A stretch of 64,000 nucleotides of DNA from Fimbriimonadaceae bacterium (GCA_019454105.1 CP075364.1:437362-501361), one strand, 5' to 3'. Counted from the stretch's first letter, positions 1 to 64,000 are shown. Translations and numbers: made by a program. The notes: generated by a model from the letters alone, not told the origin.

Positions 1-602
1 ACCCGAATATTGTACACCTGTTTCCTACCCATCAGTTCGATCACGATCTGACCGGTTCCTGGGAACGTGGCGGTGAACTTGTCGTCCGGGCTCAGTCGGC
101 CGATCCCTCCGCTGACCCACACCGAAGGGGCCACCGACATCGCGGCGACGCCATCGACACGGACGTTGAGGTCGATCGTGTCCCCAATGCCAATGATCTG
201 GCCTTCGGTGAGGTCGCTTGTGAACCCGCGGATCAGCGCGTTGCTCCCGAGCTTGACCGGCCTCACGTTCGCGATGAAGCACTGCTCCTGTCCCAGTACC
301 GTCGTGAAGGTGTAGGGCCGATACAGGCGGTTGATCGGGCGCACCGTGATCTCGACCGTCCCCACTTCCTGGCGTGGGAAACGGAACACTCCGTCCCTCA
401 CCAGGGTCCGTAGGATCGACTCGTTGCGCTTCAAGTCGACGGTCGCTTGGCCGACAGTCGGCTCCGACATGCGACCGATCGGGATGTTGCCCTCGCCTGT
501 GGGCAGCTCATCCTGGGCCGCAAGGGGCGAGGCCCCACTGCAAGTAAAGCTCAGGGCCGCCGCCAATACTAGCGACGGCACAAAAGGGTAAGAGAATTTC
601 AT
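1..602 (-). CDS. Exported protein with Ig-like region (3' end beyond window)
   Basis: The reading frame is open from the ATG at 602 to the left edge, giving 200 visible residues. It starts with an export signal: MKFSYPF, then a hydrophobic stretch LVLAAALSF, and a likely cleavage near residues 29-30 (PLAAQ/DEL). The rest is beta-rich. It includes a segment around residues 120-198 (GSNALIRGFTSDLTEG, then FTATFPGTGQIVIE) whose spacing resembles bacterial Ig-like (Big) domains. The ATG overlaps the stop of the XRE/TPR regulator (ATGA), so the two are probably translated from one message. I do not recognise a specific function. The protein probably acts in the periplasm or at the cell surface. 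The missing C-terminus could hold a membrane anchor or sorting signal. Confidence 0.75.
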   Translation of the reverse strand, partial: MKFSYPFVPSLVLAAALSFTCSGASPLAAQDELPTGEGNIPIGRMSEPTVGQATVDLKRNESILRTLVRDGVFRFPRQEVGTVEITVRPINRLYRPYTFTTVLGQEQCFIANVRPVKLGSNALIRGFTSDLTEGQIIGIGDTIDLNVRVDGVAAMSVAPSVWVSGGIGRLSPDDKFTATFPGTGQIVIELMGRKQVYNIR

Positions 603-2224
603 GACCGAGTTCCAGTGCCAACGGTCAGCTTGCCGATCAGCGGCCAGTTCGACGACGATTCCTGAAACCAGGGCTCCAGTAACGTCGCTTTTGTCCTGAG
701 GTCGCTTTCCAGGGCCTCGCCCTGCGTCCTCAGTTGTTCCGCCTCCTTGGACTGACCAAGAATCCCGACAATTCGGGAAAGTTCAGCCATGATTCTGGCC
801 GAATTCGGGCGGAGTCCTTGAGACTCCGAGGACCCGATGGCCGTTCGGAGGACGTCGGCCGCTTCTGACAGTTTGCCTTCCGACTCGAGCACCAAGCCGT
901 GGGCCCAGTCGAGAAGGACACCGGCCTCACCGAGAGTCCCTCGGTCGGCCAAGGCCTTGCCTTCGATCCAAGTCGAACGGGCGGCCTGGGGCTGGCCCAG
1001 TCTTGCATAGGCCGCCGCCAAGTACGCGTCAGCGACCGCGAGGGCCACTGGATAGTTGTTCGCCATGCTGTGGCTCTTGAACTGGAAGGCGTAGTCGCGG
1101 GCCAGCTCGTGGTCGCCGCGGGCCACGGCCAGTTCGCACTGGATCCGCGCGGCCAAAGACTCGCTCCGCCGATATTGGCCCTGAAGGGCCTTGGCCTGAC
1201 TGCTGACGACCAGTTCGCGGGCCTGGCTTTCCTGGCCAACGCGCACGAGAAGGAGGGCAAAGGCGAGGTCGCACAGGGTCAGCCTGGCCTCGTCCTTCGT
1301 GCTGAAGGCGACGTCGCGGGCCCGCATGAGGACGAGCGTCGCTTGGTCGAACCGCCCAAGGTGGGTCAGGGCGATGCCGTTTTGGATCATCAGCTCCAAC
1401 ACTTGGTCGGCATGGCCGGTGCGGTAAGCCTCTTCCAGGGCGAGTTCGGTTTGAGCCTGGGCCGACTTATAGTGGCCCTGGGCCGCCATGATGCTCGAGT
1501 AGTTGGCGCGCACATAGACCAGGGCCGAGTCGGACAGGTTCTGATCGTCCAGGAGGTTGCTCAACGCCTGTTCGGCGTCCGTGAACCGGCCTTCCCGCTC
1601 AGCGAGAGCCGCCAGCGAGACAAGGCCCTTCCACTTAGAACCCTCAGGCAGAAGCGCGATCGCGGTGTCGAAACAAGCCCGGGCTTTCTCCAGTTGGCCC
1701 AAGTTCGTATAGCAGTAGCCCAGAGTCTGACAACAGGCGCCGGTCTTGGCGTCCATGCCTTGGGCCACGAAGGTGGTCTTGGCCGCTTCCAGGTTTTGGA
1801 CGGCCTCGACGAAGTCGCCCTTCAGAGCCAGGGCGTTGCCAGCCCTCCGCAAGAGCTCGGCCTTGATGGCTGGGCTCTCGGTTTGCCGGGCCGTGTCGAT
1901 CGTTTGAAGGGCCAGCTGGGCCGCGCCTTTCGGGTCAGACGGACTCAGCATCGCGTCGATCAGCTTCAAAGCCGCGCCCATCCCAGACCGCGAGTCCAGG
2001 TCGTCCACGTCCTTGGGATCGAAGTATGCGACAGGCTTGCCGGTGACCGCCGCAGCCTGTTGGATCCGGTCGGGGGACATTCTCAAGGCCCCTGACGCGT
2101 ACGCGTAGATCGTCGGTCGGCTGACTCCCATCAGCTCGCCGAGTTCCCTGAGTGACAGGCCCGCGTCACTCGCGGCCTCTCGAAGTTTGCGGCCCAATTC
2201 GGCCGCAGTGCCTTTTTCAATCAT
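599..2224 (-). CDS. XRE-family HTH regulator with TPR-like repeats
   Basis: This is a cytoplasmic DNA-binding regulator of 541 aa. Residues about 10-65 form a helix-turn-helix of the Cro/CI (XRE) type, with recognition region LMGVSRPTIYAYASGALRM. The rest is a long array of helical pairs with TPR character, such as AELLRRAGNALALKGDF and LGYCYTNLGQLEKARACFD. TPRs in such regulators usually bind a peptide or partner protein. The ATG at 2224 is preferred over one 33 bases upstream because it is preceded by GGGAGG at good spacing. The gene overlaps the downstream exported protein by 4 bases, which suggests that the regulator controls or senses that protein. Direct repeats and a palindrome upstream may be its own operator. 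The effector and targets are unknown. Confidence 0.85.
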   Translation of the reverse strand: MIEKGTAAELGRKLREAASDAGLSLRELGELMGVSRPTIYAYASGALRMSPDRIQQAAAVTGKPVAYFDPKDVDDLDSRSGMGAALKLIDAMLSPSDPKGAAQLALQTIDTARQTESPAIKAELLRRAGNALALKGDFVEAVQNLEAAKTTFVAQGMDAKTGACCQTLGYCYTNLGQLEKARACFDTAIALLPEGSKWKGLVSLAALAEREGRFTDAEQALSNLLDDQNLSDSALVYVRANYSSIMAAQGHYKSAQAQTELALEEAYRTGHADQVLELMIQNGIALTHLGRFDQATLVLMRARDVAFSTKDEARLTLCDLAFALLLVRVGQESQARELVVSSQAKALQGQYRRSESLAARIQCELAVARGDHELARDYAFQFKSHSMANNYPVALAVADAYLAAAYARLGQPQAARSTWIEGKALADRGTLGEAGVLLDWAHGLVLESEGKLSEAADVLRTAIGSSESQGLRPNSARIMAELSRIVGILGQSKEAEQLRTQGEALESDLRTKATLLEPWFQESSSNWPLIGKLTVGTGTRS

Positions 2225-2290
2225 AGTAATGAGCCTCCCAAAAGGGAAAGAGCCCACGGATAACCCAAATGAGGATGCCTACCGAGGCTG

Positions 2291-2314
2291 CTAATGATTA
2301 GACACCAATTAGAC
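2291..2314. promoter_or_regulatory. Operator-like repeats upstream of the XRE regulator
   Basis: CTAATGATTAG (2291-2301) is an 11-base palindrome. ATTAGAC occurs at 2297-2303 and again at 2308-2314, 11 bases apart, about one helical turn. The segment is AT-rich within GC-rich surroundings and lies about 70 bases before the regulator start, so autoregulation is plausible. Function is inferred from position only. Confidence 0.4.
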
Positions 2315-2528
2315 GGAAAAAATTATCAGTCGTAGGACCTATTTCTAGTGATTCTTCCAGCAAAAACGCTCCTCGGGTGATATGTGACCGCCCCAGACCG
2401 GTCGCTGGAATCGGTCTGGGGCCTCCCGAGACAGCAAGCCCGGCGGCCGAGACCGCCTTTCGCCTCCTCTGGCCGGTGATCCGTCCGGGGCCGCCCGACA
2501 GCGCATCAAAGACGCCTCAAAAGAGCAT

Positions 2529-2563
2529 GAAAAAAGCCAGAAACAGGCTTTCTGGCTTTTTTC
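2529..2563. terminator. Bidirectional intrinsic terminator
   Basis: GAAAAAAGCCAGAAA (2529-2543) pairs perfectly with TTTCTGGCTTTTTTC (2549-2563) around a 5-base loop, giving a 15-bp stem with A and T tracts on both sides. It would end pstB transcription on the minus strand. Two more copies of TTTCTGGCTTG follow in tandem (2562-2583), and the flanks AGCATGAAA and TTTCATGCGCT are also complementary. Confidence 0.8.
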
Positions 2564-2670
2564 TGGCTTGTTTCTGGCTTGTTTCATGCGCTTTGGCAGG
2601 CTTCTGAGCCTGCGCCGAGAGAGGTTCGCTCGATCACCCCGGAGAAACGCGCCCTCGGCAACACCGCCGA

Positions 2671-3477
2671 CTAGCCGAACCGGCCCGAGACGTAGTCCTC
2701 GGTCTGCTTCTCACGGGGGTTCAAGAAGATCTCGTCCGTGTTAGCGAACTCGATGAGACGGCCGAGCATGAAGAAGCCGGTCTGGTCGCTCACACGCTGG
2801 GCCTGCTGCATGTTGTGGGTCACGATCACGATCGTGAAGCGGCTCTTGAGCTCCAAGATCAGTTCCTCGATCTTCGCGGTCGCGATCGGGTCCAGGGCGG
2901 AGCAAGGCTCGTCCATCAGGATGATCTCCGGGTTCACGGCGATCGTCCGCGCGATGCAGAGCCGCTGTTGCTGGCCGCCAGACAGGCCCAAGGCGCTCTG
3001 CTTCAGCTTGTCCTTGGTCTCGTCCCAGACGTAAGCGGCGCGCAGAGACTTCTCGACGATCTCGTCCAAGGCCGACTTTGACCGCGTCCCATGGATGCGT
3101 GGGCCATAGGCGATGTTGTCATAGATCGACATCGGGAACGGATTGGGCTTTTGGAAGACCATTCCGACGATCTTTCTCAGCTCGACCGGATCCACGGTCG
3201 GGCCGTAGATGTCGGTGCCGTCGATCTCGATCCGCCCCTCCAACCGGGCCCCGTCGATCAGGTCGTTCATCCGGTTGAGGCACCGGAGGAAGGTCGACTT
3301 GCCACAACCGCTGGGGCCGATGAGGGCGGTCACGCGGTTCGGGGCGATCGTCATCCCCACATCGGTGAGGGCTTTGAAGCTTCCGTACCAAAAGTTGACG
3401 TTCAGGGCGACGATCTCGCCGCGGACGCTTGGGACGGCCTCTGTCGGGCTGAGAGGCAGGGAGGACGCGGCGCTCAT
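2671..3477 (-). CDS. pstB: Phosphate ABC transporter ATPase PstB
   Basis: This is the ATP-hydrolysing subunit of the high-affinity phosphate importer, 268 aa, acting on the cytoplasmic face of the membrane. It shows Walker [10 protein letters not shown] (about 54-62), a Q-loop ([15 protein letters not shown]), signature [13 protein letters not shown] (165-177), Walker [14 protein letters not shown] (185-197) and the H-loop (THN, about 220). [11 protein letters not shown] and the C-terminal [16 protein letters not shown] are typical of PstB. It lies directly downstream of aroC on the same strand (12-base gap), so the two may be co-transcribed. pstS, pstC, pstA and phoU are not nearby: a terminator follows immediately. 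The permease partners must be encoded elsewhere. Confidence 0.93.
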
Positions 3478-3489
3478 CGTGACCCTATC

Positions 3490-4620
3490 TTAGCACCCGG
3501 TGCGGGGCACAGGCGTTCCTGGCTCCCAGGGTTCGACCGTCGAGCGCACCGCCGCGTGGCGCAAGGCGTGGTCGGCCAGGACGAGAGCGACCATCGCTTC
3601 GACCATCGGCACGGCCCGAGGCAGCACGCAAGGGTCGTGCCGGCCACGGCCTTTGAGGGTCGTCGGCTCGTGCCGGGTCGTCACGGTTGATTGTTCGGCC
3701 AGGACGGTCGCGACCGGCTTGAACGCGGCGCGGAGGGTGATCGGCTCTCCCACGGTGATCCCGCCCTGCACACCGCCTGAGCGGTTGCTGGACAGGCTGA
3801 CCCGCCGGTCGGGGTCCGCCTGGTAAGGGTCGTTGTGCTCGCTCCCCCGGAGCAAGGTTCCCGCGAAGCCTGAACCGATCTCGAACCCTTTGCTCGCGGG
3901 AAGCGAGAGAAGGGCCCTGGCCAAGTCGGCCTCCATTTTGTCGAAGACGGGCTCGCCCCAGCCGGGGGGGACGCCGCGCGCGACGCACCCGACCACGCCC
4001 CCGACCGAGTCGCCCTCCTTGCGCACGGCCTCGATCAGGGCGAGCATCTCGTCGGCCGCAGCTGGGTCTGGGCACCGGGTGACATGGGCCTCGACCTCTT
4101 CCTGGGTGACGGAGAGAGGGTCCACGGTCGCCGTGACGCGCTGGACTGTCGCGACCCAGGCCACGACCTCGACCCCCCAATGCGTGGCTAGCAGCTTCTT
4201 CGCCACCGCCCCGGCCGCGACGCGCCCGACGGTCTCGCGCGCGCTCGCCCGTCCGCCCCCGCTCCAAGCCCGGATCCCGTACTTCTGGTCGTAGGCATAG
4301 TCGGCGTGGCTGGGACGGTACTTCTCGCGCATCTCGTCGTAGTCGCGGCTGCGTTGGTCCTTGTTGCGGACGAGCAGCGCGATCGGTGTGCCAAGCGTCT
4401 CCCCGTCGAGCACCCCGCTCAGGACCTCGACTTGGTCGGCCTCTTGCCGTTGGGTGACGATCCTTGACTGGCCCGGGCGGCGGCGGTCCAGCTCTTTTTG
4501 GATCTCTTCGGCTGAAATCGGCAGCTGGGGAGGGCAACCGTCGATCACGCACCCGACCGCGGGTCCGTGCGACTCGCCGAACGTCGTGACCCGGAACAGC
4601 TCTCCGAAGGTCGAGCCCAC
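3490..4620 (-). CDS. aroC: Chorismate synthase
   Basis: This enzyme performs the last step of the shikimate pathway, converting 5-enolpyruvylshikimate 3-phosphate to chorismate with reduced FMN. It is cytoplasmic and 376 aa long, as usual for the family. Diagnostic segments include [20 protein letters not shown] near the N-terminus, [20 protein letters not shown] and the FMN-site region [20 protein letters not shown] (about residues 120-139). A further match is [11 protein letters not shown]. It follows phhB with only 4 bases between, and precedes pstB, so an aromatic-metabolism transcript starting before phhB is likely. The first ATG gives the canonical N-terminus. Confidence 0.96.
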
Positions 4621-4624
4621 GGTT

Positions 4625-4915
4625 CTAGAGCAGCCCGTCCACCCGGCGCGCGAGTTCGAAGTCGTAGGCGGTGAGGCCGCCCGCGTCGTGGGTGACGGTG
4701 GCGACCCTCACCTTGCCATAGCCGACATGGAGGTCGGGGTGGTGGTTGAGCTTGTCGGCCACATAGCCGACCGCCATGGCGAAGACGAGCCCGTCCTTGT
4801 AAGTCGGGAACTCGCACAGCCGGGTGAGCATCCCGTGCTCCAGGCTCCATTCGGGGATCTCCGACAGGGCGCCCGCGGCCTCGACCTCGGTCAGCTTGCG
4901 ATAGGTCAGTTCCAC
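4625..4915 (-). CDS. phhB: Pterin-4a-carbinolamine dehydratase
   Basis: This small cytoplasmic enzyme (96 aa) dehydrates 4a-hydroxytetrahydrobiopterin, recycling the cofactor of aromatic amino acid hydroxylases. Members can also act in pterin or molybdopterin metabolism. The family core is clear: a [20 protein letters not shown] strand-helix, then [15 protein letters not shown] with catalytic His58 and His59, and [15 protein letters not shown] near the end. The start is a GTG at 4915. A TACACT element lies 6 bases before it, so the message may be leaderless. No phenylalanine hydroxylase gene is in the window. Placement directly before aroC ties it to aromatic metabolism. Confidence 0.9.
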
Positions 4916-4921
4916 GCGCGG

Positions 4922-4927
4922 AGTGTA
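4922..4927 (-). promoter_or_regulatory. Putative -10 box for leaderless phhB
   Basis: On the minus strand TACACT ends 6 bases before the GTG start of phhB. This is one of a recurrent set of TANNNT boxes right in front of start codons in this window. Confidence 0.4.
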
Positions 4928-4991
4928 TCCCGGAAGCCTTGGCCCCTATCGGGAGAGTTTTGGGTGGCTTTCCTCGTAATATTGGGTGATC

Positions 4992-5597
4992 ATGACCCCC
5001 ATCACCGCCGTATGTTCGATAGCGCTGGGCTTGGTGTCCCCTGCCGTTTCCGAAGAGGTCGTCTCGATCGGGTCGCCGGCCCCGGCCTGGACCCTGTCCG
5101 ACTCGAAGGGTCAGGAGCACAGCCTCTCTGACTTCAAAGGCAAGTTCGTCGTCATGGAGTGGTCGAACCACGAGTGCCCGTTCGTGGTCAAGCACTACCG
5201 CACTGGCAACATGCAGAAGCTCCAAGGTTGGGCGACCGAGAAGGGCGTCGTCTGGCTGACCGTCGTCTCGAGCGCGCCCGGCAAACAGGGCTATGTCGAC
5301 GGGCCGACCGCGAACGACATCATGGCCGACAAAGGGCACAAGTCAACAGCCATGTTGCTCGATCCGACCGGTGCGACCGGCAAGGCCTACGGCGCCAAGA
5401 CCACGCCCCATATGTTCGTGATCGACCGCGAGGGCAAGCTCATCTACATGGGCGGCATCGACGACAAGCGGACTCCCGATCCGGCGGACGTGCCCGGCGC
5501 TCGCAACCACGTTCGCGCGGCGCTGGAGGAAGCCATGGCCGGAAAGCCGGTCAGCGTCCCGACCAGCCCGCCTTACGGCTGCAGCGTCAAGTACTGA
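4992..5597 (+). CDS. Exported thioredoxin-fold (redoxin) protein
   Basis: This 201-aa protein has a short hydrophobic N-terminus (TAVCSIALGLVSPAVSEE) that looks like a signal peptide, followed by an AhpC/TSA-like thioredoxin fold. Visible elements are APAWTLSDSKGQEHSLSDFK, the active strand KFVVMEWSNHECPFVVKHY with Cys62, the cis-Pro region TTPHMFVIDREGKLIYMGGI, and a C-terminal PPYGCSVKY. It has the single ECPFV cysteine common in periplasmic redoxins rather than a CxxC pair. The second Cys near the C-terminus could act as resolving cysteine. ATG 4992 is preferred over GTG 4986. TAATAT lies 9 bases upstream, so the message may be leaderless. It is convergent with the antiporter gene. Confidence 0.85.
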   Translation: MTPITAVCSIALGLVSPAVSEEVVSIGSPAPAWTLSDSKGQEHSLSDFKGKFVVMEWSNHECPFVVKHYRTGNMQKLQGWATEKGVVWLTVVSSAPGKQGYVDGPTANDIMADKGHKSTAMLLDPTGATGKAYGAKTTPHMFVIDREGKLIYMGGIDDKRTPDPADVPGARNHVRAALEEAMAGKPVSVPTSPPYGCSVKY

Positions 5598-5620
5598 CGT
5601 CTCCTGCCCATCCTGTCTCT

Positions 5621-5654
5621 GGCCAGCCGGCGCCCGCTCAGGGCCCGGCTGGCC
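5621..5654. terminator. Terminator-like hairpin between convergent genes
   Basis: GGCCAGCCGG (5621-5630) pairs with CCGGCTGGCC (5645-5654). The stem lies between the convergent redoxin and antiporter genes, with the antiporter stop codon in the loop. On the plus strand it is followed by cgTTTGTCG, only a weak T-run. Confidence 0.55.
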
Positions 5655-6585
5655 CGTTTGTCGTGGCCGATGCGATCAAGAGAGCGACGTACCCGGAATA
5701 GAGAACGAGCAAGGCCCATCCGCGCCACTTCGGGATGACGCCCTCTCGGGACGGGGCACAGGCCCCCAGCACCAACAGCCCCGCCCCCAGGGCCACCGAC
5801 GAGGACAAGGTCGAGACCCGGAAAGGCTGGATCGAGGTCGCGACTCCCACGATGAAGAGGTTGTTGAAGATGTTGCTGCCAAGGACAGTGCCGAGCCCGA
5901 CCTCGTCGTGGCCCCGCAACCGGGAGAGCACCGCTGTCGCCAGCTCTGGCATGGAGGTTCCCAAAGCGACGAGGGTCGCCCCAACGACCAGCGGGCTCCA
6001 ACCCAGAAGGCCCCCGACAAACTTGGCCCCGTCGACGATGAACCCGCCGGCCGCGACGAGGGCCACAAGGCCAAGGAGCGACTGGAGCAGGGCCACGCGC
6101 TTCACCCTTTCGCCCAGGGTCTCGACGGTGGCGTCCCTCTCCTTGAGGGCCTGCTTGGTCGTCAGCAGGATCCAGGCAACGAAGAGCGACAGAAGAAGGA
6201 CGGCGTCGAGGCGAGAAAGCTCGCCGTCGAGCACCAGGACCCAGGTGAGCACCGGGGCCAAGAGGGCGACGAGATAGTCGCGGCGGAGCCTTTCGCCGGA
6301 CTCCTTGATCGGGCCGAGAAGGAGCACGATCCCTAGCACGAGGCCTATGTTCACGACGTTGCTGCCAAGGGCGTCGCCGAAGGCGATGCCCGTCACGCCC
6401 GCAGTCGCGGCGTTGACCGCCACGGAGAGTTCGGGGCTGCTTGTGGCAAAGGCGGCGACGGTCGCCCCGACGATTCCTGCGGGGATCCGCGCCCAGGCCG
6501 CGATCCCGACCACGCCCCGGACAAAGAGCTCGCCGCCGATGGCCGCCAGGCCCAAGCCGACGATCAGGGAAAGGACCGGGTGCAT
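5638..6585 (-). CDS. Calcium/sodium antiporter (CaCA, YrbG type)
   Basis: This is a cytoplasmic-membrane cation/Ca2+ exchanger of 315 aa with about ten hydrophobic segments. The two inverted alpha-repeats that build the ion site are clear. The first is AAFATSSPELSVAV plus GDALGSNVVNIGLVLG (about residues 44-85). The second is ALGTSMPELATAVLSRLRG plus GTVLGSNIFNNLFIVG (about 205-245). The acidic residues of both (S/T)xPE motifs are present. It probably exports calcium using the sodium or proton gradient. A TATAAG element 6 bases before the ATG suggests a leaderless message. It is divergent from pckA. Confidence 0.92.
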   Translation of the reverse strand: MHPVLSLIVGLGLAAIGGELFVRGVVGIAAWARIPAGIVGATVAAFATSSPELSVAVNAATAGVTGIAFGDALGSNVVNIGLVLGIVLLLGPIKESGERLRRDYLVALLAPVLTWVLVLDGELSRLDAVLLLSLFVAWILLTTKQALKERDATVETLGERVKRVALLQSLLGLVALVAAGGFIVDGAKFVGGLLGWSPLVVGATLVALGTSMPELATAVLSRLRGHDEVGLGTVLGSNIFNNLFIVGVATSIQPFRVSTLSSSVALGAGLLVLGACAPSREGVIPKWRGWALLVLYSGYVALLIASATTNGPAGP

Positions 6586-6591
6586 CTGACT

Positions 6592-6597
6592 CTTATA
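6592..6597 (-). promoter_or_regulatory. Putative -10 box for leaderless antiporter gene
   Basis: TATAAG on the minus strand ends 6 bases before the ATG at 6585, leaving no room for a Shine-Dalgarno site. Confidence 0.45.
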
Positions 6598-6723
6598 GCA
6601 CCTCCCGATGAGCCGCGAGGACTGGGCCGAGCCCGACTTCGGCCCGACGGCCCGGCGCCGCTTCGGTACACTTGGGCCAATCCCTCCGGCTCCTTCGTGC
6701 CGGTGCGCTTTCAGGATTCAACG

Positions 6724-8244
6724 ATGAGTGCCACAAGCGTCGCCCCCGCCACCTTTGCCCTCGAGACCGCCAAAAAGGTCTACTGGAATTTGACCGTGCC
6801 CGAGTTGGTGGAACTGGCCCTCGCCCGTGGCGAAGGGATCCTCGCCGACAACGGCGCGCTCGTCACGAAGACGGGGAAGTACACGGGCCGGACACCGAAG
6901 GACAAGCACACCGTCCGAGACGGATCGACCGAGGACACGGTGTGGTGGGACAACAACGCTGACATGTCGCCCGAGACCTTCGCCATGCTCTTGGTCAAGG
7001 CGAACGGGGCCATGGCGAGCAAGGAGCTCTTTGTCATCGACACGTACGGCGGGGCCGACCCGGCCCACCGGATCAAAGTCCGCTTCATCGTGGAGAACGC
7101 GTACCATGCGCTCTTCATCAAACAGCTGCTCATCAGGCCGACGCGAGAAGAACTGAAGGACTTCCAGCCCGAGTGGACAGTCGTCGACCTTTGCCGCGAG
7201 ACGTGGGAGCGGGACGGGCGCGACGCCGTGATCGCCCTGAACATGAGCGCGAAGACCGTGCTCATCATGGGCACCTTCTATGCAGGCGAGATGAAGAAGA
7301 GCGTGTTCACGATCATGAACTATCTCTTGCCGCTCAAAGGGGTGATGAGCATGCACTGCTCGGCCAACATCGGTGCGAACGGGGACACCGCACTTTTCTT
7401 CGGGCTGAGCGGGACTGGAAAGACCACTCTCAGTGCTGACCCGGACCGGCGGCTGATCGGCGACGACGAGCACGGTTGGACCGACACGGGAGTCTTCAAT
7501 GTCGAAGGCGGGTGCTACGCCAAGTGCATCAAGCTCAGCCGCGAGGGCGAGCCCCAGATCTGGGACGCGATCAAGTTTGGGTCGGTTCTGGAGAACGTCG
7601 TGATGGACGACTCGCGCCGCCCCGACTATGACGACGCGAGCCTCACCGAGAACACTCGCTGTGCCTATCCTCTCGACCACATCGAGGGTGCGGTCTCCCC
7701 AAGCGTCGGCGGCCACCCCAAGAACATCTTCTTCTTGACCTGCGACGCCTATGGCGTGCTCCCTCCGATCAGCCGACTTTCGAAGGAGCAGGCGATGTTC
7801 CACTTCTTGAACGGCTACACGGCCAAGGTCGCGGGCACCGAGGCGGGCGTGACCGAACCGCAACTCGCCTTCAGCACGTGCTTCGGGGCGCCCTTCCTGC
7901 CCCTGCATCCGAGCGTCTATGCCAAGCTGCTCGGCGAGAAGTTGGAGAAGCACGGATCCCAAGTCTGGCTGGTCAACACCGGATGGACGGGTGGGCCTTA
8001 CGGTGTCGGGAGCCGGATGAAGCTGGCCCATACCCGGGCCATGATCCACGCCGCCCTGGAAGGGAAACTGGCCCAGTTTGCCACTGAAGCCGTTTTCGGA
8101 CTCCAGATCCCGGTCTCCTGTCCGAACGTGCCGGACGAGGTGCTCGACCCGCGCAACACCTGGGCGGACAAAGCCGCCTATGACGCCAAGGCGAACGAGT
8201 TGAAGGCCAAGTTCGAAGCGAACTTCGAAAAGTTCAAGGGCTGA
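6724..8244 (+). CDS. pckA: Phosphoenolpyruvate carboxykinase (ATP)
   Basis: This enzyme converts oxaloacetate and ATP to phosphoenolpyruvate, CO2 and ADP, the entry step of gluconeogenesis. It is cytoplasmic. The ATG at 6724 gives 506 aa with the normal family N-terminus (YWNLTVPELVELALARGEG) and has AGGA upstream. An earlier in-frame ATG would add an unlikely 48-residue tail. Key motifs are TGRTPKDKHTV (substrate-binding Arg), the kinase-1 loop GLSGTGKTTLSADP (about 229-242), kinase-2 LIGDDEHGW, and the adenine region NTGWTGGPYGVGSRM. A TACACT element at 6667-6672 could drive a leadered transcript. The gene stands alone between the antiporter and a PEP-CTERM gene. Confidence 0.96.
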   Translation: MSATSVAPATFALETAKKVYWNLTVPELVELALARGEGILADNGALVTKTGKYTGRTPKDKHTVRDGSTEDTVWWDNNADMSPETFAMLLVKANGAMASKELFVIDTYGGADPAHRIKVRFIVENAYHALFIKQLLIRPTREELKDFQPEWTVVDLCRETWERDGRDAVIALNMSAKTVLIMGTFYAGEMKKSVFTIMNYLLPLKGVMSMHCSANIGANGDTALFFGLSGTGKTTLSADPDRRLIGDDEHGWTDTGVFNVEGGCYAKCIKLSREGEPQIWDAIKFGSVLENVVMDDSRRPDYDDASLTENTRCAYPLDHIEGAVSPSVGGHPKNIFFLTCDAYGVLPPISRLSKEQAMFHFLNGYTAKVAGTEAGVTEPQLAFSTCFGAPFLPLHPSVYAKLLGEKLEKHGSQVWLVNTGWTGGPYGVGSRMKLAHTRAMIHAALEGKLAQFATEAVFGLQIPVSCPNVPDEVLDPRNTWADKAAYDAKANELKAKFEANFEKFKG

Positions 8245-8346
8245 GAGCCAGTAACGTTTGCAGGATGGATCGGCGTCTATCCTGTCGGGCCCGTCAGGGT
8301 CGCGTCCTTCTTGCGCGCGTCAGGGCCCATCTGTACTGGAGTGAAC

Positions 8347-8829
8347 ATGAAACGACATCTCAAAATCGCATCCATCGCCGCGCTGCTCTCTCTCGGGGCC
8401 AGCTCCATGGCGTTTGTTTGGACGATCGACAACATCATGGACGGGTCCCAAGAGAACCCGCCTGTCAACACGCCAGCCGTCGGTAGCATCGTTGGCACCT
8501 ACGACGACGTGAGCAACATGCTCATGATCACGATCAGCTTCAAGGATCTGCTGGCCCCCCAGACGGCAGCTCACGTGCACCGAGGGGCTCGAGGAACCAA
8601 TGGCGGGATCGTCTTTGATATTGGGGTTGGAAACCCGAAGGATCTGATGGTCACCCTCACCGAGTCTCAAGAGGCAGAACTCCTTTCGAAACTGTTCTAC
8701 GTCAACGTCCACTCGACCCTCCACCCGGGAGGCGAGATTCGAGGACAGATTGAGCCCGTGCCTGAGCCAGCGACCTTGATGGCCCTCGGTGTGGGTCTGG
8801 CCGCGCTCGCCGCCCGCCGACGGAACTGA
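8347..8829 (+). CDS. CHRD-domain PEP-CTERM exported protein
   Basis: This 160-aa protein has a signal peptide (MKRHLKIASIAALLSLGASSMAF at the start), a CHRD domain and a PEP-CTERM sorting tail. The CHRD hallmark is AHVHRGARGTNGGIVFDIG and, later, YVNVHSTLHPGGEIRGQI. The tail is VPEPATLMALG, a short hydrophobic helix and AARRRN. In PEP-CTERM systems an exosortase cleaves such tails during export, and the proteins end up in the envelope or extracellular matrix. The CHRD domain (named from chordin) has no settled bacterial function. ATG 8347 is chosen because it starts the signal peptide and has TGGAG upstream. No exosortase is encoded in the window. Confidence 0.88.
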   Translation: MKRHLKIASIAALLSLGASSMAFVWTIDNIMDGSQENPPVNTPAVGSIVGTYDDVSNMLMITISFKDLLAPQTAAHVHRGARGTNGGIVFDIGVGNPKDLMVTLTESQEAELLSKLFYVNVHSTLHPGGEIRGQIEPVPEPATLMALGVGLAALAARRRN

Positions 8830-8838
8830 GCGTCTTGG

Positions 8839-8870
8839 AGGGCTGGTCTCCGGCGCCGGAGGCCAGCCCT
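8839..8870. terminator. Hairpin shared by convergent genes
   Basis: AGGGCTGG (8839-8846) pairs with CCAGCCCT (8863-8870), enclosing an inner CTCCGG-CG-CCGGAG stem. It sits exactly between the CHRD gene and the convergent pilin-like gene and can act in both directions, although T-runs are short. Confidence 0.65.
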
Positions 8871-8872
8871 TC

Positions 8873-9706
8873 TCAATCAAGCAAAGCCCGGTCTGCCCAC
8901 CAAAGGCCGTCGAGCCTGGGTTGCAGGTGCTTCACCAGGGCGTCGGAAGGGCGGAGCGAGCGCAGGCTCCCCTCGGCCGTGACGGCATGAATGATGTCAT
9001 CATGACGGGGCCTGACCCTGTCGCTGGAGAAGTCGCCATTCTCGGTATGGGCGAACGCCAGACGGGTCACAGACCTCGTGGCGGTCGAAAACTCGTCGTT
9101 GCTGTCGTCCCACCCAATCAAGAAACCGTCGTAAGGGTCGGCTTTGGGATCGTTCGAGAAAGGCAAGGGATTGAAGACCCCCTCGGCCCCGAGGTTGGAC
9201 GTCTCCGCCACGATGACGATTTGGCTCGGATTGGCGATCAGGTTCCGAGCGGCCGACGACAGGGCCCGGTACATGCCGTAGGTGCAATCGTGTTGGCCCT
9301 TGCCGGGGGTGATGGAGACCGCCCGGCTTTTCGCTTCTGGCTTGCAGGTCGGGCAAACGAAGTTCTGCCTGGCCGTCATGTAGGGCTCGATCTGGGTCGA
9401 CCAAGTGACCGGCAGGCCCGAAACAAGGGCTGGCGTGCGCGCTGCCGTGCGGTTGTAAGCGGGCGGGAAGCGGTCGTTGTTGACGATCGAGTATTGGGTC
9501 ATGGCGTTGCCGATGGCCCGCATGTTCTGGGTGCAGAAGGCCTTCTCGCCTTGGAGACGATAGTCCATGTAGAGGGGGGCCAGGATTACGGTCAGAACCC
9601 CGAGAATGAGCACGATCCACTTGATGTCCTTGCGTGAGACATAGGAACTGGCCCTGGGGCGGTGATCAGGGTCGTCTTCGAGCGTCCAGCCGAACGGGCC
9701 AATCAC
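8873..9706 (-). CDS. Membrane-anchored pilin-like protein lacking a prepilin motif
   Basis: This 277-aa protein has one N-terminal membrane helix (IVLILGVLTVILAPLYMDY, about residues 31-49) and a large outside domain. The helix is followed by GEKAFCTQNMRAIGNAMTQYSIVNNDRFP. This is laid out like the helix of Armatimonadota pseudopilins (a CLSNLKQ block, then a YxxDYDD segment). The cytoplasmic N-terminus instead reads SRKDIKW with no GFTLIE prepilin peptidase site, so it would stay a fixed membrane protein. A CPTC pair (NFVCPTCKPEAK) could bind a metal. It overlaps the LCP gene upstream by 4 bases and is probably co-translated with it. Function is unknown; a pilus-assembly or surface role is inference. 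Confidence 0.75.
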   Translation of the reverse strand: MIGPFGWTLEDDPDHRPRASSYVSRKDIKWIVLILGVLTVILAPLYMDYRLQGEKAFCTQNMRAIGNAMTQYSIVNNDRFPPAYNRTAARTPALVSGLPVTWSTQIEPYMTARQNFVCPTCKPEAKSRAVSITPGKGQHDCTYGMYRALSSAARNLIANPSQIVIVAETSNLGAEGVFNPLPFSNDPKADPYDGFLIGWDDSNDEFSTATRSVTRLAFAHTENGDFSSDRVRPRHDDIIHAVTAEGSLRSLRPSDALVKHLQPRLDGLWWADRALLD

Positions 9707-10722
9707 TCGCCGACCCTGGACGCTACAGTCAGATCCCGCTCAAGTCCGAGCTTCTTCATCTTGTCGCGCAACCCCCGGGTGTCGACGCGAAGTCCCGTGC
9801 CCGGCCCTTCGAGGACCGGCACAGGCTCTAAGACGATGTCCTCAGACCGGACGCTGCGCATGAAGAGGGCGAGGCTCGCTACCTCGGTCGCGCTGAACGT
9901 CTGGCCCAAAACCTTGAGCGACATGTCGGCGACCTCAGGGCTCACTTGCCAGCGCTCGAACGCCCGGTCCTTGATCGCCAACATCAGCTCCCGTTGCCTC
10001 TGCTGGCGGTGAAAGTCGTCTTCGCCTTTCCTGAACCGGACGAAGCCCATCGCCTGGTAACCGTCCAACACCTGGCGCCCCTTCTTCAGGTCAATGAACA
10101 GCCCGCCGGCGCGGTCGGTGTACTTCATGTCGCGCTGGATGAACATCTCGACGCCGCCCAGCATGTCGATCATCTTTTGGAAGGCGATGAAGTCGAGCAC
10201 GACAACCCGGTCGATCTTGAGCCCAAGCACTTGTTCGCTGGCATCGCGGGCCAATTCTTTGGCCTTGGCGGCACCGCCAGAGTTGAACCCGATGGCGTGA
10301 TAGGCGTTGATCTTGTGGGTGCGATAGCCAGGGAGCTGCACGAGAAGGTCACGAGGGATCGAGAGCCCGGTCACCTTGTCCTCCTCGAAATCAAGGCGGG
10401 CGACGAGCATCATATCGCTTCGAGAGGCGTGTCTCAGGATGCCTCCGGCCTGGCGCTCGCTCGCTGGGCCTCCATAGTAGCGGTCTTCGTCGCAGCCCAG
10501 AACCAGGACGGTGATCGCCGACCGTGGTTGGCCGCTCGTCAGCGCGAACACCTGTTGAGGTTCGATGCGGTTGGCTTGGATCCTGAGGGCCTCCGCCATG
10601 ATCTCGCTGCGACCGATGAACCCGAGCACCGAGCCAGCCCCAAGGGCCACGCCCCAAATGAGGGCGAGGCCGGTCAGCCGCATAATGGCCCGAAAGTCGG
10701 CTGATCCGCGAGAACGAGGCAT
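9703..10722 (-). CDS. LytR-CpsA-Psr (LCP) family protein
   Basis: LCP proteins transfer lipid-linked glycopolymers to cell-wall or surface acceptors. This one is 339 aa with an N-terminal membrane helix (LTGLALIWGVALGAGSVLGF, residues 16-35) and an extracytoplasmic LCP domain. Visible family elements are ITVLVLGCDED, the RSDMMLVARLD acidic-site strand, SIPRDLLVQLPGYRTHKINA with conserved Arg residues, and GYQAMGFVRFRKGEDDFHRQ with RQQRQRELM. The start has a TACTAT box only 5 bases upstream, so the message is probably leaderless. It is the first gene of a pair with the pilin-like protein and is divergent from the prepilin gene. The acceptor polymer is unknown. Confidence 0.9.
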   Translation of the reverse strand: MPRSRGSADFRAIMRLTGLALIWGVALGAGSVLGFIGRSEIMAEALRIQANRIEPQQVFALTSGQPRSAITVLVLGCDEDRYYGGPASERQAGGILRHASRSDMMLVARLDFEEDKVTGLSIPRDLLVQLPGYRTHKINAYHAIGFNSGGAAKAKELARDASEQVLGLKIDRVVVLDFIAFQKMIDMLGGVEMFIQRDMKYTDRAGGLFIDLKKGRQVLDGYQAMGFVRFRKGEDDFHRQQRQRELMLAIKDRAFERWQVSPEVADMSLKVLGQTFSATEVASLALFMRSVRSEDIVLEPVPVLEGPGTGLRVDTRGLRDKMKKLGLERDLTVASRVGE

Positions 10723-10727
10723 GGGCG

Positions 10728-10733
10728 ATAGTA
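10728..10733 (-). promoter_or_regulatory. Putative -10 box for leaderless LCP gene
   Basis: TACTAT on the minus strand lies 5 bases before the ATG at 10722. Confidence 0.45.
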
Positions 10734-10838
10734 AAGCTACCAGACCTCGGGCAGATGGCCGGGTCTGGTGGATCCTTTGTGAAGAAACGTCCGACAGCGA
10801 CCAAAGGGTTCCAGAAACTTGCCGTGTCGGCCAAGAGT

Positions 10839-11519
10839 ATGAATGTTATCGGGATGCGTCGCGCCTTCACCTTGATTGAGCTTCTTGTCGTGATCGCGAT
10901 CATCGCCATCCTCGCCGCGCTCATCTTTCCCGTCTTCGCCCGGGCCAAGGCGTCGGCCAAGAAGACTGGCTGTCTTTCAAACCTGAAACAGCAGGGGGGC
11001 GCCATCTCCCTCTACATGGCCGACTATGACGACTTCTTCCCCCATGCGGTGGATCCGATCGACAAGACGCGGCCCGAGATCTGGGACGAGATACCCGAGT
11101 TCCGAGACCGGATCCCGTTCATGCCCTTGCTCCACGAGGTGCTGCTGGCGTACACCAAGAGCCAAGAAGTAAACCAGTGCCCCGGCGACACTGGGACAGT
11201 GGCCAAAGACGACCAGCCGTTCATTCCGTTCGCTTCCTCGCCGTCGATGTACGCCACCTACGGCACCAGCTACTTCTTTCGAACTGAGATCGCCTTCAAA
11301 TCGTTGACCAGCACGAGTTTCCGACTTCCTGCCGACGTCAACGTCCTCTTCGACGGTGCGGGCCACTGGCATGGGGACGCGCCTGGAATGGAGCTTGGCG
11401 ATCGGGACTATGGCTCGAAGATTCAGAAGTATCGCTACAACGTCCTTTTTGGGGACATGCACGCGAAGTCACTGACCTATGACCGCCTCGCCGAGGCTTG
11501 GGCGACGCGGCTTGACTGA
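10839..11519 (+). CDS. Type IV prepilin / pseudopilin (H-X9-DG type)
   Basis: This is a type II secretion or type IV pilus subunit of 226 aa. The prepilin site is MRRAFTLIELLVVIAIIAIL, cleaved and N-methylated at the Phe by a prepilin peptidase. It is followed by the Armatimonadota-type block FPVFARAKASAKKTGCLSNL. The C-terminal part (YNVLFGDMHAKSLTYDRL) matches the H-X9-DG-like end found in such pseudopilins of Planctomycetes and Armatimonadota. ATG 10839 is used because AAGAG precedes it; ATG 10854 (MRRAFTL) is an alternative. The gene overlaps the deaminase gene downstream by 41 bases. It probably forms a surface filament or a piston for protein export. Confidence 0.88.
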   Translation: MNVIGMRRAFTLIELLVVIAIIAILAALIFPVFARAKASAKKTGCLSNLKQQGGAISLYMADYDDFFPHAVDPIDKTRPEIWDEIPEFRDRIPFMPLLHEVLLAYTKSQEVNQCPGDTGTVAKDDQPFIPFASSPSMYATYGTSYFFRTEIAFKSLTSTSFRLPADVNVLFDGAGHWHGDAPGMELGDRDYGSKIQKYRYNVLFGDMHAKSLTYDRLAEAWATRLD

Positions 11520-12669
11520 CTCGGTCGTCCTCAGACCCCAGGCGGTCTTGGTCGACCGAAGCCTTGAGTGCGGGCTCTCTGTTGAGGTCTATGACGGAGA
11601 AATTGTTCATATCGGGGAGACCTCTGATCGGCCGGACTGCGGCATCCTGAGTCCGGCCTTTGTCAATGCCCACTCCCATCTTGAATACAGGGGCATGGCC
11701 GAATCTTTGCCAGGCGGCGACTACACCCGGTTCATCCGCGAGATCACCCAACTCAAGCGGGGCCAGTCGCCCGAGTCCGTCCAGGAAGACTGCCGAAGAG
11801 CGGCCCATGAAAACCGAGCCGCCGGTGTGGGGTACCTGGCCGAGCATTCCGACCGGCCGTATTCGGGCCAGGCGATGGCCGAGGCTGGATTGGAAGGCGT
11901 GCTCTTCCAAGAGGTGCTGACGGTGGCGGAGGGGGGCGGGGTCGAGCAGAAGCTCTTGGAATGTGAGCGAAGGTTGGACTCGCAACGGGAAGTCTTCAAA
12001 GGTGCGACCGGATGGGCGCTGCACGCCCCTTACACCGTAGATGCTGAAGTCTTTCGCAGATTTGCCCGACGAGGCGACCCGATCAGTGTCCATGTGGCCG
12101 AAAGCCTTGCGGAAAGAGATCTCTTCGAGCACGGAACTGGTCCGATCGCGGATTTCCTGGTCTCCGTCGGGGCTCCTCTGCCCCGACACTCCCAAGGCCC
12201 AGTCGCCTGGCTCTCGGAGTTGGGAGTCTTGGGGAAAGGAGTCCAATGTGTGCATGTTTGCGCAGTTAACAATGCTGATATCGAAATGATCTCCGCAGCT
12301 CATGCGAGCGTGGCCCATTGCCCGAGTTCCAACGTGTTCTTGGCTTGCCCGGTCGCCCCGGTCAAAAGACTTTTGGACGCTGGGGTCACGGTGGGTCTCG
12401 GCCTTGACTCAGCCGCCAGCGGCGGAGCCATAGATATGTTTAAGGAAATGCGTGCATGCTTACAACAATCGGATGAACGGAAGGAACCCATCACCAGTGC
12501 GCAGGTCTGGTTCATGGCCACGACGGGTGGGGCGGAGAGCCTGGGCTTGGGCGATTGGAGAATTGAAGTCGGTTCCAAGGTTCCGATGATCCTGATCGAG
12601 CACCCCGGAGCGAGCTCGCTCGACGACCTCATTGCCAGGGGCGTTCCGCAGGACGTGAAATGGCTCTAG
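11479..12669 (+). CDS. Amidohydrolase-family deaminase (MqnX/SsnA-like)
   Basis: This metal-dependent hydrolase (396 aa, cytoplasmic) is of the group that deaminates purine-type substrates. Metal and catalytic motifs are NAHSHLEYRG (about 62-71), HAPYTVDAEVF, HVAESLAERDLFEHG, AHCPSSNVFL and the final metal Asp in GLGLDSAASGG. The NAHSHLE start and the HVAE, CPSSN and GLDS order resemble aminodeoxyfutalosine deaminase MqnX of the futalosine menaquinone route and related SsnA proteins. The exact substrate cannot be fixed from the sequence. ATG 11479 overlaps the prepilin gene by 41 bases; a TTG at 11512 touching the prepilin stop is an alternative start. The next gene overlaps its end by 10 bases. 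Confidence 0.82.
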   Translation: MTASPRLGRRGLTDSVVLRPQAVLVDRSLECGLSVEVYDGEIVHIGETSDRPDCGILSPAFVNAHSHLEYRGMAESLPGGDYTRFIREITQLKRGQSPESVQEDCRRAAHENRAAGVGYLAEHSDRPYSGQAMAEAGLEGVLFQEVLTVAEGGGVEQKLLECERRLDSQREVFKGATGWALHAPYTVDAEVFRRFARRGDPISVHVAESLAERDLFEHGTGPIADFLVSVGAPLPRHSQGPVAWLSELGVLGKGVQCVHVCAVNNADIEMISAAHASVAHCPSSNVFLACPVAPVKRLLDAGVTVGLGLDSAASGGAIDMFKEMRACLQQSDERKEPITSAQVWFMATTGGAESLGLGDWRIEVGSKVPMILIEHPGASSLDDLIARGVPQDVKWL

Positions 12670-12953
12670 AAGAGGTGTGGAACGTTGTCCGGAGCATCCC
12701 GCTCGGACGCGTTGCGAGCTACGGCGCGATCGGTCGGGCCCTTAGGCCGCCGTTATCGGGCCGCATCGTGGGACGGTTCATGGCCCGGTGTCCGGGGGAT
12801 GTGCCTTGGTGGCGGGTCGTGGCTCAGACGGGCGAGCTCCCGGTCGGCAAGCGGGACCCCAGGCTGGAGATGGAACAGCGCGAGATTCTGGCCGGAGAGG
12901 GCGTTCCGATGACCCAGGGCGTCGTGGCTCCTGAAGCGTTTTGGGAGCCTTAA
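12660..12953 (+). CDS. Alkyltransferase-like protein (ATL)
   Basis: This small DNA-binding protein (97 aa) is related to the DNA-binding domain of O6-methylguanine methyltransferase. The helix-turn-helix part reads IPLGRVASYGAIGRALRPP, then the Arg-finger helix IVGRFMARCPGDVP. The active-site PCHR motif of true methyltransferases is replaced by PWWR (residues 49-52), so it cannot accept alkyl groups. Known ATLs with Trp at the Cys position bind alkylated guanine and hand it to nucleotide excision repair. Here even the usual His is Trp. It overlaps the deaminase gene by 10 bases and is convergent with tgt (4-base overlap). Confidence 0.88.
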   Translation: MALEEVWNVVRSIPLGRVASYGAIGRALRPPLSGRIVGRFMARCPGDVPWWRVVAQTGELPVGKRDPRLEMEQREILAGEGVPMTQGVVAPEAFWEP

Positions 12954-14050
12954 GCCTCGCGATACCGGTCGAGCAGCGAGCCCCAAGTCCCCTGCCGCAC
13001 GGCCTCGCGGATCTCCGCCATCAGCCGCGAGTAAAAGGCCAGGTTGTGCAGAGTCGCCAAACGCAGCGCCAAGAACTCGCCCGCTTTGAAGAGGTGCCGG
13101 ACATAGGCGGCCGAATACCGTTCGTTGCACGGGAACACCGAGTCCGGATCGTAGGGTCCGTCGTGCCCCGCCCACTGGGCCGCCTGAGCGTTTACGCGTC
13201 CACCCAAAGTGTAGAGCGTGTGGTGCCGCGCCATTCGAGTCGGAAGCACGCAATCGAACATGTCGACCCCGCAAGCGACCGCGTGCAAGATGTCTTGAGG
13301 GTGTCCCACCCCCATGAGATAGCGTGGCTTGGACTCGGGCAGCAGCGGTGCCGTGAACTCAACGGCCGGACGTTGCATCTCGGTGGGCTCACCCACGCTC
13401 ACGCCTCCGATGGCGACGCCGTCGAAATCGAGAGCGGAGATGAACTCCGCAGACTCGCGACGCAGGTCCTCATGGACGCCACCCTGCACGATCCCGAACA
13501 CTGACTGGCCCTCTCGCCGAGCGGCGAGGTTCCTTGGAGCCCACAGGTGGGTCCGCCGCATGGCTTCGGCCGCCTCGTCCCGGGTGCACGGATAGGGCGG
13601 GCACTCGTCCAACATCATCGAGACGTCGACTCCGAACTGTCCCTGGATGCCGACCGCCCGCTCGGGAGTGAGCTCGAACAGCGAGCCGTCAATGTGCGAC
13701 TGGAACCGGACACCATTGTCATCGATGTGCCTTCGGTGACTGAGCGACATCACCTGGTATCCGCCGGAATCGGTCAAGATCGCCCCCTTCCAAGACATGA
13801 ACCGATGGAGGCCGCCGTGTCGTTCGATCAGCTCGGCACCAGGGCGCAGGGCCAAGTGGTAGGTGTTCGCCAAGACAAGCCCGTAGCCCAGAGCTTCCAG
13901 ATCCTCGCTCCCCAGGGTCTTGACCGTGCCTTGCGTGCCGACGGGCATGAAGCAAGGAGTCTCGACCTCGCCATGGGCTGTGCGCAAGACCCCCCGCCTG
14001 GCCCGGGTGACAGGACACCGGTCGGTGACTTCGAATGCGATGCGGCTCAA
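12950..14050 (-). CDS. tgt: Queuine tRNA-guanine transglycosylase (atypical zinc site)
   Basis: Tgt swaps guanine 34 for preQ1 in tRNAs with GUN anticodons, the first tRNA-bound step of queuosine synthesis. The protein has 366 aa, as expected. Family motifs are TPCFMPVGTQGTVK, LANTYHLALRPG, the active Asp in TDSGGYQVMSL, FGIVQGGVHEDLR, GGVSVGEPTEM, and HAVACGVDMFDCVLPTRMAR with the nucleophile Asp. The zinc site is odd. The usual CxCxxC is PDSVFPC here, leaving only Cys308 plus His335, so two of three cysteines are missing. Its start overlaps the pagL-like gene upstream by 4 bases. No other queuosine genes lie nearby. Confidence 0.92.
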   Translation of the reverse strand: MSRIAFEVTDRCPVTRARRGVLRTAHGEVETPCFMPVGTQGTVKTLGSEDLEALGYGLVLANTYHLALRPGAELIERHGGLHRFMSWKGAILTDSGGYQVMSLSHRRHIDDNGVRFQSHIDGSLFELTPERAVGIQGQFGVDVSMMLDECPPYPCTRDEAAEAMRRTHLWAPRNLAARREGQSVFGIVQGGVHEDLRRESAEFISALDFDGVAIGGVSVGEPTEMQRPAVEFTAPLLPESKPRYLMGVGHPQDILHAVACGVDMFDCVLPTRMARHHTLYTLGGRVNAQAAQWAGHDGPYDPDSVFPCNERYSAAYVRHLFKAGEFLALRLATLHNLAFYSRLMAEIREAVRQGTWGSLLDRYREA

Positions 14051-14595
14051 AAGCGATATCCGACCAAGACTTGGATCGCGTTGCTCCCTTGGTTCTCGCC
14101 AGCGAGCCCACCGTTCGAAATGTGGAAGAAGCGGGCCTGAAGGTCGAAATGGCCAAACTCGGCCCCCACGCCCACGAAGGGAGTCGAGCCCAAACGCGAG
14201 TCAAGGTCTTTGGTCTTCACTGAGTTATAGACCAGCCCCCAGCCAAGATCCAGATAAGGGCGCCAGCCGTCGCCCCCTCCCCATCTGTATCGACCGAAGG
14301 CAAGCACCCCATAGCTGTGCATCCGTCGGCCAGGTGTGCCCCAGACCGTTCCCCCTTTGGTGAACATGTAGTAGGCCTCCAAACCGAGGTCGGCCCGCCA
14401 GCCTCGAAAGGTCAATCGCTTCTCGGGCCGCAGGGCCGAAACGGCGTAATAGCCGCCGCGCCGCGTCTCTTCCGATCCGATCCATGGCTGGCCGAACGAG
14501 GGCCCCGCCTTCAGCGTGAATCTCCAGGGATCCTTAGTTTGTCCCATCGCCGTGCCGGCCACCAGCAGCCAAACCCAAGTCCATCGTGCGCGCAT
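14047..14595 (-). CDS. Lipid A deacylase-like outer-membrane protein (PagL family)
   Basis: This 182-aa protein has a signal peptide (WVWLLVAGTAMGQ, residues 7-19) followed by an eight-strand-size beta-barrel rich in alternating hydrophobic residues, ending in the outer-membrane signature VLVGYRF. The C-terminal RFFHISNGGLAGENQGSN (His158, Ser160, Asn161) matches the HxSN catalytic motif of PagL and acyloxyacyl hydrolases, which remove an acyl chain from lipid A. The Glu of the PagL triad is not evident at the usual place. If active it implies a lipopolysaccharide outer membrane. A TAAAGT box 9 bases upstream suggests leaderless transcription. It is divergent from der and overlaps tgt by 4 bases. 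Confidence 0.78.
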   Translation of the reverse strand: MRARWTWVWLLVAGTAMGQTKDPWRFTLKAGPSFGQPWIGSEETRRGGYYAVSALRPEKRLTFRGWRADLGLEAYYMFTKGGTVWGTPGRRMHSYGVLAFGRYRWGGGDGWRPYLDLGWGLVYNSVKTKDLDSRLGSTPFVGVGAEFGHFDLQARFFHISNGGLAGENQGSNAIQVLVGYRF

Positions 14596-14604
14596 CTCTC
14601 GGGG

Positions 14605-14610
14605 ACTTTA
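14605..14610 (-). promoter_or_regulatory. Putative -10 box for leaderless pagL-like gene
   Basis: TAAAGT on the minus strand ends 9 bases before the ATG at 14595. It lies back to back with the der -10 box at 14635. Confidence 0.4.
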
Positions 14611-14634
14611 CTCAGCCCCCGGCCGAGCCACGGG

Positions 14635-14640
14635 TACGAT
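14635..14640 (+). promoter_or_regulatory. Putative -10 box for leaderless der
   Basis: TACGAT ends 8 bases before the ATG at 14649, and no Shine-Dalgarno sequence fits between. Confidence 0.45.
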
Positions 14641-14648
14641 GCTCCGCC

Positions 14649-16001
14649 ATGGCGGCCCGGCTTCCAACCTTGGTCATTGTGGGGCGCCCCAATGTTGGGA
14701 AGAGCACCCTGTTCAACCGTATCGCGGGCAAGCGCATCGCCGTCGTGGAGGACACGCCTGGTGTCACCCGAGACCGTCTCTATGCCGAGTTTGAGCACCG
14801 AGGTCGACGCATGCGCCTCGTTGACACGGGTGGGATCCTCTTCGGCGAGGACGATCCGCTGGTCGAGCAGATTCGGGTGCAGGCCGAAGTCGCGATGGCG
14901 GAGGCCGACGTCGTCCTCTTCGTGGTCGATGCGGCCGAAGGTCTGAACCCAGCCGACCACGACCTGGCCGAACGGCTGCGCGGCATCAGGCAACCGGTCT
15001 ACGTCGTCCCGACCAAGTCGGACAATCCCGACCGCGACATCCAGTCGGCCGAGTTCTACGCCTTGGGGTTTGACCAGGTCACTCCCGTGAGCGGGGTGCA
15101 CGGACGGGGGCTGGACGATTTGTTGGACACGATCGCCGAGGGGTTCCCCAAGACGGCGGCTGAGGAGGAGCGAGGCGACGAACTCCGGCTCGCCATCGTC
15201 GGGCGTCCGAACGTCGGCAAGTCTTCCATGCTGAACGCATTCACTGGCGAGCAGCGGGCGATCGTCAGCAACATCCCCGGCACGACCCGCGACGCGGTCG
15301 ACACGCTGGTCCAATGGAAGGGCCAACCCGTTCGACTCGTGGACACGGCCGGGCTCAGGAGACGGGGCAAGATCCAAGGGAGCGTCGAATACTACATGGC
15401 TCTTCGCGCGACCCAGGCGATGGAGCGTGCCGACTGCGCCCTGCTTGTGGTCGACGGGCAGGAGGGCCTGACTGACGGCGACAAACGGGTCGCGAAGGCC
15501 AGTCACGACCTCGGCAAGCCTCTCGTGATCGCGGTCAATAAGTGGGACCTCAGGGAGCCGCCTGACGGCGAGCTTGGTCGTCGGACGGCCCTCAAGAAGG
15601 ACTTCGAGCGCATCATCCGGAACGAGGCGCCAGAGGTGGCCTATGCCCCGATCCGGTTCACGAGCGCCCAAGAGGAAACCGGGATGGACGGGGTGATGAA
15701 GGCGGTCTACGCGGCTGTCGACAATTGGAGCTTCCGGATCGGTACCGGCGTGCTCAACCGGCTCGTCCAAGACGCGGTCTTCTCCAAGCCTCTCACCCGT
15801 AAGGGCAAGCCGCTCAAGGTTTACTACTGCACCCAACCGCAGGCTCGGCCCCCGATGTTCGTGCTCTTTTGCAACGACGCGGAACTGGTGCATTTCAGCT
15901 ATCTCCGGTACATCGAGAACCAGATCCGTGCCAAGTTCACGCTCGAGGGTACGCCGATCCGGGTCGTGGCCCGTTCGAGCAAGGGCAAGTACGACGACTA
16001 G
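14649..16001 (+). CDS. der: Ribosome-assembly GTPase Der (EngA)
   Basis: Der is an essential double-GTPase needed for maturation of the large ribosomal subunit. The 450-aa protein contains two complete G domains and a C-terminal KH-like domain. G domain 1 has GRPNVGKSTLFNRI, the DTPGVTRD switch, DTGGIL and TKSD. G domain 2 has GRPNVGKSSMLNAF, NIPGTTRDAVD, DTAGLRRRGKI and NKWD. The KH-like end carries RKGKPLKVYYCTQPQ and the final TPIRVVARSSKGKYDD. ATG 14649 is chosen over an earlier in-frame ATG because it begins just before the first P-loop strand and follows a TACGAT box. It is divergent from the pagL-like gene. Confidence 0.96.
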   Translation: MAARLPTLVIVGRPNVGKSTLFNRIAGKRIAVVEDTPGVTRDRLYAEFEHRGRRMRLVDTGGILFGEDDPLVEQIRVQAEVAMAEADVVLFVVDAAEGLNPADHDLAERLRGIRQPVYVVPTKSDNPDRDIQSAEFYALGFDQVTPVSGVHGRGLDDLLDTIAEGFPKTAAEEERGDELRLAIVGRPNVGKSSMLNAFTGEQRAIVSNIPGTTRDAVDTLVQWKGQPVRLVDTAGLRRRGKIQGSVEYYMALRATQAMERADCALLVVDGQEGLTDGDKRVAKASHDLGKPLVIAVNKWDLREPPDGELGRRTALKKDFERIIRNEAPEVAYAPIRFTSAQEETGMDGVMKAVYAAVDNWSFRIGTGVLNRLVQDAVFSKPLTRKGKPLKVYYCTQPQARPPMFVLFCNDAELVHFSYLRYIENQIRAKFTLEGTPIRVVARSSKGKYDD

Positions 16002-16030
16002 CGGGCCGGGGGCGGGGCCGACCGAGGATG

Positions 16031-16036
16031 TACGAT
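16031..16036 (+). promoter_or_regulatory. Putative -10 box for leaderless esterase gene
   Basis: TACGAT ends 6 bases before ATG 16043. It overlaps the alternative start at 16028, which argues for 16043 as the true start. Confidence 0.4.
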
Positions 16037-16042
16037 ATCGGC

Positions 16043-17266
16043 ATGACGCTTGCTCCTTTGGTCTTGCTCTCGGTCTTCGGGACGATCGATGAGTCCCGGT
16101 ACGAGATGGGGTTGCGGTTGCGTGAGCTTGATCGAGCTTGGACGCAGAACTCGGATCCGGTGCGGAAGAAAGCGGCGGTCCAATCGGTCTCGAACGCGGT
16201 CAACGGATTCTTCCAAAACCGAACTCAGGACGTGTGCATTTCGATCGACCAGGCCGTAGCGACCTTGGCCGGGGCCAAGGCTGACCCTGGGCTCGGTGTC
16301 ACGGCCCGGTTCGCACCCTTTGCGGCGGGCGAGCCATCGACTCTGCGCCTGTGGCTGAGCTACGGCGACGCGCCGGTGAAGGTCACGGTGAACGGTGAGA
16401 CGTTCACGATTGAGCCGGGCGTCGAAACGAGGGTCGCTCTCAGCGAAGAGGCAGTCGTCAGGGCTGGGGCTCGGACCATTCGGCTCGAAGCGCCACCCAC
16501 GGAATCGCAAGCGGCGAGGTTGTCCCGGCTCAAGGAGAGCGAGGATCCCCTCGTCCGGGGGCTCGCCGAGCAGGCGTTGACCATCGCTGGCCGCCGGAGC
16601 GAAGTCGACAGTCACTTCGCCGAGATTCTCAAAACGGCCACGGCGCTTGCGACAGGAGAGACCAAACCGAGCGAGGTCAAAGTGGTGCACTGGGCGAAGG
16701 AGGGACCGACCATCTTCCGGGCCAGATTCCCAGATAAGTGGTCTGAGCCCAAGACCGTCGTGATCGGGCTGCACGGGGCGGGAGGCAGCGAGAATCTGTT
16801 CTTCGAAGGATATGGGAACGGGGCGGTCCCGGCCGAGGCTCTCAAACGAGGGTGGGCGTTCTTCGCCCCAAAGTCGGCTCCGCGGGCCGCTGGCGACTGC
16901 CTGGAGTGGCTGAAGAAGGTCTATGGCTTTGCGCCTGACCGGGTGTTCGTCGTCGGGCACAGCATGGGGGGCGGGATCGCGCTGGGGACTCACACGCTGG
17001 AGCCGAAGCCCGCCGCGCTCGGTCTCTTCGCCCCGGCCGCCGCTAACGTGCCCGGACCGTTCCGAGAAACGCCGATCTATCTAGCCGTCGGCGCGCAAGA
17101 GATCCCCATGCTGAAGGACAACGCCATGCGCCTGGCCGACCGCGTGTCCGACGATTCGGTCGTCAAGATTTATCCGGATTGCGAACACCTGATGATCGTT
17201 GCCGACGCAGCCCGGGACTGCTTCCGCTTCTTCGACGGCCTGGGGAACTCGCAAGCCGGGCGGTAG
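16043..17266 (+). CDS. Exported alpha/beta-hydrolase (esterase-like)
   Basis: This 407-aa protein has a short hydrophobic N-terminus (MTLAPLVLLSVFGT) consistent with export, a 200-residue helical and beta N-terminal region, and a C-terminal alpha/beta-hydrolase domain. The oxyanion-hole strand reads VVIGLHGAGGSENLFFEGYG. The nucleophile elbow is GHSMGGGIALGTH and a late His is in YPDCEHLMIV. These give the Ser-Asp-His set of a phospholipase/carboxylesterase or prolyl-oligopeptidase type. The substrate is unknown. It lies 41 bases after der and 16 bases before grpE, in a run of same-strand genes. Confidence 0.8.
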   Translation: MTLAPLVLLSVFGTIDESRYEMGLRLRELDRAWTQNSDPVRKKAAVQSVSNAVNGFFQNRTQDVCISIDQAVATLAGAKADPGLGVTARFAPFAAGEPSTLRLWLSYGDAPVKVTVNGETFTIEPGVETRVALSEEAVVRAGARTIRLEAPPTESQAARLSRLKESEDPLVRGLAEQALTIAGRRSEVDSHFAEILKTATALATGETKPSEVKVVHWAKEGPTIFRARFPDKWSEPKTVVIGLHGAGGSENLFFEGYGNGAVPAEALKRGWAFFAPKSAPRAAGDCLEWLKKVYGFAPDRVFVVGHSMGGGIALGTHTLEPKPAALGLFAPAAANVPGPFRETPIYLAVGAQEIPMLKDNAMRLADRVSDDSVVKIYPDCEHLMIVADAARDCFRFFDGLGNSQAGR

Positions 17267-17282
17267 CATCAGATTAAGAAGA

Positions 17283-17810
17283 ATGTCGCAAGCTATGGAA
17301 GAGAGTCCCATCGTTAACGAAGCGGATCCTGTCGCCGAGGCCATCGATCCCAAAGACCAACAGATCGAGTTGCTCAAAGCCGAGAACGCCGATCTGCGCG
17401 ACCAACTGCTCAGGGCCATGGCGGAAGCTCAAAACATCCAGCGCCGGCTGCGGTCACAGATGGACGAGGATCGGAAGTTCGCCGTCCAGCCGCTTGTCGA
17501 GCAGCTCTTGCCGGTCGCCGACAACTTTGAGCGGGCCATTGCCCTCGCCGAGAAGGAGGCCAGCTTGGACAAGTTGCTCGACGGTGTGAAGGCCATCGAC
17601 AGGTTGCTGCGCAAGGTGCTGGAGTCGGCCCATGTCGTGCGGATCGCGGCGGTAGGCAAGCCCTACGATCCCGAGCGGCACGAAGCCTTGGCCGTCCACG
17701 AAACCGATCAGCACCCCCACGATCACGTGACCGAAGAGATCGAGCCCGGCTACACGCTTCATGGCCGAGTGATCCGGCCAGCCCGGGTGCGGGTGGCGAA
17801 GAAGCCTTGA
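17283..17810 (+). CDS. grpE: Nucleotide exchange factor GrpE
   Basis: GrpE releases ADP from the chaperone DnaK. The 175-aa protein has a charged N-terminus, a long coiled-coil helix (IELLKAENADLRDQLLRAMA and on), and the family core QPLVEQLLPVADNFERAIAL. It ends in the C-terminal beta-domain: GKPYDPERHEALAVHET, then PGYTLHGRVIRPARVRVAKK. ATG 17283 gives the expected length; an upstream in-frame ATG lies in the preceding gene. dnaK and dnaJ are not adjacent. Its stop overlaps the TTG start of glmM (TTGA), so the two are translationally coupled. Confidence 0.93.
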   Translation: MSQAMEESPIVNEADPVAEAIDPKDQQIELLKAENADLRDQLLRAMAEAQNIQRRLRSQMDEDRKFAVQPLVEQLLPVADNFERAIALAEKEASLDKLLDGVKAIDRLLRKVLESAHVVRIAAVGKPYDPERHEALAVHETDQHPHDHVTEEIEPGYTLHGRVIRPARVRVAKKP

Positions 17811-19186
17811 GCCGCCTCTTTGGTACCGACGGAGTTCGGGGCCTCGCGAACGAAAGGGTCACGCCGGAACTGGCGTTCAAGATCGGTGCCGTGGCGGGCC
17901 GTCGGTTGATCGAGCGAGGGCAGGGTGCCCACGCCCTGGTCGGTCGGGACACGCGACGGAGCGGCCCCATGCTGGGGGCAGCGGTGGCCAGTGGACTTTG
18001 CAGCGCGGGCGTTTCGGTCCAGACCCTTGGAACCGTGCCGACAGGGTGCGTCAGTTGGGCCGTGCGATCGTCTGCGGCGAGCTTGGGTGTGGTCGTTTCC
18101 GCCAGCCACAATCCTGCTCCCGACAACGGGATCAAGCTGATCGCGCAAGACGGCAGAAAACTCCCAGCGGACGAGGAGAGGTGGATCGAGGAACGCCTTG
18201 ACGAACCTCATGCGGCTCGACCCACGGGGGCCGACGTCGGATGGTTGGAGAGCGACAGCCAGTTGACGGAGGCGTATTTGCAATGGCTCTTGGGGCATGC
18301 CCCCGAGGGGCTGGTCGGAATGCGGATCGCGGTCGATGCCGGAAACGGGGCAGCCTTTCGACTGGGCCCAGAACTCTTTCGCAGGCTCGGTGCCGAAGTC
18401 GTCGCTATCGGCGACCAGCCCAATGGGACGAACATCAACGCCGAGGGAGGGGCGACCAAGCCGCAGACCGTGCAGGAACTGACCAAGGCGGGTGGATTCG
18501 ACGTTGGGGTGGCCTTTGACGGCGATGCCGACCGCGCCGTTTTTGCCGACAGCGAAGGAAGACTGATCAACGGCGACAGGACGATGGCCTTGTGGTGCGC
18601 CCACTGGCGGCAGGAGGGTCGATTGCAACCTCCCATCGTCGTCGGCACCGTCATGTCCAATGGCGGGTTCGAGGCCTATATGGCCCGGCAAGGAGTGCGG
18701 TTGGAGCGGACAGAGGTCGGCGACAAGCACGTGAGCGCCGCCTTGGATCAACTTGGGGCCAAGATCGGCGGAGAGCAAAGCGGCCACATCATCTTTCCGG
18801 AGAGCCTGCCGACCGGCGACGGGCTTCTGACCGCTCTGGAGGTCTTCCGGGTGCTGAAGCGCGAAGGCCAGCCCGCGAGCCGGTTCTTTGGGGAGTTCGA
18901 TTCGTGGCCACAGCTGCTCGTCAATGTTGGCGTTTCAAGTAAAGAAGGCTGGTCGGGACAACCCCAGGTTCAAGACGCCCTCAGTCGGGCCGAAGAACGA
19001 CTCAAGGGTCATGGCCGTGTCAACGTTCGGCCAAGCGGCACCCAGCCCATGATCCGGGTGATGGTCGAGGCCGAGGAAGTGGGCTTGCGCGACTCGGTGG
19101 CCGCCGACATCGTCGAAGCCCTACAATCAAGCTTGGACGGCAAAATCTACAGCCAGGTAGACCTGACTCATGCTCTGGGCGATTGA
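17807..19186 (+). CDS. glmM: Phosphoglucosamine mutase
   Basis: GlmM interconverts glucosamine-6-phosphate and glucosamine-1-phosphate, supplying UDP-GlcNAc for peptidoglycan and lipopolysaccharide. The 459-aa protein begins with the canonical LFGTDGVRGLAN. It has the phosphoserine loop VVVSASHNPAPDNGIKL (Ser of SASHNP), the metal loop FDGDADRAVFAD, the sugar loop GGEQSGHIIFPE and the phosphate loop NVRPSGTQPMIRVMVEA. The only start giving this N-terminus is TTG at 17807, overlapping the grpE stop. It overlaps coaX by 17 bases, forming an esterase-grpE-glmM-coaX chain. Confidence 0.95.
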   Translation: MSRLFGTDGVRGLANERVTPELAFKIGAVAGRRLIERGQGAHALVGRDTRRSGPMLGAAVASGLCSAGVSVQTLGTVPTGCVSWAVRSSAASLGVVVSASHNPAPDNGIKLIAQDGRKLPADEERWIEERLDEPHAARPTGADVGWLESDSQLTEAYLQWLLGHAPEGLVGMRIAVDAGNGAAFRLGPELFRRLGAEVVAIGDQPNGTNINAEGGATKPQTVQELTKAGGFDVGVAFDGDADRAVFADSEGRLINGDRTMALWCAHWRQEGRLQPPIVVGTVMSNGGFEAYMARQGVRLERTEVGDKHVSAALDQLGAKIGGEQSGHIIFPESLPTGDGLLTALEVFRVLKREGQPASRFFGEFDSWPQLLVNVGVSSKEGWSGQPQVQDALSRAEERLKGHGRVNVRPSGTQPMIRVMVEAEEVGLRDSVAADIVEALQSSLDGKIYSQVDLTHALGD

Positions 19187-19934
19187 CGTCGGCAACACGC
19201 ACACCGTGGTGGGGGTTCACAACGGCTCGAAATGGGCGGCTGTTTGGCGACTTGCCACCTCGTCTCGCACCGAAGACGAGACGGCTGCCCTACTGGCTCA
19301 GCTTGGCTCGATGGTCGGGATCGGCCTGAAAGGCGACCAGTTCGTCGTCGCTTCGGTGGTCCCTTCTCAAGACGAGGTCTGGACGTTGCTCGCCGCGAAG
19401 TGGCTGGGCTGCGACGCCTGGTTCCTTCAGAAAGGCAGCGATGTCGGGTTGGAAGTGACTTATGATCCTCCCCACGCGGTGGGGGCCGACCGGATCGCGA
19501 ACGCCCTTGCCGCCATCAAGCTCTGTGGCCCACCCGTGGTCGTGGTCGACTTTGGCACCGCCACCACGTTCGACGTGGTTGATTCAAAAGGTCGCTATGT
19601 TGGTGGTGCGATCGTTCCAGGTGTGGCAACGTCGGTCGAGGCTCTCTCACGAGGCACCTCGAAGCTTCCGCCGGTTTCCCTTGAGGCCCCGAGCCATGCT
19701 ATTGGCCGCAACACGGTCGAGTCGATCCAGTCCGGAGTCATGTTCGGCTACGCTGGAGCCATCGATTCACTGGCGGCCAAGATCCAGGCCGAACTGGGTG
19801 GCGGCGCCAAGTTCGTTGCGACCGGAGGTCTTGCTGGCCGGTTCCACGGTCTTTGCCAAAGCTTGGACGTGGTTGAGCCTTTGCTCACCCTTGATGGGTT
19901 GCGCGAGGCGGCCCGGATTCGTCGCCGACTTTAA
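19170..19934 (+). CDS. coaX: Type III pantothenate kinase
   Basis: CoaX phosphorylates pantothenate, the first step of coenzyme A synthesis. The 254-aa protein carries the ASKHA-fold phosphate-1 motif WAIDVGNTHTVVGVH at the N-terminus. It also has the PHAVGADRIANALAA segment with catalytic Asp, the phosphate-2 motif VVDFGTATTFDVVD, GGAIVPGV and the adenosine motif FVATGGLAGRF. It overlaps glmM by 17 bases. Its last 50 bases overlap the convergent helix-hairpin-helix gene, an unusually long antisense overlap. Confidence 0.94.
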   Translation: MLWAIDVGNTHTVVGVHNGSKWAAVWRLATSSRTEDETAALLAQLGSMVGIGLKGDQFVVASVVPSQDEVWTLLAAKWLGCDAWFLQKGSDVGLEVTYDPPHAVGADRIANALAAIKLCGPPVVVVDFGTATTFDVVDSKGRYVGGAIVPGVATSVEALSRGTSKLPPVSLEAPSHAIGRNTVESIQSGVMFGYAGAIDSLAAKIQAELGGGAKFVATGGLAGRFHGLCQSLDVVEPLLTLDGLREAARIRRRL

Positions 19935-20808
19935 GTTTGGCCAGTTCCTCGGCCAAAAGGTGTCTGAGTTCGGTCTCAAACCTTTCCGGACGGAGAGCGA
20001 TCCGCTGGCCGAAGTAAGTGAGTCCCATGTTCAGGAGGATTCCGGAGACCTTGGCGCGCCTCGAATATTTCGAGATCTTGCCTGCTACGACCCAATCGGG
20101 TGGCTCGTCTAAGTCTGGCTCGGGAACCAAGTAGGTGACGGCCAGCCTCAACCATCGGTCGACAGGTTGGACGTAGATCCGGTCGATTGGACTCACGTCC
20201 TCTTCGGCATCGAAAAGCCAGACGAGGTCGCGAATGAATGCCGAGGCGCTCTTTGGTCCGACCCCGCGGATATCGACGATTCTTTCATGCTGAGGCTCGA
20301 CCCGGCCCGAGTCCTCCAGGGAGTCGATGATCCAGGTGGCGATGCTTTGTCCGGGATCGTTCCGATGCACTTCTTGGGCCAGTTCGAGCATGCCTTGGAC
20401 GGGCCCTCGGTTGAGGTCCTCTTGCGGCTTTCTGCCGGATTGTTCGCACTTCTCGGCGAACTTTTCCCATAGAAGGACGCCGTCTGGCATGTCAAGGACC
20501 TCGGTGAACGGTCGCTCGCTCACCAGCTGATGAACAGACCGCAGTGCGATGCGACTGAGCTCGTCACGGTCCTTGCCACGTCTTGCGAAAGCATAGTGGC
20601 CGACAAACGCGAGAAGCGACAAGAACGGATCTTCCATGGCCGCGAGCACCGCATCGCGAGTGCTGGAAGAGAGAGTGAGCTCCTTCTTGAACCGCTCCAG
20701 CAGGAACTCCCTTGTGTACTTCTCCCCGAACTCGCCAGCGAGCCGTCTCATCAAGATGACGGCTTTCGGATCGAGGGGGACTTCTTGCGGCCTGTTCCTC
20801 GGAACCAT
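19885..20808 (-). CDS. Helix-hairpin-helix protein, possibly DNA-glycosylase-like
   Basis: This 307-aa protein of unknown function is mostly helical. Residues 178-192 form a clear helix-hairpin-helix (VDIRGVGPKSASAFI). About 20-30 residues later comes SPIDRIYVQPVDRWLRLAV, which resembles the Asp-bearing segment after the hairpin in HhH-GPD DNA glycosylases. No Fe-S cysteine cluster is present. It may bind DNA; glycosylase activity is not shown. The start is 22 bases after the caspase-like gene stop. A large inverted repeat with an embedded promoter fills that gap, so it can be expressed on its own. It overlaps coaX convergently by 50 bases. Confidence 0.75.
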   Translation of the reverse strand: MVPRNRPQEVPLDPKAVILMRRLAGEFGEKYTREFLLERFKKELTLSSSTRDAVLAAMEDPFLSLLAFVGHYAFARRGKDRDELSRIALRSVHQLVSERPFTEVLDMPDGVLLWEKFAEKCEQSGRKPQEDLNRGPVQGMLELAQEVHRNDPGQSIATWIIDSLEDSGRVEPQHERIVDIRGVGPKSASAFIRDLVWLFDAEEDVSPIDRIYVQPVDRWLRLAVTYLVPEPDLDEPPDWVVAGKISKYSRRAKVSGILLNMGLTYFGQRIALRPERFETELRHLLAEELAKLKVGDESGPPRATHQG

Positions 20809-20812
20809 CTTG

Positions 20813-20854
20813 AGTCGCCTTTCTAGGATATTAGAAAGGCGACTTGTCGGTCAA
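20813..20854 (-). promoter_or_regulatory. Promoter embedded in a 13-bp inverted repeat
   Basis: AGTCGCCTTTCTA (20813-20825) and TAGAAAGGCGACT (20832-20844) are perfect inverted repeats around GGATAT. On the minus strand TAATAT (20833-20828) at the centre is a good -10 box. TTGACC (20854-20849) lies 15 bases upstream of it; TATCCT gives an 18-base spacing. The repeat spans the gap before the HhH gene. A repressor site over the promoter fits best. There is no T-run for a terminator. Confidence 0.55.
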
Positions 20855-22186
20855 GTTCTGGAGCACAGGAAGTGTTGGGACTTGTCGGCTTCCCACGCCT
20901 TGAAGCCCGCCGTCTCCGCCCCGCATCTTGTTGAACACCAGCCATCCGAACTCATTGATCGGCACGGTGTTCGTCCGGAGGTCGTGCAGCACAGCGGAGA
21001 GGGCCCGACCATAGAGTCCGTGGATTTTGTCACCCGACATGCTTCCGAGTACCTGACCGTTGGGCATGGTCCCGTGTGACTCGGCGATGGCCCCGACCAA
21101 TAACGATTCCCAGCCGAAATACCGCCCACCGTCCACGGGTCGGCTCGCTTGACTGAAGAAGAAGATCCGTGCCCCTTTCGAGATGAACACTTGGAAAAGC
21201 TCGGACTTGGCCAGCATTCTGCTGGAATCGGTAGCCATCGTAGCGTCGACCCCCACGAAGTAATCTTTGCCATCGATGTTGACTCCCGTGCCACTGAAGA
21301 AGATGAAAAGGGTCGCTTCTTCAGGCATCCTATCGGCCAATGCTTGGGCGGAGACTCGCAGTTGTTCGGCGGTGGCGTTGACCACCAGATCGACGTTCCT
21401 ATCGTCGTAGCCTGCGTTCTGAACCAACGACTCTCGGATGAGCATGGCGTCGTTATTGGCGAACGGCTGGGCTCCGTTGGCCATCGCGCTTTCAGCGTTG
21501 CCGATCACGAGGGCGAACTTTGAGGGAACGATGGGGACCCTTCCGACCAGGGTCGAGACCCCGCTCTCAAGCTCGGGCGCCACGGTGCCGGACGGGGTCG
21601 TGTCCGGCCCCGCCTTGATGTTGCCAGCCGTCGTGGTGCCGGGCCTCCTGACGAACGACGACATGGCGTCGTTGACCTGGGCGGCCTCTTCGGGCGTGAC
21701 GATCTCAGTGTCGACCAGCCAATCCAATGGGGTCGCCTTGAGCGTTTGTTCGAGGGCTCGCTGCTTGTCCGGTTGGTTCAAGAGCCCATAGGACAAGTTG
21801 AGAAAATAGAACGTCGCGGGCGCGTTCTGCTGTTTGGCCAGAAGCGTTTCAAAGCCGCTCACGGCCGCCTGCAGCAGAGTCGTCCGCTCGGCGTCCTGAA
21901 CGGTCTCCGCCAGTTTATAGGCGGCATAGGCCGCCCCGAAGTTCGGTGAGTAGGGCGACCCGCCCCGCCAGCGGATTGGCTCGGTGACCGATCCAGGCAG
22001 CATCGTCGGCTTGGCCTGGTCTTCCGGTCGGCTGGCGGCCGCCTCCATAAAGGCGGCGCGCGCCTTGGCCCAGTCGCGAGACTTCGCGGCGGATAGTCCA
22101 GCCTGGTAGATGTCGGCCCAGGCTTGGCCCAGGCCGACAGAGGCCAGAGTGACGAGAAGTCCGAAGGTAAGAGTCGCGCGTTTCAT
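20831..22186 (-). CDS. Exported caspase-like (C14) protein, catalytically inactive
   Basis: This 451-aa protein has a signal peptide (LTFGLLVTLASVGLGQAWA). A helical TPR-like region follows (about 24-170), then a caspase-fold domain (about 222-445). The fold is clear from FALVIGNAES, FANNDAMLIRESLVQNAGY and LFIFFSGTGVNIDGKDYFVG. The catalytic His normally found in SGHG is Thr300 (SGTG). The normal DxC motif is SQASR, with Ser348 in place of Cys. Both catalytic residues are therefore gone. It is probably a binding or scaffold protein in the periplasm or on the surface. It lies 17 bases after the PorV-like barrel gene on the same strand. A strong HhH-gene promoter region overlaps its stop. Confidence 0.82.
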   Translation of the reverse strand: MKRATLTFGLLVTLASVGLGQAWADIYQAGLSAAKSRDWAKARAAFMEAAASRPEDQAKPTMLPGSVTEPIRWRGGSPYSPNFGAAYAAYKLAETVQDAERTTLLQAAVSGFETLLAKQQNAPATFYFLNLSYGLLNQPDKQRALEQTLKATPLDWLVDTEIVTPEEAAQVNDAMSSFVRRPGTTTAGNIKAGPDTTPSGTVAPELESGVSTLVGRVPIVPSKFALVIGNAESAMANGAQPFANNDAMLIRESLVQNAGYDDRNVDLVVNATAEQLRVSAQALADRMPEEATLFIFFSGTGVNIDGKDYFVGVDATMATDSSRMLAKSELFQVFISKGARIFFFSQASRPVDGGRYFGWESLLVGAIAESHGTMPNGQVLGSMSGDKIHGLYGRALSAVLHDLRTNTVPINEFGWLVFNKMRGGDGGLQGVGSRQVPTLPVLQNLTDKSPF

Positions 22187-22203
22187 CCTTGAAGCCTTGC
22201 CGG

Positions 22204-23337
22204 TCAGTTTCCAACCCTATAGGTGACCGACAGTCCCGTGTCGAGCCCCCCGCCGCCTGCTGCCAGTCCAACGCTCAGGTCAGCCGATAGCCCCCCTGAA
22301 GCCGGTCGGTAGCCGAGGCCGAATGTCATTGTGTTCCTGTTGGCAAACCTGTCGCCACCTTTTGGGACGATGGCGTATCCCGCTCGAACGGGTATCCGAG
22401 TTCCACCCCTGAAGAAGTTGTACTCGAGTCCGAGAGAGCCCACGAGCACGTCGGTGCGCTCAAGGATGGCGCTCTTGTCGGAAGAGAAGTAGTAGTCCAA
22501 CTGCCCGCCATAGACGAAGTAGTCTCGGCTGTCGCCGACTGTGGTGGTCCGAGTCGCATAGCCCAGCGAGGCGCGCCCAGGGATCCGGTTCAGGTAGGGC
22601 GAGGTCTCCCGGTTGTTGCTCAGGCTGATCGGTGACCGAAGACTGATCCCCACAAGCGAGTTGCCCTGGGCGTCGGCTTGGAACTGGGCTCCGACGATGG
22701 CCCCGAATCCGGTCGAGTTTCCGGAATCGTTGAACCGCCGGGTTCCCAAGAAGTTGCTCCCTGAGTCGAAGATCGAGTAGCTGCCTGTGTTCGACAGGTA
22801 CTGGCTAGCCATGATCAGGCCGACGCCATAGTTGGCTCGTCCAGACCGCTTGCCGTATGACAGCGTGAAGAAATCGTGTTGAACCTTGGTGGTGATATCC
22901 ATGTTCTGGATCGAGTTGCCGCCGTCACGCAAGTTGCCTCCAGCATTTTGGACGTCCCTCACGAAACCGCCCATCGTATACGCGATCCCCACGATGCCAT
23001 TGGCGGCAGGCAGGGCCAGTCCGACGTGCGTCAGCGCCCGCGACCCGGCTTTGCGCCTCGTTTCGTAGTTCGGAGAGTCGAACTCGCCGTTCAAGACGTT
23101 CCGTGATTCGGGCAAGTTTCGAAAGGCGACACTGAAAGTGGGGCTTGAAATGTAGGCAAGCCCCGCTGGGTTCGTGTACGACGACAACGTCGTCGAGTCG
23201 GTCGCGTTCGTCGACCCGCCGACGCCCATGGCCCGGCCACCTGCGTCAAGTGCGTTCAAGAGATCCGGCACTTGACCGAATGAGATGGCCGCGGCCATGG
23301 CGGCGAATAATGTGGTGGGTAGCCTCCGTGCTGTCAA
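22204..23337 (-). CDS. PorV-like outer-membrane beta-barrel protein
   Basis: This 377-aa protein has a signal peptide (LPTTLFAAMAAAISFGQ). The N-terminal block resembles PorV/UPF0164 and FadL-type barrels: DAGGRAMGVGGSTNATDS and SYTNPAGLAYI. It continues as many amphipathic strands, ending in GLSVTYRVGN. The start is a TTG at 23337 with GAGGAG seven bases upstream. PorV itself shuttles type IX secretion cargo, and other relatives are transport barrels. No type IX partner genes are visible, so cargo delivery is only a possibility. It is co-directional with the inactive caspase gene (17-base gap) and the Ig-like gene upstream (64-base gap). Confidence 0.78.
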   Translation of the reverse strand: MTARRLPTTLFAAMAAAISFGQVPDLLNALDAGGRAMGVGGSTNATDSTTLSSYTNPAGLAYISSPTFSVAFRNLPESRNVLNGEFDSPNYETRRKAGSRALTHVGLALPAANGIVGIAYTMGGFVRDVQNAGGNLRDGGNSIQNMDITTKVQHDFFTLSYGKRSGRANYGVGLIMASQYLSNTGSYSIFDSGSNFLGTRRFNDSGNSTGFGAIVGAQFQADAQGNSLVGISLRSPISLSNNRETSPYLNRIPGRASLGYATRTTTVGDSRDYFVYGGQLDYYFSSDKSAILERTDVLVGSLGLEYNFFRGGTRIPVRAGYAIVPKGGDRFANRNTMTFGLGYRPASGGLSADLSVGLAAGGGGLDTGLSVTYRVGN

Positions 23338-23401
23338 AATCGACTCCTCGTCCCTTTTACCAAGACGTTCAAGCCATGTTATTCGACTCGGAGTCCGTCC
23401 G

Positions 23402-24418
23402 TCAACGTCCAGCGACTCGGACCCGGACCTCTTGCCTGACTGCGGTGTTGCCAGCCTTGTCTGTCGCGTTGACTCTGATCAGGAACTGCGACGGCAGGGC
23501 TCGACTTGACCGGATCCGACCTGTCCATTGAAGATTGTTCCCCGATGGGTTGGTGCCTCGGCGCACAACGGCCCCTAAGAAGCGCCCGTTCAGGGCGTGG
23601 TACGTGACCACGACTCCGCTCGAGACCACGGCTCCTTGGAACTGGTCAGAAACGTCGACGACGACGATGATGCTGGCACCCGGTTCGATCGGCCGGTTCG
23701 GGTTCGGAGACGAGATGTTCGAGCTGGGTCGCCGTCGGTCCAGAGTGATCGACAGGTTGCGGTTGGTCTTGTTCTTCGCTTTGTCTTCGACGTCGATGCC
23801 GATCCGCTGCTCGCCGTCGTTTCGGACGCCGGTGACGTCCCAGAACACTTGAATGAGGCGAGAGGAGCCTGTGTTGTCCGGAATGTTGGCACCATTGACC
23901 TGAACCTTCCAGTTGTCGACGTTGGGCTCGTCCAATTCGACCCGAATGGGCACTTTGCCCCGGTTGGGACCGGTCTGCAGCCCGCGGACGAAAGCGCCGT
24001 TGAGCGGATTGATCTGCCGGAACTTCGGTTCGACGACGTCGATCGTCAGGTTGTTGACGGCCACCGCCGCGAACTGGGTGGCGCCTTCGAACGGGGTCAC
24101 TCGGAGTCGATAAGTGCCCTCTGGTGTGTTCTCCCCGAAGTTCAGGTCCAGGCTGTCCGTCACCTTGCCGTCGGAGTCTGGTGTGAACCGGCCCTCAGTT
24201 CGGAACAAGGGCGAGGTGGAGGCTCCACGAAAGACTTCCGCCACCAGCCGCAGAGTGAGGTTGGCCCCCGTGTAGGTGAAGTCGATCTTGTTGGTCTTCC
24301 CGAGGAAGTCGTTGGTGCCGGGAGAAGTGACTCGCAGTGTGCCAGCGTACGACGGCGCGGCGGCCATGGCTAGGAGCAAGGCGCAAACGTTCAATCGAAA
24401 ATTCATCTTTGTCAGCAT
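23402..24418 (-). CDS. Exported multi-Ig-like-domain protein
   Basis: This 338-aa protein has a signal peptide (LNVCALLLAMAAAPSYAG) and about three consecutive beta-sandwich domains. The first begins TLRVTSPGTNDFLGKTNKID. The second follows NPLNGAFVRGLQTGP. The third contains SSPNPNRPIEPGASIIVVV and ends NATDKAGNTAVRQEVRVRV, a typical Ig-like edge. AAGGAG stands 11 bases before the ATG at 24418; ATG 24406 is a near alternative. It has no anchor or sorting tail, so it may be released or bound to a partner such as the neighbouring barrel. Adhesion or structural roles are possible but unproven. It is divergent from cheW. Confidence 0.75.
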   Translation of the reverse strand: MLTKMNFRLNVCALLLAMAAAPSYAGTLRVTSPGTNDFLGKTNKIDFTYTGANLTLRLVAEVFRGASTSPLFRTEGRFTPDSDGKVTDSLDLNFGENTPEGTYRLRVTPFEGATQFAAVAVNNLTIDVVEPKFRQINPLNGAFVRGLQTGPNRGKVPIRVELDEPNVDNWKVQVNGANIPDNTGSSRLIQVFWDVTGVRNDGEQRIGIDVEDKAKNKTNRNLSITLDRRRPSSNISSPNPNRPIEPGASIIVVVDVSDQFQGAVVSSGVVVTYHALNGRFLGAVVRRGTNPSGNNLQWTGRIRSSRALPSQFLIRVNATDKAGNTAVRQEVRVRVAGR

Positions 24419-24545
24419 TATGCTTGGAACTCCTTCTGACTAGAGACGCACAAACGGCCAACCCTGTGCCAAGGCTCTTGGCGACCTGGCGTCCATAAAG
24501 TTGCGGGGCCATGGTTCCGAGGATTCCATTACGAGGCCCGCCACC

Positions 24546-24998
24546 ATGCAGGAAACCGCAACTACCGAGACGTTTTCGACCGAACAGCAAACCGTCGTGT
24601 TCCGACTGGGTCAGGAGTCCTATGGAATCGACATCTTTCAAGTCAACGAGATCATCCGAATGCGGGAGATCACGCCCGTGCCGAAGTCAGAGCCTCATGT
24701 CAGGGGCCTGATCAATCTTCGCGGCAAGACGATCCCGGTCGTCGATTTGAGAGTCCGGATGAGCCTTCCGACGGCGGAAGCCACGGACTCGACCCGGATC
24801 ATTGTCGTGGAGACGGACAACGGGAACATCGGGATAGTCGTCGATGCGGTGACAGAAGTCGTCTCCCTCGAAGGGCAAGAGATTCATGATGCCCCGAAGA
24901 TCGTCAACGACCTCTCCACCGACTTTGTCCATGCCGTCGCCCAGCGTGAAGGCCGACTCATCACCCTCCTCAACCTTGACCGGGCTCTCGCAGCCTGA
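24546..24998 (+). CDS. cheW: Chemotaxis coupling protein CheW
   Basis: CheW links chemoreceptors to the kinase CheA at the inner face of the membrane. The 150-aa protein is a single CheW domain. It has TVVFRLGQESYGIDIFQVNE, the receptor/CheA-binding segment PVPKSEPHVRGLINLRGKTI, VVDLRVRMSLP, and GIVVDAVTEVVSLEGQEI. ATG 24546 gives the normal N-terminus. It opens a cheW-cheA-HDOD-fliD run on the plus strand, 29 bases before cheA. Chemoreceptors, cheY, cheB and cheR are not in the window. Confidence 0.94.
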   Translation: MQETATTETFSTEQQTVVFRLGQESYGIDIFQVNEIIRMREITPVPKSEPHVRGLINLRGKTIPVVDLRVRMSLPTAEATDSTRIIVVETDNGNIGIVVDAVTEVVSLEGQEIHDAPKIVNDLSTDFVHAVAQREGRLITLLNLDRALAA

Positions 24999-25027
24999 GT
25001 CAGGGACAACCGCGTGAACCGATTGCC

Positions 25028-27043
25028 ATGAGCGCAGAACTTGACATGTCTCAATACATCGACCTCTTTCTTCAAGAGGCCGATGAGCAGATTGAAGTCC
25101 TCGAACAAGAGACCTTGAAGCTAGAGGGCGACCCGAGCGAAGGCCGTCTGCAGTCCATCTTTCGGGCCGCGCACACGCTGAAAGGAAGCAGCCGCGCCAT
25201 GGGTTTCGCCCAACTTGCGGAGCTCACCCACGTCATGGAGGACGTCCTGGACCAACTGCGAGCAGGACGACTGGTTGTCTCGCCCGAGATCGCGGACAGC
25301 CTGCTGGGTTGCCAAGACGGACTCCGCTCGATGGTTGAAAGCATCAGAGAAGGTAAGGGGGACAATGTCGACTGCACCGCTCAAGTCGAGCGGCTTCGCG
25401 CCTTCCTTGAGAACCAGGAAGCACCGGTTCAGCGCCAGACAGCTCCGACCCAGCCCGAGTTGCCTGACGAAATCATCGCGATGATCGAAGGGGACACCGA
25501 AGGAAGGCCCACCTTCTCTGTCCAAGTCAAACTGGCCCCAGAGTGTCTGCTCAAGTCGGTCAGGGCCATGATGGCTCTCCAAAGGCTTGCCGAGATGGGC
25601 GAGGTCCTTGGCACCGCCCCGAGCCGAGACAAGATCGATTCAGACGAGTTCGAAGACACGTTCGTGGTCTTCGTCCGTGGCGATTATCAGCCCGAGATCG
25701 TGAAGGCATCGTTGACAAGCCTGGCTGAAGTGGCGAGCGTGCAGGTGAGCCCGGTCAAGAATGGCCAGCAAGCAGTTCAGAACGCTTCAGGCCCTTCAGG
25801 TGATCAGACGCAATCCGCAAACGCGGCCAAAAAGTCCGAGGCCAACCAGACCGTTCGGGTCGATGTGGCCCGCCTGGACAACCTGATGAATCTTGTGGGA
25901 GAACTGGTCATCGACAGGACGAGGATCGCACAGATTGGAAACGACTTGTCAAACCGCTTCAACGACCCGAACATCGACGCGCTTGCCGAGACGGTCACGC
26001 ACATCGGACGAATCACCTCCGACCTGCAAGACCAGATCATGAAGGCGCGAATGATGCCGATCGAGACGGTCTTCAACCGTTTTCCCCGCGTCGTGCGCGA
26101 CCTCGCCAAGAAACTGGACAAGGACATCAAAGTCGAGCTGGTCGGAGGCGAGACCGAACTCGACAGAAGCGTCTTGGAAGTCATCGGCGACCCGCTTCTT
26201 CACATCATCAGGAACAGCGTCGATCACGGAATTGAGTCTCCTCAGGTACGAATCGAAGCCGGAAAGCCCGCGGCTGGTCGGCTGGTCGTCAGCGCCCGGC
26301 ATCACGAGAACCACATCGTGATCGAGATCGAGGACGATGGAAAGGGCATCGACGTCGAGAAGATCAGGACAAAGGCGATCAATCAGGGTCTCGTCACTGC
26401 CGAGCAGGCGCCAAAGCTCTCCGACAAGGAAGTGCTCCAGTTCATCTTTGCGAGCGGGGTCAGCACGGCGGCTGAGGTCAGCGAGATCTCCGGGCGCGGA
26501 GTCGGCATGGACATCGTTCGTTCGAACATCCAGAAGCTGGGCGGACTGATCGAGCTCGAGACGGCCCTTGGGAAAGGGACTAAGTTCACCCTCCGACTGC
26601 CATTGACCCTCGCGATCATTCGAGGTCTTCTGATCGAAGTCGGCAGAAACATCTACGTCCTTCCACTGGGTTCGGTGGTCGAGACCTTGAGGATCACCGA
26701 AGATGATATTCAAGCCGTGAACCACAGTGAGGTCATCGTCATCCGAGGGTGCACGACACCTCTGCTGAGGTTGAGAAGGCTTCTTGAAGTCGATTCTGAC
26801 GTCGAATCGATGAACGACGATCATGAGTTTGTCGTCATCGTCGGTCTGGCCGACCAACGAGTCGGTCTTGTTGTTGACAGCCTGGTTGGAGAACAGGAGG
26901 TCGTGATCAAATCGCTCAGCAGGTTCTGTGGAGAGATCTCGGGGATCAGCGGAGCGACCATTCTTGGGGATGGCAACGTCGCATTGATCATCGATGTGAA
27001 CGGAGTCGTCCCTCAGGTCAGAACTGAATCAACATGGCACTGA
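25028..27043 (+). CDS. cheA: Chemotaxis histidine kinase CheA
   Basis: CheA autophosphorylates in response to receptors and passes phosphate to CheY. The 671-aa protein has all main domains. The Hpt domain has the phospho-His in FRAAHTLKGSSRAMGF (His49). Residues about 155-240 look like a response-regulator-binding domain. The dimerisation helix is VDVARLDNLMNLVGELVIDR. The ATPase has N box HIIRNSVDHGIES, G1 IEDDGKGID and G2 SGRGVGMDIV. The CheW-like domain from about 530 begins near LTLAIIRGLLIEVGRN. The ATG at 25028 begins a normal Hpt domain. Its 3' end overlaps the HDOD gene by 10 bases. Confidence 0.95.
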   Translation: MSAELDMSQYIDLFLQEADEQIEVLEQETLKLEGDPSEGRLQSIFRAAHTLKGSSRAMGFAQLAELTHVMEDVLDQLRAGRLVVSPEIADSLLGCQDGLRSMVESIREGKGDNVDCTAQVERLRAFLENQEAPVQRQTAPTQPELPDEIIAMIEGDTEGRPTFSVQVKLAPECLLKSVRAMMALQRLAEMGEVLGTAPSRDKIDSDEFEDTFVVFVRGDYQPEIVKASLTSLAEVASVQVSPVKNGQQAVQNASGPSGDQTQSANAAKKSEANQTVRVDVARLDNLMNLVGELVIDRTRIAQIGNDLSNRFNDPNIDALAETVTHIGRITSDLQDQIMKARMMPIETVFNRFPRVVRDLAKKLDKDIKVELVGGETELDRSVLEVIGDPLLHIIRNSVDHGIESPQVRIEAGKPAAGRLVVSARHHENHIVIEIEDDGKGIDVEKIRTKAINQGLVTAEQAPKLSDKEVLQFIFASGVSTAAEVSEISGRGVGMDIVRSNIQKLGGLIELETALGKGTKFTLRLPLTLAIIRGLLIEVGRNIYVLPLGSVVETLRITEDDIQAVNHSEVIVIRGCTTPLLRLRRLLEVDSDVESMNDDHEFVVIVGLADQRVGLVVDSLVGEQEVVIKSLSRFCGEISGISGATILGDGNVALIIDVNGVVPQVRTESTWH

Positions 27044-27912
27044 GAAAAGAAGGAAAGTCACTCAAGAAGTACGTAGATAAAGCCATGGTCGACCTGCCGG
27101 CCATGCCGGCCGTCGTCGTCCAGGTCATCGAAGCCACAGAAAAAGAGACCGTCTCGACGGCGATGATCGAGTCCCATCTCAATTCAGATCCGGCGATCGC
27201 CGCCAAGCTCTTGAAGGTCGTCAATTCGGCCTACTTCGGACTGCCGCGCCAGGTGGTGAACACGGGCCAAGCCATCGCGATCTTGGGCATCCAGCAGGTG
27301 CGCAACCTTGTGATGAGCGTCGGCGTGATCAACGCCTTGACTTCGGCGAACCCGAAGATTCAAGAGGCGCAGTTCCAATTCTGGAGGCATTCGTTCGGCA
27401 GCGCTTCCTGCGCCCAGGCGCTGGCTGTCAGGAGTCGGCTCGACCGCAAGCAGCAAGAACTTGCGTTCATCTGTGCCCTGCTTCATGACATTGGGCGGCT
27501 CTTCCTGTTAACCGCGTTCTTTCCGCAGTACCAGAACGTCTTGACCGAGGCGTTGCGTCGGGGAAGCCCCCTTACGGAGATGGAGAACAAAGCCATGGGG
27601 ATTGGCCATGACGAGCTCGGAGGAGCCTTGGCCGAGAAGTGGAACTTCCCGGAACAGCTGATCCAAGTCGTCAAGCTCCACGAGAGCCTCGAAGGGCCGA
27701 TCGAAGCTGACATGCTCACGCTGATCTCTTGTGTGCATGCGGCCGATAGGATCTCGTCCACCGAGTGGCTGGGCGACGAATCGGCTCGTGTCTGGCCCTG
27801 GAACCCAAGAGCCGAGTCGATCCTCGGCCTGGAACCGGAAGAGATCGAGTCGCTTCGCCAGACCACCCGAGACAGCGTAGAAAAGGCGGCCCAATTGTTG
27901 GGCTCACTGTGA
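27034..27912 (+). CDS. HDOD-domain signalling protein
   Basis: This 292-aa cytoplasmic protein is an HDOD (HD-related output) domain. Motifs are LPAMPAVVVQVIEA, SDPAIAAKLLKVVNSAYFGL, VNTGQAIAILGIQQVRNLVM and a retained His-Asp pair in LLHDIGRLF (His151, Asp152). The C-terminal HEIxxA-type helix is replaced by KLHESLEG. HDOD proteins regulate motility, secretion and cell-cycle switching in several phyla, usually without enzyme activity. It overlaps cheA by 10 bases, so it should be made together with the chemotaxis kinase. It may couple chemotaxis output to flagellar or surface behaviour. Confidence 0.9.
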   Translation: MALRKEGKSLKKYVDKAMVDLPAMPAVVVQVIEATEKETVSTAMIESHLNSDPAIAAKLLKVVNSAYFGLPRQVVNTGQAIAILGIQQVRNLVMSVGVINALTSANPKIQEAQFQFWRHSFGSASCAQALAVRSRLDRKQQELAFICALLHDIGRLFLLTAFFPQYQNVLTEALRRGSPLTEMENKAMGIGHDELGGALAEKWNFPEQLIQVVKLHESLEGPIEADMLTLISCVHAADRISSTEWLGDESARVWPWNPRAESILGLEPEEIESLRQTTRDSVEKAAQLLGSL

Positions 27913-28002
27913 TTCCCACCAGGCCCCGGAGTTTCTCCAGGAAAGACAACGGCTCAATCGACCGAAGATTGAATAGAGGCTAGCTGCGCCTCGGGGCCGA
28001 AA

Positions 28003-30243
28003 ATGAGTCTTTCTGGAATCTCGTTCAGTGGGGTCGGGTCGGGAATCGACTCCGCCACGATCATATCGCAGCTGATGGGCCTGGAACGGATCCCCGTTCG
28101 AAGGATGCAGATCCGCCAGGCCCAGATCCAAGCTCGGTCCGATCTTTACGGCCAGTTCCGCAGCAAGCTGGGCGCGCTCAACGCTGCCGCCTCGGCCTTG
28201 AACAGTGCCGGGGCGTTCAACGCGATGAAGGTGAGCCTCTCTGACCCTTCCGTTGCTTTGGCTTCGGTCGGATCTGGGGCGGCTCCCGGCAGCTACCAGC
28301 TTAAAGTCTCGGCCCTAGCCCAAGCCCACAAGGTCGGTTCGACGGCCCAAGCCAGCGCCGACCAGGCCCTCGGGTACGCCGGTGAGTTCATGGTGAACGG
28401 CAAGGCGGTCTCGATCGCCGCAACCGACAGCCTCAACACGATCGCTGGCAAGCTCAACACCCTTGGCGCCGGAGTCACGGCGAGCGTCGTGAACGGTGGC
28501 GCAGGCAACGCGTTCTTGAGCCTCACTTCCGACAAGACGGGAGTCGCCTCCGCGATCCAACTGGCCCAGATTTCTGGCAATGCCCTGAGTGGCCTGGGAC
28601 TCCAGACTGGTGGAGCGGCGCTTCGCGAGGACACAGGGCCGGACCGCTGGCGAAGTTTTGGCTTCTCCGGCCAGCTCGAGACTCTGAAGTCGCTGACTGG
28701 CTCCTCCATGGCAGGGACGTTCACGATCAACGGTCAGGACGTCGCTGTGGACTTTGAGACGGACACGCTTCAGGGATTGGCGAGCAAGATCAACGCGCTC
28801 GGAGCCGGAGTCACGGCAAGCGTCGCCCAAGCAACGGAGGACGGCAAGACCGTTTATCGGCTCCAGGTCGACGGGGCCGGAGCTGTGGCGGGCACAAGCG
28901 ACCCGGACGGAGTCCTTCAAGCGCTTGGAGTCTTTCAACGGGGCTTTTCCGAGGTGATCGTCGGTGCCCAGGATGCGGCGTACAGCATTGACGGAGTCAA
29001 CCTCACGAGCGCCAGCAACTCCGTGTCCGGAGTCGTCTCGGGCGTCACCCTCACCTTGCTGAAGGCCGATTCGGGCACGCCCCCCACCACGACCCTGACA
29101 ATCTCGCGCGACGATCCTGCCATCAAGGGCTCGGTCAAAAATTTCATGAGCGCGTACAACGATGTGGTCGGGTTCATCCGTTCGAACAGCTCCTTCGACA
29201 AAGACACGTTCGCCAGCGGGCCGCTCTTCGGCGACGCGATGGCCGCCCAGGTGACCAACGCGATCGGCGACTTGATCTTCAAGGACGTCGGTTCGGGCTC
29301 GTTCCGGAACCTCACCAGCCTTGGCTTCTCGATCGACGGCGAAGGGAAGATGACTCTCGACGAGTCAAGGCTCGACTCGGCCATAGCCCAAAGCCCGAAC
29401 GCGGTCGCTGCGCTCTTCCGCACGGTCGCCACTACGAACAACACCGACCTGTCGTACATCTCCAGCACCTCAAAGTCGAAGCCTTCCGGGCCCGCCGGTT
29501 ATGAGGTGAACATCACTCAATTAGCGACCAAGACGTCCACGGTCGCCCAAAGCGCCCAAACCGGAGCCAGCACCGCCACGGAAAAGCTGACGTTCTCCGG
29601 AACCCTCTTTGGAGGGTCGAGCATCGAACTCACGGTCTCCACGGGAAGCACGGCAGCCGATCTAGTCGACCAGATCAACAACGACAGCCGTCTGAGAGAC
29701 TTGGTGCAAGCCTCGCTCGACGGCGATGGGAAGCTCAACCTGGTCAGCAAGCGTTTCGGCACGCCCGGAGCGTTCTCGGTCGTCTCCGATCTGGAAGCCG
29801 GTCCTAACAACTCAGGCTTTGGCACTGACGGAGGCGTCGTCACCCTCGGGCTGAACGTGGAAGGGACGATCAACGGAGAGGAGGCCACCGGAAGCGGCCA
29901 ATTTCTGACCGGCAAAGCTGGAGCCGCCAATGTGGACGGCCTGCAAATCCTCTACGCAGGAAACACGCTCGGAGCCATCGGGAATGTTGTGTTCGGCAAA
30001 GGCGTGGCCTCTCGAATGTCCGACCTCATGATGACTTTCACCGATACGGTTGACGGCCTCTTGACCGCGACCGACAGAGCTCTCCAGGATCAGATCAAGG
30101 ACATCACAGACCGAATCACGGACTACGAAAAGACTTTGGAGATTCGGGAGCAGACCCTTCGCGCCCGTTTCCTCGCAATGGAGCAGGCTGTCTCGGCCCT
30201 TCAAGCCCAGCAGGCACGGTTGAACCAGATGCGGACTCGGTAA
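28003..30243 (+). CDS. fliD: Flagellar filament cap protein FliD (HAP2)
   Basis: FliD forms the cap at the tip of the growing flagellum, where exported flagellin folds. The 746-aa protein is longer than usual. It has the FliD N-terminus (SFSGVGSGIDSATIISQLMG), then flagellin hook-IN-like repeats (GEFMVNGKAVSIAATDSLN and GTFTINGQDVAVDFETD). A further such repeat occurs late in the sequence. The FliD C domain has the helix VDGLLTATDRALQDQIKDIT and the coiled-coil end LRARFLAMEQAVSALQAQQA. The large central region probably forms variable outer domains. It follows the HDOD gene after 90 bases and is convergent with the exporter permease. fliS and fliC are not adjacent. Confidence 0.93.
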   Translation: MSLSGISFSGVGSGIDSATIISQLMGLERIPVRRMQIRQAQIQARSDLYGQFRSKLGALNAAASALNSAGAFNAMKVSLSDPSVALASVGSGAAPGSYQLKVSALAQAHKVGSTAQASADQALGYAGEFMVNGKAVSIAATDSLNTIAGKLNTLGAGVTASVVNGGAGNAFLSLTSDKTGVASAIQLAQISGNALSGLGLQTGGAALREDTGPDRWRSFGFSGQLETLKSLTGSSMAGTFTINGQDVAVDFETDTLQGLASKINALGAGVTASVAQATEDGKTVYRLQVDGAGAVAGTSDPDGVLQALGVFQRGFSEVIVGAQDAAYSIDGVNLTSASNSVSGVVSGVTLTLLKADSGTPPTTTLTISRDDPAIKGSVKNFMSAYNDVVGFIRSNSSFDKDTFASGPLFGDAMAAQVTNAIGDLIFKDVGSGSFRNLTSLGFSIDGEGKMTLDESRLDSAIAQSPNAVAALFRTVATTNNTDLSYISSTSKSKPSGPAGYEVNITQLATKTSTVAQSAQTGASTATEKLTFSGTLFGGSSIELTVSTGSTAADLVDQINNDSRLRDLVQASLDGDGKLNLVSKRFGTPGAFSVVSDLEAGPNNSGFGTDGGVVTLGLNVEGTINGEEATGSGQFLTGKAGAANVDGLQILYAGNTLGAIGNVVFGKGVASRMSDLMMTFTDTVDGLLTATDRALQDQIKDITDRITDYEKTLEIREQTLRARFLAMEQAVSALQAQQARLNQMRTR

Positions 30244-30250
30244 GCCGGGG

Positions 30251-31435
30251 TCATTCTTTTCCGAGCATCTTTTCAGACTCGAAAGTGCGGACGGCGAGCC
30301 CCAAGAGGGCCAGGGCCAAAATTAATGAAGTCGAGACCGTGAGTCCGACGCCGGGCCAGTCGATTCTCGAGAGCAAGGCTTCCCGAAGCACTTGGGCCGA
30401 GTTGAGGACCGGCGTCAACTTGACCCATACTTCGCGCTCTTGACCGGAGAACCCGAGGAACTGGCTGAAGACAGCCGGTAGCAGAACGAGGAAGCTCACC
30501 ATGGTCAGCGTCGTCTGCGACTCGCGGACCGTCTTCGCTCGGGCGCTCACAGCGAGCAAGACTGCTGCGAAAAGGGCTACGAGCGAGAGCAGCACCATCG
30601 CGACCACCAAGGCGGACGATGGAGTGACTTGGAGGCCGGTGGGGAAAAGGTCGGCCACAGCTTGGAGCCGCAAGGCCCCACACGCCGTGATCGCCACGAA
30701 AGTCGCCAGGCTGCTAAAAAGACAGACCAGGCAAAGAGCGAGGAACTTACCAAGGGCCACCTCCCTGCGCTCGACTGGAGAGACCAAGAGCGTCTCGAGC
30801 GTCCCTTTGTCCTTTTCTCCCGTCACGAGGTCGCTGGCGATTCCGAACCCACCATAGAACGCCCAGAGGACGACCAGATAGGGTAGGAGCCCGATCAAAG
30901 GCGACCCGCCCAGTCCTGGTGGCCTAGGAATGGCCTGGGCGTCGATCTGTACCGGCTGGGCCGTCTCGGGGTCGATGCCCATCGCTTTCAGCTGCCGTTC
31001 CGCGATCGGCTTGATCGCCGCCAGCACGGCCTCGCGGAACCGGGCTAAGGCGATCTGGCTCATGGGCTCGGTCTGGTCATAGAACACCGTGATCTTCGCC
31101 CCACGTCCGATCGAAGCCTCAAGAGCGGGGCCGAACTCGACGGCGAGCCGGACTTCGCCCTTGGCCAACCTCGCCTTGGCCGAATCCATCGTTACAACGT
31201 CGATGCGCTTGGAGTTGGATTTATTCAAGATATCTTCGCTGAACTTATCCAATTGTGTCGCAACGACAGCGACGGGAGGAGGCGGCGGCTTGTCGACTTG
31301 ACGTTGGATCATTCCGAAGAGGAACACGAACATCAACACCATGAACACCGGCCCTATGAAGGCGCCGGTGGTCACTCGTCGGTCACGGAAAAGCTCTGAA
31401 GCTTCCTTTCGGAAGACCACCCAGACCCGGTTCAT
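30251..31435 (-). CDS. ABC-2 exporter permease (NatB-like)
   Basis: This 394-aa membrane protein starts with a helix after FRDRR (residues about 22-42). A large extracytoplasmic domain follows (about 45-190), then five or six C-terminal helices. The cytoplasmic loop SDLVTGEKDKGTLETLLVSP is the ABC-2 coupling signature and matches NatB-type sodium exporters and multidrug relatives. ATG 31435 overlaps the stop of the ATPase gene (ATGA) and gives a natural N-terminus (MNRVWVVFRKEASELFRDRR). Upstream in-frame codons would add an odd Arg-rich tail. The two subunits form one exporter. The transported substrate is uncertain. Confidence 0.88.
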   Translation of the reverse strand: MNRVWVVFRKEASELFRDRRVTTGAFIGPVFMVLMFVFLFGMIQRQVDKPPPPPVAVVATQLDKFSEDILNKSNSKRIDVVTMDSAKARLAKGEVRLAVEFGPALEASIGRGAKITVFYDQTEPMSQIALARFREAVLAAIKPIAERQLKAMGIDPETAQPVQIDAQAIPRPPGLGGSPLIGLLPYLVVLWAFYGGFGIASDLVTGEKDKGTLETLLVSPVERREVALGKFLALCLVCLFSSLATFVAITACGALRLQAVADLFPTGLQVTPSSALVVAMVLLSLVALFAAVLLAVSARAKTVRESQTTLTMVSFLVLLPAVFSQFLGFSGQEREVWVKLTPVLNSAQVLREALLSRIDWPGVGLTVSTSLILALALLGLAVRTFESEKMLGKE

Positions 31436-32178
31436 GATTGGACCGCTCCCCGCACGTACCCGACAAGGCCGAGGAAGGCGTGCTCCAAAGACGGGCTTGT
31501 CGACCGGAGTTCGCTGACCGTTCCCCTCGCGACGATCGCGCCTTGGTGGATGACGCCCACTTCGTCGCAAAGTCGCTCGGCTTCGGTCATGATGTGAGTC
31601 GAGAAGACGACCGTCTTTCCTTGGTCGCGGGACTCCTCAATGAACTCCATCACTGCCTGAGAAGAGAGGACGTCCAGGCCTGCCGTCGGCTCATCCAAGA
31701 AGAGTACGGGCGGATCGTGGAGGATCGCCCGAGCGATGTTGACCCGTTGTTTTTGACCCGTCGAAAGCCGGTCACAAAGCTGGTCGAGGAACGGGGCGAG
31801 GCTCAGCCGTTCGATCACAAAGTCCATTCTCTGCGCCATAGCTTGGCCGGACATGCCGTTCAAGCGACCGAAGTACGCGAGGCACTCTCGGGAGGTGAGG
31901 CGGCCATATAGCGAAGTCGAGCCAGAGAGAAACCCGATCGACGAACGCACCTTCGCTGGTTCCGTCGCGATGTCATGGCCCGCCACAGTCGCCGCACCCG
32001 AAGTGGGACGAATCACAGTGGAAAGGACTCTGAGCAACGTCGTCTTGCCCGCCCCGTTCGCCCCGAGGATCCCAAGAACCTTGCCCGGTCTCGCTTCGAA
32101 GCTGACGTCGACGACGGCGTCGATGGTCGAGCCTTTCGGGCCGACGAATCGTTTGGACAATCCTTTCGCGACAATCAC
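31432..32178 (-). CDS. ABC exporter ATPase (NatA-like)
   Basis: This 248-aa nucleotide-binding subunit powers the adjacent ABC-2 permease. It has Walker A GANGAGKTTLLRVL (about 39-52), a signature LSTGQKQRVNIARAIL, Walker B VLFLDEPTAGLDVLSSQ and the H-loop VFSTHIMTEAERLCD. The GTG start at 32178 has a TATCAC box 7 bases upstream, suggesting a leaderless message. The natA-natB order with a 4-base overlap matches sodium-export operons, but drug export is equally compatible. It is divergent from the NodB-NAGPA gene across a structured intergenic region. Confidence 0.9.
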   Translation of the reverse strand: MIVAKGLSKRFVGPKGSTIDAVVDVSFEARPGKVLGILGANGAGKTTLLRVLSTVIRPTSGAATVAGHDIATEPAKVRSSIGFLSGSTSLYGRLTSRECLAYFGRLNGMSGQAMAQRMDFVIERLSLAPFLDQLCDRLSTGQKQRVNIARAILHDPPVLFLDEPTAGLDVLSSQAVMEFIEESRDQGKTVVFSTHIMTEAERLCDEVGVIHQGAIVARGTVSELRSTSPSLEHAFLGLVGYVRGAVQS

Positions 32179-32185
32179 CGACCGC

Positions 32186-32191
32186 GTGATA
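32186..32191 (-). promoter_or_regulatory. Putative -10 box for leaderless natA-like gene
   Basis: TATCAC on the minus strand ends 7 bases before the GTG at 32178. Confidence 0.35.
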
Positions 32192-32280
32192 CCACGCCGA
32201 AGCCCGGGCCGTTGCGACGGCCACCAAAACTACCAGTTCGTCATGCCGGAGGCACCAATCGTCATGGACGACCGATACAA

Positions 32281-32450
32281 TAGAGGACGAGGGCTGCGAG
32301 ACAGCGGATCAACGAGCCGTTTGGCCCCCGGAGAGGATCGCATGGTTTCGCAGGCCCTGGCTTCGGGGGGCGCTCACGGTCAGGTTCCGACCGGGGCGCC
32401 CGAGCCCCTCGGGGCCTGGTCCCTGGCCGTCGCCCCATCATGGACGTCTA
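32281..32450 (+). ncRNA. Candidate structured RNA or 5' leader
   Basis: A TACAAT -10-like box ends at 32281. The following 170 bases can fold strongly. AGGGC-TGCGA (about 32290-32299) can pair with TCGCAGGCCCT (about 32348-32358) with one bulge. Then GGGCGC, CGGTC, a 7-base loop, GACCG and GCGCCC form a nested hairpin (about 32377-32401). GAGCCCC and CTCGGGG follow. No known RNA family motif was recognised. It may be the leader of the NodB-NAGPA gene. Confidence 0.3.
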
Positions 32451-32468
32451 TCATGAGCAGAAGACCTC

Positions 32469-34109
32469 ATGGTGTCCGTCCGGTCATTGATCCTTGGCAA
32501 TCTGGTGCTCGCGCTCTTGATCGCGGGCGGCTTTGGCGTGGCCCATTGGCTCATTAACGACCCAGCCATCGTTTCGTCGGGGGTCGTCCGGCCTTTCTCG
32601 AACCTCGCAAAGCTGTCTGAGCCGGAGGAAAAGTGGCCGTTCAAGCCGATCAGTCTCTCGTCAGCGGCCAGTCGGGCCGTCATCGTCATGTATCACGATG
32701 TGGTGACACGCCGGACAAGGGACGGAGTCTGGTTCGACACGACCATCGACGAGCTCCGAGACGATCTGGACTTGATCGAGAAGATGGGGGGCACCGTCGT
32801 GCCTCTCGAACAGGTTTACCGGGCCCTTACCGATGGAGCACCGTTGCCCGAGAAGGCTGTCGTCCTGACCTTCGACGACGGATACGTCGGTTTCTATGAG
32901 AACGCGCGCCCGCTGCTTGAGGAGAGGCGGGCCCCGGCCACAGTCTTCATGCACACCGCGTTCATCGGCGACCAGAACGGGAAGCCGAAAATGACGATGG
33001 CCCAGCTTAAGGAAGTCGATTCGAGCGACCTTTTCGACGTCCAGTCGCACACGGTGACCCATCCAGAGGACATCACGGCCCTCGACTCGGAGCGGATTCG
33101 GGCCGAACTGCGGGACTCGCGCCAGAAGCTCGAAGAGGGGCTGGGCCACGAGGTCAGGTTCCTAAGTTGGCCAGTTGGGAAGAACGATTCAATGACCCGC
33201 TATGAGGCACAGGAGGCTGGATACAGGATGGCCGTGACGATGGAGCGGGGCCTGGTCGGCGACTCCCCTGACATCCTGGCCGTCTCGCGCATCGTGAGGA
33301 AGCGGCTCAAGGAATCGCTCGAGGAGATGGACAAGGCTCCTCCTGCCCTGTGGGCCGAATCTCGCCTGGACCGCTCGGCCGGACCGGAACTGAGGGACGA
33401 GTCCTATGGACGAGTCAAGCTCTTGACCGTGACGGGCGGTAGCCCGCAGACCGTTTTGGTCGATGGGAGGCGACAGGTCAGCGACCTGGTCACCGAGTTT
33501 GCCGGTGTGGCCGGGATCAACGGTGGCTTCTTCTCGATGGCCGCGATCGCCTCGACCGACAACACGATGATCGGCCCGTGTCTGGCCGCGAACCGGAAAG
33601 TCCTGATCCCCGATCCCGAGACCGAGCGGGCCCGAAGGGTGGCGATGCGTCCGTTGGTCTTGATCGGCCAGGACAAGATCGCTTTCGTTCCCTTTCAACC
33701 CCGCCTGATGAACAGCGAAAGCGTGCTGCGGGAGGCCTTTGAAGGGCTCACCGACACCTTCGTCGCTGGGGCATGGCTCGTTGTAGACGGCAGGCCGCTC
33801 GACCGCACGACGATGATGCGCGCGGCCACTTCTGACGCCCAGGACGCCCGAAAGCGCGCCTTTATGGGGGTCACCGAGGATGGCCGGTTCATCATCGGTG
33901 CGAGCAAGAACGGGGCCACAAGCGAGAAACTGGCCGAGGCGGCCGCCGCAGCCGGAGCCCATCAGGCCGTGCTACTCGATTCAGGGTTTTCGACCTCGCT
34001 CGTTTATCGCGGCAAAATCCTCGCTTGGGGCCATCGGAGCTCCGAACACGGCTCACGCCCGATCCCTCACGCGATCGTGATCTCAGAACCTACGTCACAG
34101 GGCGAGTGA
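32469..34109 (+). CDS. Polysaccharide deacetylase fused to phosphodiester glycosidase (NAGPA-like)
   Basis: This 546-aa protein is anchored by an N-terminal helix (LILGNLVLALLIAGGFGVAH). Residues about 68-290 form a NodB deacetylase domain: VIVMYHDV, VVLTFDDGYVGFYENARPLL and SHTVTHPEDITAL provide the metal-binding Asp, His and His. Residues about 315-540 form a NAGPA/DUF2233 domain: AGINGGFFSM, RKRAFMGVTEDGRFIIGASK and HQAVLLDSGFSTSLVYRGK. The pair would act outside the cytoplasmic membrane. One domain would de-N-acetylate a glycan and the other would hydrolyse sugar phosphodiester links, for example in biofilm or wall polymers. The fusion is unusual. It is divergent from the NatAB-like genes. 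Confidence 0.87.
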   Translation: MVSVRSLILGNLVLALLIAGGFGVAHWLINDPAIVSSGVVRPFSNLAKLSEPEEKWPFKPISLSSAASRAVIVMYHDVVTRRTRDGVWFDTTIDELRDDLDLIEKMGGTVVPLEQVYRALTDGAPLPEKAVVLTFDDGYVGFYENARPLLEERRAPATVFMHTAFIGDQNGKPKMTMAQLKEVDSSDLFDVQSHTVTHPEDITALDSERIRAELRDSRQKLEEGLGHEVRFLSWPVGKNDSMTRYEAQEAGYRMAVTMERGLVGDSPDILAVSRIVRKRLKESLEEMDKAPPALWAESRLDRSAGPELRDESYGRVKLLTVTGGSPQTVLVDGRRQVSDLVTEFAGVAGINGGFFSMAAIASTDNTMIGPCLAANRKVLIPDPETERARRVAMRPLVLIGQDKIAFVPFQPRLMNSESVLREAFEGLTDTFVAGAWLVVDGRPLDRTTMMRAATSDAQDARKRAFMGVTEDGRFIIGASKNGATSEKLAEAAAAAGAHQAVLLDSGFSTSLVYRGKILAWGHRSSEHGSRPIPHAIVISEPTSQGE

Positions 34110-34201
34110 ACGGGCTTCTTGGGCCTCTGTTGGTCCTGCGCCCCCTCCTGACCTTCTCAACGTTCATTCCGAATGGAACGTCAATATAGCCATAGGAAGA
34201 G

Positions 34202-34615
34202 ATGGACAAGTCGCTTGACGCTCTCTCCGGCCCTTGGGCCGGGTTCTGGTTGCAATACGGGCAGCGCGGATTCATGCGTTTGGACCTCGTGTTCGCATCG
34301 GGAGTGGTCAGCGGAACGGGCGACGACAAATCGGGCACCTTCACGATGAAGGGGGTCTACGGCTCGGAAGCGATTGAGATCATCAAGGGCTACGACCAGT
34401 TGTCGATCGTCCTCTGCGACGCGGCCCCAGTCCTTCTTTATGAAGGCCGGTGGGATGGGGCCGTCGTATTTGGGAGGTGGGTCCAGGAGGGAGACCCGTG
34501 GAACACGGGCGAGTTCGAAATGTGGCCGGTGAGCGGTGAAACGGCGATGGAAGAGCTGCTCCAGGAACTCGAAGTCGGCGAGCAACGGCCCCTCGTCACC
34601 CATATCACATTCTGA
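34202..34615 (+). CDS. Small conserved beta-rich protein
   Basis: This 137-aa protein has no signal or membrane segment. Its strands read [67 protein letters not shown] and [10 protein letters not shown]. The order of a low-energy strand, a GxGDDxxGxFTxxG turn and a final FxxWP resembles a small lipocalin-like module seen in many bacterial proteins of unknown function. GGAAGAG precedes the ATG at good spacing. Its end overlaps the convergent carboxylase gene by 11 bases. No function is assigned. Confidence 0.75.
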
Positions 34616-36215
34616 AAAGGCTGAACCCAGGTGCTGGGATAGGTGCGTTGCGGGCCGCCTCGATCGCTAGTCCGACCACGCGCCGAGTGTCGACCGGGTC
34701 GATGATGCCGTCGTCCCAGAGACGGGCGCTGGAAAAGTATGCGGAAGACTCCTCGGAATACTTGGCGAGAGTCGGCGCTTTGAACGCCTCTTGCTCCTCT
34801 GGGCTCATGGACCGGCCCTCGGCGGCGAGTTGGTCGAGCTTGACGGTGAGCAAGACGTTGGCCGCTTGGTCGCCCCCCATCACCGAGATCTTGGCGTTGG
34901 GCCACATCCAGAGCTGCCGAGGCTGGTAGGCGCGGCCGCACATGCCATAGTTGCCGGCTCCATAAGAGCCTCCGACGATCACGGTGAACTTCGGCACGCT
35001 CGCCGTCGAGACGGCTGTGACAAGCTTGGCCCCGTTCTTGGCAATGCCTTCGTTTTCGTATTTCTTTCCGACCATAAAGCCGGTAATGTTTTGGACGAAC
35101 AGCAACGGGACCCGGCGTTGACAACAAAGCTCGATAAAGTGCGCGCCCTTGAGGGCCGACTCGCTGAACAGGATGCCGTCGTTGGCCAGCACGCCCACGA
35201 GATGGCCATAAACCCTGGCGAAGCCGCAGATCAGCGTGGTTCCATAGTTCGCCTTGAACTCATGGATCTTTGATCCGTCCAAGATCCGGGCCAGGACTTC
35301 CCGCATCGCCATGGGGATCCGCGTGTCGCTCGGTACAAGCGAGTAGAGGTCGTCGCTAGAGTAAAGCGGGTCTTCGGGCTCTGTCGGGTCGGACCAGCCT
35401 TCGACTGGAAGCCTCGGGCACCCTTCCAGGATGTTCCGAACGATCTCCAGCGCGTGGGCGTCGTCGTCGGCGAAGTGGTCGGCGACTCCGGAGAGGCGTG
35501 TATGGACGTCGGCGCCCCCCAGTTCTTCGGCTGTGACCTCTTCGCCGGTCGCGGCCTTCACCAAAGGGGGCCCGCCCAGAAAGATGGTGCCCTGCCCCTT
35601 GACGATGACCGTCTCGTCGCTCATGGCGGGCACATAGGCCCCGCCCGCCGTGCAAGAGCCCATCACCGCCGCGACTTGGGGAACGCCTGCGGCCGAAAGC
35701 CGGGCTTGGTTGTAAAAAATTCGTCCAAAGTGGTCTCGGTCGGGGAAGACTTCTGCCTGGAGCGGCAGGAACGCGCCTCCACTGTCGACCAGATAGACGC
35801 AGGGAAGCCGATTTTCTAAGGCGATCTCTTGGGCCCTGAGATGCTTCTTCACTGTGACCGGGAAGTAAGTGCCCCCCTTCACTGTGGCGTCGTTCGCGAC
35901 GACCACGACTTCACGGCCGTGCACCTGCCCGATCCCGGTCACGACCCCTGCGGCCGGGGCCCCGCCGTCATACATGCCCCATGCGGCGAAGACAGAAAAC
36001 TCGACAAAGGGCGAAGCAGGATCAAGAAGCGCTTCGATGCGTTCGCGGGCCAGGAGCTTGCCCCTGGACTTGTGCTTGGCCACGGCGGATTCGCCGCCCC
36101 CGGCCAACACCAGGCTCAATCGCTCACGGTGGGCGGCCAGAATCGAGTCCATCGCCGCCCGGTTGCCTCGATGCTCAGGGTCGTTCAGGTCGACGTGGGA
36201 CTCCAGGACGTCCAT
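34605..36215 (-). CDS. Methylcrotonyl-CoA carboxylase, carboxyltransferase (beta) subunit
   Basis: This is the carboxyltransferase half of a biotin-dependent acyl-CoA carboxylase, 536 aa. It moves CO2 from carboxybiotin to 3-methylcrotonyl-CoA in leucine breakdown. MCC-type features are [10 protein letters not shown] at the N-terminus, the crotonase-fold oxyanion segments [14 protein letters not shown] and [14 protein letters not shown], and especially [20 protein letters not shown] with [11 protein letters not shown]. Geranyl-CoA carboxylase is the main alternative. ATG 36215 gives the normal start. A longer frame would read through a terminator hairpin. The biotin-carrying alpha subunit is not in the window. 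The message has a long leader with an intrinsic terminator. Confidence 0.9.
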
Positions 36216-36430
36216 TGCGGGCCGGATCTTACCGGGACGCGAAAGAAAAAGAGGCCGGGCTTCCTGAGAGTCCCGGCCAATCGTCTTGTGCTTGTCGTTT
36301 TGCTGACCGGCCAATCGAACTGAGATGTTTCTGTTCGAGACTCACGCGGTCTTCAATTGAAGGGCGTGAGTTGCCCTCGCGGCCTGGTCGTGTCCTTGAT
36401 ACCCCACACCAAGCCAAAATTCGACCTCAC
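36216..36430 (-). promoter_or_regulatory. Carboxylase 5' leader, possible attenuator
   Basis: About 210 bases lie between the promoter and the ATG. They include ACTCACGC/GCGTGAGT arms (36340-36347 and 36364-36371) enclosing TTCAATTGAA. An 11-base direct repeat on the minus strand, CGATTGGCCGG, occurs at 36307-36317 and 36273-36283. A terminator comes last. The upstream GACCAGGCC can pair with the first GGCCGGTC copy, so alternative folds are possible. No known riboswitch was recognised. Confidence 0.45.
36253..36278 (-). terminator. Intrinsic terminator just before the carboxylase start
   Basis: On the minus strand GGCCGGG, a 12-base loop and CCCGGCC (36278 down to 36253) are followed by TCTTTTTCTTTC. 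The stem ends 37 bases before the carboxylase ATG, so it lies in the leader. It could be a regulated attenuator or could end kbl transcription. Confidence 0.7.
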
Positions 36431-36433
36431 CCC

Positions 36434-36461
36434 TTTATAGTCTTTGCCATTTTCACAGCAA
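36434..36461 (-). promoter_or_regulatory. Promoter for the carboxylase gene
   Basis: On the minus strand TTGCTG (36461-36456), a 16-base spacer and TATAAA (36439-36434) form a good housekeeping-type promoter about 220 bases upstream of the ATG. Confidence 0.55.
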
Positions 36462-36510
36462 TTTTGTCAGGCAAGGTTCGAGCCCTGACGAGGCGACTGG
36501 GGGTACAGTC

Positions 36511-36720
36511 GTGTCCGAAATGCGCGAGGCGGCTGTCGGCACGAAGGTTTACGACCAAGCCCTGATCTATGGGCCGAGCCTTGTTTTGTCGATTTTCGTC
36601 GCCGAGACGTTCTACAAGTTCGGTAGCTTCTCGTTGGAGTTCGTCGCATGGGCCGCGACGTTTGGTGTCCTCATCGTGGCTCAACGCGGGGTCTTGGCGC
36701 TCTTGCGACCCCGCGACTAG
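36511..36720 (+). CDS. Small two-helix membrane protein
   Basis: This 69-aa protein has two hydrophobic segments (ALIYGPSLVLSIFVAETFY and FVAWAATFGVLIVAQRGVLA) joined by KFGSFSLE. It ends in a charged tail. The start is a GTG at 36511; ATG 36520 is equally possible, and a TACAGT box ends at 36509. A hairpin (GTCAGG at 36466-36471 with CCTGAC at 36484-36489) lies upstream. The stop overlaps the convergent kbl stop. Codon use fits its neighbours. No family is recognised. Confidence 0.6.
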   Translation: MSEMREAAVGTKVYDQALIYGPSLVLSIFVAETFYKFGSFSLEFVAWAATFGVLIVAQRGVLALLRPRD

Positions 36721-37916
36721 CGGCTGACAGCCAGTTTGTCGCGGACCCGCACGAAGGCGGCGAGGGCGTCGGCCAAGTCTTGCTCTGAGTGGGCTGCGGA
36801 GGGCATGGTGCGGATCCGCGCTCTGCCTCGGGCTACAGTCGGGTAGACGATCGAGAGGGCATAGACCCCTTCCTCCCAGAGCATCTTCTCCATGTCTTGG
36901 GCGGCTTCTTCGCCGCCGACGTAGACCGGAGTGATCGGCGTCTCGCTTCCCATCGTGTCGAACCCTTTCTCTGCCAAGGCGTTCTTCCACCACCGGGCGT
37001 TGTCCCAAAGGCGCCTTATCGGCTCCGGGTCGTTCTCCATCACATCGAGCGCGGCGATCAAGGCGGCTGCGACCATGGGCGGATGGGCCGTCGAGAACAA
37101 GTAGGGCCTTCCCCGATTGATCAGCCACTCTTTCAACGCGGCCGACCCGGCGATGTACCCGCCAACGACGCCAAGGGCCTTTGAGAGGGTGCCGAGCTGG
37201 ATGTCGACCCGGCCATAAAGGTCGAAGTGCGACGCCGTGCCAGCCCCGTTCTTGCCGAGGACTCCGCTGGCGTGGGCGTCGTCCACCATGACGAAGGCGT
37301 CATACCGCTCAGCGAGGGAGACGATGTCGGGCAAGGGAGCTATGTCGCCGTCCATGCTGAAGACGCCGTCTGTGATGATCATCCGCTTCTTGAAGCCTTG
37401 GGCCCTCTTGAGGCAGTCTTCCAGGGCGTCCATGTCCTTGTGGGCGTAGACCCAGCCGTCGCTCTTCTTGTACGAGGCCGATGACAGGCGGACGCCGTCA
37501 ATGATCGAGGCGTGGTTAAGTTCGTCGCTGATAATGACGTCCTCGCCGGTCACGACGGCAGGGATGCAACCGCTGTTGGCGGTGAACCCGCTGGTAAAGA
37601 CAAGGACCGCTTCGGTATGTTTGAACTTCGCGAGCCGGTCTTCCAGGTCTTGGTGGACCGACATGGTGCCGCCGATCCAGCGCACGGCCCCGGCGCCGAC
37701 CCCCCATTCCTCCACGGCTTTCAGAGCCGCCTCCCGAACCTTGGGATGATTGGCAAGCCCCAGGTAATTGTTGCTCGACATGTTGACGACTTCCTTGCCG
37801 TCCATCCGCACGCGTCCGCCAGCCGCGGTCTCAAGGATGCGGGGCGTCTTGTAGAGGTGCTGGTCGTGGAGCTTTTGGATCTCGTCGGTCAGCCAAGTCT
37901 GGAGCGTAGGGTTCAC
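36717..37916 (-). CDS. kbl: Glycine C-acetyltransferase (2-amino-3-ketobutyrate CoA ligase)
   Basis: Kbl cleaves 2-amino-3-ketobutyrate with CoA to glycine and acetyl-CoA in threonine breakdown. It is a PLP enzyme of the alpha-oxoamine synthase family. The GTG start at 37916 gives 399 aa, the family length. It avoids overlap with the upstream gene and has a TAAACT box 7 bases before it. Motifs are NYLGLANHPKVREAA, SGFTANSGCIPAV, DELNHASIIDG, MVDDAHASGVLG and the PLP lysine in GTLSKALGVVGGYIAG. Threonine dehydrogenase (tdh) is not adjacent. The gene lies downstream of a PEP-CTERM gene on the same strand. Confidence 0.93.
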   Translation of the reverse strand: MNPTLQTWLTDEIQKLHDQHLYKTPRILETAAGGRVRMDGKEVVNMSSNNYLGLANHPKVREAALKAVEEWGVGAGAVRWIGGTMSVHQDLEDRLAKFKHTEAVLVFTSGFTANSGCIPAVVTGEDVIISDELNHASIIDGVRLSSASYKKSDGWVYAHKDMDALEDCLKRAQGFKKRMIITDGVFSMDGDIAPLPDIVSLAERYDAFVMVDDAHASGVLGKNGAGTASHFDLYGRVDIQLGTLSKALGVVGGYIAGSAALKEWLINRGRPYLFSTAHPPMVAAALIAALDVMENDPEPIRRLWDNARWWKNALAEKGFDTMGSETPITPVYVGGEEAAQDMEKMLWEEGVYALSIVYPTVARGRARIRTMPSAAHSEQDLADALAAFVRVRDKLAVSR

Positions 37917-37923
37917 GAGAGGC

Positions 37924-37929
37924 AGTTTA
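37924..37929 (-). promoter_or_regulatory. Putative -10 box for leaderless kbl
   Basis: TAAACT on the minus strand ends 7 bases before the GTG at 37916 and supports that start. Confidence 0.45.
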
Positions 37930-37962
37930 TCCGCGTCGCAGGCGGTGGGTGCCCAAATGGGC

Positions 37963-37987
37963 GCGCCCAGGCGGTCAGCCTGGGCGC
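37963..37987 (-). terminator. Perfect hairpin after the PEP-CTERM propeller gene
   Basis: GCGCCCAGGC (37963-37972) pairs perfectly with GCCTGGGCGC (37978-37987) around GGTCA. A second small palindrome, GCCCAAATGGGC, lies next to it. It follows the stop at 38011. No T-run follows on the minus strand, so termination is uncertain. Confidence 0.5.
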
Positions 37988-38010
37988 AGAGAGGGACGAG
38001 GCGTAGGAGT

Positions 38011-38811
38011 TTACTTCTTGCGGCGGCGCCGGGCGACGGCGGCAAGACCGACACCAAGTGCCAGCATGGTTCCTGGCTCGGGGATCGGATCGTAGTACAT
38101 GAGGCCGAGCAGGTTGCCCGATCCCGTTGATCCGATGGCGGTCGCAGCTCCCGTCGCCAAGTTCAGCGAGTACAAGACGTCAGTCGAGTTGTCCACCAGG
38201 TACATCGTCTTGTTGTTGTAGTTGTAGGCGAGACCGTTAGGGTTCGTCGGTCCGCCTAGCGCACCGATCAGGGTCGGGGTGCCGGTCGATCGGTCGATCC
38301 TGTAAAGGCTGTCGGTCGTGCTATTGGTCATGTACATGACGTCGTTGTCGCTGTCATAGCCCAGGTTGTTGAACGACGTCAGCCCGATATTGCCGATCAG
38401 CGTGGCGGCTCCGGTTCCAGTATCGACCTTGTAGAAGGCGTTCGGCGTCGAAGAGGCCGCGTACAGGGTGCCAGAGCCGCTGTCCCACTCGATGCCGTGC
38501 ATCACAACGTCTGGACCGTAGGCACCGATCAAGGTCGCAGCGCCGGTCGAGAGGTTGAGGTCGTACACGGAGTCCAAGCTGGTCGATGTGAGATAGACCC
38601 TGTCGGCCACACGGTCATAGGCCAAGCCGCCAGTCGTGCCAGCGTTAGCTGAAACGGTACCGATCTGGGTCTTCGCCCCGGTGTTCATGTCGATCTCAAA
38701 GAGGGCCCGGGAGCTGTCCACCGCGATCAAACGGCCTTGAGCATAAACGGGCAAGACGGCAACGGCCGTGACGGCGACCAAGGCCGCGCGGAAGATAGGG
38801 TTGAGGCTCAT
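38011..38811 (-). CDS. PEP-CTERM beta-propeller protein
   Basis: This 266-aa exported protein has a signal peptide (IFRAALVAVTAVAVLPVYAQG), a body of about five repeats and a PEP-CTERM tail (IPEPGTMLALGVGLAAVARR then RKK). Each repeat pairs a strand ending in a Tyr or Phe (for example TLYAASSTPNAFYKVD) with a TGxxTLIG turn, as in LVIVD/NHL-like propellers. The tail targets it to an exosortase. ATG 38811 is preferred over GTG 38820 because the predicted transcription start falls between them. Ligand and role are unknown; surface or matrix location is likely. Confidence 0.85.
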   Translation of the reverse strand: MSLNPIFRAALVAVTAVAVLPVYAQGRLIAVDSSRALFEIDMNTGAKTQIGTVSANAGTTGGLAYDRVADRVYLTSTSLDSVYDLNLSTGAATLIGAYGPDVVMHGIEWDSGSGTLYAASSTPNAFYKVDTGTGAATLIGNIGLTSFNNLGYDSDNDVMYMTNSTTDSLYRIDRSTGTPTLIGALGGPTNPNGLAYNYNNKTMYLVDNSTDVLYSLNLATGAATAIGSTGSGNLLGLMYYDPIPEPGTMLALGVGLAAVARRRRKK

Positions 38812-38822
38812 AGCATTCACCG

Positions 38823-38852
38823 AATAGACATTGACTAGCCAGCCACTGTCAA
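38823..38852 (-). promoter_or_regulatory. Promoter of the PEP-CTERM propeller gene
   Basis: On the minus strand a perfect TTGACA (38852-38847), an 18-base spacer and TCTATT (38828-38823), preceded by TG, form a strong promoter. The start point would be only a few bases before the ATG. Confidence 0.55.
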
Positions 38853-38944
38853 GTATCCATGTTATCGTGATTTACTGATGGATTGTCACAGTAATATTGC
38901 TGGATAAGCGGCAAGCCGAACAAGGGCGCGAACGTCGCGTTCGG

Positions 38945-38950
38945 TAACCT
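38945..38950 (+). promoter_or_regulatory. Putative -10 box for leaderless S41 protease gene
   Basis: TAACCT ends 5 bases before the GTG at 38956. Confidence 0.35.
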
Positions 38951-38955
38951 AGGGC

Positions 38956-40404
38956 GTGCTTTGTCTTGCCTTCGCCATCGCTGCCGCCCAGGACTTCGCT
39001 GTCCCCGGCCGCGCTTTGCGAGAGGACTTCAAGTTGGTGGAGTTGACGGTGCGAGCCCTCCATCCGTCGGTGAATCGTTTCTTGACTCCCGACGAGGCCG
39101 ATCAAAACCTTGAGCGATTGCGTGACGTTTGGTCCGACAGCAGACCTCTCGGCCAGGCCTATCTGGGCTTGCAGCGGTATGCCGCTTCGTTCCAGGACTC
39201 TCGAACTTGCGCGGATCCTTTCAGTCAAGACGAGTTCAAGCAGGGCCAGATCTTCAATTTATCGAACAAGCTCCCGTTCGCCTTTCAATGGATCGGCAAG
39301 CGCATGGTGGTCACGGGAGACGCGACTCCCAAGAAGAGCCTTCCTCTTGGCACGGAGATCCTGAGCATTCAGGGCAAGGCAGTCACAGAAATCATCGACG
39401 TTCTGACGAGTTACGTTTCGTCCGACGGAGGGCGCTTCCCGCCACGGCTCGCCCTTCTCCAAGTCACAGGGTTTGAGGAGTTCGAAGCGTTCGACGTTCT
39501 CTATCCTTTGGTCTTTCCGAGCGAAGGAGGCATGGTCGAGCTTGTCCTGAAGCGCCCGGGCCAGACCCAAGAAGAAAGGGTGGCGGTGCCGAAAATGGGG
39601 GTCGGCCAACGGTCGACGGCACTCCGTGAGAACGGTTTTGAGGGCCCGGCGTCCGCAGAAGATCGATGGAGCTTCTCTAAAATTGATGACCAAACGGCGA
39701 TGCTCAAGCTTGGCCACCTCGGCTCAGGGAAGATCCGTTCAGACTGGAAAGCGTCCTTGAGCGAGTTTTTCAAGTCGATGCATGACCAGAGCCCGTCGAG
39801 CCTCGTGATCGATCTCCGCGGGACAGGAGGCGACTCTGATGAGGTGGTCACGTCGCTGCTTTCCCACCTCTTGGACCGACCGGCCACGCTGGACGGTCGT
39901 CAGAAGGTCGTCAAGTTCCAGACGGTCCCCGAAGCCCTCAAGCCGTTCCTTGAAGGAGCCGACAAGTCGTTCTTCGATTGGCGCGCTCGCACCCAACCGA
40001 GCGACGTTCCAGGTTGGTTCCGTTATACGGACCCCACCCCTGAGCTTAAGAGTCTTGGACCCTACGACAGCGCTTACCGCGGACGGGTCTTTCTCTTGGT
40101 CGATGCGGGCACACGCTCGGCCGCCTTTCGGCTGGCGCAGGTCCTCAAGGACTGCGGCCGCGCGATCGTGGTCGGCCAAGAAACGGGTGGGTCTCGGCGC
40201 GTGAGCGGGCGCGGCCCCAAAGCGACCCTCAGGATGCCTGGATCGTGGCTCGCTTTCGACTTTCCGCTGATCGACCAACTTGCCGTCGAGGCGGTTCCAG
40301 ACACGGGAGTGATTCCCGACGTCCCCACCGAGCCCACCATCGAATCAGTCGTTTCCAGACACGACCTCGAAGTCGAGGCGGCCTTGAAACTGGCGCGAAA
40401 CTGA
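38956..40404 (+). CDS. Exported S41-family peptidase
   Basis: This 482-aa protein has a short signal peptide (LCLAFAIAAAQD), a helical N-terminal part, a PDZ-like segment (LPLGTEILSIQGKAVTEIID, about 123-142) and an S41 tail-specific protease domain. The core reads SLVIDLRGTGGDSDEVV, GRVFLLVDAGTRSAAFRLAQ with the nucleophile Ser, and IVVGQETGGSRRVSGRG. Such proteases cut C-termini of envelope proteins. The start is a GTG at 38956 with a TAACCT box 5 bases before it. It is divergent from the PEP-CTERM propeller gene. The substrate is unknown. Confidence 0.83.
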   Translation: MLCLAFAIAAAQDFAVPGRALREDFKLVELTVRALHPSVNRFLTPDEADQNLERLRDVWSDSRPLGQAYLGLQRYAASFQDSRTCADPFSQDEFKQGQIFNLSNKLPFAFQWIGKRMVVTGDATPKKSLPLGTEILSIQGKAVTEIIDVLTSYVSSDGGRFPPRLALLQVTGFEEFEAFDVLYPLVFPSEGGMVELVLKRPGQTQEERVAVPKMGVGQRSTALRENGFEGPASAEDRWSFSKIDDQTAMLKLGHLGSGKIRSDWKASLSEFFKSMHDQSPSSLVIDLRGTGGDSDEVVTSLLSHLLDRPATLDGRQKVVKFQTVPEALKPFLEGADKSFFDWRARTQPSDVPGWFRYTDPTPELKSLGPYDSAYRGRVFLLVDAGTRSAAFRLAQVLKDCGRAIVVGQETGGSRRVSGRGPKATLRMPGSWLAFDFPLIDQLAVEAVPDTGVIPDVPTEPTIESVVSRHDLEVEAALKLARN

Positions 40405-40451
40405 CCAAGGCACAACCTCGACGCACCGATCTCGGTACTCTCATCGTGACG

Positions 40452-40934
40452 ATGTCGACGGTGCAGTACAAGCCGGCCGAGGTGCTCCAATGGTTCAACC
40501 TGGGGTCGCGAGAGGCCATGACCCGGGCCAAGAAGCGAGGGAAGGGGGCCCTTCAGGAGACCGACATCGCGAGGGGGCTCAAGGAAGCGGCAGGGGCCGC
40601 GTTCGATTTCGGCAAGGGCGCCTGGACAGACGCCGTTCACCGAAGCGTGGAAATGACAGAGTACGTTTTGGGTGACGACGGCTTCGAAGTGGTGGGGATC
40701 GGAGGGCGCAAGAGAATCGCCTACACCGATGTCCGCGAGGTCAGGGTGCAAGGGAGCGAGCGGGCCGAAATCGTCCACTCTGGCGGTTCGCTCACAGTCA
40801 AGCCCGTGGCCCACTTGCTCGCCGGAAGGCTCAAGGTTCCGGTAGGATGGCTCCGAAACGGTATGGAAGTCCCGTATGCGCTGCTGATCGAGGAGCTCGC
40901 CGCCCGGTGTGGCGTTGACGTCGTCGAAGGATGA
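40452..40934 (+). CDS. Hypothetical protein upstream of nadC
   Basis: This 160-aa soluble protein is not recognised. It begins with a helical segment (EVLQWFNLGSREAMTRAKKR), has a Gly/Ala-rich helix (LKEAAGAAFDFGKGA) and a strand-rich part (GFEVVGIGGRKRIAYTDVRE) that looks like a small PH- or SH3-like fold. It ends in LLIEELAARCGVDVVEG. ATG 40452 is used; GTG 40446 is possible. Its stop overlaps the nadC start (ATGA), so it is translated with nadC and birA, and a link to cofactor metabolism is only suggested by position. Confidence 0.7.
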   Translation: MSTVQYKPAEVLQWFNLGSREAMTRAKKRGKGALQETDIARGLKEAAGAAFDFGKGAWTDAVHRSVEMTEYVLGDDGFEVVGIGGRKRIAYTDVREVRVQGSERAEIVHSGGSLTVKPVAHLLAGRLKVPVGWLRNGMEVPYALLIEELAARCGVDVVEG

Positions 40935-41788
40935 CGGTGGGTTGGAAGCATCCGGCGCCCGAGGGCTGGGTCGAATCCGTCTGGGCCGCATTGGCCGAGG
41001 ATGTTGGGCCTGGAGACCTCTCGTCGATCGCGGTCAATCCTGAGGAGGTCGCCAACTGGCGGGTCGACGCGCAGGCCGATGGCGTCGCCTGCGGCATCGG
41101 GATCGCGGCATATTTACTCCAGCCTGAGTTCGACGACCCTCAAGACGACGAGTGCGAGGCGCTGGTCGACGACGGCGAGCCGGTCGGTCCGGGAACGGTC
41201 GTCCTTCGGGGCCGCACCCGGGTCGGGCGGCTGCTGACCCGCGAACGCACAGCCTTGAACTACTTGATGCTCCTCAGCGGCGTCGCGACCCTGACGAACC
41301 GGTATGTCCGAAAGCTCGAAGGACTCTCTACGCAAGTCGTGGACACCCGCAAGACGATTCCAGGGATGCGCGCGTTGCAGAAATACGCCGTCCGTTGCGG
41401 AGGTGGCCGCAACCATCGGATGGGCCTCTACGACGGAGTGATGATCAAGGACAACCACATCGAGGCGGCGGGTTCGCTGACCGAGGCCGTGGCCCGGGCG
41501 AAGCATTTGGTGGGGCACATGACCCGGATCGAAGTCGAGTGCGAGACCTTGGATCAGGTCAAAGAGGCGATCGAGGCCGGGGCCGACGTGGTCATGCTCG
41601 ACAACATGGATCCTTTCTCCATGGCCGAAGCGGTCCGGAACTATCGAGGGCATGTCGTATTCGAGGCCAGCGGTGGAGTCACTCTCGACACCGTGCGACC
41701 CATCGCCGAGACCGGCGTGGACGTCGTCTCGGTTGGGGCCCTGACCCATTCCGCACCGGCGTTGCCTTTCCACCTCGAATTAGAATGA
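40931..41788 (+). CDS. nadC: Quinolinate phosphoribosyltransferase
   Basis: NadC converts quinolinate and PRPP to nicotinate mononucleotide in de novo NAD synthesis. The 285-aa protein has the full family pattern: ALAEDVGPGDLSS near the start, RERTALNYLMLLSGVATLT, DTRKTIPGMRALQKYAV, GGGRNHRMGLYDGVMIKDNH, IEVECETLDQVKEAI and EASGGVTLDTV. It overlaps the hypothetical gene before it and birA after it, each by 4 bases. nadA and nadB are elsewhere. Confidence 0.96.
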   Translation: MTVGWKHPAPEGWVESVWAALAEDVGPGDLSSIAVNPEEVANWRVDAQADGVACGIGIAAYLLQPEFDDPQDDECEALVDDGEPVGPGTVVLRGRTRVGRLLTRERTALNYLMLLSGVATLTNRYVRKLEGLSTQVVDTRKTIPGMRALQKYAVRCGGGRNHRMGLYDGVMIKDNHIEAAGSLTEAVARAKHLVGHMTRIEVECETLDQVKEAIEAGADVVMLDNMDPFSMAEAVRNYRGHVVFEASGGVTLDTVRPIAETGVDVVSVGALTHSAPALPFHLELE

Positions 41789-42489
41789 AGTTTCTCGAAG
41801 AGTGGACGGTGTTAGACGAGGTCGGCTCGACACAAGCCGAGGCCGCCCGCCTCCTGCAGGCGGGAAAGAGAGTGGGAATCGTCTTCGCTCATCATCAGAC
41901 CGAGGGGCACGGGAAGTTCGACCGCCCATGGCACAGTTCCAAGGGCGACTCACTGACCCTGTCGCTCGTCTTCGGGGACTATCCCGACCATCCAAAGCCA
42001 TGGCTCGTGGGGATGGCCGCCGCCGCCGCCGCGGCCGGCGCTGTCCATTCTCAACTTCAATGGCCGAACGACCTGACGATCGAAGGCAGGAAGCTCGGCG
42101 GGGTCTTGACCCAATTGTTCCGTAATGCCGAAGGGAAGTCTGTTCCCGTGGTGGGAGTCGGGATCAACTTGAACCTTGTCGAGTTTCCACCTGAGATCGA
42201 AGCGGCTGCGACCAGCCTCTTCTTGGAGCGAGGACACCAGTTCGATCCGTTTGAAGTCGCCCGACACATCGTCCAGAGGGTGCGCCAAATGCCGGAACCC
42301 GAAGGGTGGCCCGACCTCGCCCCGGTTTGGGCCCTCTTTGACGACACCCGGGGAAAGAAGTACGTCACTTCCACAGGCCAAGAGCTGGTCGCGATCGGCA
42401 CCGGGCCTCAAGGTGAGTTGATTGGATCCCACCGGGGCGAGACGGTGACAGTGCTAGCGGCCGACGCCTTGTTCGGCGAGACGGCCTAA
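41785..42489 (+). CDS. birA: Biotin-protein ligase (catalytic domain only)
   Basis: This enzyme attaches biotin to carboxylase carrier domains through biotinyl-AMP. The 234-aa protein contains only the ligase domain and a small C-terminal SH3-like domain; the DNA-binding domain of E. coli BirA is absent, so it should not regulate biotin genes. Motifs are DEVGSTQAEAARLL, the loop HQTEGHGKFDRPWHSSKGD, LQWPNDLTIEGRKLGGVLTQ and VVGVGINLN. The ATG overlaps the nadC stop. It would serve biotin enzymes such as the carboxylase whose beta subunit is at 34.6-36.2 kb. It is convergent with rbsK (4-base overlap). Confidence 0.93.
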   Translation: MKFLEEWTVLDEVGSTQAEAARLLQAGKRVGIVFAHHQTEGHGKFDRPWHSSKGDSLTLSLVFGDYPDHPKPWLVGMAAAAAAAGAVHSQLQWPNDLTIEGRKLGGVLTQLFRNAEGKSVPVVGVGINLNLVEFPPEIEAAATSLFLERGHQFDPFEVARHIVQRVRQMPEPEGWPDLAPVWALFDDTRGKKYVTSTGQELVAIGTGPQGELIGSHRGETVTVLAADALFGETA

Positions 42490-43379
42490 AGCTGGTGGCC
42501 GTGCTTGTCAGCAAACTTGGCGAACTCCTCCCAGGAGGGGAGCGAGCCGATGGCGCCAGGGAGCGTCACTGAGATCGCGGCGGCCAGGTTTGCCTTGGGG
42601 AGAGACTCGGGAAAGGTCTCGCCGGTAGCCAGGAACCGGGCCATGGCCCCATTGAAACAGTCTCCGGCAGCCGTCGTGTCGACCGCTTTCACTGGAATGC
42701 CAGGAACCTTGAGTTCTGACTTGCCGTCCGTCCAATAACAGCCGGCCGAGCCCAGCGTCACGACGACGTTTTGGACGCCCAAATCGAGAAGGGCCTTGGC
42801 CTGATCACCAGTTGGTCCTTCCCGACCCGAAAGAGCCGCGGCCTCCACTTGGTTGGGGGTCACCGCCAAAAGCCCGTCGAGGGCCCCGGTGGGCAACGGT
42901 CTGGCCGGAGCTGGGTTCAGGATGACGCGACCCCGCTCCTTGGCCGCTAGCATGGCCTCGATGGGAGTCTCCAACTGGCATAGGATGACGTCGGCCCCGA
43001 ATGGAACCGAGTTGCGGACATGTGCGGGCGAGACCTCGTTGTTGGCGCCGCTCGCGACCACGATCATGTTCTCGCCGTCGTCGTTGACAAAGATCGCAGC
43101 GGCCCCGGTCGGAGAGGAAGCCCTGATACAGGGGCCTGTGTCGACGCCAGCCGATTGGAGGGCCTGGATCAAAGCGTCACCGCTGGGATCGTTGCCGACC
43201 GCACCGACGAAGACGACGTCCGCCCCGAGCTTGGCCGCCGCCACCGCTTGGTTCGCGCCCTTGCCGCCTGCAAAATGAGCCAGGGAGGCCCCGGTCACGG
43301 TTTCACCTGGGGCGGGAAAGCTCCTGACGTGGAACACGGCGTCCATGTTCGCGCTGCCGACCACCCAGACTTTGGCCAT
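42486..43379 (-). CDS. rbsK: Ribokinase
   Basis: This PfkB-family sugar kinase phosphorylates ribose at C5; deoxyribose is possible. The 297-aa protein has the ribokinase N-terminus VVGSANMDAVFHVRSFPAPG, the sugar-binding HFAGGKGANQAVAAAKLGAD, and the catalytic anion-hole motif VDTTAAGDCFNGAMA near residue 240. GAVGNDPSGDALIQALQSAG also matches. A TATTCT box 7 bases before the ATG suggests a leaderless message. It stands alone. A deoxyribokinase role could feed DeoC at 58.7 kb, but the sequence cannot separate the two substrates. Confidence 0.92.
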   Translation of the reverse strand: MAKVWVVGSANMDAVFHVRSFPAPGETVTGASLAHFAGGKGANQAVAAAKLGADVVFVGAVGNDPSGDALIQALQSAGVDTGPCIRASSPTGAAAIFVNDDGENMIVVASGANNEVSPAHVRNSVPFGADVILCQLETPIEAMLAAKERGRVILNPAPARPLPTGALDGLLAVTPNQVEAAALSGREGPTGDQAKALLDLGVQNVVVTLGSAGCYWTDGKSELKVPGIPVKAVDTTAAGDCFNGAMARFLATGETFPESLPKANLAAAISVTLPGAIGSLPSWEEFAKFADKHGHQL

Positions 43380-43386
43380 GAAGGGC

Positions 43387-43392
43387 AGAATA
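43387..43392 (-). promoter_or_regulatory. Putative -10 box for leaderless rbsK
   Basis: TATTCT on the minus strand ends 7 bases before the ATG at 43379. Confidence 0.45.
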
Positions 43393-43397
43393 CTAGT

Positions 43398-44636
43398 TCA
43401 ACGGCGGAGGAAGACCCAGATCAATCCTGCCGGCTCCTTGGTTGGCTCCAAGGGCCGTAGCGCGTCGAACAGCTCGCTCGACCGTGCCATGAGCGGAGCG
43501 AACTCCGGGTCACGGTCGCGCTCGATCTGAATCGCCCGATAGAGTCGAATCTGGTCGTCGTTAGAAAGATTCATGTCGCTCTTGAGCCCCGTCTCGCGCT
43601 CGGCGCTCTTGGAATGGACCTTGTCGAGGTCTTCGAGTCTCCTGTTGACCTTGGCGAGTTCGGCCCGAAGTTCGTTGCGGTCCTTCCTTTCTTTTGAGCT
43701 CAAGGGAGGTTCTGGGCCGACCAGAATAAGATAATCGCCGACGATCAAGTCAAGCTTGCCGTCTCCGTTCCAGTCAGCCGCAAAGGGGACGAGCCGGATC
43801 CCTGGACGCCCGACTTTGAGGCCCGTTTTCGACTTTGGGTCGGTCACCGCTTCGGGAATCTGACTGACGTTCTTGAGCGGCGCCACCAGGGGCGCCTGCC
43901 GGGCGAACTCAAAAGAGCCTTTCGACAGTCCGCGGTAGAACTCGACCGCGCCGACTTGGGTTCCGAGCAACAGGTCAAGGACGCCGTCGCCGTCCCAATC
44001 GACCACGTGGGGCCGCGCGTCTTCCGCCTCAATCCGACGGCCGTCTGCGGTCAAGGGACGCCCCATGTCAAAGACCAGTCCGCCCAAGTTCAGAAAGAGC
44101 ATGACCGGGCCATGGATGAAGCCAACGACCATGTCGAGAAGTCCGTCGCCGTTCCAATCAGCGAAGCTCGGCGCTTGCGAGTACTCGTTGGACAACGGCT
44201 TTGCTTCCTGATTGAGGATCTTGGTCTCGCTCGAAAATCCTCCCTTCCCATCGCCTTTGAAGAAGCTGATCCCGCCGGTGTATGAGCCTGACGCCAAGTC
44301 TTTGGCGCCGTCCCCGTCGAGGTCTCCGAACCAAGGAACGGCACCGATGCAACACCCGGCCTCGACACGGATCTCGCTTTCTCCGGCCCGCAGCAGCAAA
44401 GGTTCCCCGAACACCGGAGCTGCGGGCTTGCCGACGTTCTTGTAGAGCCGGACGCTCCCTGGGGCGAAGTCGCCGACGATCAGGTCGCTCAGCCCGTCAC
44501 CGTCGAAGTCAGCGAAGACTGGCGCCAAGTGCCCGATTTCGACTTGGATCGGCTTGCCACCAGCCTTCACGAGGAACCCCGGTGCGAGATCGCTGGGGCT
44601 TGCAAGACAGATCGCCAGGATCCAAGCAGTCGCCAT
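43398..44636 (-). CDS. Exported FG-GAP/VCBS repeat protein
   Basis: This 412-aa protein has a signal peptide (MATAWILAICLASPS) and five FG-GAP/VCBS repeats with calcium-loop sequences: DFDGDGLSDLIVGD, DLDGDGAKDLASGS, DWNGDGLLDMVVG, DWDGDGVLDLLLG and DWNGDGKLDLIVGD. These fold as a beta-propeller and often mediate surface binding. Residues about 315-360 are a charged coiled coil (ERKDRNELRAELAKVNRRLE). The end (LIWVFLRR) is short and hydrophobic. The ArsR-B12 regulator gene ends 8 bases upstream on the same strand. Ligand unknown. Confidence 0.85.
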   Translation of the reverse strand: MATAWILAICLASPSDLAPGFLVKAGGKPIQVEIGHLAPVFADFDGDGLSDLIVGDFAPGSVRLYKNVGKPAAPVFGEPLLLRAGESEIRVEAGCCIGAVPWFGDLDGDGAKDLASGSYTGGISFFKGDGKGGFSSETKILNQEAKPLSNEYSQAPSFADWNGDGLLDMVVGFIHGPVMLFLNLGGLVFDMGRPLTADGRRIEAEDARPHVVDWDGDGVLDLLLGTQVGAVEFYRGLSKGSFEFARQAPLVAPLKNVSQIPEAVTDPKSKTGLKVGRPGIRLVPFAADWNGDGKLDLIVGDYLILVGPEPPLSSKERKDRNELRAELAKVNRRLEDLDKVHSKSAERETGLKSDMNLSNDDQIRLYRAIQIERDRDPEFAPLMARSSELFDALRPLEPTKEPAGLIWVFLRR

Positions 44637-44644
44637 TCAGACCT

Positions 44645-45607
44645 TCAAGAAGAAGCAATGGAATGGCGCAAGGTCTCGCGAGCGGTCTTTTTCGAGATCG
44701 CAGGCAGCACTTTGCTTATGAGATCGTCGAGATGGGCGACCGTCGCGTCGGCTCCTGCCTCGATGAATCTCTCTGGCACCTGACGCACGGCTTGTCCGCC
44801 TGCAAGAATCTTCAAGTTGGGCATCCGGCCGCGAAGAGACCGCAACTGTCGGACAAGCTCAAGAGCCTCGCCAACGGTGTCGAGGATCCCGCAACTCACC
44901 ATGGCGGCTTGGGGCTGGTGTTCCTCCACGGCAGAGACGAACGAACGGGTCGGGACATTGGCGCCCAGGTAAAGAGGGTTCCAGCCCTTGACGCGAAGAA
45001 CGTCGCTGACCATGCGCAGTCCGATGCTGTGCCAGTTGCCGGCGCTGCAACCAAGGACTGCCTTCGGCGCGTGGAGGCTGGGCGGTGGCGAGTTGAAGAT
45101 CACCCGTGCCATCAGTCGCTCGATGATCGCGCTCGCCAAATGCTCTTCGCCTTCGTTGATCGCGTCCACGTCGTACCACTTGCCAATGAGGATCAGGGCC
45201 GTCTCGAAGAGCTCTTGATAGATCGTGGCGACATCGGTGCCGTGCTTTGAGAGCGAGTCCACCATCTTGGCGCAACCGACTTCGTCTCCCGAAATGGCGT
45301 TCTTGGCGAAGAGCTTGACGGCCTCACTGTCGAAAACGATGGGTTCAAGGGGCTCTTGGGCGGGCGCCAGCAAACCTGAAAGGGCTCCGACCACGTCGGC
45401 GTTCGCGAGCGAATAGAAGACGTGCCTGCCTACCTTGGTCGCTCGGACGATCCCTTTGGTACGGAGCTTGGCAAGATGATTGCTCACGTTCGGCTGCTTC
45501 ATGCCGGTGGCGGCGACCAGGTCGGTCACGTTCCTTGGTCCGTTCTTCAGTTCGACCAGAAGGGTACGTCGAGACGGTTCGGCAACTTCTCGAAAGAGAT
45601 CAAGCAT
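44645..45607 (-). CDS. ArsR-type HTH fused to a cobalamin-binding domain
   Basis: This 320-aa predicted regulator joins an N-terminal ArsR winged helix (residues 1-75: AEPSRRTLLVELKNGPRNVT, QPNVSNHLAKLRTKGIVRA) to a B12-binding module. The helical cap (about 90-170) contains KWYDVDAINEGEEHLAS, with Trp144, Glu155 and His156 recalling the Wx9EH cap signature of CarH, though one residue longer. The Rossmann part has SAGNWHSIGLRMVSDVL with His193 in the cobalt-ligand place, and later LYLGANVPTRSFV. CarH photoreceptors use MerR rather than ArsR. It may sense adenosylcobalamin, light or redox state. GGAGGG precedes the ATG at good spacing. It precedes the FG-GAP gene and is divergent from the acyl-CoA dehydrogenase gene. 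Confidence 0.85.
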   Translation of the reverse strand: MLDLFREVAEPSRRTLLVELKNGPRNVTDLVAATGMKQPNVSNHLAKLRTKGIVRATKVGRHVFYSLANADVVGALSGLLAPAQEPLEPIVFDSEAVKLFAKNAISGDEVGCAKMVDSLSKHGTDVATIYQELFETALILIGKWYDVDAINEGEEHLASAIIERLMARVIFNSPPPSLHAPKAVLGCSAGNWHSIGLRMVSDVLRVKGWNPLYLGANVPTRSFVSAVEEHQPQAAMVSCGILDTVGEALELVRQLRSLRGRMPNLKILAGGQAVRQVPERFIEAGADATVAHLDDLISKVLPAISKKTARETLRHSIASS

Positions 45608-45830
45608 AGGTTAAAGTCCCTCCAATAGGGAAAGTAAGCCGTTCAGCAGGCGGGAAGGAATCCCCAGCCCGCAGACCGGAAAGGCCAGTATACCCATCAC
45701 TGATCCAAATGGATCGAGTTCGTCGACGAGCGCCGGACTATCGGCCCGGAGTCAGGCCATTCTTGCGAACAGTGGCGACGCGGTATCCATAGAAACTTGT
45801 ACAATCCCCCTTCAGGGACAGTTTAAGAAC

Positions 45831-46964
45831 ATGATCGCCGAACCAGTGAGCCAGCATGCGACTCCGGCCGAGGAGGCCGCTTTCCTCGACAGAGTCAAGA
45901 AGTTTGTCGACGACTATGTCTGGCCGAACTCGCTCGCTTGGGAGAACGACCAATTGCCCTTGGACGTCTTCAAGCGTTGCGCCGAGATCGGACTGATGCA
46001 GATGACGGTGCCAAAGAACCTCGGGGGCCACGGTTACTCGTGCAAGGCCTATGCCGAGGCATGCCGCTTGCTGGCGACGGGCGATCCGGCCTTGTCGATG
46101 AATGTCGCTGCGATCAACGCCTTGTGCACAGCCCATTTCGTTGAGTTCGCCCACCCCGAGCAAAGGGAAAAGTACTTGCCTGGCTGCCTCAGCGGCGACA
46201 TCCAGTTGGCCTGGGGCCTCACCGAGCCCGACGCCGGTTCTGACGCTCGCCAGGTCAAGACCGTGGCTGAACCGATGGCTGACAAGCCAGGTTATTGGAA
46301 GATCAACGGCCAGAAGATGTTCATCACCAACGGTGGTCGGGCCCAATTGATCATCATCATTGCCAGGACCGGCGAGAAAGAGCTGTCGGCCTTCTTGGTC
46401 GAGACCGACCAGCCTGGTTTCAAGCTGACGGGCCGGATCCCGACAGTCGGGGTCAAGGCAAGCTGGACCGCCCAGTTCGAGCTTGTCGATGCTGTCGGGT
46501 GGCACACGCCCTGCACCTTCGAGCAGGCCATCGGTCTGCTCCAGCGCGGCCGTGTCGGCATTGCCGCGATGGCCCTCGGGATCGCCGAACGGGCCCAAGA
46601 GCTGGCCCTCGCTTATTCCAAGCAGCGCGAGCAGTTCAACCGTCGACTTTGCGACATGCAGAGCGTCCAGAACATGCTCGCCGACAGCGAGATGGAGATC
46701 GAGGCGGCGCGACTGCTTGTCGACAAAGCGGCCAGGATCTATGATGATCATGGCGATGTGGTCAAGGCCGCTTCGATGGCCAAGCTTTATTCGAGCGAGA
46801 CCGCGAACCGGGTGACCAACCGGGCGATCCAGATTCACGGCGGGCGTGGCATGGTGCCCGAGCACCGGGTCGAGAAGCTTTGGCGCGATGCCAAGCTCAC
46901 CGAGATCGGGGAAGGCTGCAGCGAGATCCAGCGGATGATCATCGCCAAGCAGGCGTTGCGCTGA
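45831..46964 (+). CDS. Acyl-CoA dehydrogenase
   Basis: This FAD flavoenzyme introduces a trans-2 double bond into an acyl-CoA and passes electrons to ETF. The 377-aa protein has the family order: LMQMTVPKNLGGHGYSCKAY, LAWGLTEPDAGSDARQVKT, WKINGQKMFITNGGRAQLI, and RIPTVGVKASWTAQFEL. C-terminal matches are YSKQREQFNRRLCDMQSVQN, NRAIQIHGGRGMVPE and LTEIGEGCSEIQRMIIAK with the likely catalytic Glu. Chain-length preference cannot be read; isovaleryl-CoA is conceivable given a methylcrotonyl-CoA carboxylase subunit in the window. A TACAAT box lies about 25 bases before the ATG. It is divergent from the ArsR-B12 regulator, a possible controller. Confidence 0.93.
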   Translation: MIAEPVSQHATPAEEAAFLDRVKKFVDDYVWPNSLAWENDQLPLDVFKRCAEIGLMQMTVPKNLGGHGYSCKAYAEACRLLATGDPALSMNVAAINALCTAHFVEFAHPEQREKYLPGCLSGDIQLAWGLTEPDAGSDARQVKTVAEPMADKPGYWKINGQKMFITNGGRAQLIIIIARTGEKELSAFLVETDQPGFKLTGRIPTVGVKASWTAQFELVDAVGWHTPCTFEQAIGLLQRGRVGIAAMALGIAERAQELALAYSKQREQFNRRLCDMQSVQNMLADSEMEIEAARLLVDKAARIYDDHGDVVKAASMAKLYSSETANRVTNRAIQIHGGRGMVPEHRVEKLWRDAKLTEIGEGCSEIQRMIIAKQALR

Positions 46965-47008
46965 ACACCGACTAGCAACGGGCGCCCAACCGTCTTCATA
47001 CTGAGAAC

Positions 47009-47983
47009 ATGATCGCGCTACTGGTCATCTCGGCTCTCTCGGCTTGGCCGCAAGAAGAGGTGTCCCTCGAAAGGAAGTTCAAAGCCGGTGAACGCCTGGA
47101 GTACTCCGTGGACTGCTCGCTCCACATGGAGTACAAAGGCTCGGGCATGCAGTTCTACATGCCGCAAGAGTTTGACGTGAGCTATCGGTTCACGACCCAA
47201 GTGCAAACCCTTCTCCATGACGGGTTCGCCCAGGTCGTTTACGAGCGCCCGTCGATGACGTTTACCGACGGAGAGAACGCAAGCAGCCCCCCAAGGACGA
47301 CCGTCGAGAAGACAGCCTGGAAGTTCCAGCTTGACCTGTCGCCGATCAACGAGATCACCAAAGCGAAGGATCTCAACCCGCAAAGGCCCCAAGGCAAAGG
47401 CGACGACAAGTCTCACTGGAACCATGCCGGGCCTGGCCAAGAAGTGACGCAAGAGGGCACCCCTGACCCCTTGGTCCCAATGATCCGAGAACTGCGCGGA
47501 CTGGCCCTGTTCCTTGGAAACCTGGACTCGTCCCTCGACCTCAATCCGAAGCTGCCACTCGATCCGGTCAAGGTGGGATCAACATGGAAAAAGACGGTCA
47601 GTTTCCAACCCCGAAAGCTGGCCGACTCAGACAGGCAGGCCATGCAAAGGCTCGACATGACGTACCGCTATGACGGGCTTGTGCAATCGGATGGCAAGCC
47701 GGTCCACCGAGTGACGGCCATGGTCGATCTCGACACAGACGCAGCGCCTTGGCTCAACCAAATCTTCGGCGTCAAGCCCGACGAGTCTGACTTGGCGGCG
47801 GTCAAGCTCGTCTTAAAGACCAAGATCGAATTCGACCTCGAACCCGTGACACTAACCACCTTGCGGGCTGGGGCCGAGTCGAACGGCGAGATCTCGATCA
47901 CCCTCGCCCAAAACAAGGACACGCCGATCTACACAGAGAAGCTCAAGGGCAAGAGCGCCATGAACTTGGTCAAGCGGAGTTGA
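47009..47983 (+). CDS. Exported protein of unknown function
   Basis: This 324-aa protein has a short signal peptide (MIALLVISALSAWPQ). The body is beta-rich: VSLERKFKAGERLEYSVDCS, YRFTTQVQTLLHDGFAQVVY, VGSTWKKTVSF, LDMTYRYDGLVQSDGKPVHR and VKLVLKTKIEFDL. The pattern of long strands with GxxW and a repeated two-lobed layout resembles periplasmic lipid- or glycan-binding folds, but no family is recognised. TACT lies just before the ATG, as in other leaderless genes here. Its stop overlaps the TTG start of the next membrane gene, so the two are likely co-translated. Confidence 0.72.
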   Translation: MIALLVISALSAWPQEEVSLERKFKAGERLEYSVDCSLHMEYKGSGMQFYMPQEFDVSYRFTTQVQTLLHDGFAQVVYERPSMTFTDGENASSPPRTTVEKTAWKFQLDLSPINEITKAKDLNPQRPQGKGDDKSHWNHAGPGQEVTQEGTPDPLVPMIRELRGLALFLGNLDSSLDLNPKLPLDPVKVGSTWKKTVSFQPRKLADSDRQAMQRLDMTYRYDGLVQSDGKPVHRVTAMVDLDTDAAPWLNQIFGVKPDESDLAAVKLVLKTKIEFDLEPVTLTTLRAGAESNGEISITLAQNKDTPIYTEKLKGKSAMNLVKRS

Positions 47984-49710
47984 CCGGGTCGACTCCGCCC
48001 CGGCCCGAACCGCCGACGCTGATCGCCGTGGCGGTCGGGGTGTTCCTCGTGGCCTTTCTCCTTCGCTTGCCGGGTCTTGGATGGGGGTTGCCGACGGCTG
48101 AACGGCACTGGAGCCTCCACCCAGACGAGCCTGTCGTGCTCGCGTACTCGCAGCAAGTCCAGCCGCTGGCACTGGATTTCGTCCCTGGCTTTTACAATTA
48201 CGGCACTCTTGGGCTGACCCTGAACAGGATGGCGACCGACCTCGTCGACGCGTATGGGGGCGGGCCAAAGGCCCGCGACGGGAGCGACCTGTGGCGGGCC
48301 ATGGCCAACTATCATCGCGCCGGTCGGACTTTGAGCCAACTGGCCGGGTCGATGCTAGCCGTTGTCGTGCTCGCCTTGCTTTGGCGCCGCACCCATTGGG
48401 TGGGGGCCGTTGCGGGCGGGCTTGCCGTCGCCGTGGCCCCCGGCCTCGTCATGCACTCGTCGTTCCAGACCGTCGACGTTCTGGCGACCTTCTTCTTCGG
48501 CTTAAGCCTGTTGTTCGCACTGCGGGCCGAGGAAGAGGGATGGCGGGCTCCCGTTCTTGCGGGTCTCTTTGCCGGTCTCAGCGCGGGCACCAAGTACACC
48601 GGGATCGTGGCCCTCCTGGCGCTGTTCGTCGTCTGCGCCTTCGCCAAGAAGTGGAAGGAGGCCGCGCTAGGGTCCGCTGCAGCCTTGCTCGCGTTTCTTG
48701 TCACGACGCCTGGAGCCGTGCTTGATGGACAGAAGTTCTGGCGCGACTTCGCCTATGAGATGGCCCACACGTCGGAGGGCCACGGACTTGTCTTCGCGGG
48801 ATCCTCCCCCGGGTTTGTCTTTCATATCGGCAACCTCGCGATCGGGTTCGGGTTGCTCATGACGGCTCTCGGACTGTTCGGATTAGGAAGGGCCGCGTTC
48901 AAACGCCACGTTTGGGCTCTTGCCCTCGCCTTCGTCTTCGTTGTGGTCTACTTGATGATCGGCCGGGCCGAAGTCAAGTTCCTCCGTTACACCTTCCCGC
49001 TTGTTCCGATCTTGGCCGTCGGCTTCGGGTGGATCGTTGGCCAGGCGCACCTACACCCCGATCGTCGCTACCGGCTTGTCGGTGCGCTCGGGGTCCTCGG
49101 ATTGGCCGGGATCCTGGGCGGGGGGACTGGAACGACCGCGCACGTCCTTGGCGCCAACAGGGAGACGGATCCCAGGGACGCCGCCGCTGCCTGGCTCAGG
49201 ACCGAGACGGCAGGCAAGACTGTGGCTCTCGTCTCTGACCCTTGGTTCTACACGCCGTCGCTCTACCCAGAGTCCGCCGCCCCGCGTTGGGTGCCATTTG
49301 TGACGCGCGACGAACAGATGCGGTCGGCAGGCCCCTATCGGTTGTTGCGGTTCACAAGTCCCGAGGGTCGCAAGGATTGGGACGTCCGCGTGCTCGGCCT
49401 CCAGCCTGACTTCGTCGTCTTCTCAAGCTTCGAGACTGAAGGGCTCGACAACTTGCTGTCTCGTGGACGCGACCCTGGTGCTTTTGCCGCCCAACTCGCT
49501 GACTACAAGGCGTTTCAGGAAGCCCTGGTCCAGCAGTTCGAGCCGGCCAAACGATTTCCGATCCACCCCTCGCCCCTCACCGCGGTGCATGACATGATGT
49601 ACGTCCGTCCTACGATATGGGTTTGGAAGCGCAAGAACGGTTCACCGACTCCGTCGAATGGTTCCTCGACCACCTCCGCGCCGAGCGGGGGGCGAGCCGC
49701 CACACCCTGA
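47980..49710 (+). CDS. Membrane glycosyltransferase (GT39/ArnT-like)
   Basis: This 576-aa protein has about ten transmembrane segments and a C-terminal extracytoplasmic part. The first outside loop has the acidic motif ERHWSLHPDEPVVLAYS (about 40-56), typical of GT-C enzymes that use polyprenyl-phosphate sugars. FYNYGTLG, FQTVDVLATFFFGLSLLFAL, GLSAGTKYTGIVALLALFVV and GRAEVKFLRYTFPLVPI are further family-like segments. It probably glycosylates proteins or lipids on the outer side of the cytoplasmic membrane. The start is TTG at 47980 overlapping the previous stop (TTGA). The end overlaps the Xer gene by 94 bases. Confidence 0.83.
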   Translation: MTGSTPPRPEPPTLIAVAVGVFLVAFLLRLPGLGWGLPTAERHWSLHPDEPVVLAYSQQVQPLALDFVPGFYNYGTLGLTLNRMATDLVDAYGGGPKARDGSDLWRAMANYHRAGRTLSQLAGSMLAVVVLALLWRRTHWVGAVAGGLAVAVAPGLVMHSSFQTVDVLATFFFGLSLLFALRAEEEGWRAPVLAGLFAGLSAGTKYTGIVALLALFVVCAFAKKWKEAALGSAAALLAFLVTTPGAVLDGQKFWRDFAYEMAHTSEGHGLVFAGSSPGFVFHIGNLAIGFGLLMTALGLFGLGRAAFKRHVWALALAFVFVVVYLMIGRAEVKFLRYTFPLVPILAVGFGWIVGQAHLHPDRRYRLVGALGVLGLAGILGGGTGTTAHVLGANRETDPRDAAAAWLRTETAGKTVALVSDPWFYTPSLYPESAAPRWVPFVTRDEQMRSAGPYRLLRFTSPEGRKDWDVRVLGLQPDFVVFSSFETEGLDNLLSRGRDPGAFAAQLADYKAFQEALVQQFEPAKRFPIHPSPLTAVHDMMYVRPTIWVWKRKNGSPTPSNGSSTTSAPSGGRAATP

Positions 49711-50519
49711 CCGCCTATCAAAATGACCTGACCCAGGCCATCGAGTGGTTTTCAAGGCAAGGACGGCGGGCTTGGACTGAAGTCACGAACGCCGACCTCA
49801 TGGCCTATCAAGCATCCATGGGCGGCCATGTCAAGCCCATGACGCTGCGCAGGCGCGTCTCAAGCCTTCGATCGCTGCTTAAGTTCCTGCAGAGGCGCGC
49901 GGTGCCCCTGGCCGCCTCGCTTCCGAGCGCGGCCGGTATCAGGACGCCCCGGCGCGTGCCGAAGGCCCTTCCGGCCGAGAAGCTGGGGGCTCTCCTGGCG
50001 GTTCCAGACCTGTCCACGCCGACAGGCTTGCGTGACCGGGCCCTCATGGAGCTGATCTATGGGGCCGGTCTGCGGGTCAGCGAGGCGTGCGGCCTGACTG
50101 TCAGCCAACTCAGTCTCGACTCGGCGTCGCTCCGCGTGACGGGCAAGAGGGGCAAGACCCGATGGGTGCCTCTTCCAGGCCAGACAGTCGAGTGGATCGA
50201 TCGTTACCTGGCCGAGGCCCGTCCGGCCCTGTCCCGCCGCCCGCTCGCCCAAGCCCTCTTGGCTGACCGGGGCGGCGCGCTCACTCGGTCAAGAGCGTAT
50301 CGGATCCTCGAAAAGCACGCCCGCCAGGCCGGAATCGGCAAAGTCGGCCCCCACGCGCTCCGTCATACGTATGCGGTGCACTTGGTCCAGGGCGGGGCCG
50401 ACCTTCGGGCCGTCCAAGAACTGCTCGGCCATTCGAGCATCGCCACGACGCAGGTCTACACCCAACTCGATCTTGACGAGGTTCGCCGACGCTACACAGC
50501 CGCGCACCCGCGCAGATAG
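49617..50519 (+). CDS. Tyrosine recombinase XerC/XerD
   Basis: This site-specific recombinase (300 aa) resolves chromosome dimers at dif. It has the SAM-like N-terminal domain (FLDHLRAERGASRHTLTAYQ) and the catalytic domain with the full set: Arg153 (GAGLRVSEACGL), Lys (GKRGKTRWVPL), His246 and Arg249 (PHALRHTYAVHL), His272 (LLGHSSIATTQ) and Tyr281 nucleophile (VYTQLDLDEV). Whether it is XerC or XerD is unclear; XerD is slightly favoured. The only plausible start is ATG 49617, giving a 94-base overlap with the transferase gene. A TACGAT box touches the ATG. Confidence 0.9.
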   Translation: MGLEAQERFTDSVEWFLDHLRAERGASRHTLTAYQNDLTQAIEWFSRQGRRAWTEVTNADLMAYQASMGGHVKPMTLRRRVSSLRSLLKFLQRRAVPLAASLPSAAGIRTPRRVPKALPAEKLGALLAVPDLSTPTGLRDRALMELIYGAGLRVSEACGLTVSQLSLDSASLRVTGKRGKTRWVPLPGQTVEWIDRYLAEARPALSRRPLAQALLADRGGALTRSRAYRILEKHARQAGIGKVGPHALRHTYAVHLVQGGADLRAVQELLGHSSIATTQVYTQLDLDEVRRRYTAAHPRR

Positions 50520-50520
50520 A

Positions 50521-51024
50521 TTAGAACCGAATCTCGACCCGGAGGCCGCCGACCTTGGCCCCGCCCTCGGTGAACACGCCCGACGTGGCGACGAGGATGC
50601 CGTTGACATGGTTGACGCGAGACTTCTGCTTGCCATCAGCAAGCTCCTTCAGAGTCTGGCCACGAAACTTGAGGTCGGTCGTCGCGATCACCAGGCCCTG
50701 GGCGTCGGCGACCGTCACTGACTCGTAGCCTCCAGCGGCCCGAATACCCTCAACGGTCCTTTGGAGCCGGTCTCGGCGGTTTTCAAACACCTGGCTGTTG
50801 CTCTCGATGATCGGCTGGGCCATGGCTGCTGCCAATCCGTCGATCCCTCGGCCAAACGCTTCCCGCTGCATGGCCGAAGCCCTCATGCCCTGCAAGAAAA
50901 TGAGCAGAGCCAGAGCAGCGGCCGCGCTCAAGCCCACGGCCAGGAACCTGACTGCGGGGTGGACAGTTCGTGCCGGCTTCGGTTCGGGTTCGGACTGAGT
51001 CCCGTTCTCGGACATGGCGTGCAT
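50521..51024 (-). CDS. Single-pass membrane sensor-like protein
   Basis: This 167-aa protein has a Pro-rich cytoplasmic N-terminus, one membrane helix (FLAVGLSAAAALALLIFLQG, about 28-47) and an outside domain. That domain starts with a long helix (GLAAAMAQPIIESNSQVFEN) and continues as strands (GGYESVTVADAQGLVIATTD, VNGILVATSGVFTEGGAKVG). It looks like a half-Cache or PAS-like ligand domain as found in receptors, but no output domain is attached. It starts 1 base after tsaD ends, so it is the last gene of livF-rimI-tsaD. ATG 51015 is an alternative start. Confidence 0.7.
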   Translation of the reverse strand: MHAMSENGTQSEPEPKPARTVHPAVRFLAVGLSAAAALALLIFLQGMRASAMQREAFGRGIDGLAAAMAQPIIESNSQVFENRRDRLQRTVEGIRAAGGYESVTVADAQGLVIATTDLKFRGQTLKELADGKQKSRVNHVNGILVATSGVFTEGGAKVGGLRVEIRF

Positions 51025-51025
51025 T

Positions 51026-52039
51026 TTAGCCGCCTAGCCCGGGAAGCGGGGCATTGGCGAAGCAGTCGAGTTCCCATCCGCTCCTCTCGCCAAGGGCCAA
51101 GCGGGCCGAACCGGCCAGGGCGATCATGGCTGCGTTGTCGGTACAGAACGAAAGGTCGGGAACCTTGAAACGTGCTCCCCGCCGGGCGCACTCTTGGGCG
51201 AGTCGCTCCCTGAGCCGTAAGTTGGCCGCCACTCCCCCGACGAGGGTGAACGCTCCAGACCCGGTCTCGTCCAAGGCGGCCATCGCTTTGTCGGTCAAAG
51301 AGTCCACGACGGCGGCCTGGAGGCTCGCGGCCGCGTCCGCGACTCGCAAACGGGCCCCTTCCCGCTCGACGAGACGCATAACGGCCGTCTTAAGCCCGCT
51401 GAAGCTGAACTTGGTCGGGTCTTTCGCCACCCCACGGGGCAGGCGGTAACGGTCTGGATCGCCTCCCAAAGCCGCGTCTTGCACCGCCTTCCCCCCTGGG
51501 TAGCCCATCCCAAGCAGGCGGGCTCCCTTGTCCAGCGCCTCGCCCGCCGCGTCGTCCAGAGTCTCGGCGATGATCCGATAGTCTCCCAGGCCAGCGACCC
51601 AAACGAGCTCCGTGTGGCCACCAGAGGCGACCAGGCACAAGTGGGGGAAGGGCAACGGTTTGGCCTCGCCGAGAAACGGGCTGAGAATGTGCCCCTCCAA
51701 GTGGTGGACGCCGATCCATGGAACGTCCCACGCCAGGGCCAGGGCCTTGGCGGCCGAGACTCCCACGCTGAGCGCTCCAATGAGCCCAGGACGGTTGGTC
51801 ACCGCCACGGCCTCCGGACGATGCTCCCCCAAGGCCTCCGCCAACACTGGGACTATCGCCTCCACATGGGCCCTGGCCGCTGCTTCGGGCACCACGCCGC
51901 CCCACCGCTTGTGCAGTTCGACCTGGCTCGAGACGATGTTCGTCCTCACCGAACTGCCCTCCAGCCAAGCAGCGCTCGTCTCATCGCAGCTTGTTTCGAT
52001 GCCCAAGACCGGGCCAGGGAAGAGCTCGAGACCGTTCAT
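51026..52039 (-). CDS. tsaD: tRNA threonylcarbamoyladenosine transferase TsaD
   Basis: TsaD transfers the threonylcarbamoyl group to A37 of ANN-decoding tRNAs, with TsaB and TsaE. The 337-aa ASKHA-fold protein has GIETSCDETSAAWLE at the N-terminus and GGVVPEAAARAHVEAIVPVL. The metal pair lies in HHLEGHILSPF (His113, His117). Further motifs are LVASGGHTELVWV, FSFSGLKTAVMR, GGVAANLRLR and CTDNAAMIALAG. It overlaps rimI by 4 bases. tsaB, often between them, is absent here. Confidence 0.96.
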   Translation of the reverse strand: MNGLELFPGPVLGIETSCDETSAAWLEGSSVRTNIVSSQVELHKRWGGVVPEAAARAHVEAIVPVLAEALGEHRPEAVAVTNRPGLIGALSVGVSAAKALALAWDVPWIGVHHLEGHILSPFLGEAKPLPFPHLCLVASGGHTELVWVAGLGDYRIIAETLDDAAGEALDKGARLLGMGYPGGKAVQDAALGGDPDRYRLPRGVAKDPTKFSFSGLKTAVMRLVEREGARLRVADAAASLQAAVVDSLTDKAMAALDETGSGAFTLVGGVAANLRLRERLAQECARRGARFKVPDLSFCTDNAAMIALAGSARLALGERSGWELDCFANAPLPGLGG

Positions 52040-52500
52040 GTCCGCAGGTCATGGAGCCACATGACCAAGGCGTCCTCCTGGTTGTCCGGGTAGTACCCCT
52101 TGCGCACGCCCGACCGCACGAACCCGAACGACTCATAAAGCCCGATCGCCGCCTCGTTGCCTGCGCGGACTTCCAGCGTCGCACAGACCGCCCCTCGCTG
52201 TCGTGCTTCGTCCAAAAGCGTCTCGACCAGGCGCCGCCCGATTCCCTCTCGCCGCCGGTCTGGCTTGACGGTCACGGTCGTGACGTGGGCCTCGTCCACG
52301 ATCAGCCAGAGGCCCCCATAACCGACCACCTCTGCCCCATCGAGCGCGACCCGAAAACATGCGTGCCGGTGGCCGAGCTCGTTGCGGAACGATTGATCCG
52401 ACCAGGGGCAACCGTGAGACTGCCTCTCGATCTCGACGATCGCCTTGATGTGGTCCTCCCTGAGTGGGGCGAGCTTGATCGTTCGGGCCATCGCCCTCAT
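52036..52500 (-). CDS. rimI: Ribosomal protein S18 alanine N-acetyltransferase RimI
   Basis: This 154-aa GNAT enzyme acetylates an N-terminal alanine of ribosomal protein S18. The GNAT acetyl-CoA loop is VKPDRRREGIGRRLVETLL. Other matches are WSDQSFRNEL, ATLEVRAGNEAAIGLYESFG and FVRSGVRKGYYPDNQEDALV, which is typical of RimI. It overlaps livF upstream and tsaD downstream by 4 bases each, the common rimI-tsaD pairing. Confidence 0.92.
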   Translation of the reverse strand: MRAMARTIKLAPLREDHIKAIVEIERQSHGCPWSDQSFRNELGHRHACFRVALDGAEVVGYGGLWLIVDEAHVTTVTVKPDRRREGIGRRLVETLLDEARQRGAVCATLEVRAGNEAAIGLYESFGFVRSGVRKGYYPDNQEDALVMWLHDLRT

Positions 52501-53198
52501 CCGCCCAAATAGGCTTCTTTCACTTTCGGGTCGTGGAGGAGCTCCGGGCCCGAGCCTTCGAGCACCACCTGCCCGGTCTCCAGCACATAACCCCGGTTCG
52601 CGATCTCCAGGGCGCGGTGGGCGTTCTGTTCCACAAGAAGCACCGTCACGCCGTCCCGGTTCAATTCGCCGATGATGTTGAAGATCTCGGTCACGAGGTT
52701 CGGGGCGAGCCCCATGCTCGGCTCATCCAGCAGCAACAGCTTGGGCCGGGACATGAGCGCGCGGCACATGGCCAGCATCTGCTGCTCACCGCCGCTCATC
52801 GTGCCCGCGTTCTGGCGGAGACGCTCCCGGACCCGGGGGAACTTGTCCATCACACGCTCCATGTCAGCAGCGACCCCACCGTCCGAGCGCGTGAAAGCCC
52901 CGAGCTGAAGGTTCTCGTGGACCGACATGTTCGTGAAGATCCTGCGCCCCTCGGGAGACTGGCTGACCCCGAGCCGGACGATCTGGTCAGGGGACGCCCC
53001 GTCGATCTCGCGGTCCAGAAAGCGGATCGAACCCCTGCGTGGACGAAGGAGGCCACTGATCGTGCGCAGGAGGGTGCTTTTGCCTGCCCCGTTCGAACCG
53101 ATGATCGAGACGATCTCGCCCTGGTCGACGTGGATCGTCACACCGTTGAGGGCCTGAATGGCGCCGTAAAAGACGTCGACAGAATCGATCTTCAACAT
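52497..53198 (-). CDS. livF: Branched-chain amino acid ABC ATPase LivF
   Basis: This 233-aa nucleotide-binding subunit belongs to the LivF branch of branched-chain amino acid importers. It has Walker A IGSNGAGKSTLLRTISGLLR, a Q-loop region LGVSQSPEGRRIFTNMSVHE typical of LivF, signature MSGGEQQMLAMCRALMSRP, Walker B LLLLDEPSMGLAPNLV and H-like VEQNAHRALEIA. livG, livH, livM and the binding protein are absent; its partners would be elsewhere. It starts a 4-gene chain with rimI, tsaD and the sensor-like protein, an unusual setting. Confidence 0.92.
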   Translation of the reverse strand: MLKIDSVDVFYGAIQALNGVTIHVDQGEIVSIIGSNGAGKSTLLRTISGLLRPRRGSIRFLDREIDGASPDQIVRLGVSQSPEGRRIFTNMSVHENLQLGAFTRSDGGVAADMERVMDKFPRVRERLRQNAGTMSGGEQQMLAMCRALMSRPKLLLLDEPSMGLAPNLVTEIFNIIGELNRDGVTVLLVEQNAHRALEIANRGYVLETGQVVLEGSGPELLHDPKVKEAYLGG

Positions 53199-53521
53199 CG
53201 GGGGCCCATTATGGCGCCCCCGCTCCGCCCAGGATCGCGAAGGGATTCGCCGCCCGCCCCTCCCTCCAACCCCCTCCGTTCCATCAAGGGCTCAAGGGGC
53301 GGGTGGAGAAAGCCCCCTCCCCCGTTACGGGGGAGGGGGTTTGGGGGTGGGGGATGGCGCGAGCGGGCATCCCGTGCGTAACCAGCTGCCAATACGCTAC
53401 GTTCAGGCGGTGTCCAACGGGTGTCCAAGGGGTAGGCCCCCGGCACAGGGCCGGAAAACGACCCGTGTGGGCAGCGGACGCCAGGGGCTTGTGCCTGGGG
53501 CGGCCCTTGGGATTGGCGGCC
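53199..53521. other. 323-base intergenic region with a GC-rich repeat
   Basis: This gap lies between livF and the phage portal gene. It holds a degenerate hairpin repeat (53265-53300), a full type A repeat (53313-53353), and a stretch with TGTCCAACGGGTGTCCAA (about 53412-53429). A minus-strand frame around 53400-53440 reads GAYPLDTRWTPPERS and could be the start of a lost third phage gene, but this is weak. Confidence 0.5.
53313..53353. repeat. GC-rich palindromic repeat, type A copy 1
   Basis: The core CCCCCGTTACGGGGG is flanked by CCCCCT and AGGGGG, then TTTGGGGGTGGGGG. The same unit occurs twice at 55976-56178. Such hairpin repeats are scattered between genes in many bacterial genomes; their nature is unsettled. 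Confidence 0.8.
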
Positions 53522-54601
53522 TCACTCGACCTGTCCCGTCTCGAAGGCGGACACTTTGACCTCCTTAAATGCGAACACGGGCACCTGGCCCGGCCCGAAG
53601 TTCGCCTCCACCAACGGCCGCACCACCTGCTCGGTCATGACCGAGTCGGCGAGTTCACGGCGGATCGCGGCGATCTGGAGCATCATGACCTGAAGGTGGA
53701 CTTTGCCCAGCGCCAGCGAGCCGACCCGGCGCCCTTCGTCGGTGGTCAGGGTCTGGCCCACGATCGACCGGGCGATTTCGCGGTTGTGGTAGTCGATCGC
53801 TTCTAAGAAGCCGCTCGTCGGCTCGGCGGCCCCTCCCAGCAGGCTGACGTCGATCTCGCCGGGAAAGACGACCGCCGCGTTGTTCTGGATCTCCTGCAGG
53901 GCGCGGAGGATGGCGGTCTGCTCCTCGGGCGGCAGGCCCCGCTGGTACTTGCCGAGCACAGTCGGCATCGCATACTTCTCCAAGTGGAGCTTCCAGGCGC
54001 CGAGCAGGCTCTGCTTGGCTTGCCAGTGTCGGTAGGCCGCGTCCAGGTCGCTGCGCCCCTCGGGTCGTCCATAAGTCCGACGATGGATGTGGACGATGAA
54101 CTTCTCCCTGGGAAGGAGCCTCTCGGGCTGGTCGGGCACGCGGAGCCGCAGGCCGGTTGTCCGGCCAAACTCGTCGGTGACGATCCCGAAGAGCTTGGGG
54201 TCCTTGGGCCTCACGGCATGGAGCCATAGCCTGCCGTCCTCCAGCCGGTGGACGACCTCTTGCACCGACCACCCCTTGGCAAAGGCGTCCATCGCCGATT
54301 CCAGGATCCCGCCGACGGAGCCTTCCATCCTTTGGAAGGCTTGTGCCACGAACTTGGCCCGCTGGCGGGCACCGGCGGTCGTGTCGGCGGGCCGCACCTC
54401 CCAGTCGCTGGCCAGTACGGCCAGCCTCTTGAGCGTCAAGGCGGTCTGCACCATCGAGTCCGCCTGCATCTCGTCATAGATCTCGTATCCGAGCCTTCCG
54501 ACTGGGCGGCCCGGGGTGCTGAGGGCCTGGCGCTCCCACCGCGCGAGCTGGGCGGCGGTCTCTTGGGGACGGGGCGGCTTCTTCTTGAACAGGCTGAACA
54601 T
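53522..54601 (-). CDS. Phage portal protein (DUF935, Mu gp29-like)
   Basis: Portal proteins form the ring through which phage DNA enters and leaves the capsid. The 359-aa protein matches the DUF935 family: SMVQTALTLKRLAVLASDWE, FAKGWSVQEVVHRLEDGRLW, RPKDPKLFGIVTDEFGRTTG, RLLPREKFIVHIHRRTYGRP, GAWKLHLEKYAMPTVLGKYQ and VVFPGEIDVSLLGG. ATG 54601 starts MFSLFKKKPPRPQE, a normal portal N-terminus. It follows the terminase gene by 32 bases, the usual phage order. No capsid, protease or tail genes follow, so this is a remnant or a domesticated pair. Confidence 0.85.
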   Translation of the reverse strand: MFSLFKKKPPRPQETAAQLARWERQALSTPGRPVGRLGYEIYDEMQADSMVQTALTLKRLAVLASDWEVRPADTTAGARQRAKFVAQAFQRMEGSVGGILESAMDAFAKGWSVQEVVHRLEDGRLWLHAVRPKDPKLFGIVTDEFGRTTGLRLRVPDQPERLLPREKFIVHIHRRTYGRPEGRSDLDAAYRHWQAKQSLLGAWKLHLEKYAMPTVLGKYQRGLPPEEQTAILRALQEIQNNAAVVFPGEIDVSLLGGAAEPTSGFLEAIDYHNREIARSIVGQTLTTDEGRRVGSLALGKVHLQVMMLQIAAIRRELADSVMTEQVVRPLVEANFGPGQVPVFAFKEVKVSAFETGQVE

Positions 54602-54633
54602 CTCCGTTGCCTTGGCCGAGAGGCTTCGAAACG

Positions 54634-55911
54634 TCAACCTCTTTTGCCCTTGGAAAAGACCCTTGGCCCTGCCACTTGGACACGGGCCCGGTAGCGGCGC
54701 CGAAGTTGCCGGGCGGCAAGGGACAAGGCGACCACCAGGTCGTCGTGGAAGCCTGATCCGGCGCCGAGCTTGGTGCCGCCGGAGGAGGGAACGGCCTGGA
54801 AGTGCTGCAGCTCGCGCAGGAGGGCTGGGTCGGGGGCCATGGTAAGGGCCCCTTGTTCGAACAGCCACGCGAGGTTGTCGATCAGTTCGGCCTTGACGGT
54901 GGACGTGAAGGTCAGTCCGTCGATCTTGTGATCTGGGAGGGCGGATCGGAGCCACTCGAGGACAGGGTCGCCGAGCCCGGTCGCGTCGCAGAGCACCGAT
55001 GCGTGGGGGAACCGCTCGACGACGTCAGCGACCCGGGCCACGGCCTCGCTCCAGGAGGTGCCATGGAACTGGTGAAGCTCGACCAAGGCGCAGTCGGCCC
55101 GGTCGCCGCTCAGCACGGCCACCGCGGTGTAGTCGCCATACCTGGCCCAGTCGATCCCGATGGCGAAGGGAGGTTCGGCGACGGGAGCCCGGGGCACCAG
55201 ACACTTCTGCACCGCCTCGTCCCGGAACACCTGCCCGGCCCCGTCCAGGAACTCGGCTTCGTACTCGACCCGGTACGCCCGTTCGCTGATGAGCTCGCGC
55301 TGGACGGCCAGGAACTGGGCCGAGACGAACGGGGACTCGGACGACGGGGCCTGACGGCTCCAGACGCCGTGCTCGCCCCTTTGCCCCATGTGGAAGAAGC
55401 GCCAAAAGTGGTTCTTGCCATGGGGGGTGCTGATGAGTGTCAGTCGGCCGTCAGTGGTCGCCAGCATCGGCATCGCGATCTCCGTGATGAGGCTCTCGGG
55501 AAGGTAGGCGGCTTCATCGACCACGATGTCGGTCGCGCCAAGCCCACGGAGTGAACGAGGGACGTGGCCTGATCGCGCCGAGACCACGTGAGGGCCGAAC
55601 TGGAGGCGAGGATAGGGGGAACTGCGGACTTTGGCGGTCTCGCCCAGGGCCTCGAGGAGTGCGACAGTCCGGTCAAAGAGCAGGCGGGCCTGGTCGAGGG
55701 TCGGGGCCAGCAGAAGGTGCTGAGTGGGGCTCGGCTCGAAGAGAGAGGCGACCGTCCGCACTGCGCAGGCTTCGGTCTTGCCCCAGCGCCGTCCGCAGGC
55801 GAGCACTTGAACGGCAGCGCGGTTTCGCAGGAACTCCAACTGGCCCTGATGGGGCTGCCAGAAAGGGGTGATCCTCTCCAAGAACTCTTCCACACGGATT
55901 CCGCCGCTCAT
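54634..55911 (-). CDS. Phage terminase large subunit
   Basis: TerL is the motor and nuclease that packages phage DNA. The 425-aa protein has an ATPase domain with Walker A VLACGRRWGKTEACAV (about 34-49), Walker B DIVVDEAAYLPESL and the coupling motif LISTPHGKNHFWRFF. A RNase H-like nuclease domain follows with IGIDWARYGDYTAVAVLSG, SVLCDATGLGDPVLEWL and a late FHDDLVVALSLA acid. All catalytic motifs look intact. ATG 55911 is chosen. A longer frame runs into the GC-rich repeats and encodes only Pro-rich repeat peptide. No small terminase is present. Confidence 0.88.
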   Translation of the reverse strand: MSGGIRVEEFLERITPFWQPHQGQLEFLRNRAAVQVLACGRRWGKTEACAVRTVASLFEPSPTQHLLLAPTLDQARLLFDRTVALLEALGETAKVRSSPYPRLQFGPHVVSARSGHVPRSLRGLGATDIVVDEAAYLPESLITEIAMPMLATTDGRLTLISTPHGKNHFWRFFHMGQRGEHGVWSRQAPSSESPFVSAQFLAVQRELISERAYRVEYEAEFLDGAGQVFRDEAVQKCLVPRAPVAEPPFAIGIDWARYGDYTAVAVLSGDRADCALVELHQFHGTSWSEAVARVADVVERFPHASVLCDATGLGDPVLEWLRSALPDHKIDGLTFTSTVKAELIDNLAWLFEQGALTMAPDPALLRELQHFQAVPSSGGTKLGAGSGFHDDLVVALSLAARQLRRRYRARVQVAGPRVFSKGKRG

Positions 55912-55975
55912 GGGGGATCCGGTCAACCGGTGGGCGGGCCCACTCGGGACTGGCGCTGGTCTCAGCTCTCTGAAG

Positions 55976-56178
55976 CCCCCTCCCCCGTTACGGGGGAGGG
56001 GGTTGGGGGTGGGGGCCTCCTCCCCTCCCTTCGAGCAAGGCTCGTGGGGAGGGGGTCGGGGGTAAGGGGATTGGCCTCCTCCCCTCCGTTCGAGCAAGGC
56101 TCGTGGGGAGGGGGTCGGGGGCGGGGGGATTGGGCTCCTCCCCTCCCCCGTTACGGGGGAGGGGGTTGGGGGTGGGGG
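55976..56178. repeat. Cluster of GC-rich hairpin repeats (A-B-B-A)
   Basis: Type A units lie at 55976-56015 and about 56140-56178, with core CCCCCGTTACGGGGG and tail TTGGGGGTGGGGG. Two type B units lie between (56017-56075 and 56076-56133), each with TTCGAGCAAGGCTCGTGGGG between CCCCTCC and GGGGGTCGGGGG. The B copies differ at a few positions. The order is A-B-B-A. Confidence 0.85.
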
Positions 56179-56219
56179 CCCGGGATCCCCTTCTCTGTGG
56201 GTCATCGAAACAGGGAAGT

Positions 56220-56259
56220 GGCCTCAGAGAGTCGGACGGAAGTCCGGCCGCCCTGAGCC
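56220..56259 (+). terminator. Hairpin with GGAA loop and short T-run
   Basis: CGGAC-GGAA-GTCCG (56233-56246) lies inside a GGCCTCAG / CTGAGCC outer stem, followed by TTTT. It is 35 bases upstream of the isomerase start. It may end transcripts from the repeat side or be a 5' leader hairpin. Confidence 0.35.
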
Positions 56260-56293
56260 TTTTGCGGGTCTGAAGCGTCGGTAGGTCAAGACC

Positions 56294-57226
56294 ATGACCG
56301 CACGTTTGATCCTTGGCCTTCTCGCCACGTCCGCACTCGCCCAAGCCCAGACCCCCATGGACAAGACCTTGGTGACCGTGAACGGTCAGGCGATCGACGG
56401 CCGGACCTATTACAAGCGTATGGAGGTCATGCCGAACGTGGGGCAGCTCGTGAACGACAAGTTCGTCCCTGCGACGCCAGGTTTCTTGGTGCTGACCAAG
56501 CTTGTCAACGAGGCCCTGATGCTTCAACTGGCCAAGGACAAAGGGGTGGCCCCGACCCGGGCCGAGATCGACGCGGAGTTCGCCCGGAGGACGAAGGAGA
56601 ACCCCGAGCTGATGCCCGGACTGAAGAGGATCGGCTTCACGGATGAGGATCTGAAGTACGACATCAGTCTCCAGATCGCCGAGTTCAAGCTGACCACCCT
56701 GGGCATCACGATCACCGACTTGGAGGTCGAGAAGTTCTACAAGGACCATCCGGCCGACTTCACCAAGCCCAAGAGGCACGTCCTGCGGGTGATCGTGGCC
56801 CAATCCGACGAGGTGAAGGCGAAAGTGGATGCGGCGTTCGCCGCAGGCAAGCCGTTCCGAGAGGTCGCCCGCGAGCTCAGCGAGGACATTAACCGGGTCG
56901 AAGACGGACTCATGGGCGAGGTGCCCGAGGCAAACTTGGGCGAGAAAGTCAGAGAAGCGATCATCCGGGCCGGAAAGGGCCGGGCCACCGATTGGCTCCT
57001 TAGCGGAACCACATGGGCCATGTTCTTTGTCGAAGACACCCTGGCCGCCGAGACGGTGCCGCTCGACGCCGAGCTCAAGGCTTTGATCCGACGGAACATG
57101 GCCTTGGACCGTGGCAGGATCCGCAACGACATTGGAGCCATGATGGAAGAGACTCGGAAAAAAGCCAAGATTGAATATGGAGGCACGGCCTTCGACGACC
57201 AGCTCAAACGGGTCTTTGGAGGCTAG
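56294..57226 (+). CDS. SurA-like periplasmic peptidyl-prolyl isomerase
   Basis: This 310-aa exported chaperone has a signal peptide (LILGLLATSALAQAQ). A SurA-type N-terminal domain follows (VTVNGQAIDGRTYYKRMEVM, LVNEALMLQLAKDKGVAPTR). A parvulin-like domain follows at about 155-260 (FTKPKRHVLRVIVAQSDEVK, FREVARELSEDINRVEDGLM). The parvulin core GGxLG is GLMGEVP here, so isomerase activity may be weak. It would assist folding of outer-membrane or exported proteins. TAGGTC lies 6 bases before the ATG. rpmB follows after 73 bases. Confidence 0.83.
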   Translation: MTARLILGLLATSALAQAQTPMDKTLVTVNGQAIDGRTYYKRMEVMPNVGQLVNDKFVPATPGFLVLTKLVNEALMLQLAKDKGVAPTRAEIDAEFARRTKENPELMPGLKRIGFTDEDLKYDISLQIAEFKLTTLGITITDLEVEKFYKDHPADFTKPKRHVLRVIVAQSDEVKAKVDAAFAAGKPFREVARELSEDINRVEDGLMGEVPEANLGEKVREAIIRAGKGRATDWLLSGTTWAMFFVEDTLAAETVPLDAELKALIRRNMALDRGRIRNDIGAMMEETRKKAKIEYGGTAFDDQLKRVFGG

Positions 57227-57299
57227 GCGTCCCAGCGGGTCTGGAAAACCGAGGTACCATTCCGGGCCGCCCAAGAACCGGGCGCGAGCGAGGAACCCC

Positions 57300-57569
57300 A
57301 TGGCAAAGGTCTGTCAAGTCAGCGGCAAGAAAGCCAACAGCGCCAAGCACATCCGCCACCGGCATTCTGGCCAGTGGAAGTTCCGCGCGCCCAAGAAGAA
57401 CCGTTTTCAGAACGTGAACCTCCAGCGGGTCACGATCAACACGCCGACCGGCAAGATCCGGTTGACGGTCGCGACCTCGGTGCTGAAGAGCCAGGAGTTC
57501 GCCGCCGTGCTTTGTGGGCTCAAGCCAGTGCCCAAGGCCTGGCGCGAGAAGCCCGGCTACGGTCTCTAA
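57300..57569 (+). CDS. rpmB: Large ribosomal subunit protein bL28
   Basis: This 89-aa ribosomal protein has the bL28 start MAKVCQVSGKKANSAKHIRH, a basic RFRAPKKNRF-like middle and the C-terminal RLTVATSVLKS region. The spacing of Cys5 and later residues lacks the full zinc-ribbon of some bL28 types. GAGG lies 6 bases before the ATG, and a TACCAT box about 45 bases upstream could be its own promoter. Ribosome partner bL33 is not adjacent. Confidence 0.92.
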   Translation: MAKVCQVSGKKANSAKHIRHRHSGQWKFRAPKKNRFQNVNLQRVTINTPTGKIRLTVATSVLKSQEFAAVLCGLKPVPKAWREKPGYGL

Positions 57570-57663
57570 GCCGCCAGAGCCACGGGTCGGGTTCGGCTTG
57601 CCGGTTCCTTGCCGGTGATGATCTTTGCGGACGACCGACCGTCGGGAACCGTTCGATCATAGG

Positions 57664-58101
57664 ATGACTCATAGCCTGGCCGTCCAATGCTTGACATGTG
57701 CCTGGATGGCCGCGATCGGATGGTATGTCCAACTCGTCCACTATCCCGCCTTCTTGCGGATCAAACCTGAAGAATGGGGCTCCTTCCACGCTTTCCATAG
57801 CGCGATGACGGGCGTCCTCGTCGTCGGGCCGATGCTGGCCCAGACGGCGGCCACCGCCTGGTGCTTCGTCCTCGCGCCTCTTGACCGAAAGTCATGGCTC
57901 CTGGCCGCCTGCTGGCTCCTGTCGTTCGGATGGACTTTGGCGGTCACAGGGCCGATGCACGGCAGGCTGGCTCCAGGGACCCTTCAGACCGAAGTGCCCC
58001 GTCTGATCGCCTCGTGCTGGGTTCGATCGATCGCCTGGTCGCTCCAGGCCCTGATCGCCGCTTGGCTTCTGGCGCGAATGGCCGAGTCTCCAGTAAGATG
58101 A
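57664..58101 (+). CDS. Four-helix membrane protein of unknown function
   Basis: This 145-aa protein has four hydrophobic helices: HSLAVQCLTCAWMAAIGWYV, HSAMTGVLVVGPMLAQTAAT, SWLLAACWLLSFGWTLAVTG and SIAWSLQALIAAWLLARMAE. The first loop carries VQLVHYPAFLRI, with FHAFHSAMTG after it; similar small membrane proteins with an HYP motif occur widely but have no assigned role. The His pairs could bind a metal. The stop overlaps the start of the interrupted gene downstream (ATGA). Confidence 0.75.
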   Translation: MTHSLAVQCLTCAWMAAIGWYVQLVHYPAFLRIKPEEWGSFHAFHSAMTGVLVVGPMLAQTAATAWCFVLAPLDRKSWLLAACWLLSFGWTLAVTGPMHGRLAPGTLQTEVPRLIASCWVRSIAWSLQALIAAWLLARMAESPVR

Positions 58102-58724
58102 CCTCCGTGAGGACTCTGCTCTTGGTGTTGGGGCTGTGCGGATTGGCCTCAGCCCAAACGAAAGACCAACTGGCACCGACTTGAGCCGGGTGCGCGGCGG
58201 AAGCCCGCTCGCTCCGTGAGGGCGAGATCCCCCATCCATTCACTCTCAATACACGGTTCATCGAGATCGACGACCCGAGCGTCGATCGGCGGCTGACGCT
58301 CGACTATCGCGCGATGCCGACCCTCTCGGTGGGCCTTGAGTACACGCCTGGACGCGAGGAAGTCATGCCGAGGGGAAGCTGGTTCCTTCTCCGCCAGAAG
58401 GGCTCGCTGCCCTCTCTCGTGCTTGGGTTCGCGTCCGACCGATTGACCACGCCGCGCGGTTCGGCCGTCTTCTTCACCGCGACCCGCACCGAGGCCAACT
58501 CGCCGATCGTGCCGTTCGTTTCGGTGAAGTATTCGACGGACAACAACCGGTTCTACTTCCCAGCTGGGTTCAACACGTTGCTGGCGAAGGACTGGGTGTT
58601 CCAGACGCTCTATGACGGCAGCCATACGCACCTCATCCTCACTCACAGCTTTGAAGGGAAGACGGCGAGCGTGATGATGGCCCGACACAAGTACCTTGGG
58701 ATCCAGTTCGGCATTGGCTTCTAG
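58098..58724 (+). pseudogene. Exported protein gene interrupted by an in-frame TGA
   Basis: The frame starts with a good signal peptide (MTSVRTLLLVLGLCGLASAQ) overlapping the previous stop. It meets TGA at 58182-58184 after 28 codons, then stays open in the same frame to the TAG at 58722. The part after the stop (EGEIPHPFTLNTRFIEID, then LSVGLEYTPGREEVM and ending YLGIQFGIGF) reads as a real beta-rich exported protein of about 180 aa. No frameshift is needed. The likeliest cause is a nonsense mutation or a base error. Without the signal peptide a product starting at ATG 58314 would stay in the cytoplasm. Confidence 0.6.
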
Positions 58725-58741
58725 CTTCGTTGGGCCAAACT

Positions 58742-59641
58742 ATGCGCGTGACGTACCGGTTCGGTCCATTTCTCGATACGCCCGTCGACCAGGTTGGGCT
58801 TGAAGAGCGGGCGGCACGGTTCACCAAGCGGTCGATCAAAAAGGACGCCAAAGTCGCGGGCCTGAGGCTCGCCGTCGCTATTTGCGACCTCACGACTCTT
58901 GAGGGCAAAGACACCGAAGGGAAGGTGAGGCAACTCTGCGCCAAGGCCATTCGCCCCGGATCCGGCGCGCCGAGCGTTGCAGCGGTGTGCGTCTATCCCA
59001 ACCTCGTGCCCGTGGCGCGAGAGGCGCTTCGGGGCAGCGGGGTCAAAGTGGCGGCCGTCGCGACGGCCTTTCCGAGCGGGCAGTTCCCTTTGGAACTCAG
59101 GTTGGAGGACGTCCGCCAAACTGTCGCGTCGGGTGCGGACGAGATCGACATGGTCATCAACCGCCGAGCGTTCCTGGAAGGCGACTATGCCGCCGTCCGC
59201 GACGAGATCGAGGCGGTGAAAGACGCCTGCGGCCCGGCCCACTTGAAGGTGATCCTCGAGACTGGTGAGATCGGCAGCTACGACAGCGTCCGGCGGGCGA
59301 GCTTTCTCGCCATGGAGGCCGGGGCTGATTTCATCAAGACTTCGACCGGCAAAGTGCACCCTGCGGCGACGATGCCGGTGACTCTCGCCATGCTGGAGGC
59401 GATCCGCGACTTCCACTGGGATACCGGTCGAGAGGTCGGCATGAAGCCAGCCGGAGGCATCCGGACCGCCAAGGAGGCCCTTCACTATCTGGTCATGGTC
59501 AAGGAGAGCCTCGGTGAAGCGTGGCTGACGCCGCGCCTCTTCAGGTTCGGGGCGTCGGCCCTCCTCAACGATCTCTTGCTCCAGCTTCATAAAGAGGCGA
59601 CAGGGCGCTACCAATCGCGGAACGACGTAAGCCTGGACTAA
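58742..59641 (+). CDS. deoC: Deoxyribose-phosphate aldolase
   Basis: DeoC splits 2-deoxyribose-5-phosphate to glyceraldehyde-3-phosphate and acetaldehyde. The 299-aa TIM-barrel protein has DLTTLEGKDTEGKVRQLCAK, VAAVCVYPNL, VATAFPSGQFPLELRLEDVR, ADEIDMVINRRAFLEGDYAA, LKVILETGEIG, the Schiff-base lysine in ADFIKTSTGKVHPAATM, and VGMKPAGGIRTAKEAL. ATG 58742 is preferred over a TTG 12 bases earlier. The two aldehyde dehydrogenase genes directly downstream would oxidise the acetaldehyde, forming a deoxynucleoside salvage unit. Confidence 0.95.
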   Translation: MRVTYRFGPFLDTPVDQVGLEERAARFTKRSIKKDAKVAGLRLAVAICDLTTLEGKDTEGKVRQLCAKAIRPGSGAPSVAAVCVYPNLVPVAREALRGSGVKVAAVATAFPSGQFPLELRLEDVRQTVASGADEIDMVINRRAFLEGDYAAVRDEIEAVKDACGPAHLKVILETGEIGSYDSVRRASFLAMEAGADFIKTSTGKVHPAATMPVTLAMLEAIRDFHWDTGREVGMKPAGGIRTAKEALHYLVMVKESLGEAWLTPRLFRFGASALLNDLLLQLHKEATGRYQSRNDVSLD

Positions 59642-59651
59642 GGCCGGGCCA

Positions 59652-59657
59652 TACTGT
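59652..59657 (+). promoter_or_regulatory. Putative -10 box for leaderless ALDH gene
   Basis: TACTGT ends 5 bases before the ATG at 59663, suggesting the pair can be transcribed apart from deoC. Confidence 0.4.
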
Positions 59658-59662
59658 AGACG

Positions 59663-61114
59663 ATGCCGAGCACCGAGGCAGCCTGGACATACGCTCCCGC
59701 CCCTGAGGGCCGCGACATCGTCAAGTTGCGCCAGTCGTACGGACTCTTCATCGACGGGCAGTTCGTCGAGCCGACTGATGGCGGTCGGTTCGTGACGGAG
59801 AACCCAGCGACCGAAGAGCCCCTGGCGGAGGTCGCGCAAGCGACAGCCGCCGATGTCGACCGGGCTATTGCCGCGGCTCGGGCCGCGTTCCCGGCCTGGT
59901 CTGGGTTGCCTGATTTGGAGCGAGGAAAGTTCTTGTTCCGGCTTGCTCGACTCATCCAGGAGCGGGCTCGCGAGTTGGCCGTGCTCGAGAGCCTCGACGG
60001 GGGCAAGCCGATCCGCGAGAGTCGGGACGTCGATGTGCCCCTGGCCGCCGCCCACTTTTTCTACTACGCCGGTTGGGCCGACAAACTGGGAGAGGCGTTC
60101 CCGGGACGCGACCCTCGGCCTCTGGGAGTCGCCGCTCAAGTGATCCCGTGGAACTTTCCCCTTCTCATGGCTGTCTGGAAGCTCGCTCCGGCCCTCGCCA
60201 CCGGCAACACTTGCGTCCTCAAGCCGGCCGAGACCACCCCTTTGACGGCTCTCCTCTTGGCCGAGTTGGTGCAGGACGCCGGGATTCCTCCCGGGGTCGT
60301 CAACATCCTTACCGGTGACGGGACGACCGGGGCCGCCCTGGTGTCCCACGAGGGGGTCGACAAAGTCGCCTTCACTGGATCCACAGAGGTCGGCAAGCGG
60401 ATCATGCAGACGGCCAAGACTCGGCACCTCACCTTGGAGTTGGGCGGCAAGGCGGCCAACATCGTCTTTGAGGACGCTCCGCTCGACCAGGCCGTCGAAG
60501 GCGTGGTCAACGGCATTTATTTCAATCAGGGCCACGTGTGCTGCGCCGGGTCGAGGCTGCTCGTTCAGGAAAGCGTCGCCGAGCTCTTTGTGCGCAAGCT
60601 CGCCCATCGGATTGAGTCGCTGATTGTTGGTGACCCGCTCGACAAGAACACCGACATCGGGGCGATCAACTCCCGGGCGCAACTCACGAAGATTCAAGAA
60701 CTCTGCGCATCAGGCGAGGAGGAAGGATGCGTTCGCCACGAGTCAGGCGCCGCCCTGCCGGAGCGTGGCCACTGGTTCCGTCCGACCTTCTTCACCGAGG
60801 TCGCCCAAACCCACCGCATCGCCCGCGAAGAGATCTTCGGACCTGTTCTGGCCGTCATGACCTTCCGCACTCCCGAAGAGGCGGTCGAGAAGGCGAACAA
60901 CACGGTCTACGGCCTCAGCGCCGGAGTCTGGACCGACAAAGGCAGCAAGATCTTCAAGACGCTCGGCAAGCTGCGTGCCGGGGTCGTCTGGGCCAACACG
61001 TTCAACAAGTTCGACCCTTCGGCCCCGTTCGGCGGCATGCAAGAGAGCGGCTTCGGTAGAGAAGGCGGCCGTCACGGCTTGGCTCCCTACTTGTCCTTGG
61101 GAGGAGAAGCGTGA
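59663..61114 (+). CDS. Aldehyde dehydrogenase (catalytic, ALDH16-like N-terminal half)
   Basis: This 483-aa enzyme oxidises an aldehyde to an acid with NAD(P). The domain is complete: LFIDGQFVEPTDGGRFVTEN at the start, the Rossmann segment VIPWNFPLLMAVWKLAPALA, KPAETTPLTAL, GFTGS-type VAFTGSTEVGKRIM, the base Glu259 in LELGGKAANIVF and the nucleophile Cys293 in NQGHVCCAGSRLL. EIFGPVLAVMTF and FGGMQESGFGREGG complete the set. It is closest in layout to the active half of ALDH16. It follows deoC by 21 bases and overlaps the partner gene by 4 bases. Acetaldehyde from DeoC is the likely substrate. Confidence 0.9.
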   Translation: MPSTEAAWTYAPAPEGRDIVKLRQSYGLFIDGQFVEPTDGGRFVTENPATEEPLAEVAQATAADVDRAIAAARAAFPAWSGLPDLERGKFLFRLARLIQERARELAVLESLDGGKPIRESRDVDVPLAAAHFFYYAGWADKLGEAFPGRDPRPLGVAAQVIPWNFPLLMAVWKLAPALATGNTCVLKPAETTPLTALLLAELVQDAGIPPGVVNILTGDGTTGAALVSHEGVDKVAFTGSTEVGKRIMQTAKTRHLTLELGGKAANIVFEDAPLDQAVEGVVNGIYFNQGHVCCAGSRLLVQESVAELFVRKLAHRIESLIVGDPLDKNTDIGAINSRAQLTKIQELCASGEEEGCVRHESGAALPERGHWFRPTFFTEVAQTHRIAREEIFGPVLAVMTFRTPEEAVEKANNTVYGLSAGVWTDKGSKIFKTLGKLRAGVVWANTFNKFDPSAPFGGMQESGFGREGGRHGLAPYLSLGGEA

Positions 61115-61863
61115 GGACGAGTGTCCGCAAGACATGGAAGATGGTCGTGAACGGGGAGTTCGTCCGGAGCGAGAGCGGGCGCACGTTCGAGCACGACGGC
61201 CAACAGGTTCCGCTCGCCAGCCGCAAGGACGTCAGGGACGCGGTAAGGGCCGCGCGTCAAGCGCAGCCGGGTTGGGCCTCCCGGAGAGGCTACAACCGAG
61301 GGCAGATCCTTTATCGGCTCGCCGAAATGGTCGAGGGCCGTCTGGACGGGGCTGTCTCTGACCGGCTTGTGCATTATGCGGGCTGGTGCGACAAGGCGGC
61401 CCAGGTTCTCGGGGCGGTCAATCCGGTGGCCGGGCCGTACTTCAGTTTCAGCTTCCCAGAGCCGGTCGGGGTGGTCGGGATCGTGGCCCCGGGGCCAGGG
61501 GCCCTGCCGCTCGCTACAGGGGTCGCCGCCGCTTTGGCCGGGGGGAACGCAGTGGTCGCCTACGCCCCAGACCCGATCGTCGGGCTCGAGTTTGCAGAGG
61601 CGTCGGTGACCTCCGACCTGCCGCCGGGCGTTCTCAATGTTGTAACCGGTGACTTTTCTTCGGTCGCGTCCCATTTGGCCGCACATCGCGACGTCGACTG
61701 CCTGGCGGTCCCGGCTCCGGCTCAGCCCTATGCCGAAGCGTGCAGCGACAGTCTGAAAAGGCTGGTCGAACTGCCGAGAGAAGGCTGGGAGGATCTGGCC
61801 GGGATCGGCTGGGTCGAAAGGTTCGTCGAGATCAAGACGGTCTGGCACCCAGTTGGCACCTGA
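61111..61863 (+). CDS. Truncated ALDH-like protein without catalytic residues
   Basis: This 250-aa protein matches only the NAD-binding half of an aldehyde dehydrogenase: WKMVVNGEFVRSESGRTFEH, RKDVRDAVRAARQAQPGWAS, GYNRGQILYRLAEMVEGRLD and EPVGVVGIVAPGPGALPLAT, then PPGVLNVVTGDFSSVA. The region with the catalytic Cys and Glu is missing, and it ends with WVERFVEIKTVWHPVG. In ALDH16 such a dead second domain is fused to the active one; here it is a separate gene overlapping the active enzyme by ATGA. A structural or regulatory partner role is likely. Confidence 0.85.
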   Translation: MRTSVRKTWKMVVNGEFVRSESGRTFEHDGQQVPLASRKDVRDAVRAARQAQPGWASRRGYNRGQILYRLAEMVEGRLDGAVSDRLVHYAGWCDKAAQVLGAVNPVAGPYFSFSFPEPVGVVGIVAPGPGALPLATGVAAALAGGNAVVAYAPDPIVGLEFAEASVTSDLPPGVLNVVTGDFSSVASHLAAHRDVDCLAVPAPAQPYAEACSDSLKRLVELPREGWEDLAGIGWVERFVEIKTVWHPVGT

Positions 61864-61869
61864 CAAGCC

Positions 61870-63588
61870 TCAGAAACGCGATCCCAACAGGCGCCAACGG
61901 CCTTGGATGCTGACCGACGCGACGAGCAGCATCATTTCGTCGGTCGTCGCCTCGCCCCACCGCACCGTTTTCGGCGGACGGCTGGGATTGTTCGGGTTGC
62001 CGTCCGAATTGTCGAACTCGGCTTCGATCCGGAGCTTTGATCCCCTCGTGAGTAGGAGAGGCTCCTCGAAGTGGTAGACGAACTGCCAGTTGAAGTCCCA
62101 GTCGTCGACCTTGATGAGCAGCGCCTCTTGTCCGTCCGGTTTGATCCAGGTCGCTTTCATCTTGCGACCCAAAAGGTGCATGTGCGGCATGAGGGAGTAC
62201 AACTTGACGTCGACAGGAATCGGGATCGTCTGGGTGAACCGGGCATCGGACTTGCCCGCCGGAATCTGGATCAGCGGGTTCGCGAGCCAGGCGATCGTCA
62301 CTTCGTCCTGAACTTTTCCTTTCTCGAAGTAGAGCGCGACCTCGGTTTGGTCGGTCTCTTCCACTCCCGATTTGCTGTAGTGGACTTGGAGCACAAGGTC
62401 TGTCCCCGGATCGATCCGGATCCCTGTGCCCGGGGGGTAGCGCTCCGGCATCAGTCCCGGCGCCCAGCCACCCAGGGAGCCGCTCGGGATCGTGCCGATG
62501 CCTCCGAAAGTCATGAACCCGCCAGCTTTGCCCTGGGCCGCCTGACGCGCGGCACGGCCTGAACGGTCCAAGAACACGATCACGTGGTGGACGATCCGCC
62601 GGTTGCCAGGGCGGACATCGATCGCACTGACAAAGACAGGCTCTTTGATGTCAGGTCGGACGACGAAGTTCCAGTACTCGTCCCTGCCGTCCGGCCCGAG
62701 CGTGAACTTCTCCGGCATCTTCACGGTCATGTCGGGCTCTCCGAGCGGCCAGTCGGTAGGGAAGTCGGGGGTCTTCGGCTCGGTACCTTCGCCGCGGGGG
62801 GCTCCAGCGTCGGACCACCGCTGGAGCAGGGCGACGTCCGCTTCTGACAAGCGATTGTCGTGCTTGAAGGGAACAACGCCTGGCTCGGCCTTCCAGGGCG
62901 GCATCCGGCGGCTCTGGGTGACCTGGGCGATCATCCGGTGCCGCTTCTTGGCATTGTCGTAGCCAACGAGCGAGAAGGGTGCGACCTGCCCGGGCCGATG
63001 GCAAGAAACGCAATGGCGGTTGAGCAAGTCTCCTACCGACTCGGTGTAAGTGGACTTCCGCATGGGCAAAGGACGCGGTCCAGGCTCGACGAGGCAACCA
63101 AAGGCTTCCGTCTCGCTGAAGCTCCAAGTTCGTCCGTCCAATAAGGCCCGGAGCACGTCCCGAAGGTAAGGTTCCTGAACGTCTTCCGAGTATTTGGCGT
63201 CGTCGATCGCCCCTCGATACACAAGTCGGCCTCGCGCGTCCCGGACGACGACGGTCGGGACGACCTTGACACGGTCGGATTGGGCTTCCATCCCGCCGGG
63301 ATCTAAGAGACAATCGAAGCGATAGCTGCGGGCCCGAGCGTATTCCGACACCTTGGGCTCGTCGTCGGCCGCGTTCGGGAACCTCGCCTCGAACGTCACG
63401 CCCTTGCCCTCGAAATCCCGAACGATCGACAAAATGCGGGGCGTGTACTTGGCCGCTACCGGGCACTCGGTCGACAGATAGAAACGAACTCTGGCGACAG
63501 GTTCCTTCTTGACTTCTTGCTTGCCTGTCGCGAACCAGTGGACTCCAGTCACGACGGCCACCAGTAGCCCGACCTTTACAAATGTCAT
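61870..63588 (-). CDS. Redoxin-cytochrome c-copper monooxygenase-like fusion
   Basis: This 572-aa protein starts with a signal or anchor helix (VGLLVAVVTGVHWFATGK) and has three parts. Residues about 30-150 are a thioredoxin-like redoxin domain with FYLSTECPVAAKY (Cys42). Residues about 180-265 are a c-type haem domain with CVSCH (193-197) and a downstream Met. Residues about 290-565 resemble the copper type II ascorbate-dependent monooxygenases (PHM/DBM): His334-His335 (RRIVHHVIVFLD), His403 (LQVHYSK) and His469/His471 (LMPHMHLLGRK). The copper set matches PHM. It would act in the periplasm. AGGAAGG precedes the ATG. It is divergent from the SDR gene and convergent with the ALDH pair. Confidence 0.87.
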   Translation of the reverse strand: MTFVKVGLLVAVVTGVHWFATGKQEVKKEPVARVRFYLSTECPVAAKYTPRILSIVRDFEGKGVTFEARFPNAADDEPKVSEYARARSYRFDCLLDPGGMEAQSDRVKVVPTVVVRDARGRLVYRGAIDDAKYSEDVQEPYLRDVLRALLDGRTWSFSETEAFGCLVEPGPRPLPMRKSTYTESVGDLLNRHCVSCHRPGQVAPFSLVGYDNAKKRHRMIAQVTQSRRMPPWKAEPGVVPFKHDNRLSEADVALLQRWSDAGAPRGEGTEPKTPDFPTDWPLGEPDMTVKMPEKFTLGPDGRDEYWNFVVRPDIKEPVFVSAIDVRPGNRRIVHHVIVFLDRSGRAARQAAQGKAGGFMTFGGIGTIPSGSLGGWAPGLMPERYPPGTGIRIDPGTDLVLQVHYSKSGVEETDQTEVALYFEKGKVQDEVTIAWLANPLIQIPAGKSDARFTQTIPIPVDVKLYSLMPHMHLLGRKMKATWIKPDGQEALLIKVDDWDFNWQFVYHFEEPLLLTRGSKLRIEAEFDNSDGNPNNPSRPPKTVRWGEATTDEMMLLVASVSIQGRWRLLGSRF

Positions 63589-63616
63589 GGTGCCTTCCTG
63601 TTACTGACGCTCTGAC

Positions 63617-63634
63617 TGTGCCAAGGTTGGCACA
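63617..63634. promoter_or_regulatory. Perfect palindrome at a divergent promoter
   Basis: TGTGCCAAGGTTGGCACA has 8-bp perfect arms around GG, in the 45-base gap between the divergent copper-protein and SDR genes. Its last base is the first base of the SDR ATG, so a bound repressor would block both genes. Confidence 0.5.
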
Positions 63635-64000
63635 TGCGGGATCGCCGTGTCTTGGTCACCGGGAGCTCGAAGGGTATCGGACGGGCTGTCGCAAGGAGGG
63701 CGGCGAGGGACGGGTGGCGGGTCGCGGTGCATTACCGAGCAGACCAATCGGCGGCCGAGGACACGCTGTCGGCGCTCGGCGAATCAGCCGCTGGGCTTTA
63801 TCAGGCGGACCTGGCCGATCCGTCGGCGGCTGCGACCCTCGTCGCCCGGGTCTTGGCGGAAGGGCCCTTGCACGCCTTGGTCAACAACGCGGGCGAGTAC
63901 GTGAAGCTCGACTTCGCCGGGTCGTCGGCTGCAGAGACCCGAGAAGCCTTCGAGAGGGCATGGGCTGTCAACTTCCTCTCTCCGGCCTTGCTAGTCCATG
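63634..64000 (+). CDS. SDR-family oxidoreductase (3' end beyond window)
   Basis: This short-chain dehydrogenase/reductase is cut by the window edge after about 122 residues. The NAD(P)-binding motif is VTGSSKGIGRAVARRAARDG, with HYRAD suggesting NADP preference as in FabG-like enzymes. The structural motif LVNNAGEYVKLDF and WAVNFLSPALL are present; the catalytic Ser-Tyr-Lys lies beyond the edge. The palindrome just before the start may regulate it. The substrate cannot be given. Confidence 0.85.
   Translation, partial: MRDRRVLVTGSSKGIGRAVARRAARDGWRVAVHYRADQSAAEDTLSALGESAAGLYQADLADPSAAATLVARVLAEGPLHALVNNAGEYVKLDFAGSSAAETREAFERAWAVNFLSPALLVH

Follow-up and report, generated by a model that had tools for sequence, protein, structure and literature searches.

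A conserved Armatimonadota operon encoding an exported caspase-fold protein without catalytic dyad, a FadL-superfamily barrel, and an Ig-like protein

Bacterial proteins with a p20-like caspase domain in which the His-Cys dyad is replaced are known as pseudo-orthocaspases and make up 8.6% of bacterial orthocaspases, about 90% of them being alphaproteobacterial or cyanobacterial (PMC6426788). Their typical dyads are Tyr-Ser, Phe-Ser, and Gln-Cys, and additional domains lie C-terminal to p20 (PMC6426788). Orthocaspases as such are set apart from metacaspases by having no p10 domain. Barrels of the FadL type, on the other side, are known to serve exported partners, namely PorV for PorU and PorQ for PorZ in the attachment complex PorU-PorV-PorQ-PorZ of the type IX secretion system (T9SS), where a FadL-superfamily barrel holds an exported gingipain-like protein of caspase-like fold (PMC5562754). 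PorU, a catalytic sortase with a gingipain-like protease domain, is non-covalently anchored to the outer-membrane barrel PorV (PMC5562754). Likewise, BamG, a FadL homolog in the BAM of Bacteroidota, is the attachment platform for the exported BamH and displays a conserved N-terminal extension of about 10–12 residues beyond FadL (PMC12578637).

The locus described here was found in a window of 64,000 nt (the whole stretch of DNA analyzed) from Fimbriimonadaceae bacterium (GCA_019454105.1, CP075364.1:437362-501361), belonging to the 2.74 Mb single-contig genome of an Armatimonadota species whose close relatives with named records are Fimbriimonadaceae and uncultured Armatimonadetes. Three minus-strand open reading frames in the order A, B, C fill exactly positions 20831-24418, where the first-pass annotation had placed three same-strand genes, and form a tight operon with intergenic gaps of 64 bp (A-B) and 17 bp (B-C). 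The first gene, A (23402..24418), encodes an exported protein of 338 aa with a Sec signal peptide without lipobox and about three bacterial Ig-like domains. Gene B (22204..23337) encodes a barrel protein of 377 aa and has a TTG start, which is backed by orthologs beginning at the same place, while the product of gene C (20831..22186) consists of a signal peptide, TPR-like helices (residues c. 22-179), a disordered linker (180-212), and a dead caspase domain (c. 218-451). By inspection, Sec-type signal peptides were identified on A, B, and C and on their orthologs. Genes for flagella and chemotaxis lie upstream of the operon.

Gene C matched the Pfam family Peptidase_C14 (PF00656) with an E value of 2.4e-10 and 40.9 bits (cut-off 21.4) over residues 223-353. 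Its AlphaFold model, based on 35 sequences (mean pLDDT 86), showed helices at 22-179 followed by the linker and a caspase domain running to the C-terminus, and residues 218-451 superposed on the MALT1 paracaspase (Z 23.3, 212 residues) as far as the C-terminal part of MALT1. Metacaspase 4 (Z 21.4) and caspases were the next folds, and MALT1 was also matched by sequence at 2e-6 with a profile of the C family. By sequence cut-off as well as by fold, C is a PF00656 caspase-fold protein (clan CD), and according to the definition in PMC6426788, i.e., a p20-like domain with the His-Cys dyad replaced, it is a pseudo-orthocaspase.

The replacement of the catalytic residues proposed by the first-pass annotation (His to Thr300, Cys to Ser348) was confirmed in both columns. 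The codon of Thr300 (21287..21289, minus strand) occupies the column of the C14 catalytic His, and that of Ser348 (21143..21145, minus strand), adjoining the invariant Arg349, the column of the catalytic Cys; where catalytic paralogs read FAGHGV and ADACRAG, C reads FSGTGV and SQASRPV. Among 78 distinct ortholog sequences, 77 of which cover the region, His and Cys at these positions were missing in 77/77, as was the active dyad motif (GHG ... DxC), and intact SGHG and DxC motifs were detected in paralogs only. Neither Thr300 nor Ser348 is conserved as such, since column 300 differs between genera (A/V/P/S/T/Q and others, never His) and so does column 348 (N/S/D/H/R/P/A, never Cys), with entropies of 2.67 and 2.27 bits, which place them 50th and 80th of 230 in descending order of variability, so that the residues seen in the window are two among numerous non-catalytic substitutes. 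Invariant positions of the caspase half are G299, D308, R349, F357, and G358; an invariant His, Cys, or Ser was found nowhere in this half among the 77 orthologs, and thus no shifted active site is suggested. Phe451 (codon 20834-20836) is the last residue of C in all orthologs with a readable end (76/78).

Compared to described pseudo-orthocaspases (PMC6426788; SyOC of Synechocystis, PMC7889975), C has in common the C14 fold and the replaced dyad, some of them also possess TPRs, and the cyanobacterial ones carry an export signal as C does. It differs from them in carrying its helical domain N-terminally, in having variable dead columns, and in being encoded together with a FadL barrel and an Ig-like protein in a conserved operon. 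The closest relatives found for its caspase domain were exported caspase-TPR proteins of about 1000 aa from the same class (L120-L126, L137, L139), which share with C an FG-E-G motif after the Cys position. Unlike C, these paralogs have intact GHG and DACR motifs (FAGHGV and ADACRAG in L120), carry the caspase domain first and then the TPRs, and belong to a separate clade. An unrooted maximum-likelihood tree placed all C sequences in a single clade (100/100), which a long branch (2.09) separates from every catalytic relative sampled; the natural reading of this tree is that C probably descends from an active exported caspase-like enzyme, having lost the His-Cys dyad. A second caspase-like protein in the genome of the window (L138, C1:737000-744000) is more than 1300 aa long; its GHG and DACK motifs are intact, and a membrane segment lies at its N-terminus.

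The predicted structure of B (pLDDT 88) displayed 14 long strands and an N-terminal hatch with GRAMG and NPA motifs. The best structural match was FadL of E. coli (Z 33.4, 326 residues, 17% identity), followed by TodX-type channels (c. 29), BamG (Z 28), and PorV (Z 26). Residue 25, just after the likely signal peptide, aligned with mature residue 1 of FadL, and the conserved GRA and NPA hatch motifs of FadL/TodX channels, likewise 14-stranded with an N-terminal hatch, are present, while the low identity of 17% and the operon partners, which FadL does not have, distinguish B from these channels. Judged by its model, B is a member of the FadL superfamily and structurally nearer to FadL than to PorV. 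The earlier description as a PorV/FadL-like barrel thus stands with respect to the superfamily and has to be narrowed with respect to PorV, as the PorV_fam model (NF033709) matched 33/33 B members with the window's B at 31 bits against a cut-off of 90. A BamG-type N-terminal extension was absent in B. Omp85/BamA is present in the genome, so that an outer membrane with barrel insertion is to be expected. A second B-like barrel gene was identified in another genome (L146, G039:C151, 2085-3266), with A and C absent from the 6 kb examined. Concerning gene A, the annotation as an exported Ig-domain protein agrees with the signal peptide and with Big_13 Ig-like domains in 23/23 orthologs. In families f3 and f4 (L068, L070), the A frame has more than 700 aa in comparison with about 330, probably due to more Ig repeats.

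About 80 genomes, all from one order of the little-studied Armatimonadota class Fimbriimonadia, carry orthologs of C, full-length in families f1, f3, and f5 and partial at a contig end in f4, whereas in family f2 and the rest of the phylum full-length C was absent and only caspase or TPR domain matches were obtained. The order A-B-C on one strand was present in 56 of the 59 sampled genomes whose sequence reaches far enough upstream of C, also where flanking genes differ, so the three genes are indeed neighbors in relatives. In G019, C lies elsewhere in the genome without A and B, and in G030 and G155, which belong to one genus, as well as in the named record L115 from outside the sample, it stays at the usual chromosomal slot and directly follows a Cof-type HAD gene, with A-B missing. 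The corresponding slot, flanked by the HAD gene and the downstream gene, was empty in G007 and G036, so that altogether three states occur, i.e., A-B-C, C alone, or empty; A-B without C at the locus was not seen among the genomes examined. As the tree grouped L052 (G030) with L115 (94/93) apart from L049 (G019), there were either two or more losses of A-B or uneven gains of it. The proposal of a three-gene module is therefore borne out as far as adjacency is concerned, and it does not extend to an obligate unit, because C occurs without A-B in four genomes (G019, G030, G155, L115) from at least two lineages. That C outlives the loss of A and B indicates at least one other role or partner. The operon was also found in its usual order in a record titled Methanoregulaceae archaeon (L081, JADZEW010000008.1), a MAG label that is probably wrong.

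Several further candidates and links were considered and rejected. A link to flagella and chemotaxis was dismissed because the presence of FliD tracks A-B-C loosely only, G128, G129, and G136 having A-B-C but no FliD, and family f2 and genus g8 having FliD but no A-B-C. The downstream gene at 19885-20808 (minus strand) encodes 307 aa without Pfam match and with a helix-hairpin-helix-like stretch RIVDIRGVGPKSASAFIRDLVW, is conserved across the order, and usually lies next to coaX. It was rejected as a fourth member, since its distribution is independent of A-B-C: family f2 and genus g8 possess it although they have no A-B-C, and several genomes with A-B-C do not have it. The Cof-type HAD gene found upstream in relatives was classified as a neighbor only, since the window does not have it and it also persists next to the empty slot. 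Correlation of gene-tree distances with C was not discriminating as evidence for A-B-C, the unrelated downstream gene (partial r 0.53) being as strong as A (0.44). What looked like a fusion of B and C in G006 (858-aa frame; L043 / L082) reflects a scaffold gap, the junction being a run of N (X residues). The N-terminal profile also matched proteins of other families (G245, G097, G114), which are ordinary TPR proteins without A or B, and a match to myxococcal TraC (NF040658, best E 0.008) was attributed to generic TPR similarity.

Selection on C was estimated from five closely related pairs, whose dS in C ranged from 0.31 to 1.25. The dN/dS ratios of the caspase half were 0.008, 0.018, 0.022, 0.030, and 0.014, those of the helical half in the same pairs 0.078, 0.059, 0.080, 0.081, and 0.027, and those of A and B 0.02-0.07, so that, in these pairs, constraint within C is strongest on the dead caspase domain. 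Such strong purifying selection argues for a working pseudo-enzyme and not a decaying gene. Together with the dyad being dead throughout the family, it fits the idea, put forward in the first-pass annotation, that the caspase fold probably serves binding and not cutting.

Based on these results, we consider A-B-C to be an order-specific envelope operon in which B would form an outer-membrane platform, the exported A and C would dock, and C would act as a binding scaffold, a model to which we give about an even chance of being correct. B would be seated in the outer membrane as a FadL-type barrel, A with its Ig-like domains and C with its TPRs and dead caspase would most likely bind to B or to one another, and C would hold protein partners by its TPR half and the caspase surface it has kept, without cleaving them. 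Since FadL-type barrels seat exported partners elsewhere, B would by analogy be the seat and A and C the partners; in this manner, we infer the outer-membrane insertion of B, the contact between A, B, and C, and the scaffold role of C. The model is consistent with the dyad being dead in 77/77 orthologs, the low dN/dS, the order kept in 56/59 genomes, the confident folds, and the presence of Omp85. The tree-distance correlation, which does not single out A-B-C, and the four genomes with C and without A-B speak against it, and the conserved order could mean co-expression only. BamG-BamH resembles the proposed arrangement in that a FadL homolog is the platform for an exported partner, with a Z of 28 between B and BamG, but B does not have the BamG extension, and neither A nor C is a lipoprotein.

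With regard to alternatives, C could be a relic, i.e., a caspase gene without function carried along by its operon neighbors, as the free variation of the catalytic columns (entropy ranks 50 and 80 of 230) might suggest; a dN/dS down to 0.008 in the caspase half, reading frames open throughout, and the retention of C in four genomes without A and B make the probability of this negligible, and in practice the selection test refutes it. The main rival is that the operon holds two units, a barrel with its Ig partner (A-B), e.g., for uptake or display of hydrophobic ligands, and C as a separate pseudo-protease of the periplasm with a regulatory or scaffolding role elsewhere. It is favored by the C-alone genomes, as a slot that is full, occupied by C alone, or empty means that A-B and C can be gained or lost as two independent blocks, and also by B retaining the FadL hatch with NPA and GRA motifs and aligning from FadL residue 1. 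Adjacency on one strand with short junctions in 56/59 genomes and the fact that no genome was seen with A-B but without C at the locus point in the other direction, and we regard this arrangement as possible, though on balance doubtful.

An analog of PorU-PorV, in which B shuttles or anchors surface proteins and C binds them outside the cell, was also weighed. The gingipain-like protease domain of PorU belongs to clan CD, as does C. In favor are furthermore the anchoring of PorU to the PorV barrel (PMC5562754) and the PorV_fam matches in 33/33 B members. However, PorU is a catalytic C25 protein with a sorting CTD, while C lacks the dyad, and B is nearer to FadL than to PorV. Searches of the genome for Peptidase_C25 (PorU) gave no match, as in the controls, Por_Secre_tail CTD had no match at E 0.1, and A did not match the T9SS sorting-domain (CTD-like) model. 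The SprA/Sov translocon was above cut-off in 0/41 family genomes with only matches of about 100 positions, and the control genomes were likewise without match. As no type IX secretion system was found, the locus is not PorU-PorV proper; an analog of it appears unlikely. The surface-assembly or recognition role suggested in the first-pass annotation is at most a candidate reading, no type IX translocon having been found and B being structurally nearer to FadL than to PorV. Proteins of about 850–900 aa with a sub-cut-off match to a 100-position stretch of SprA are encoded in nearly every family genome (L140-L142, G000:C1:2534707-2535021). It also seems rather unlikely, if less so, that the operon represents an undescribed outer-membrane assembly outside Bacteroidota in which a non-catalytic caspase fold docks a FadL-superfamily barrel and an Ig-like protein as an independent, non-enzymatic counterpart of PorU-PorV.

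Pseudo-orthocaspases and FadL-barrel platforms as such are already known. A text search of PMC6426788 revealed no mention of Armatimonadetes, and in the open-access literature we found no report joining Armatimonadetes with bacterial caspases or describing the A-B-C family. What appears to be new is an order-level Armatimonadota family with helices first, no fixed replacement dyad, strong selection, and a conserved operon shared with genes for a FadL barrel and an Ig-like protein.

So far, dead caspases of bacteria have mainly come from Alphaproteobacteria and Cyanobacteria and been linked to photosynthesis, whereas here, in a different phylum, most of an order keeps an exported dead caspase under very strong selection in an operon with an outer-membrane barrel. 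The family offers a clean natural case for studying the use of the caspase fold after cutting was lost, with C-only genomes and genomes without the module for comparison. Besides T9SS and the BAM of Bacteroidota, it would add a third setting of a FadL-type barrel with dedicated exported partners, and it points to a caspase fold that has been put to new use as a binding component of the cell envelope.
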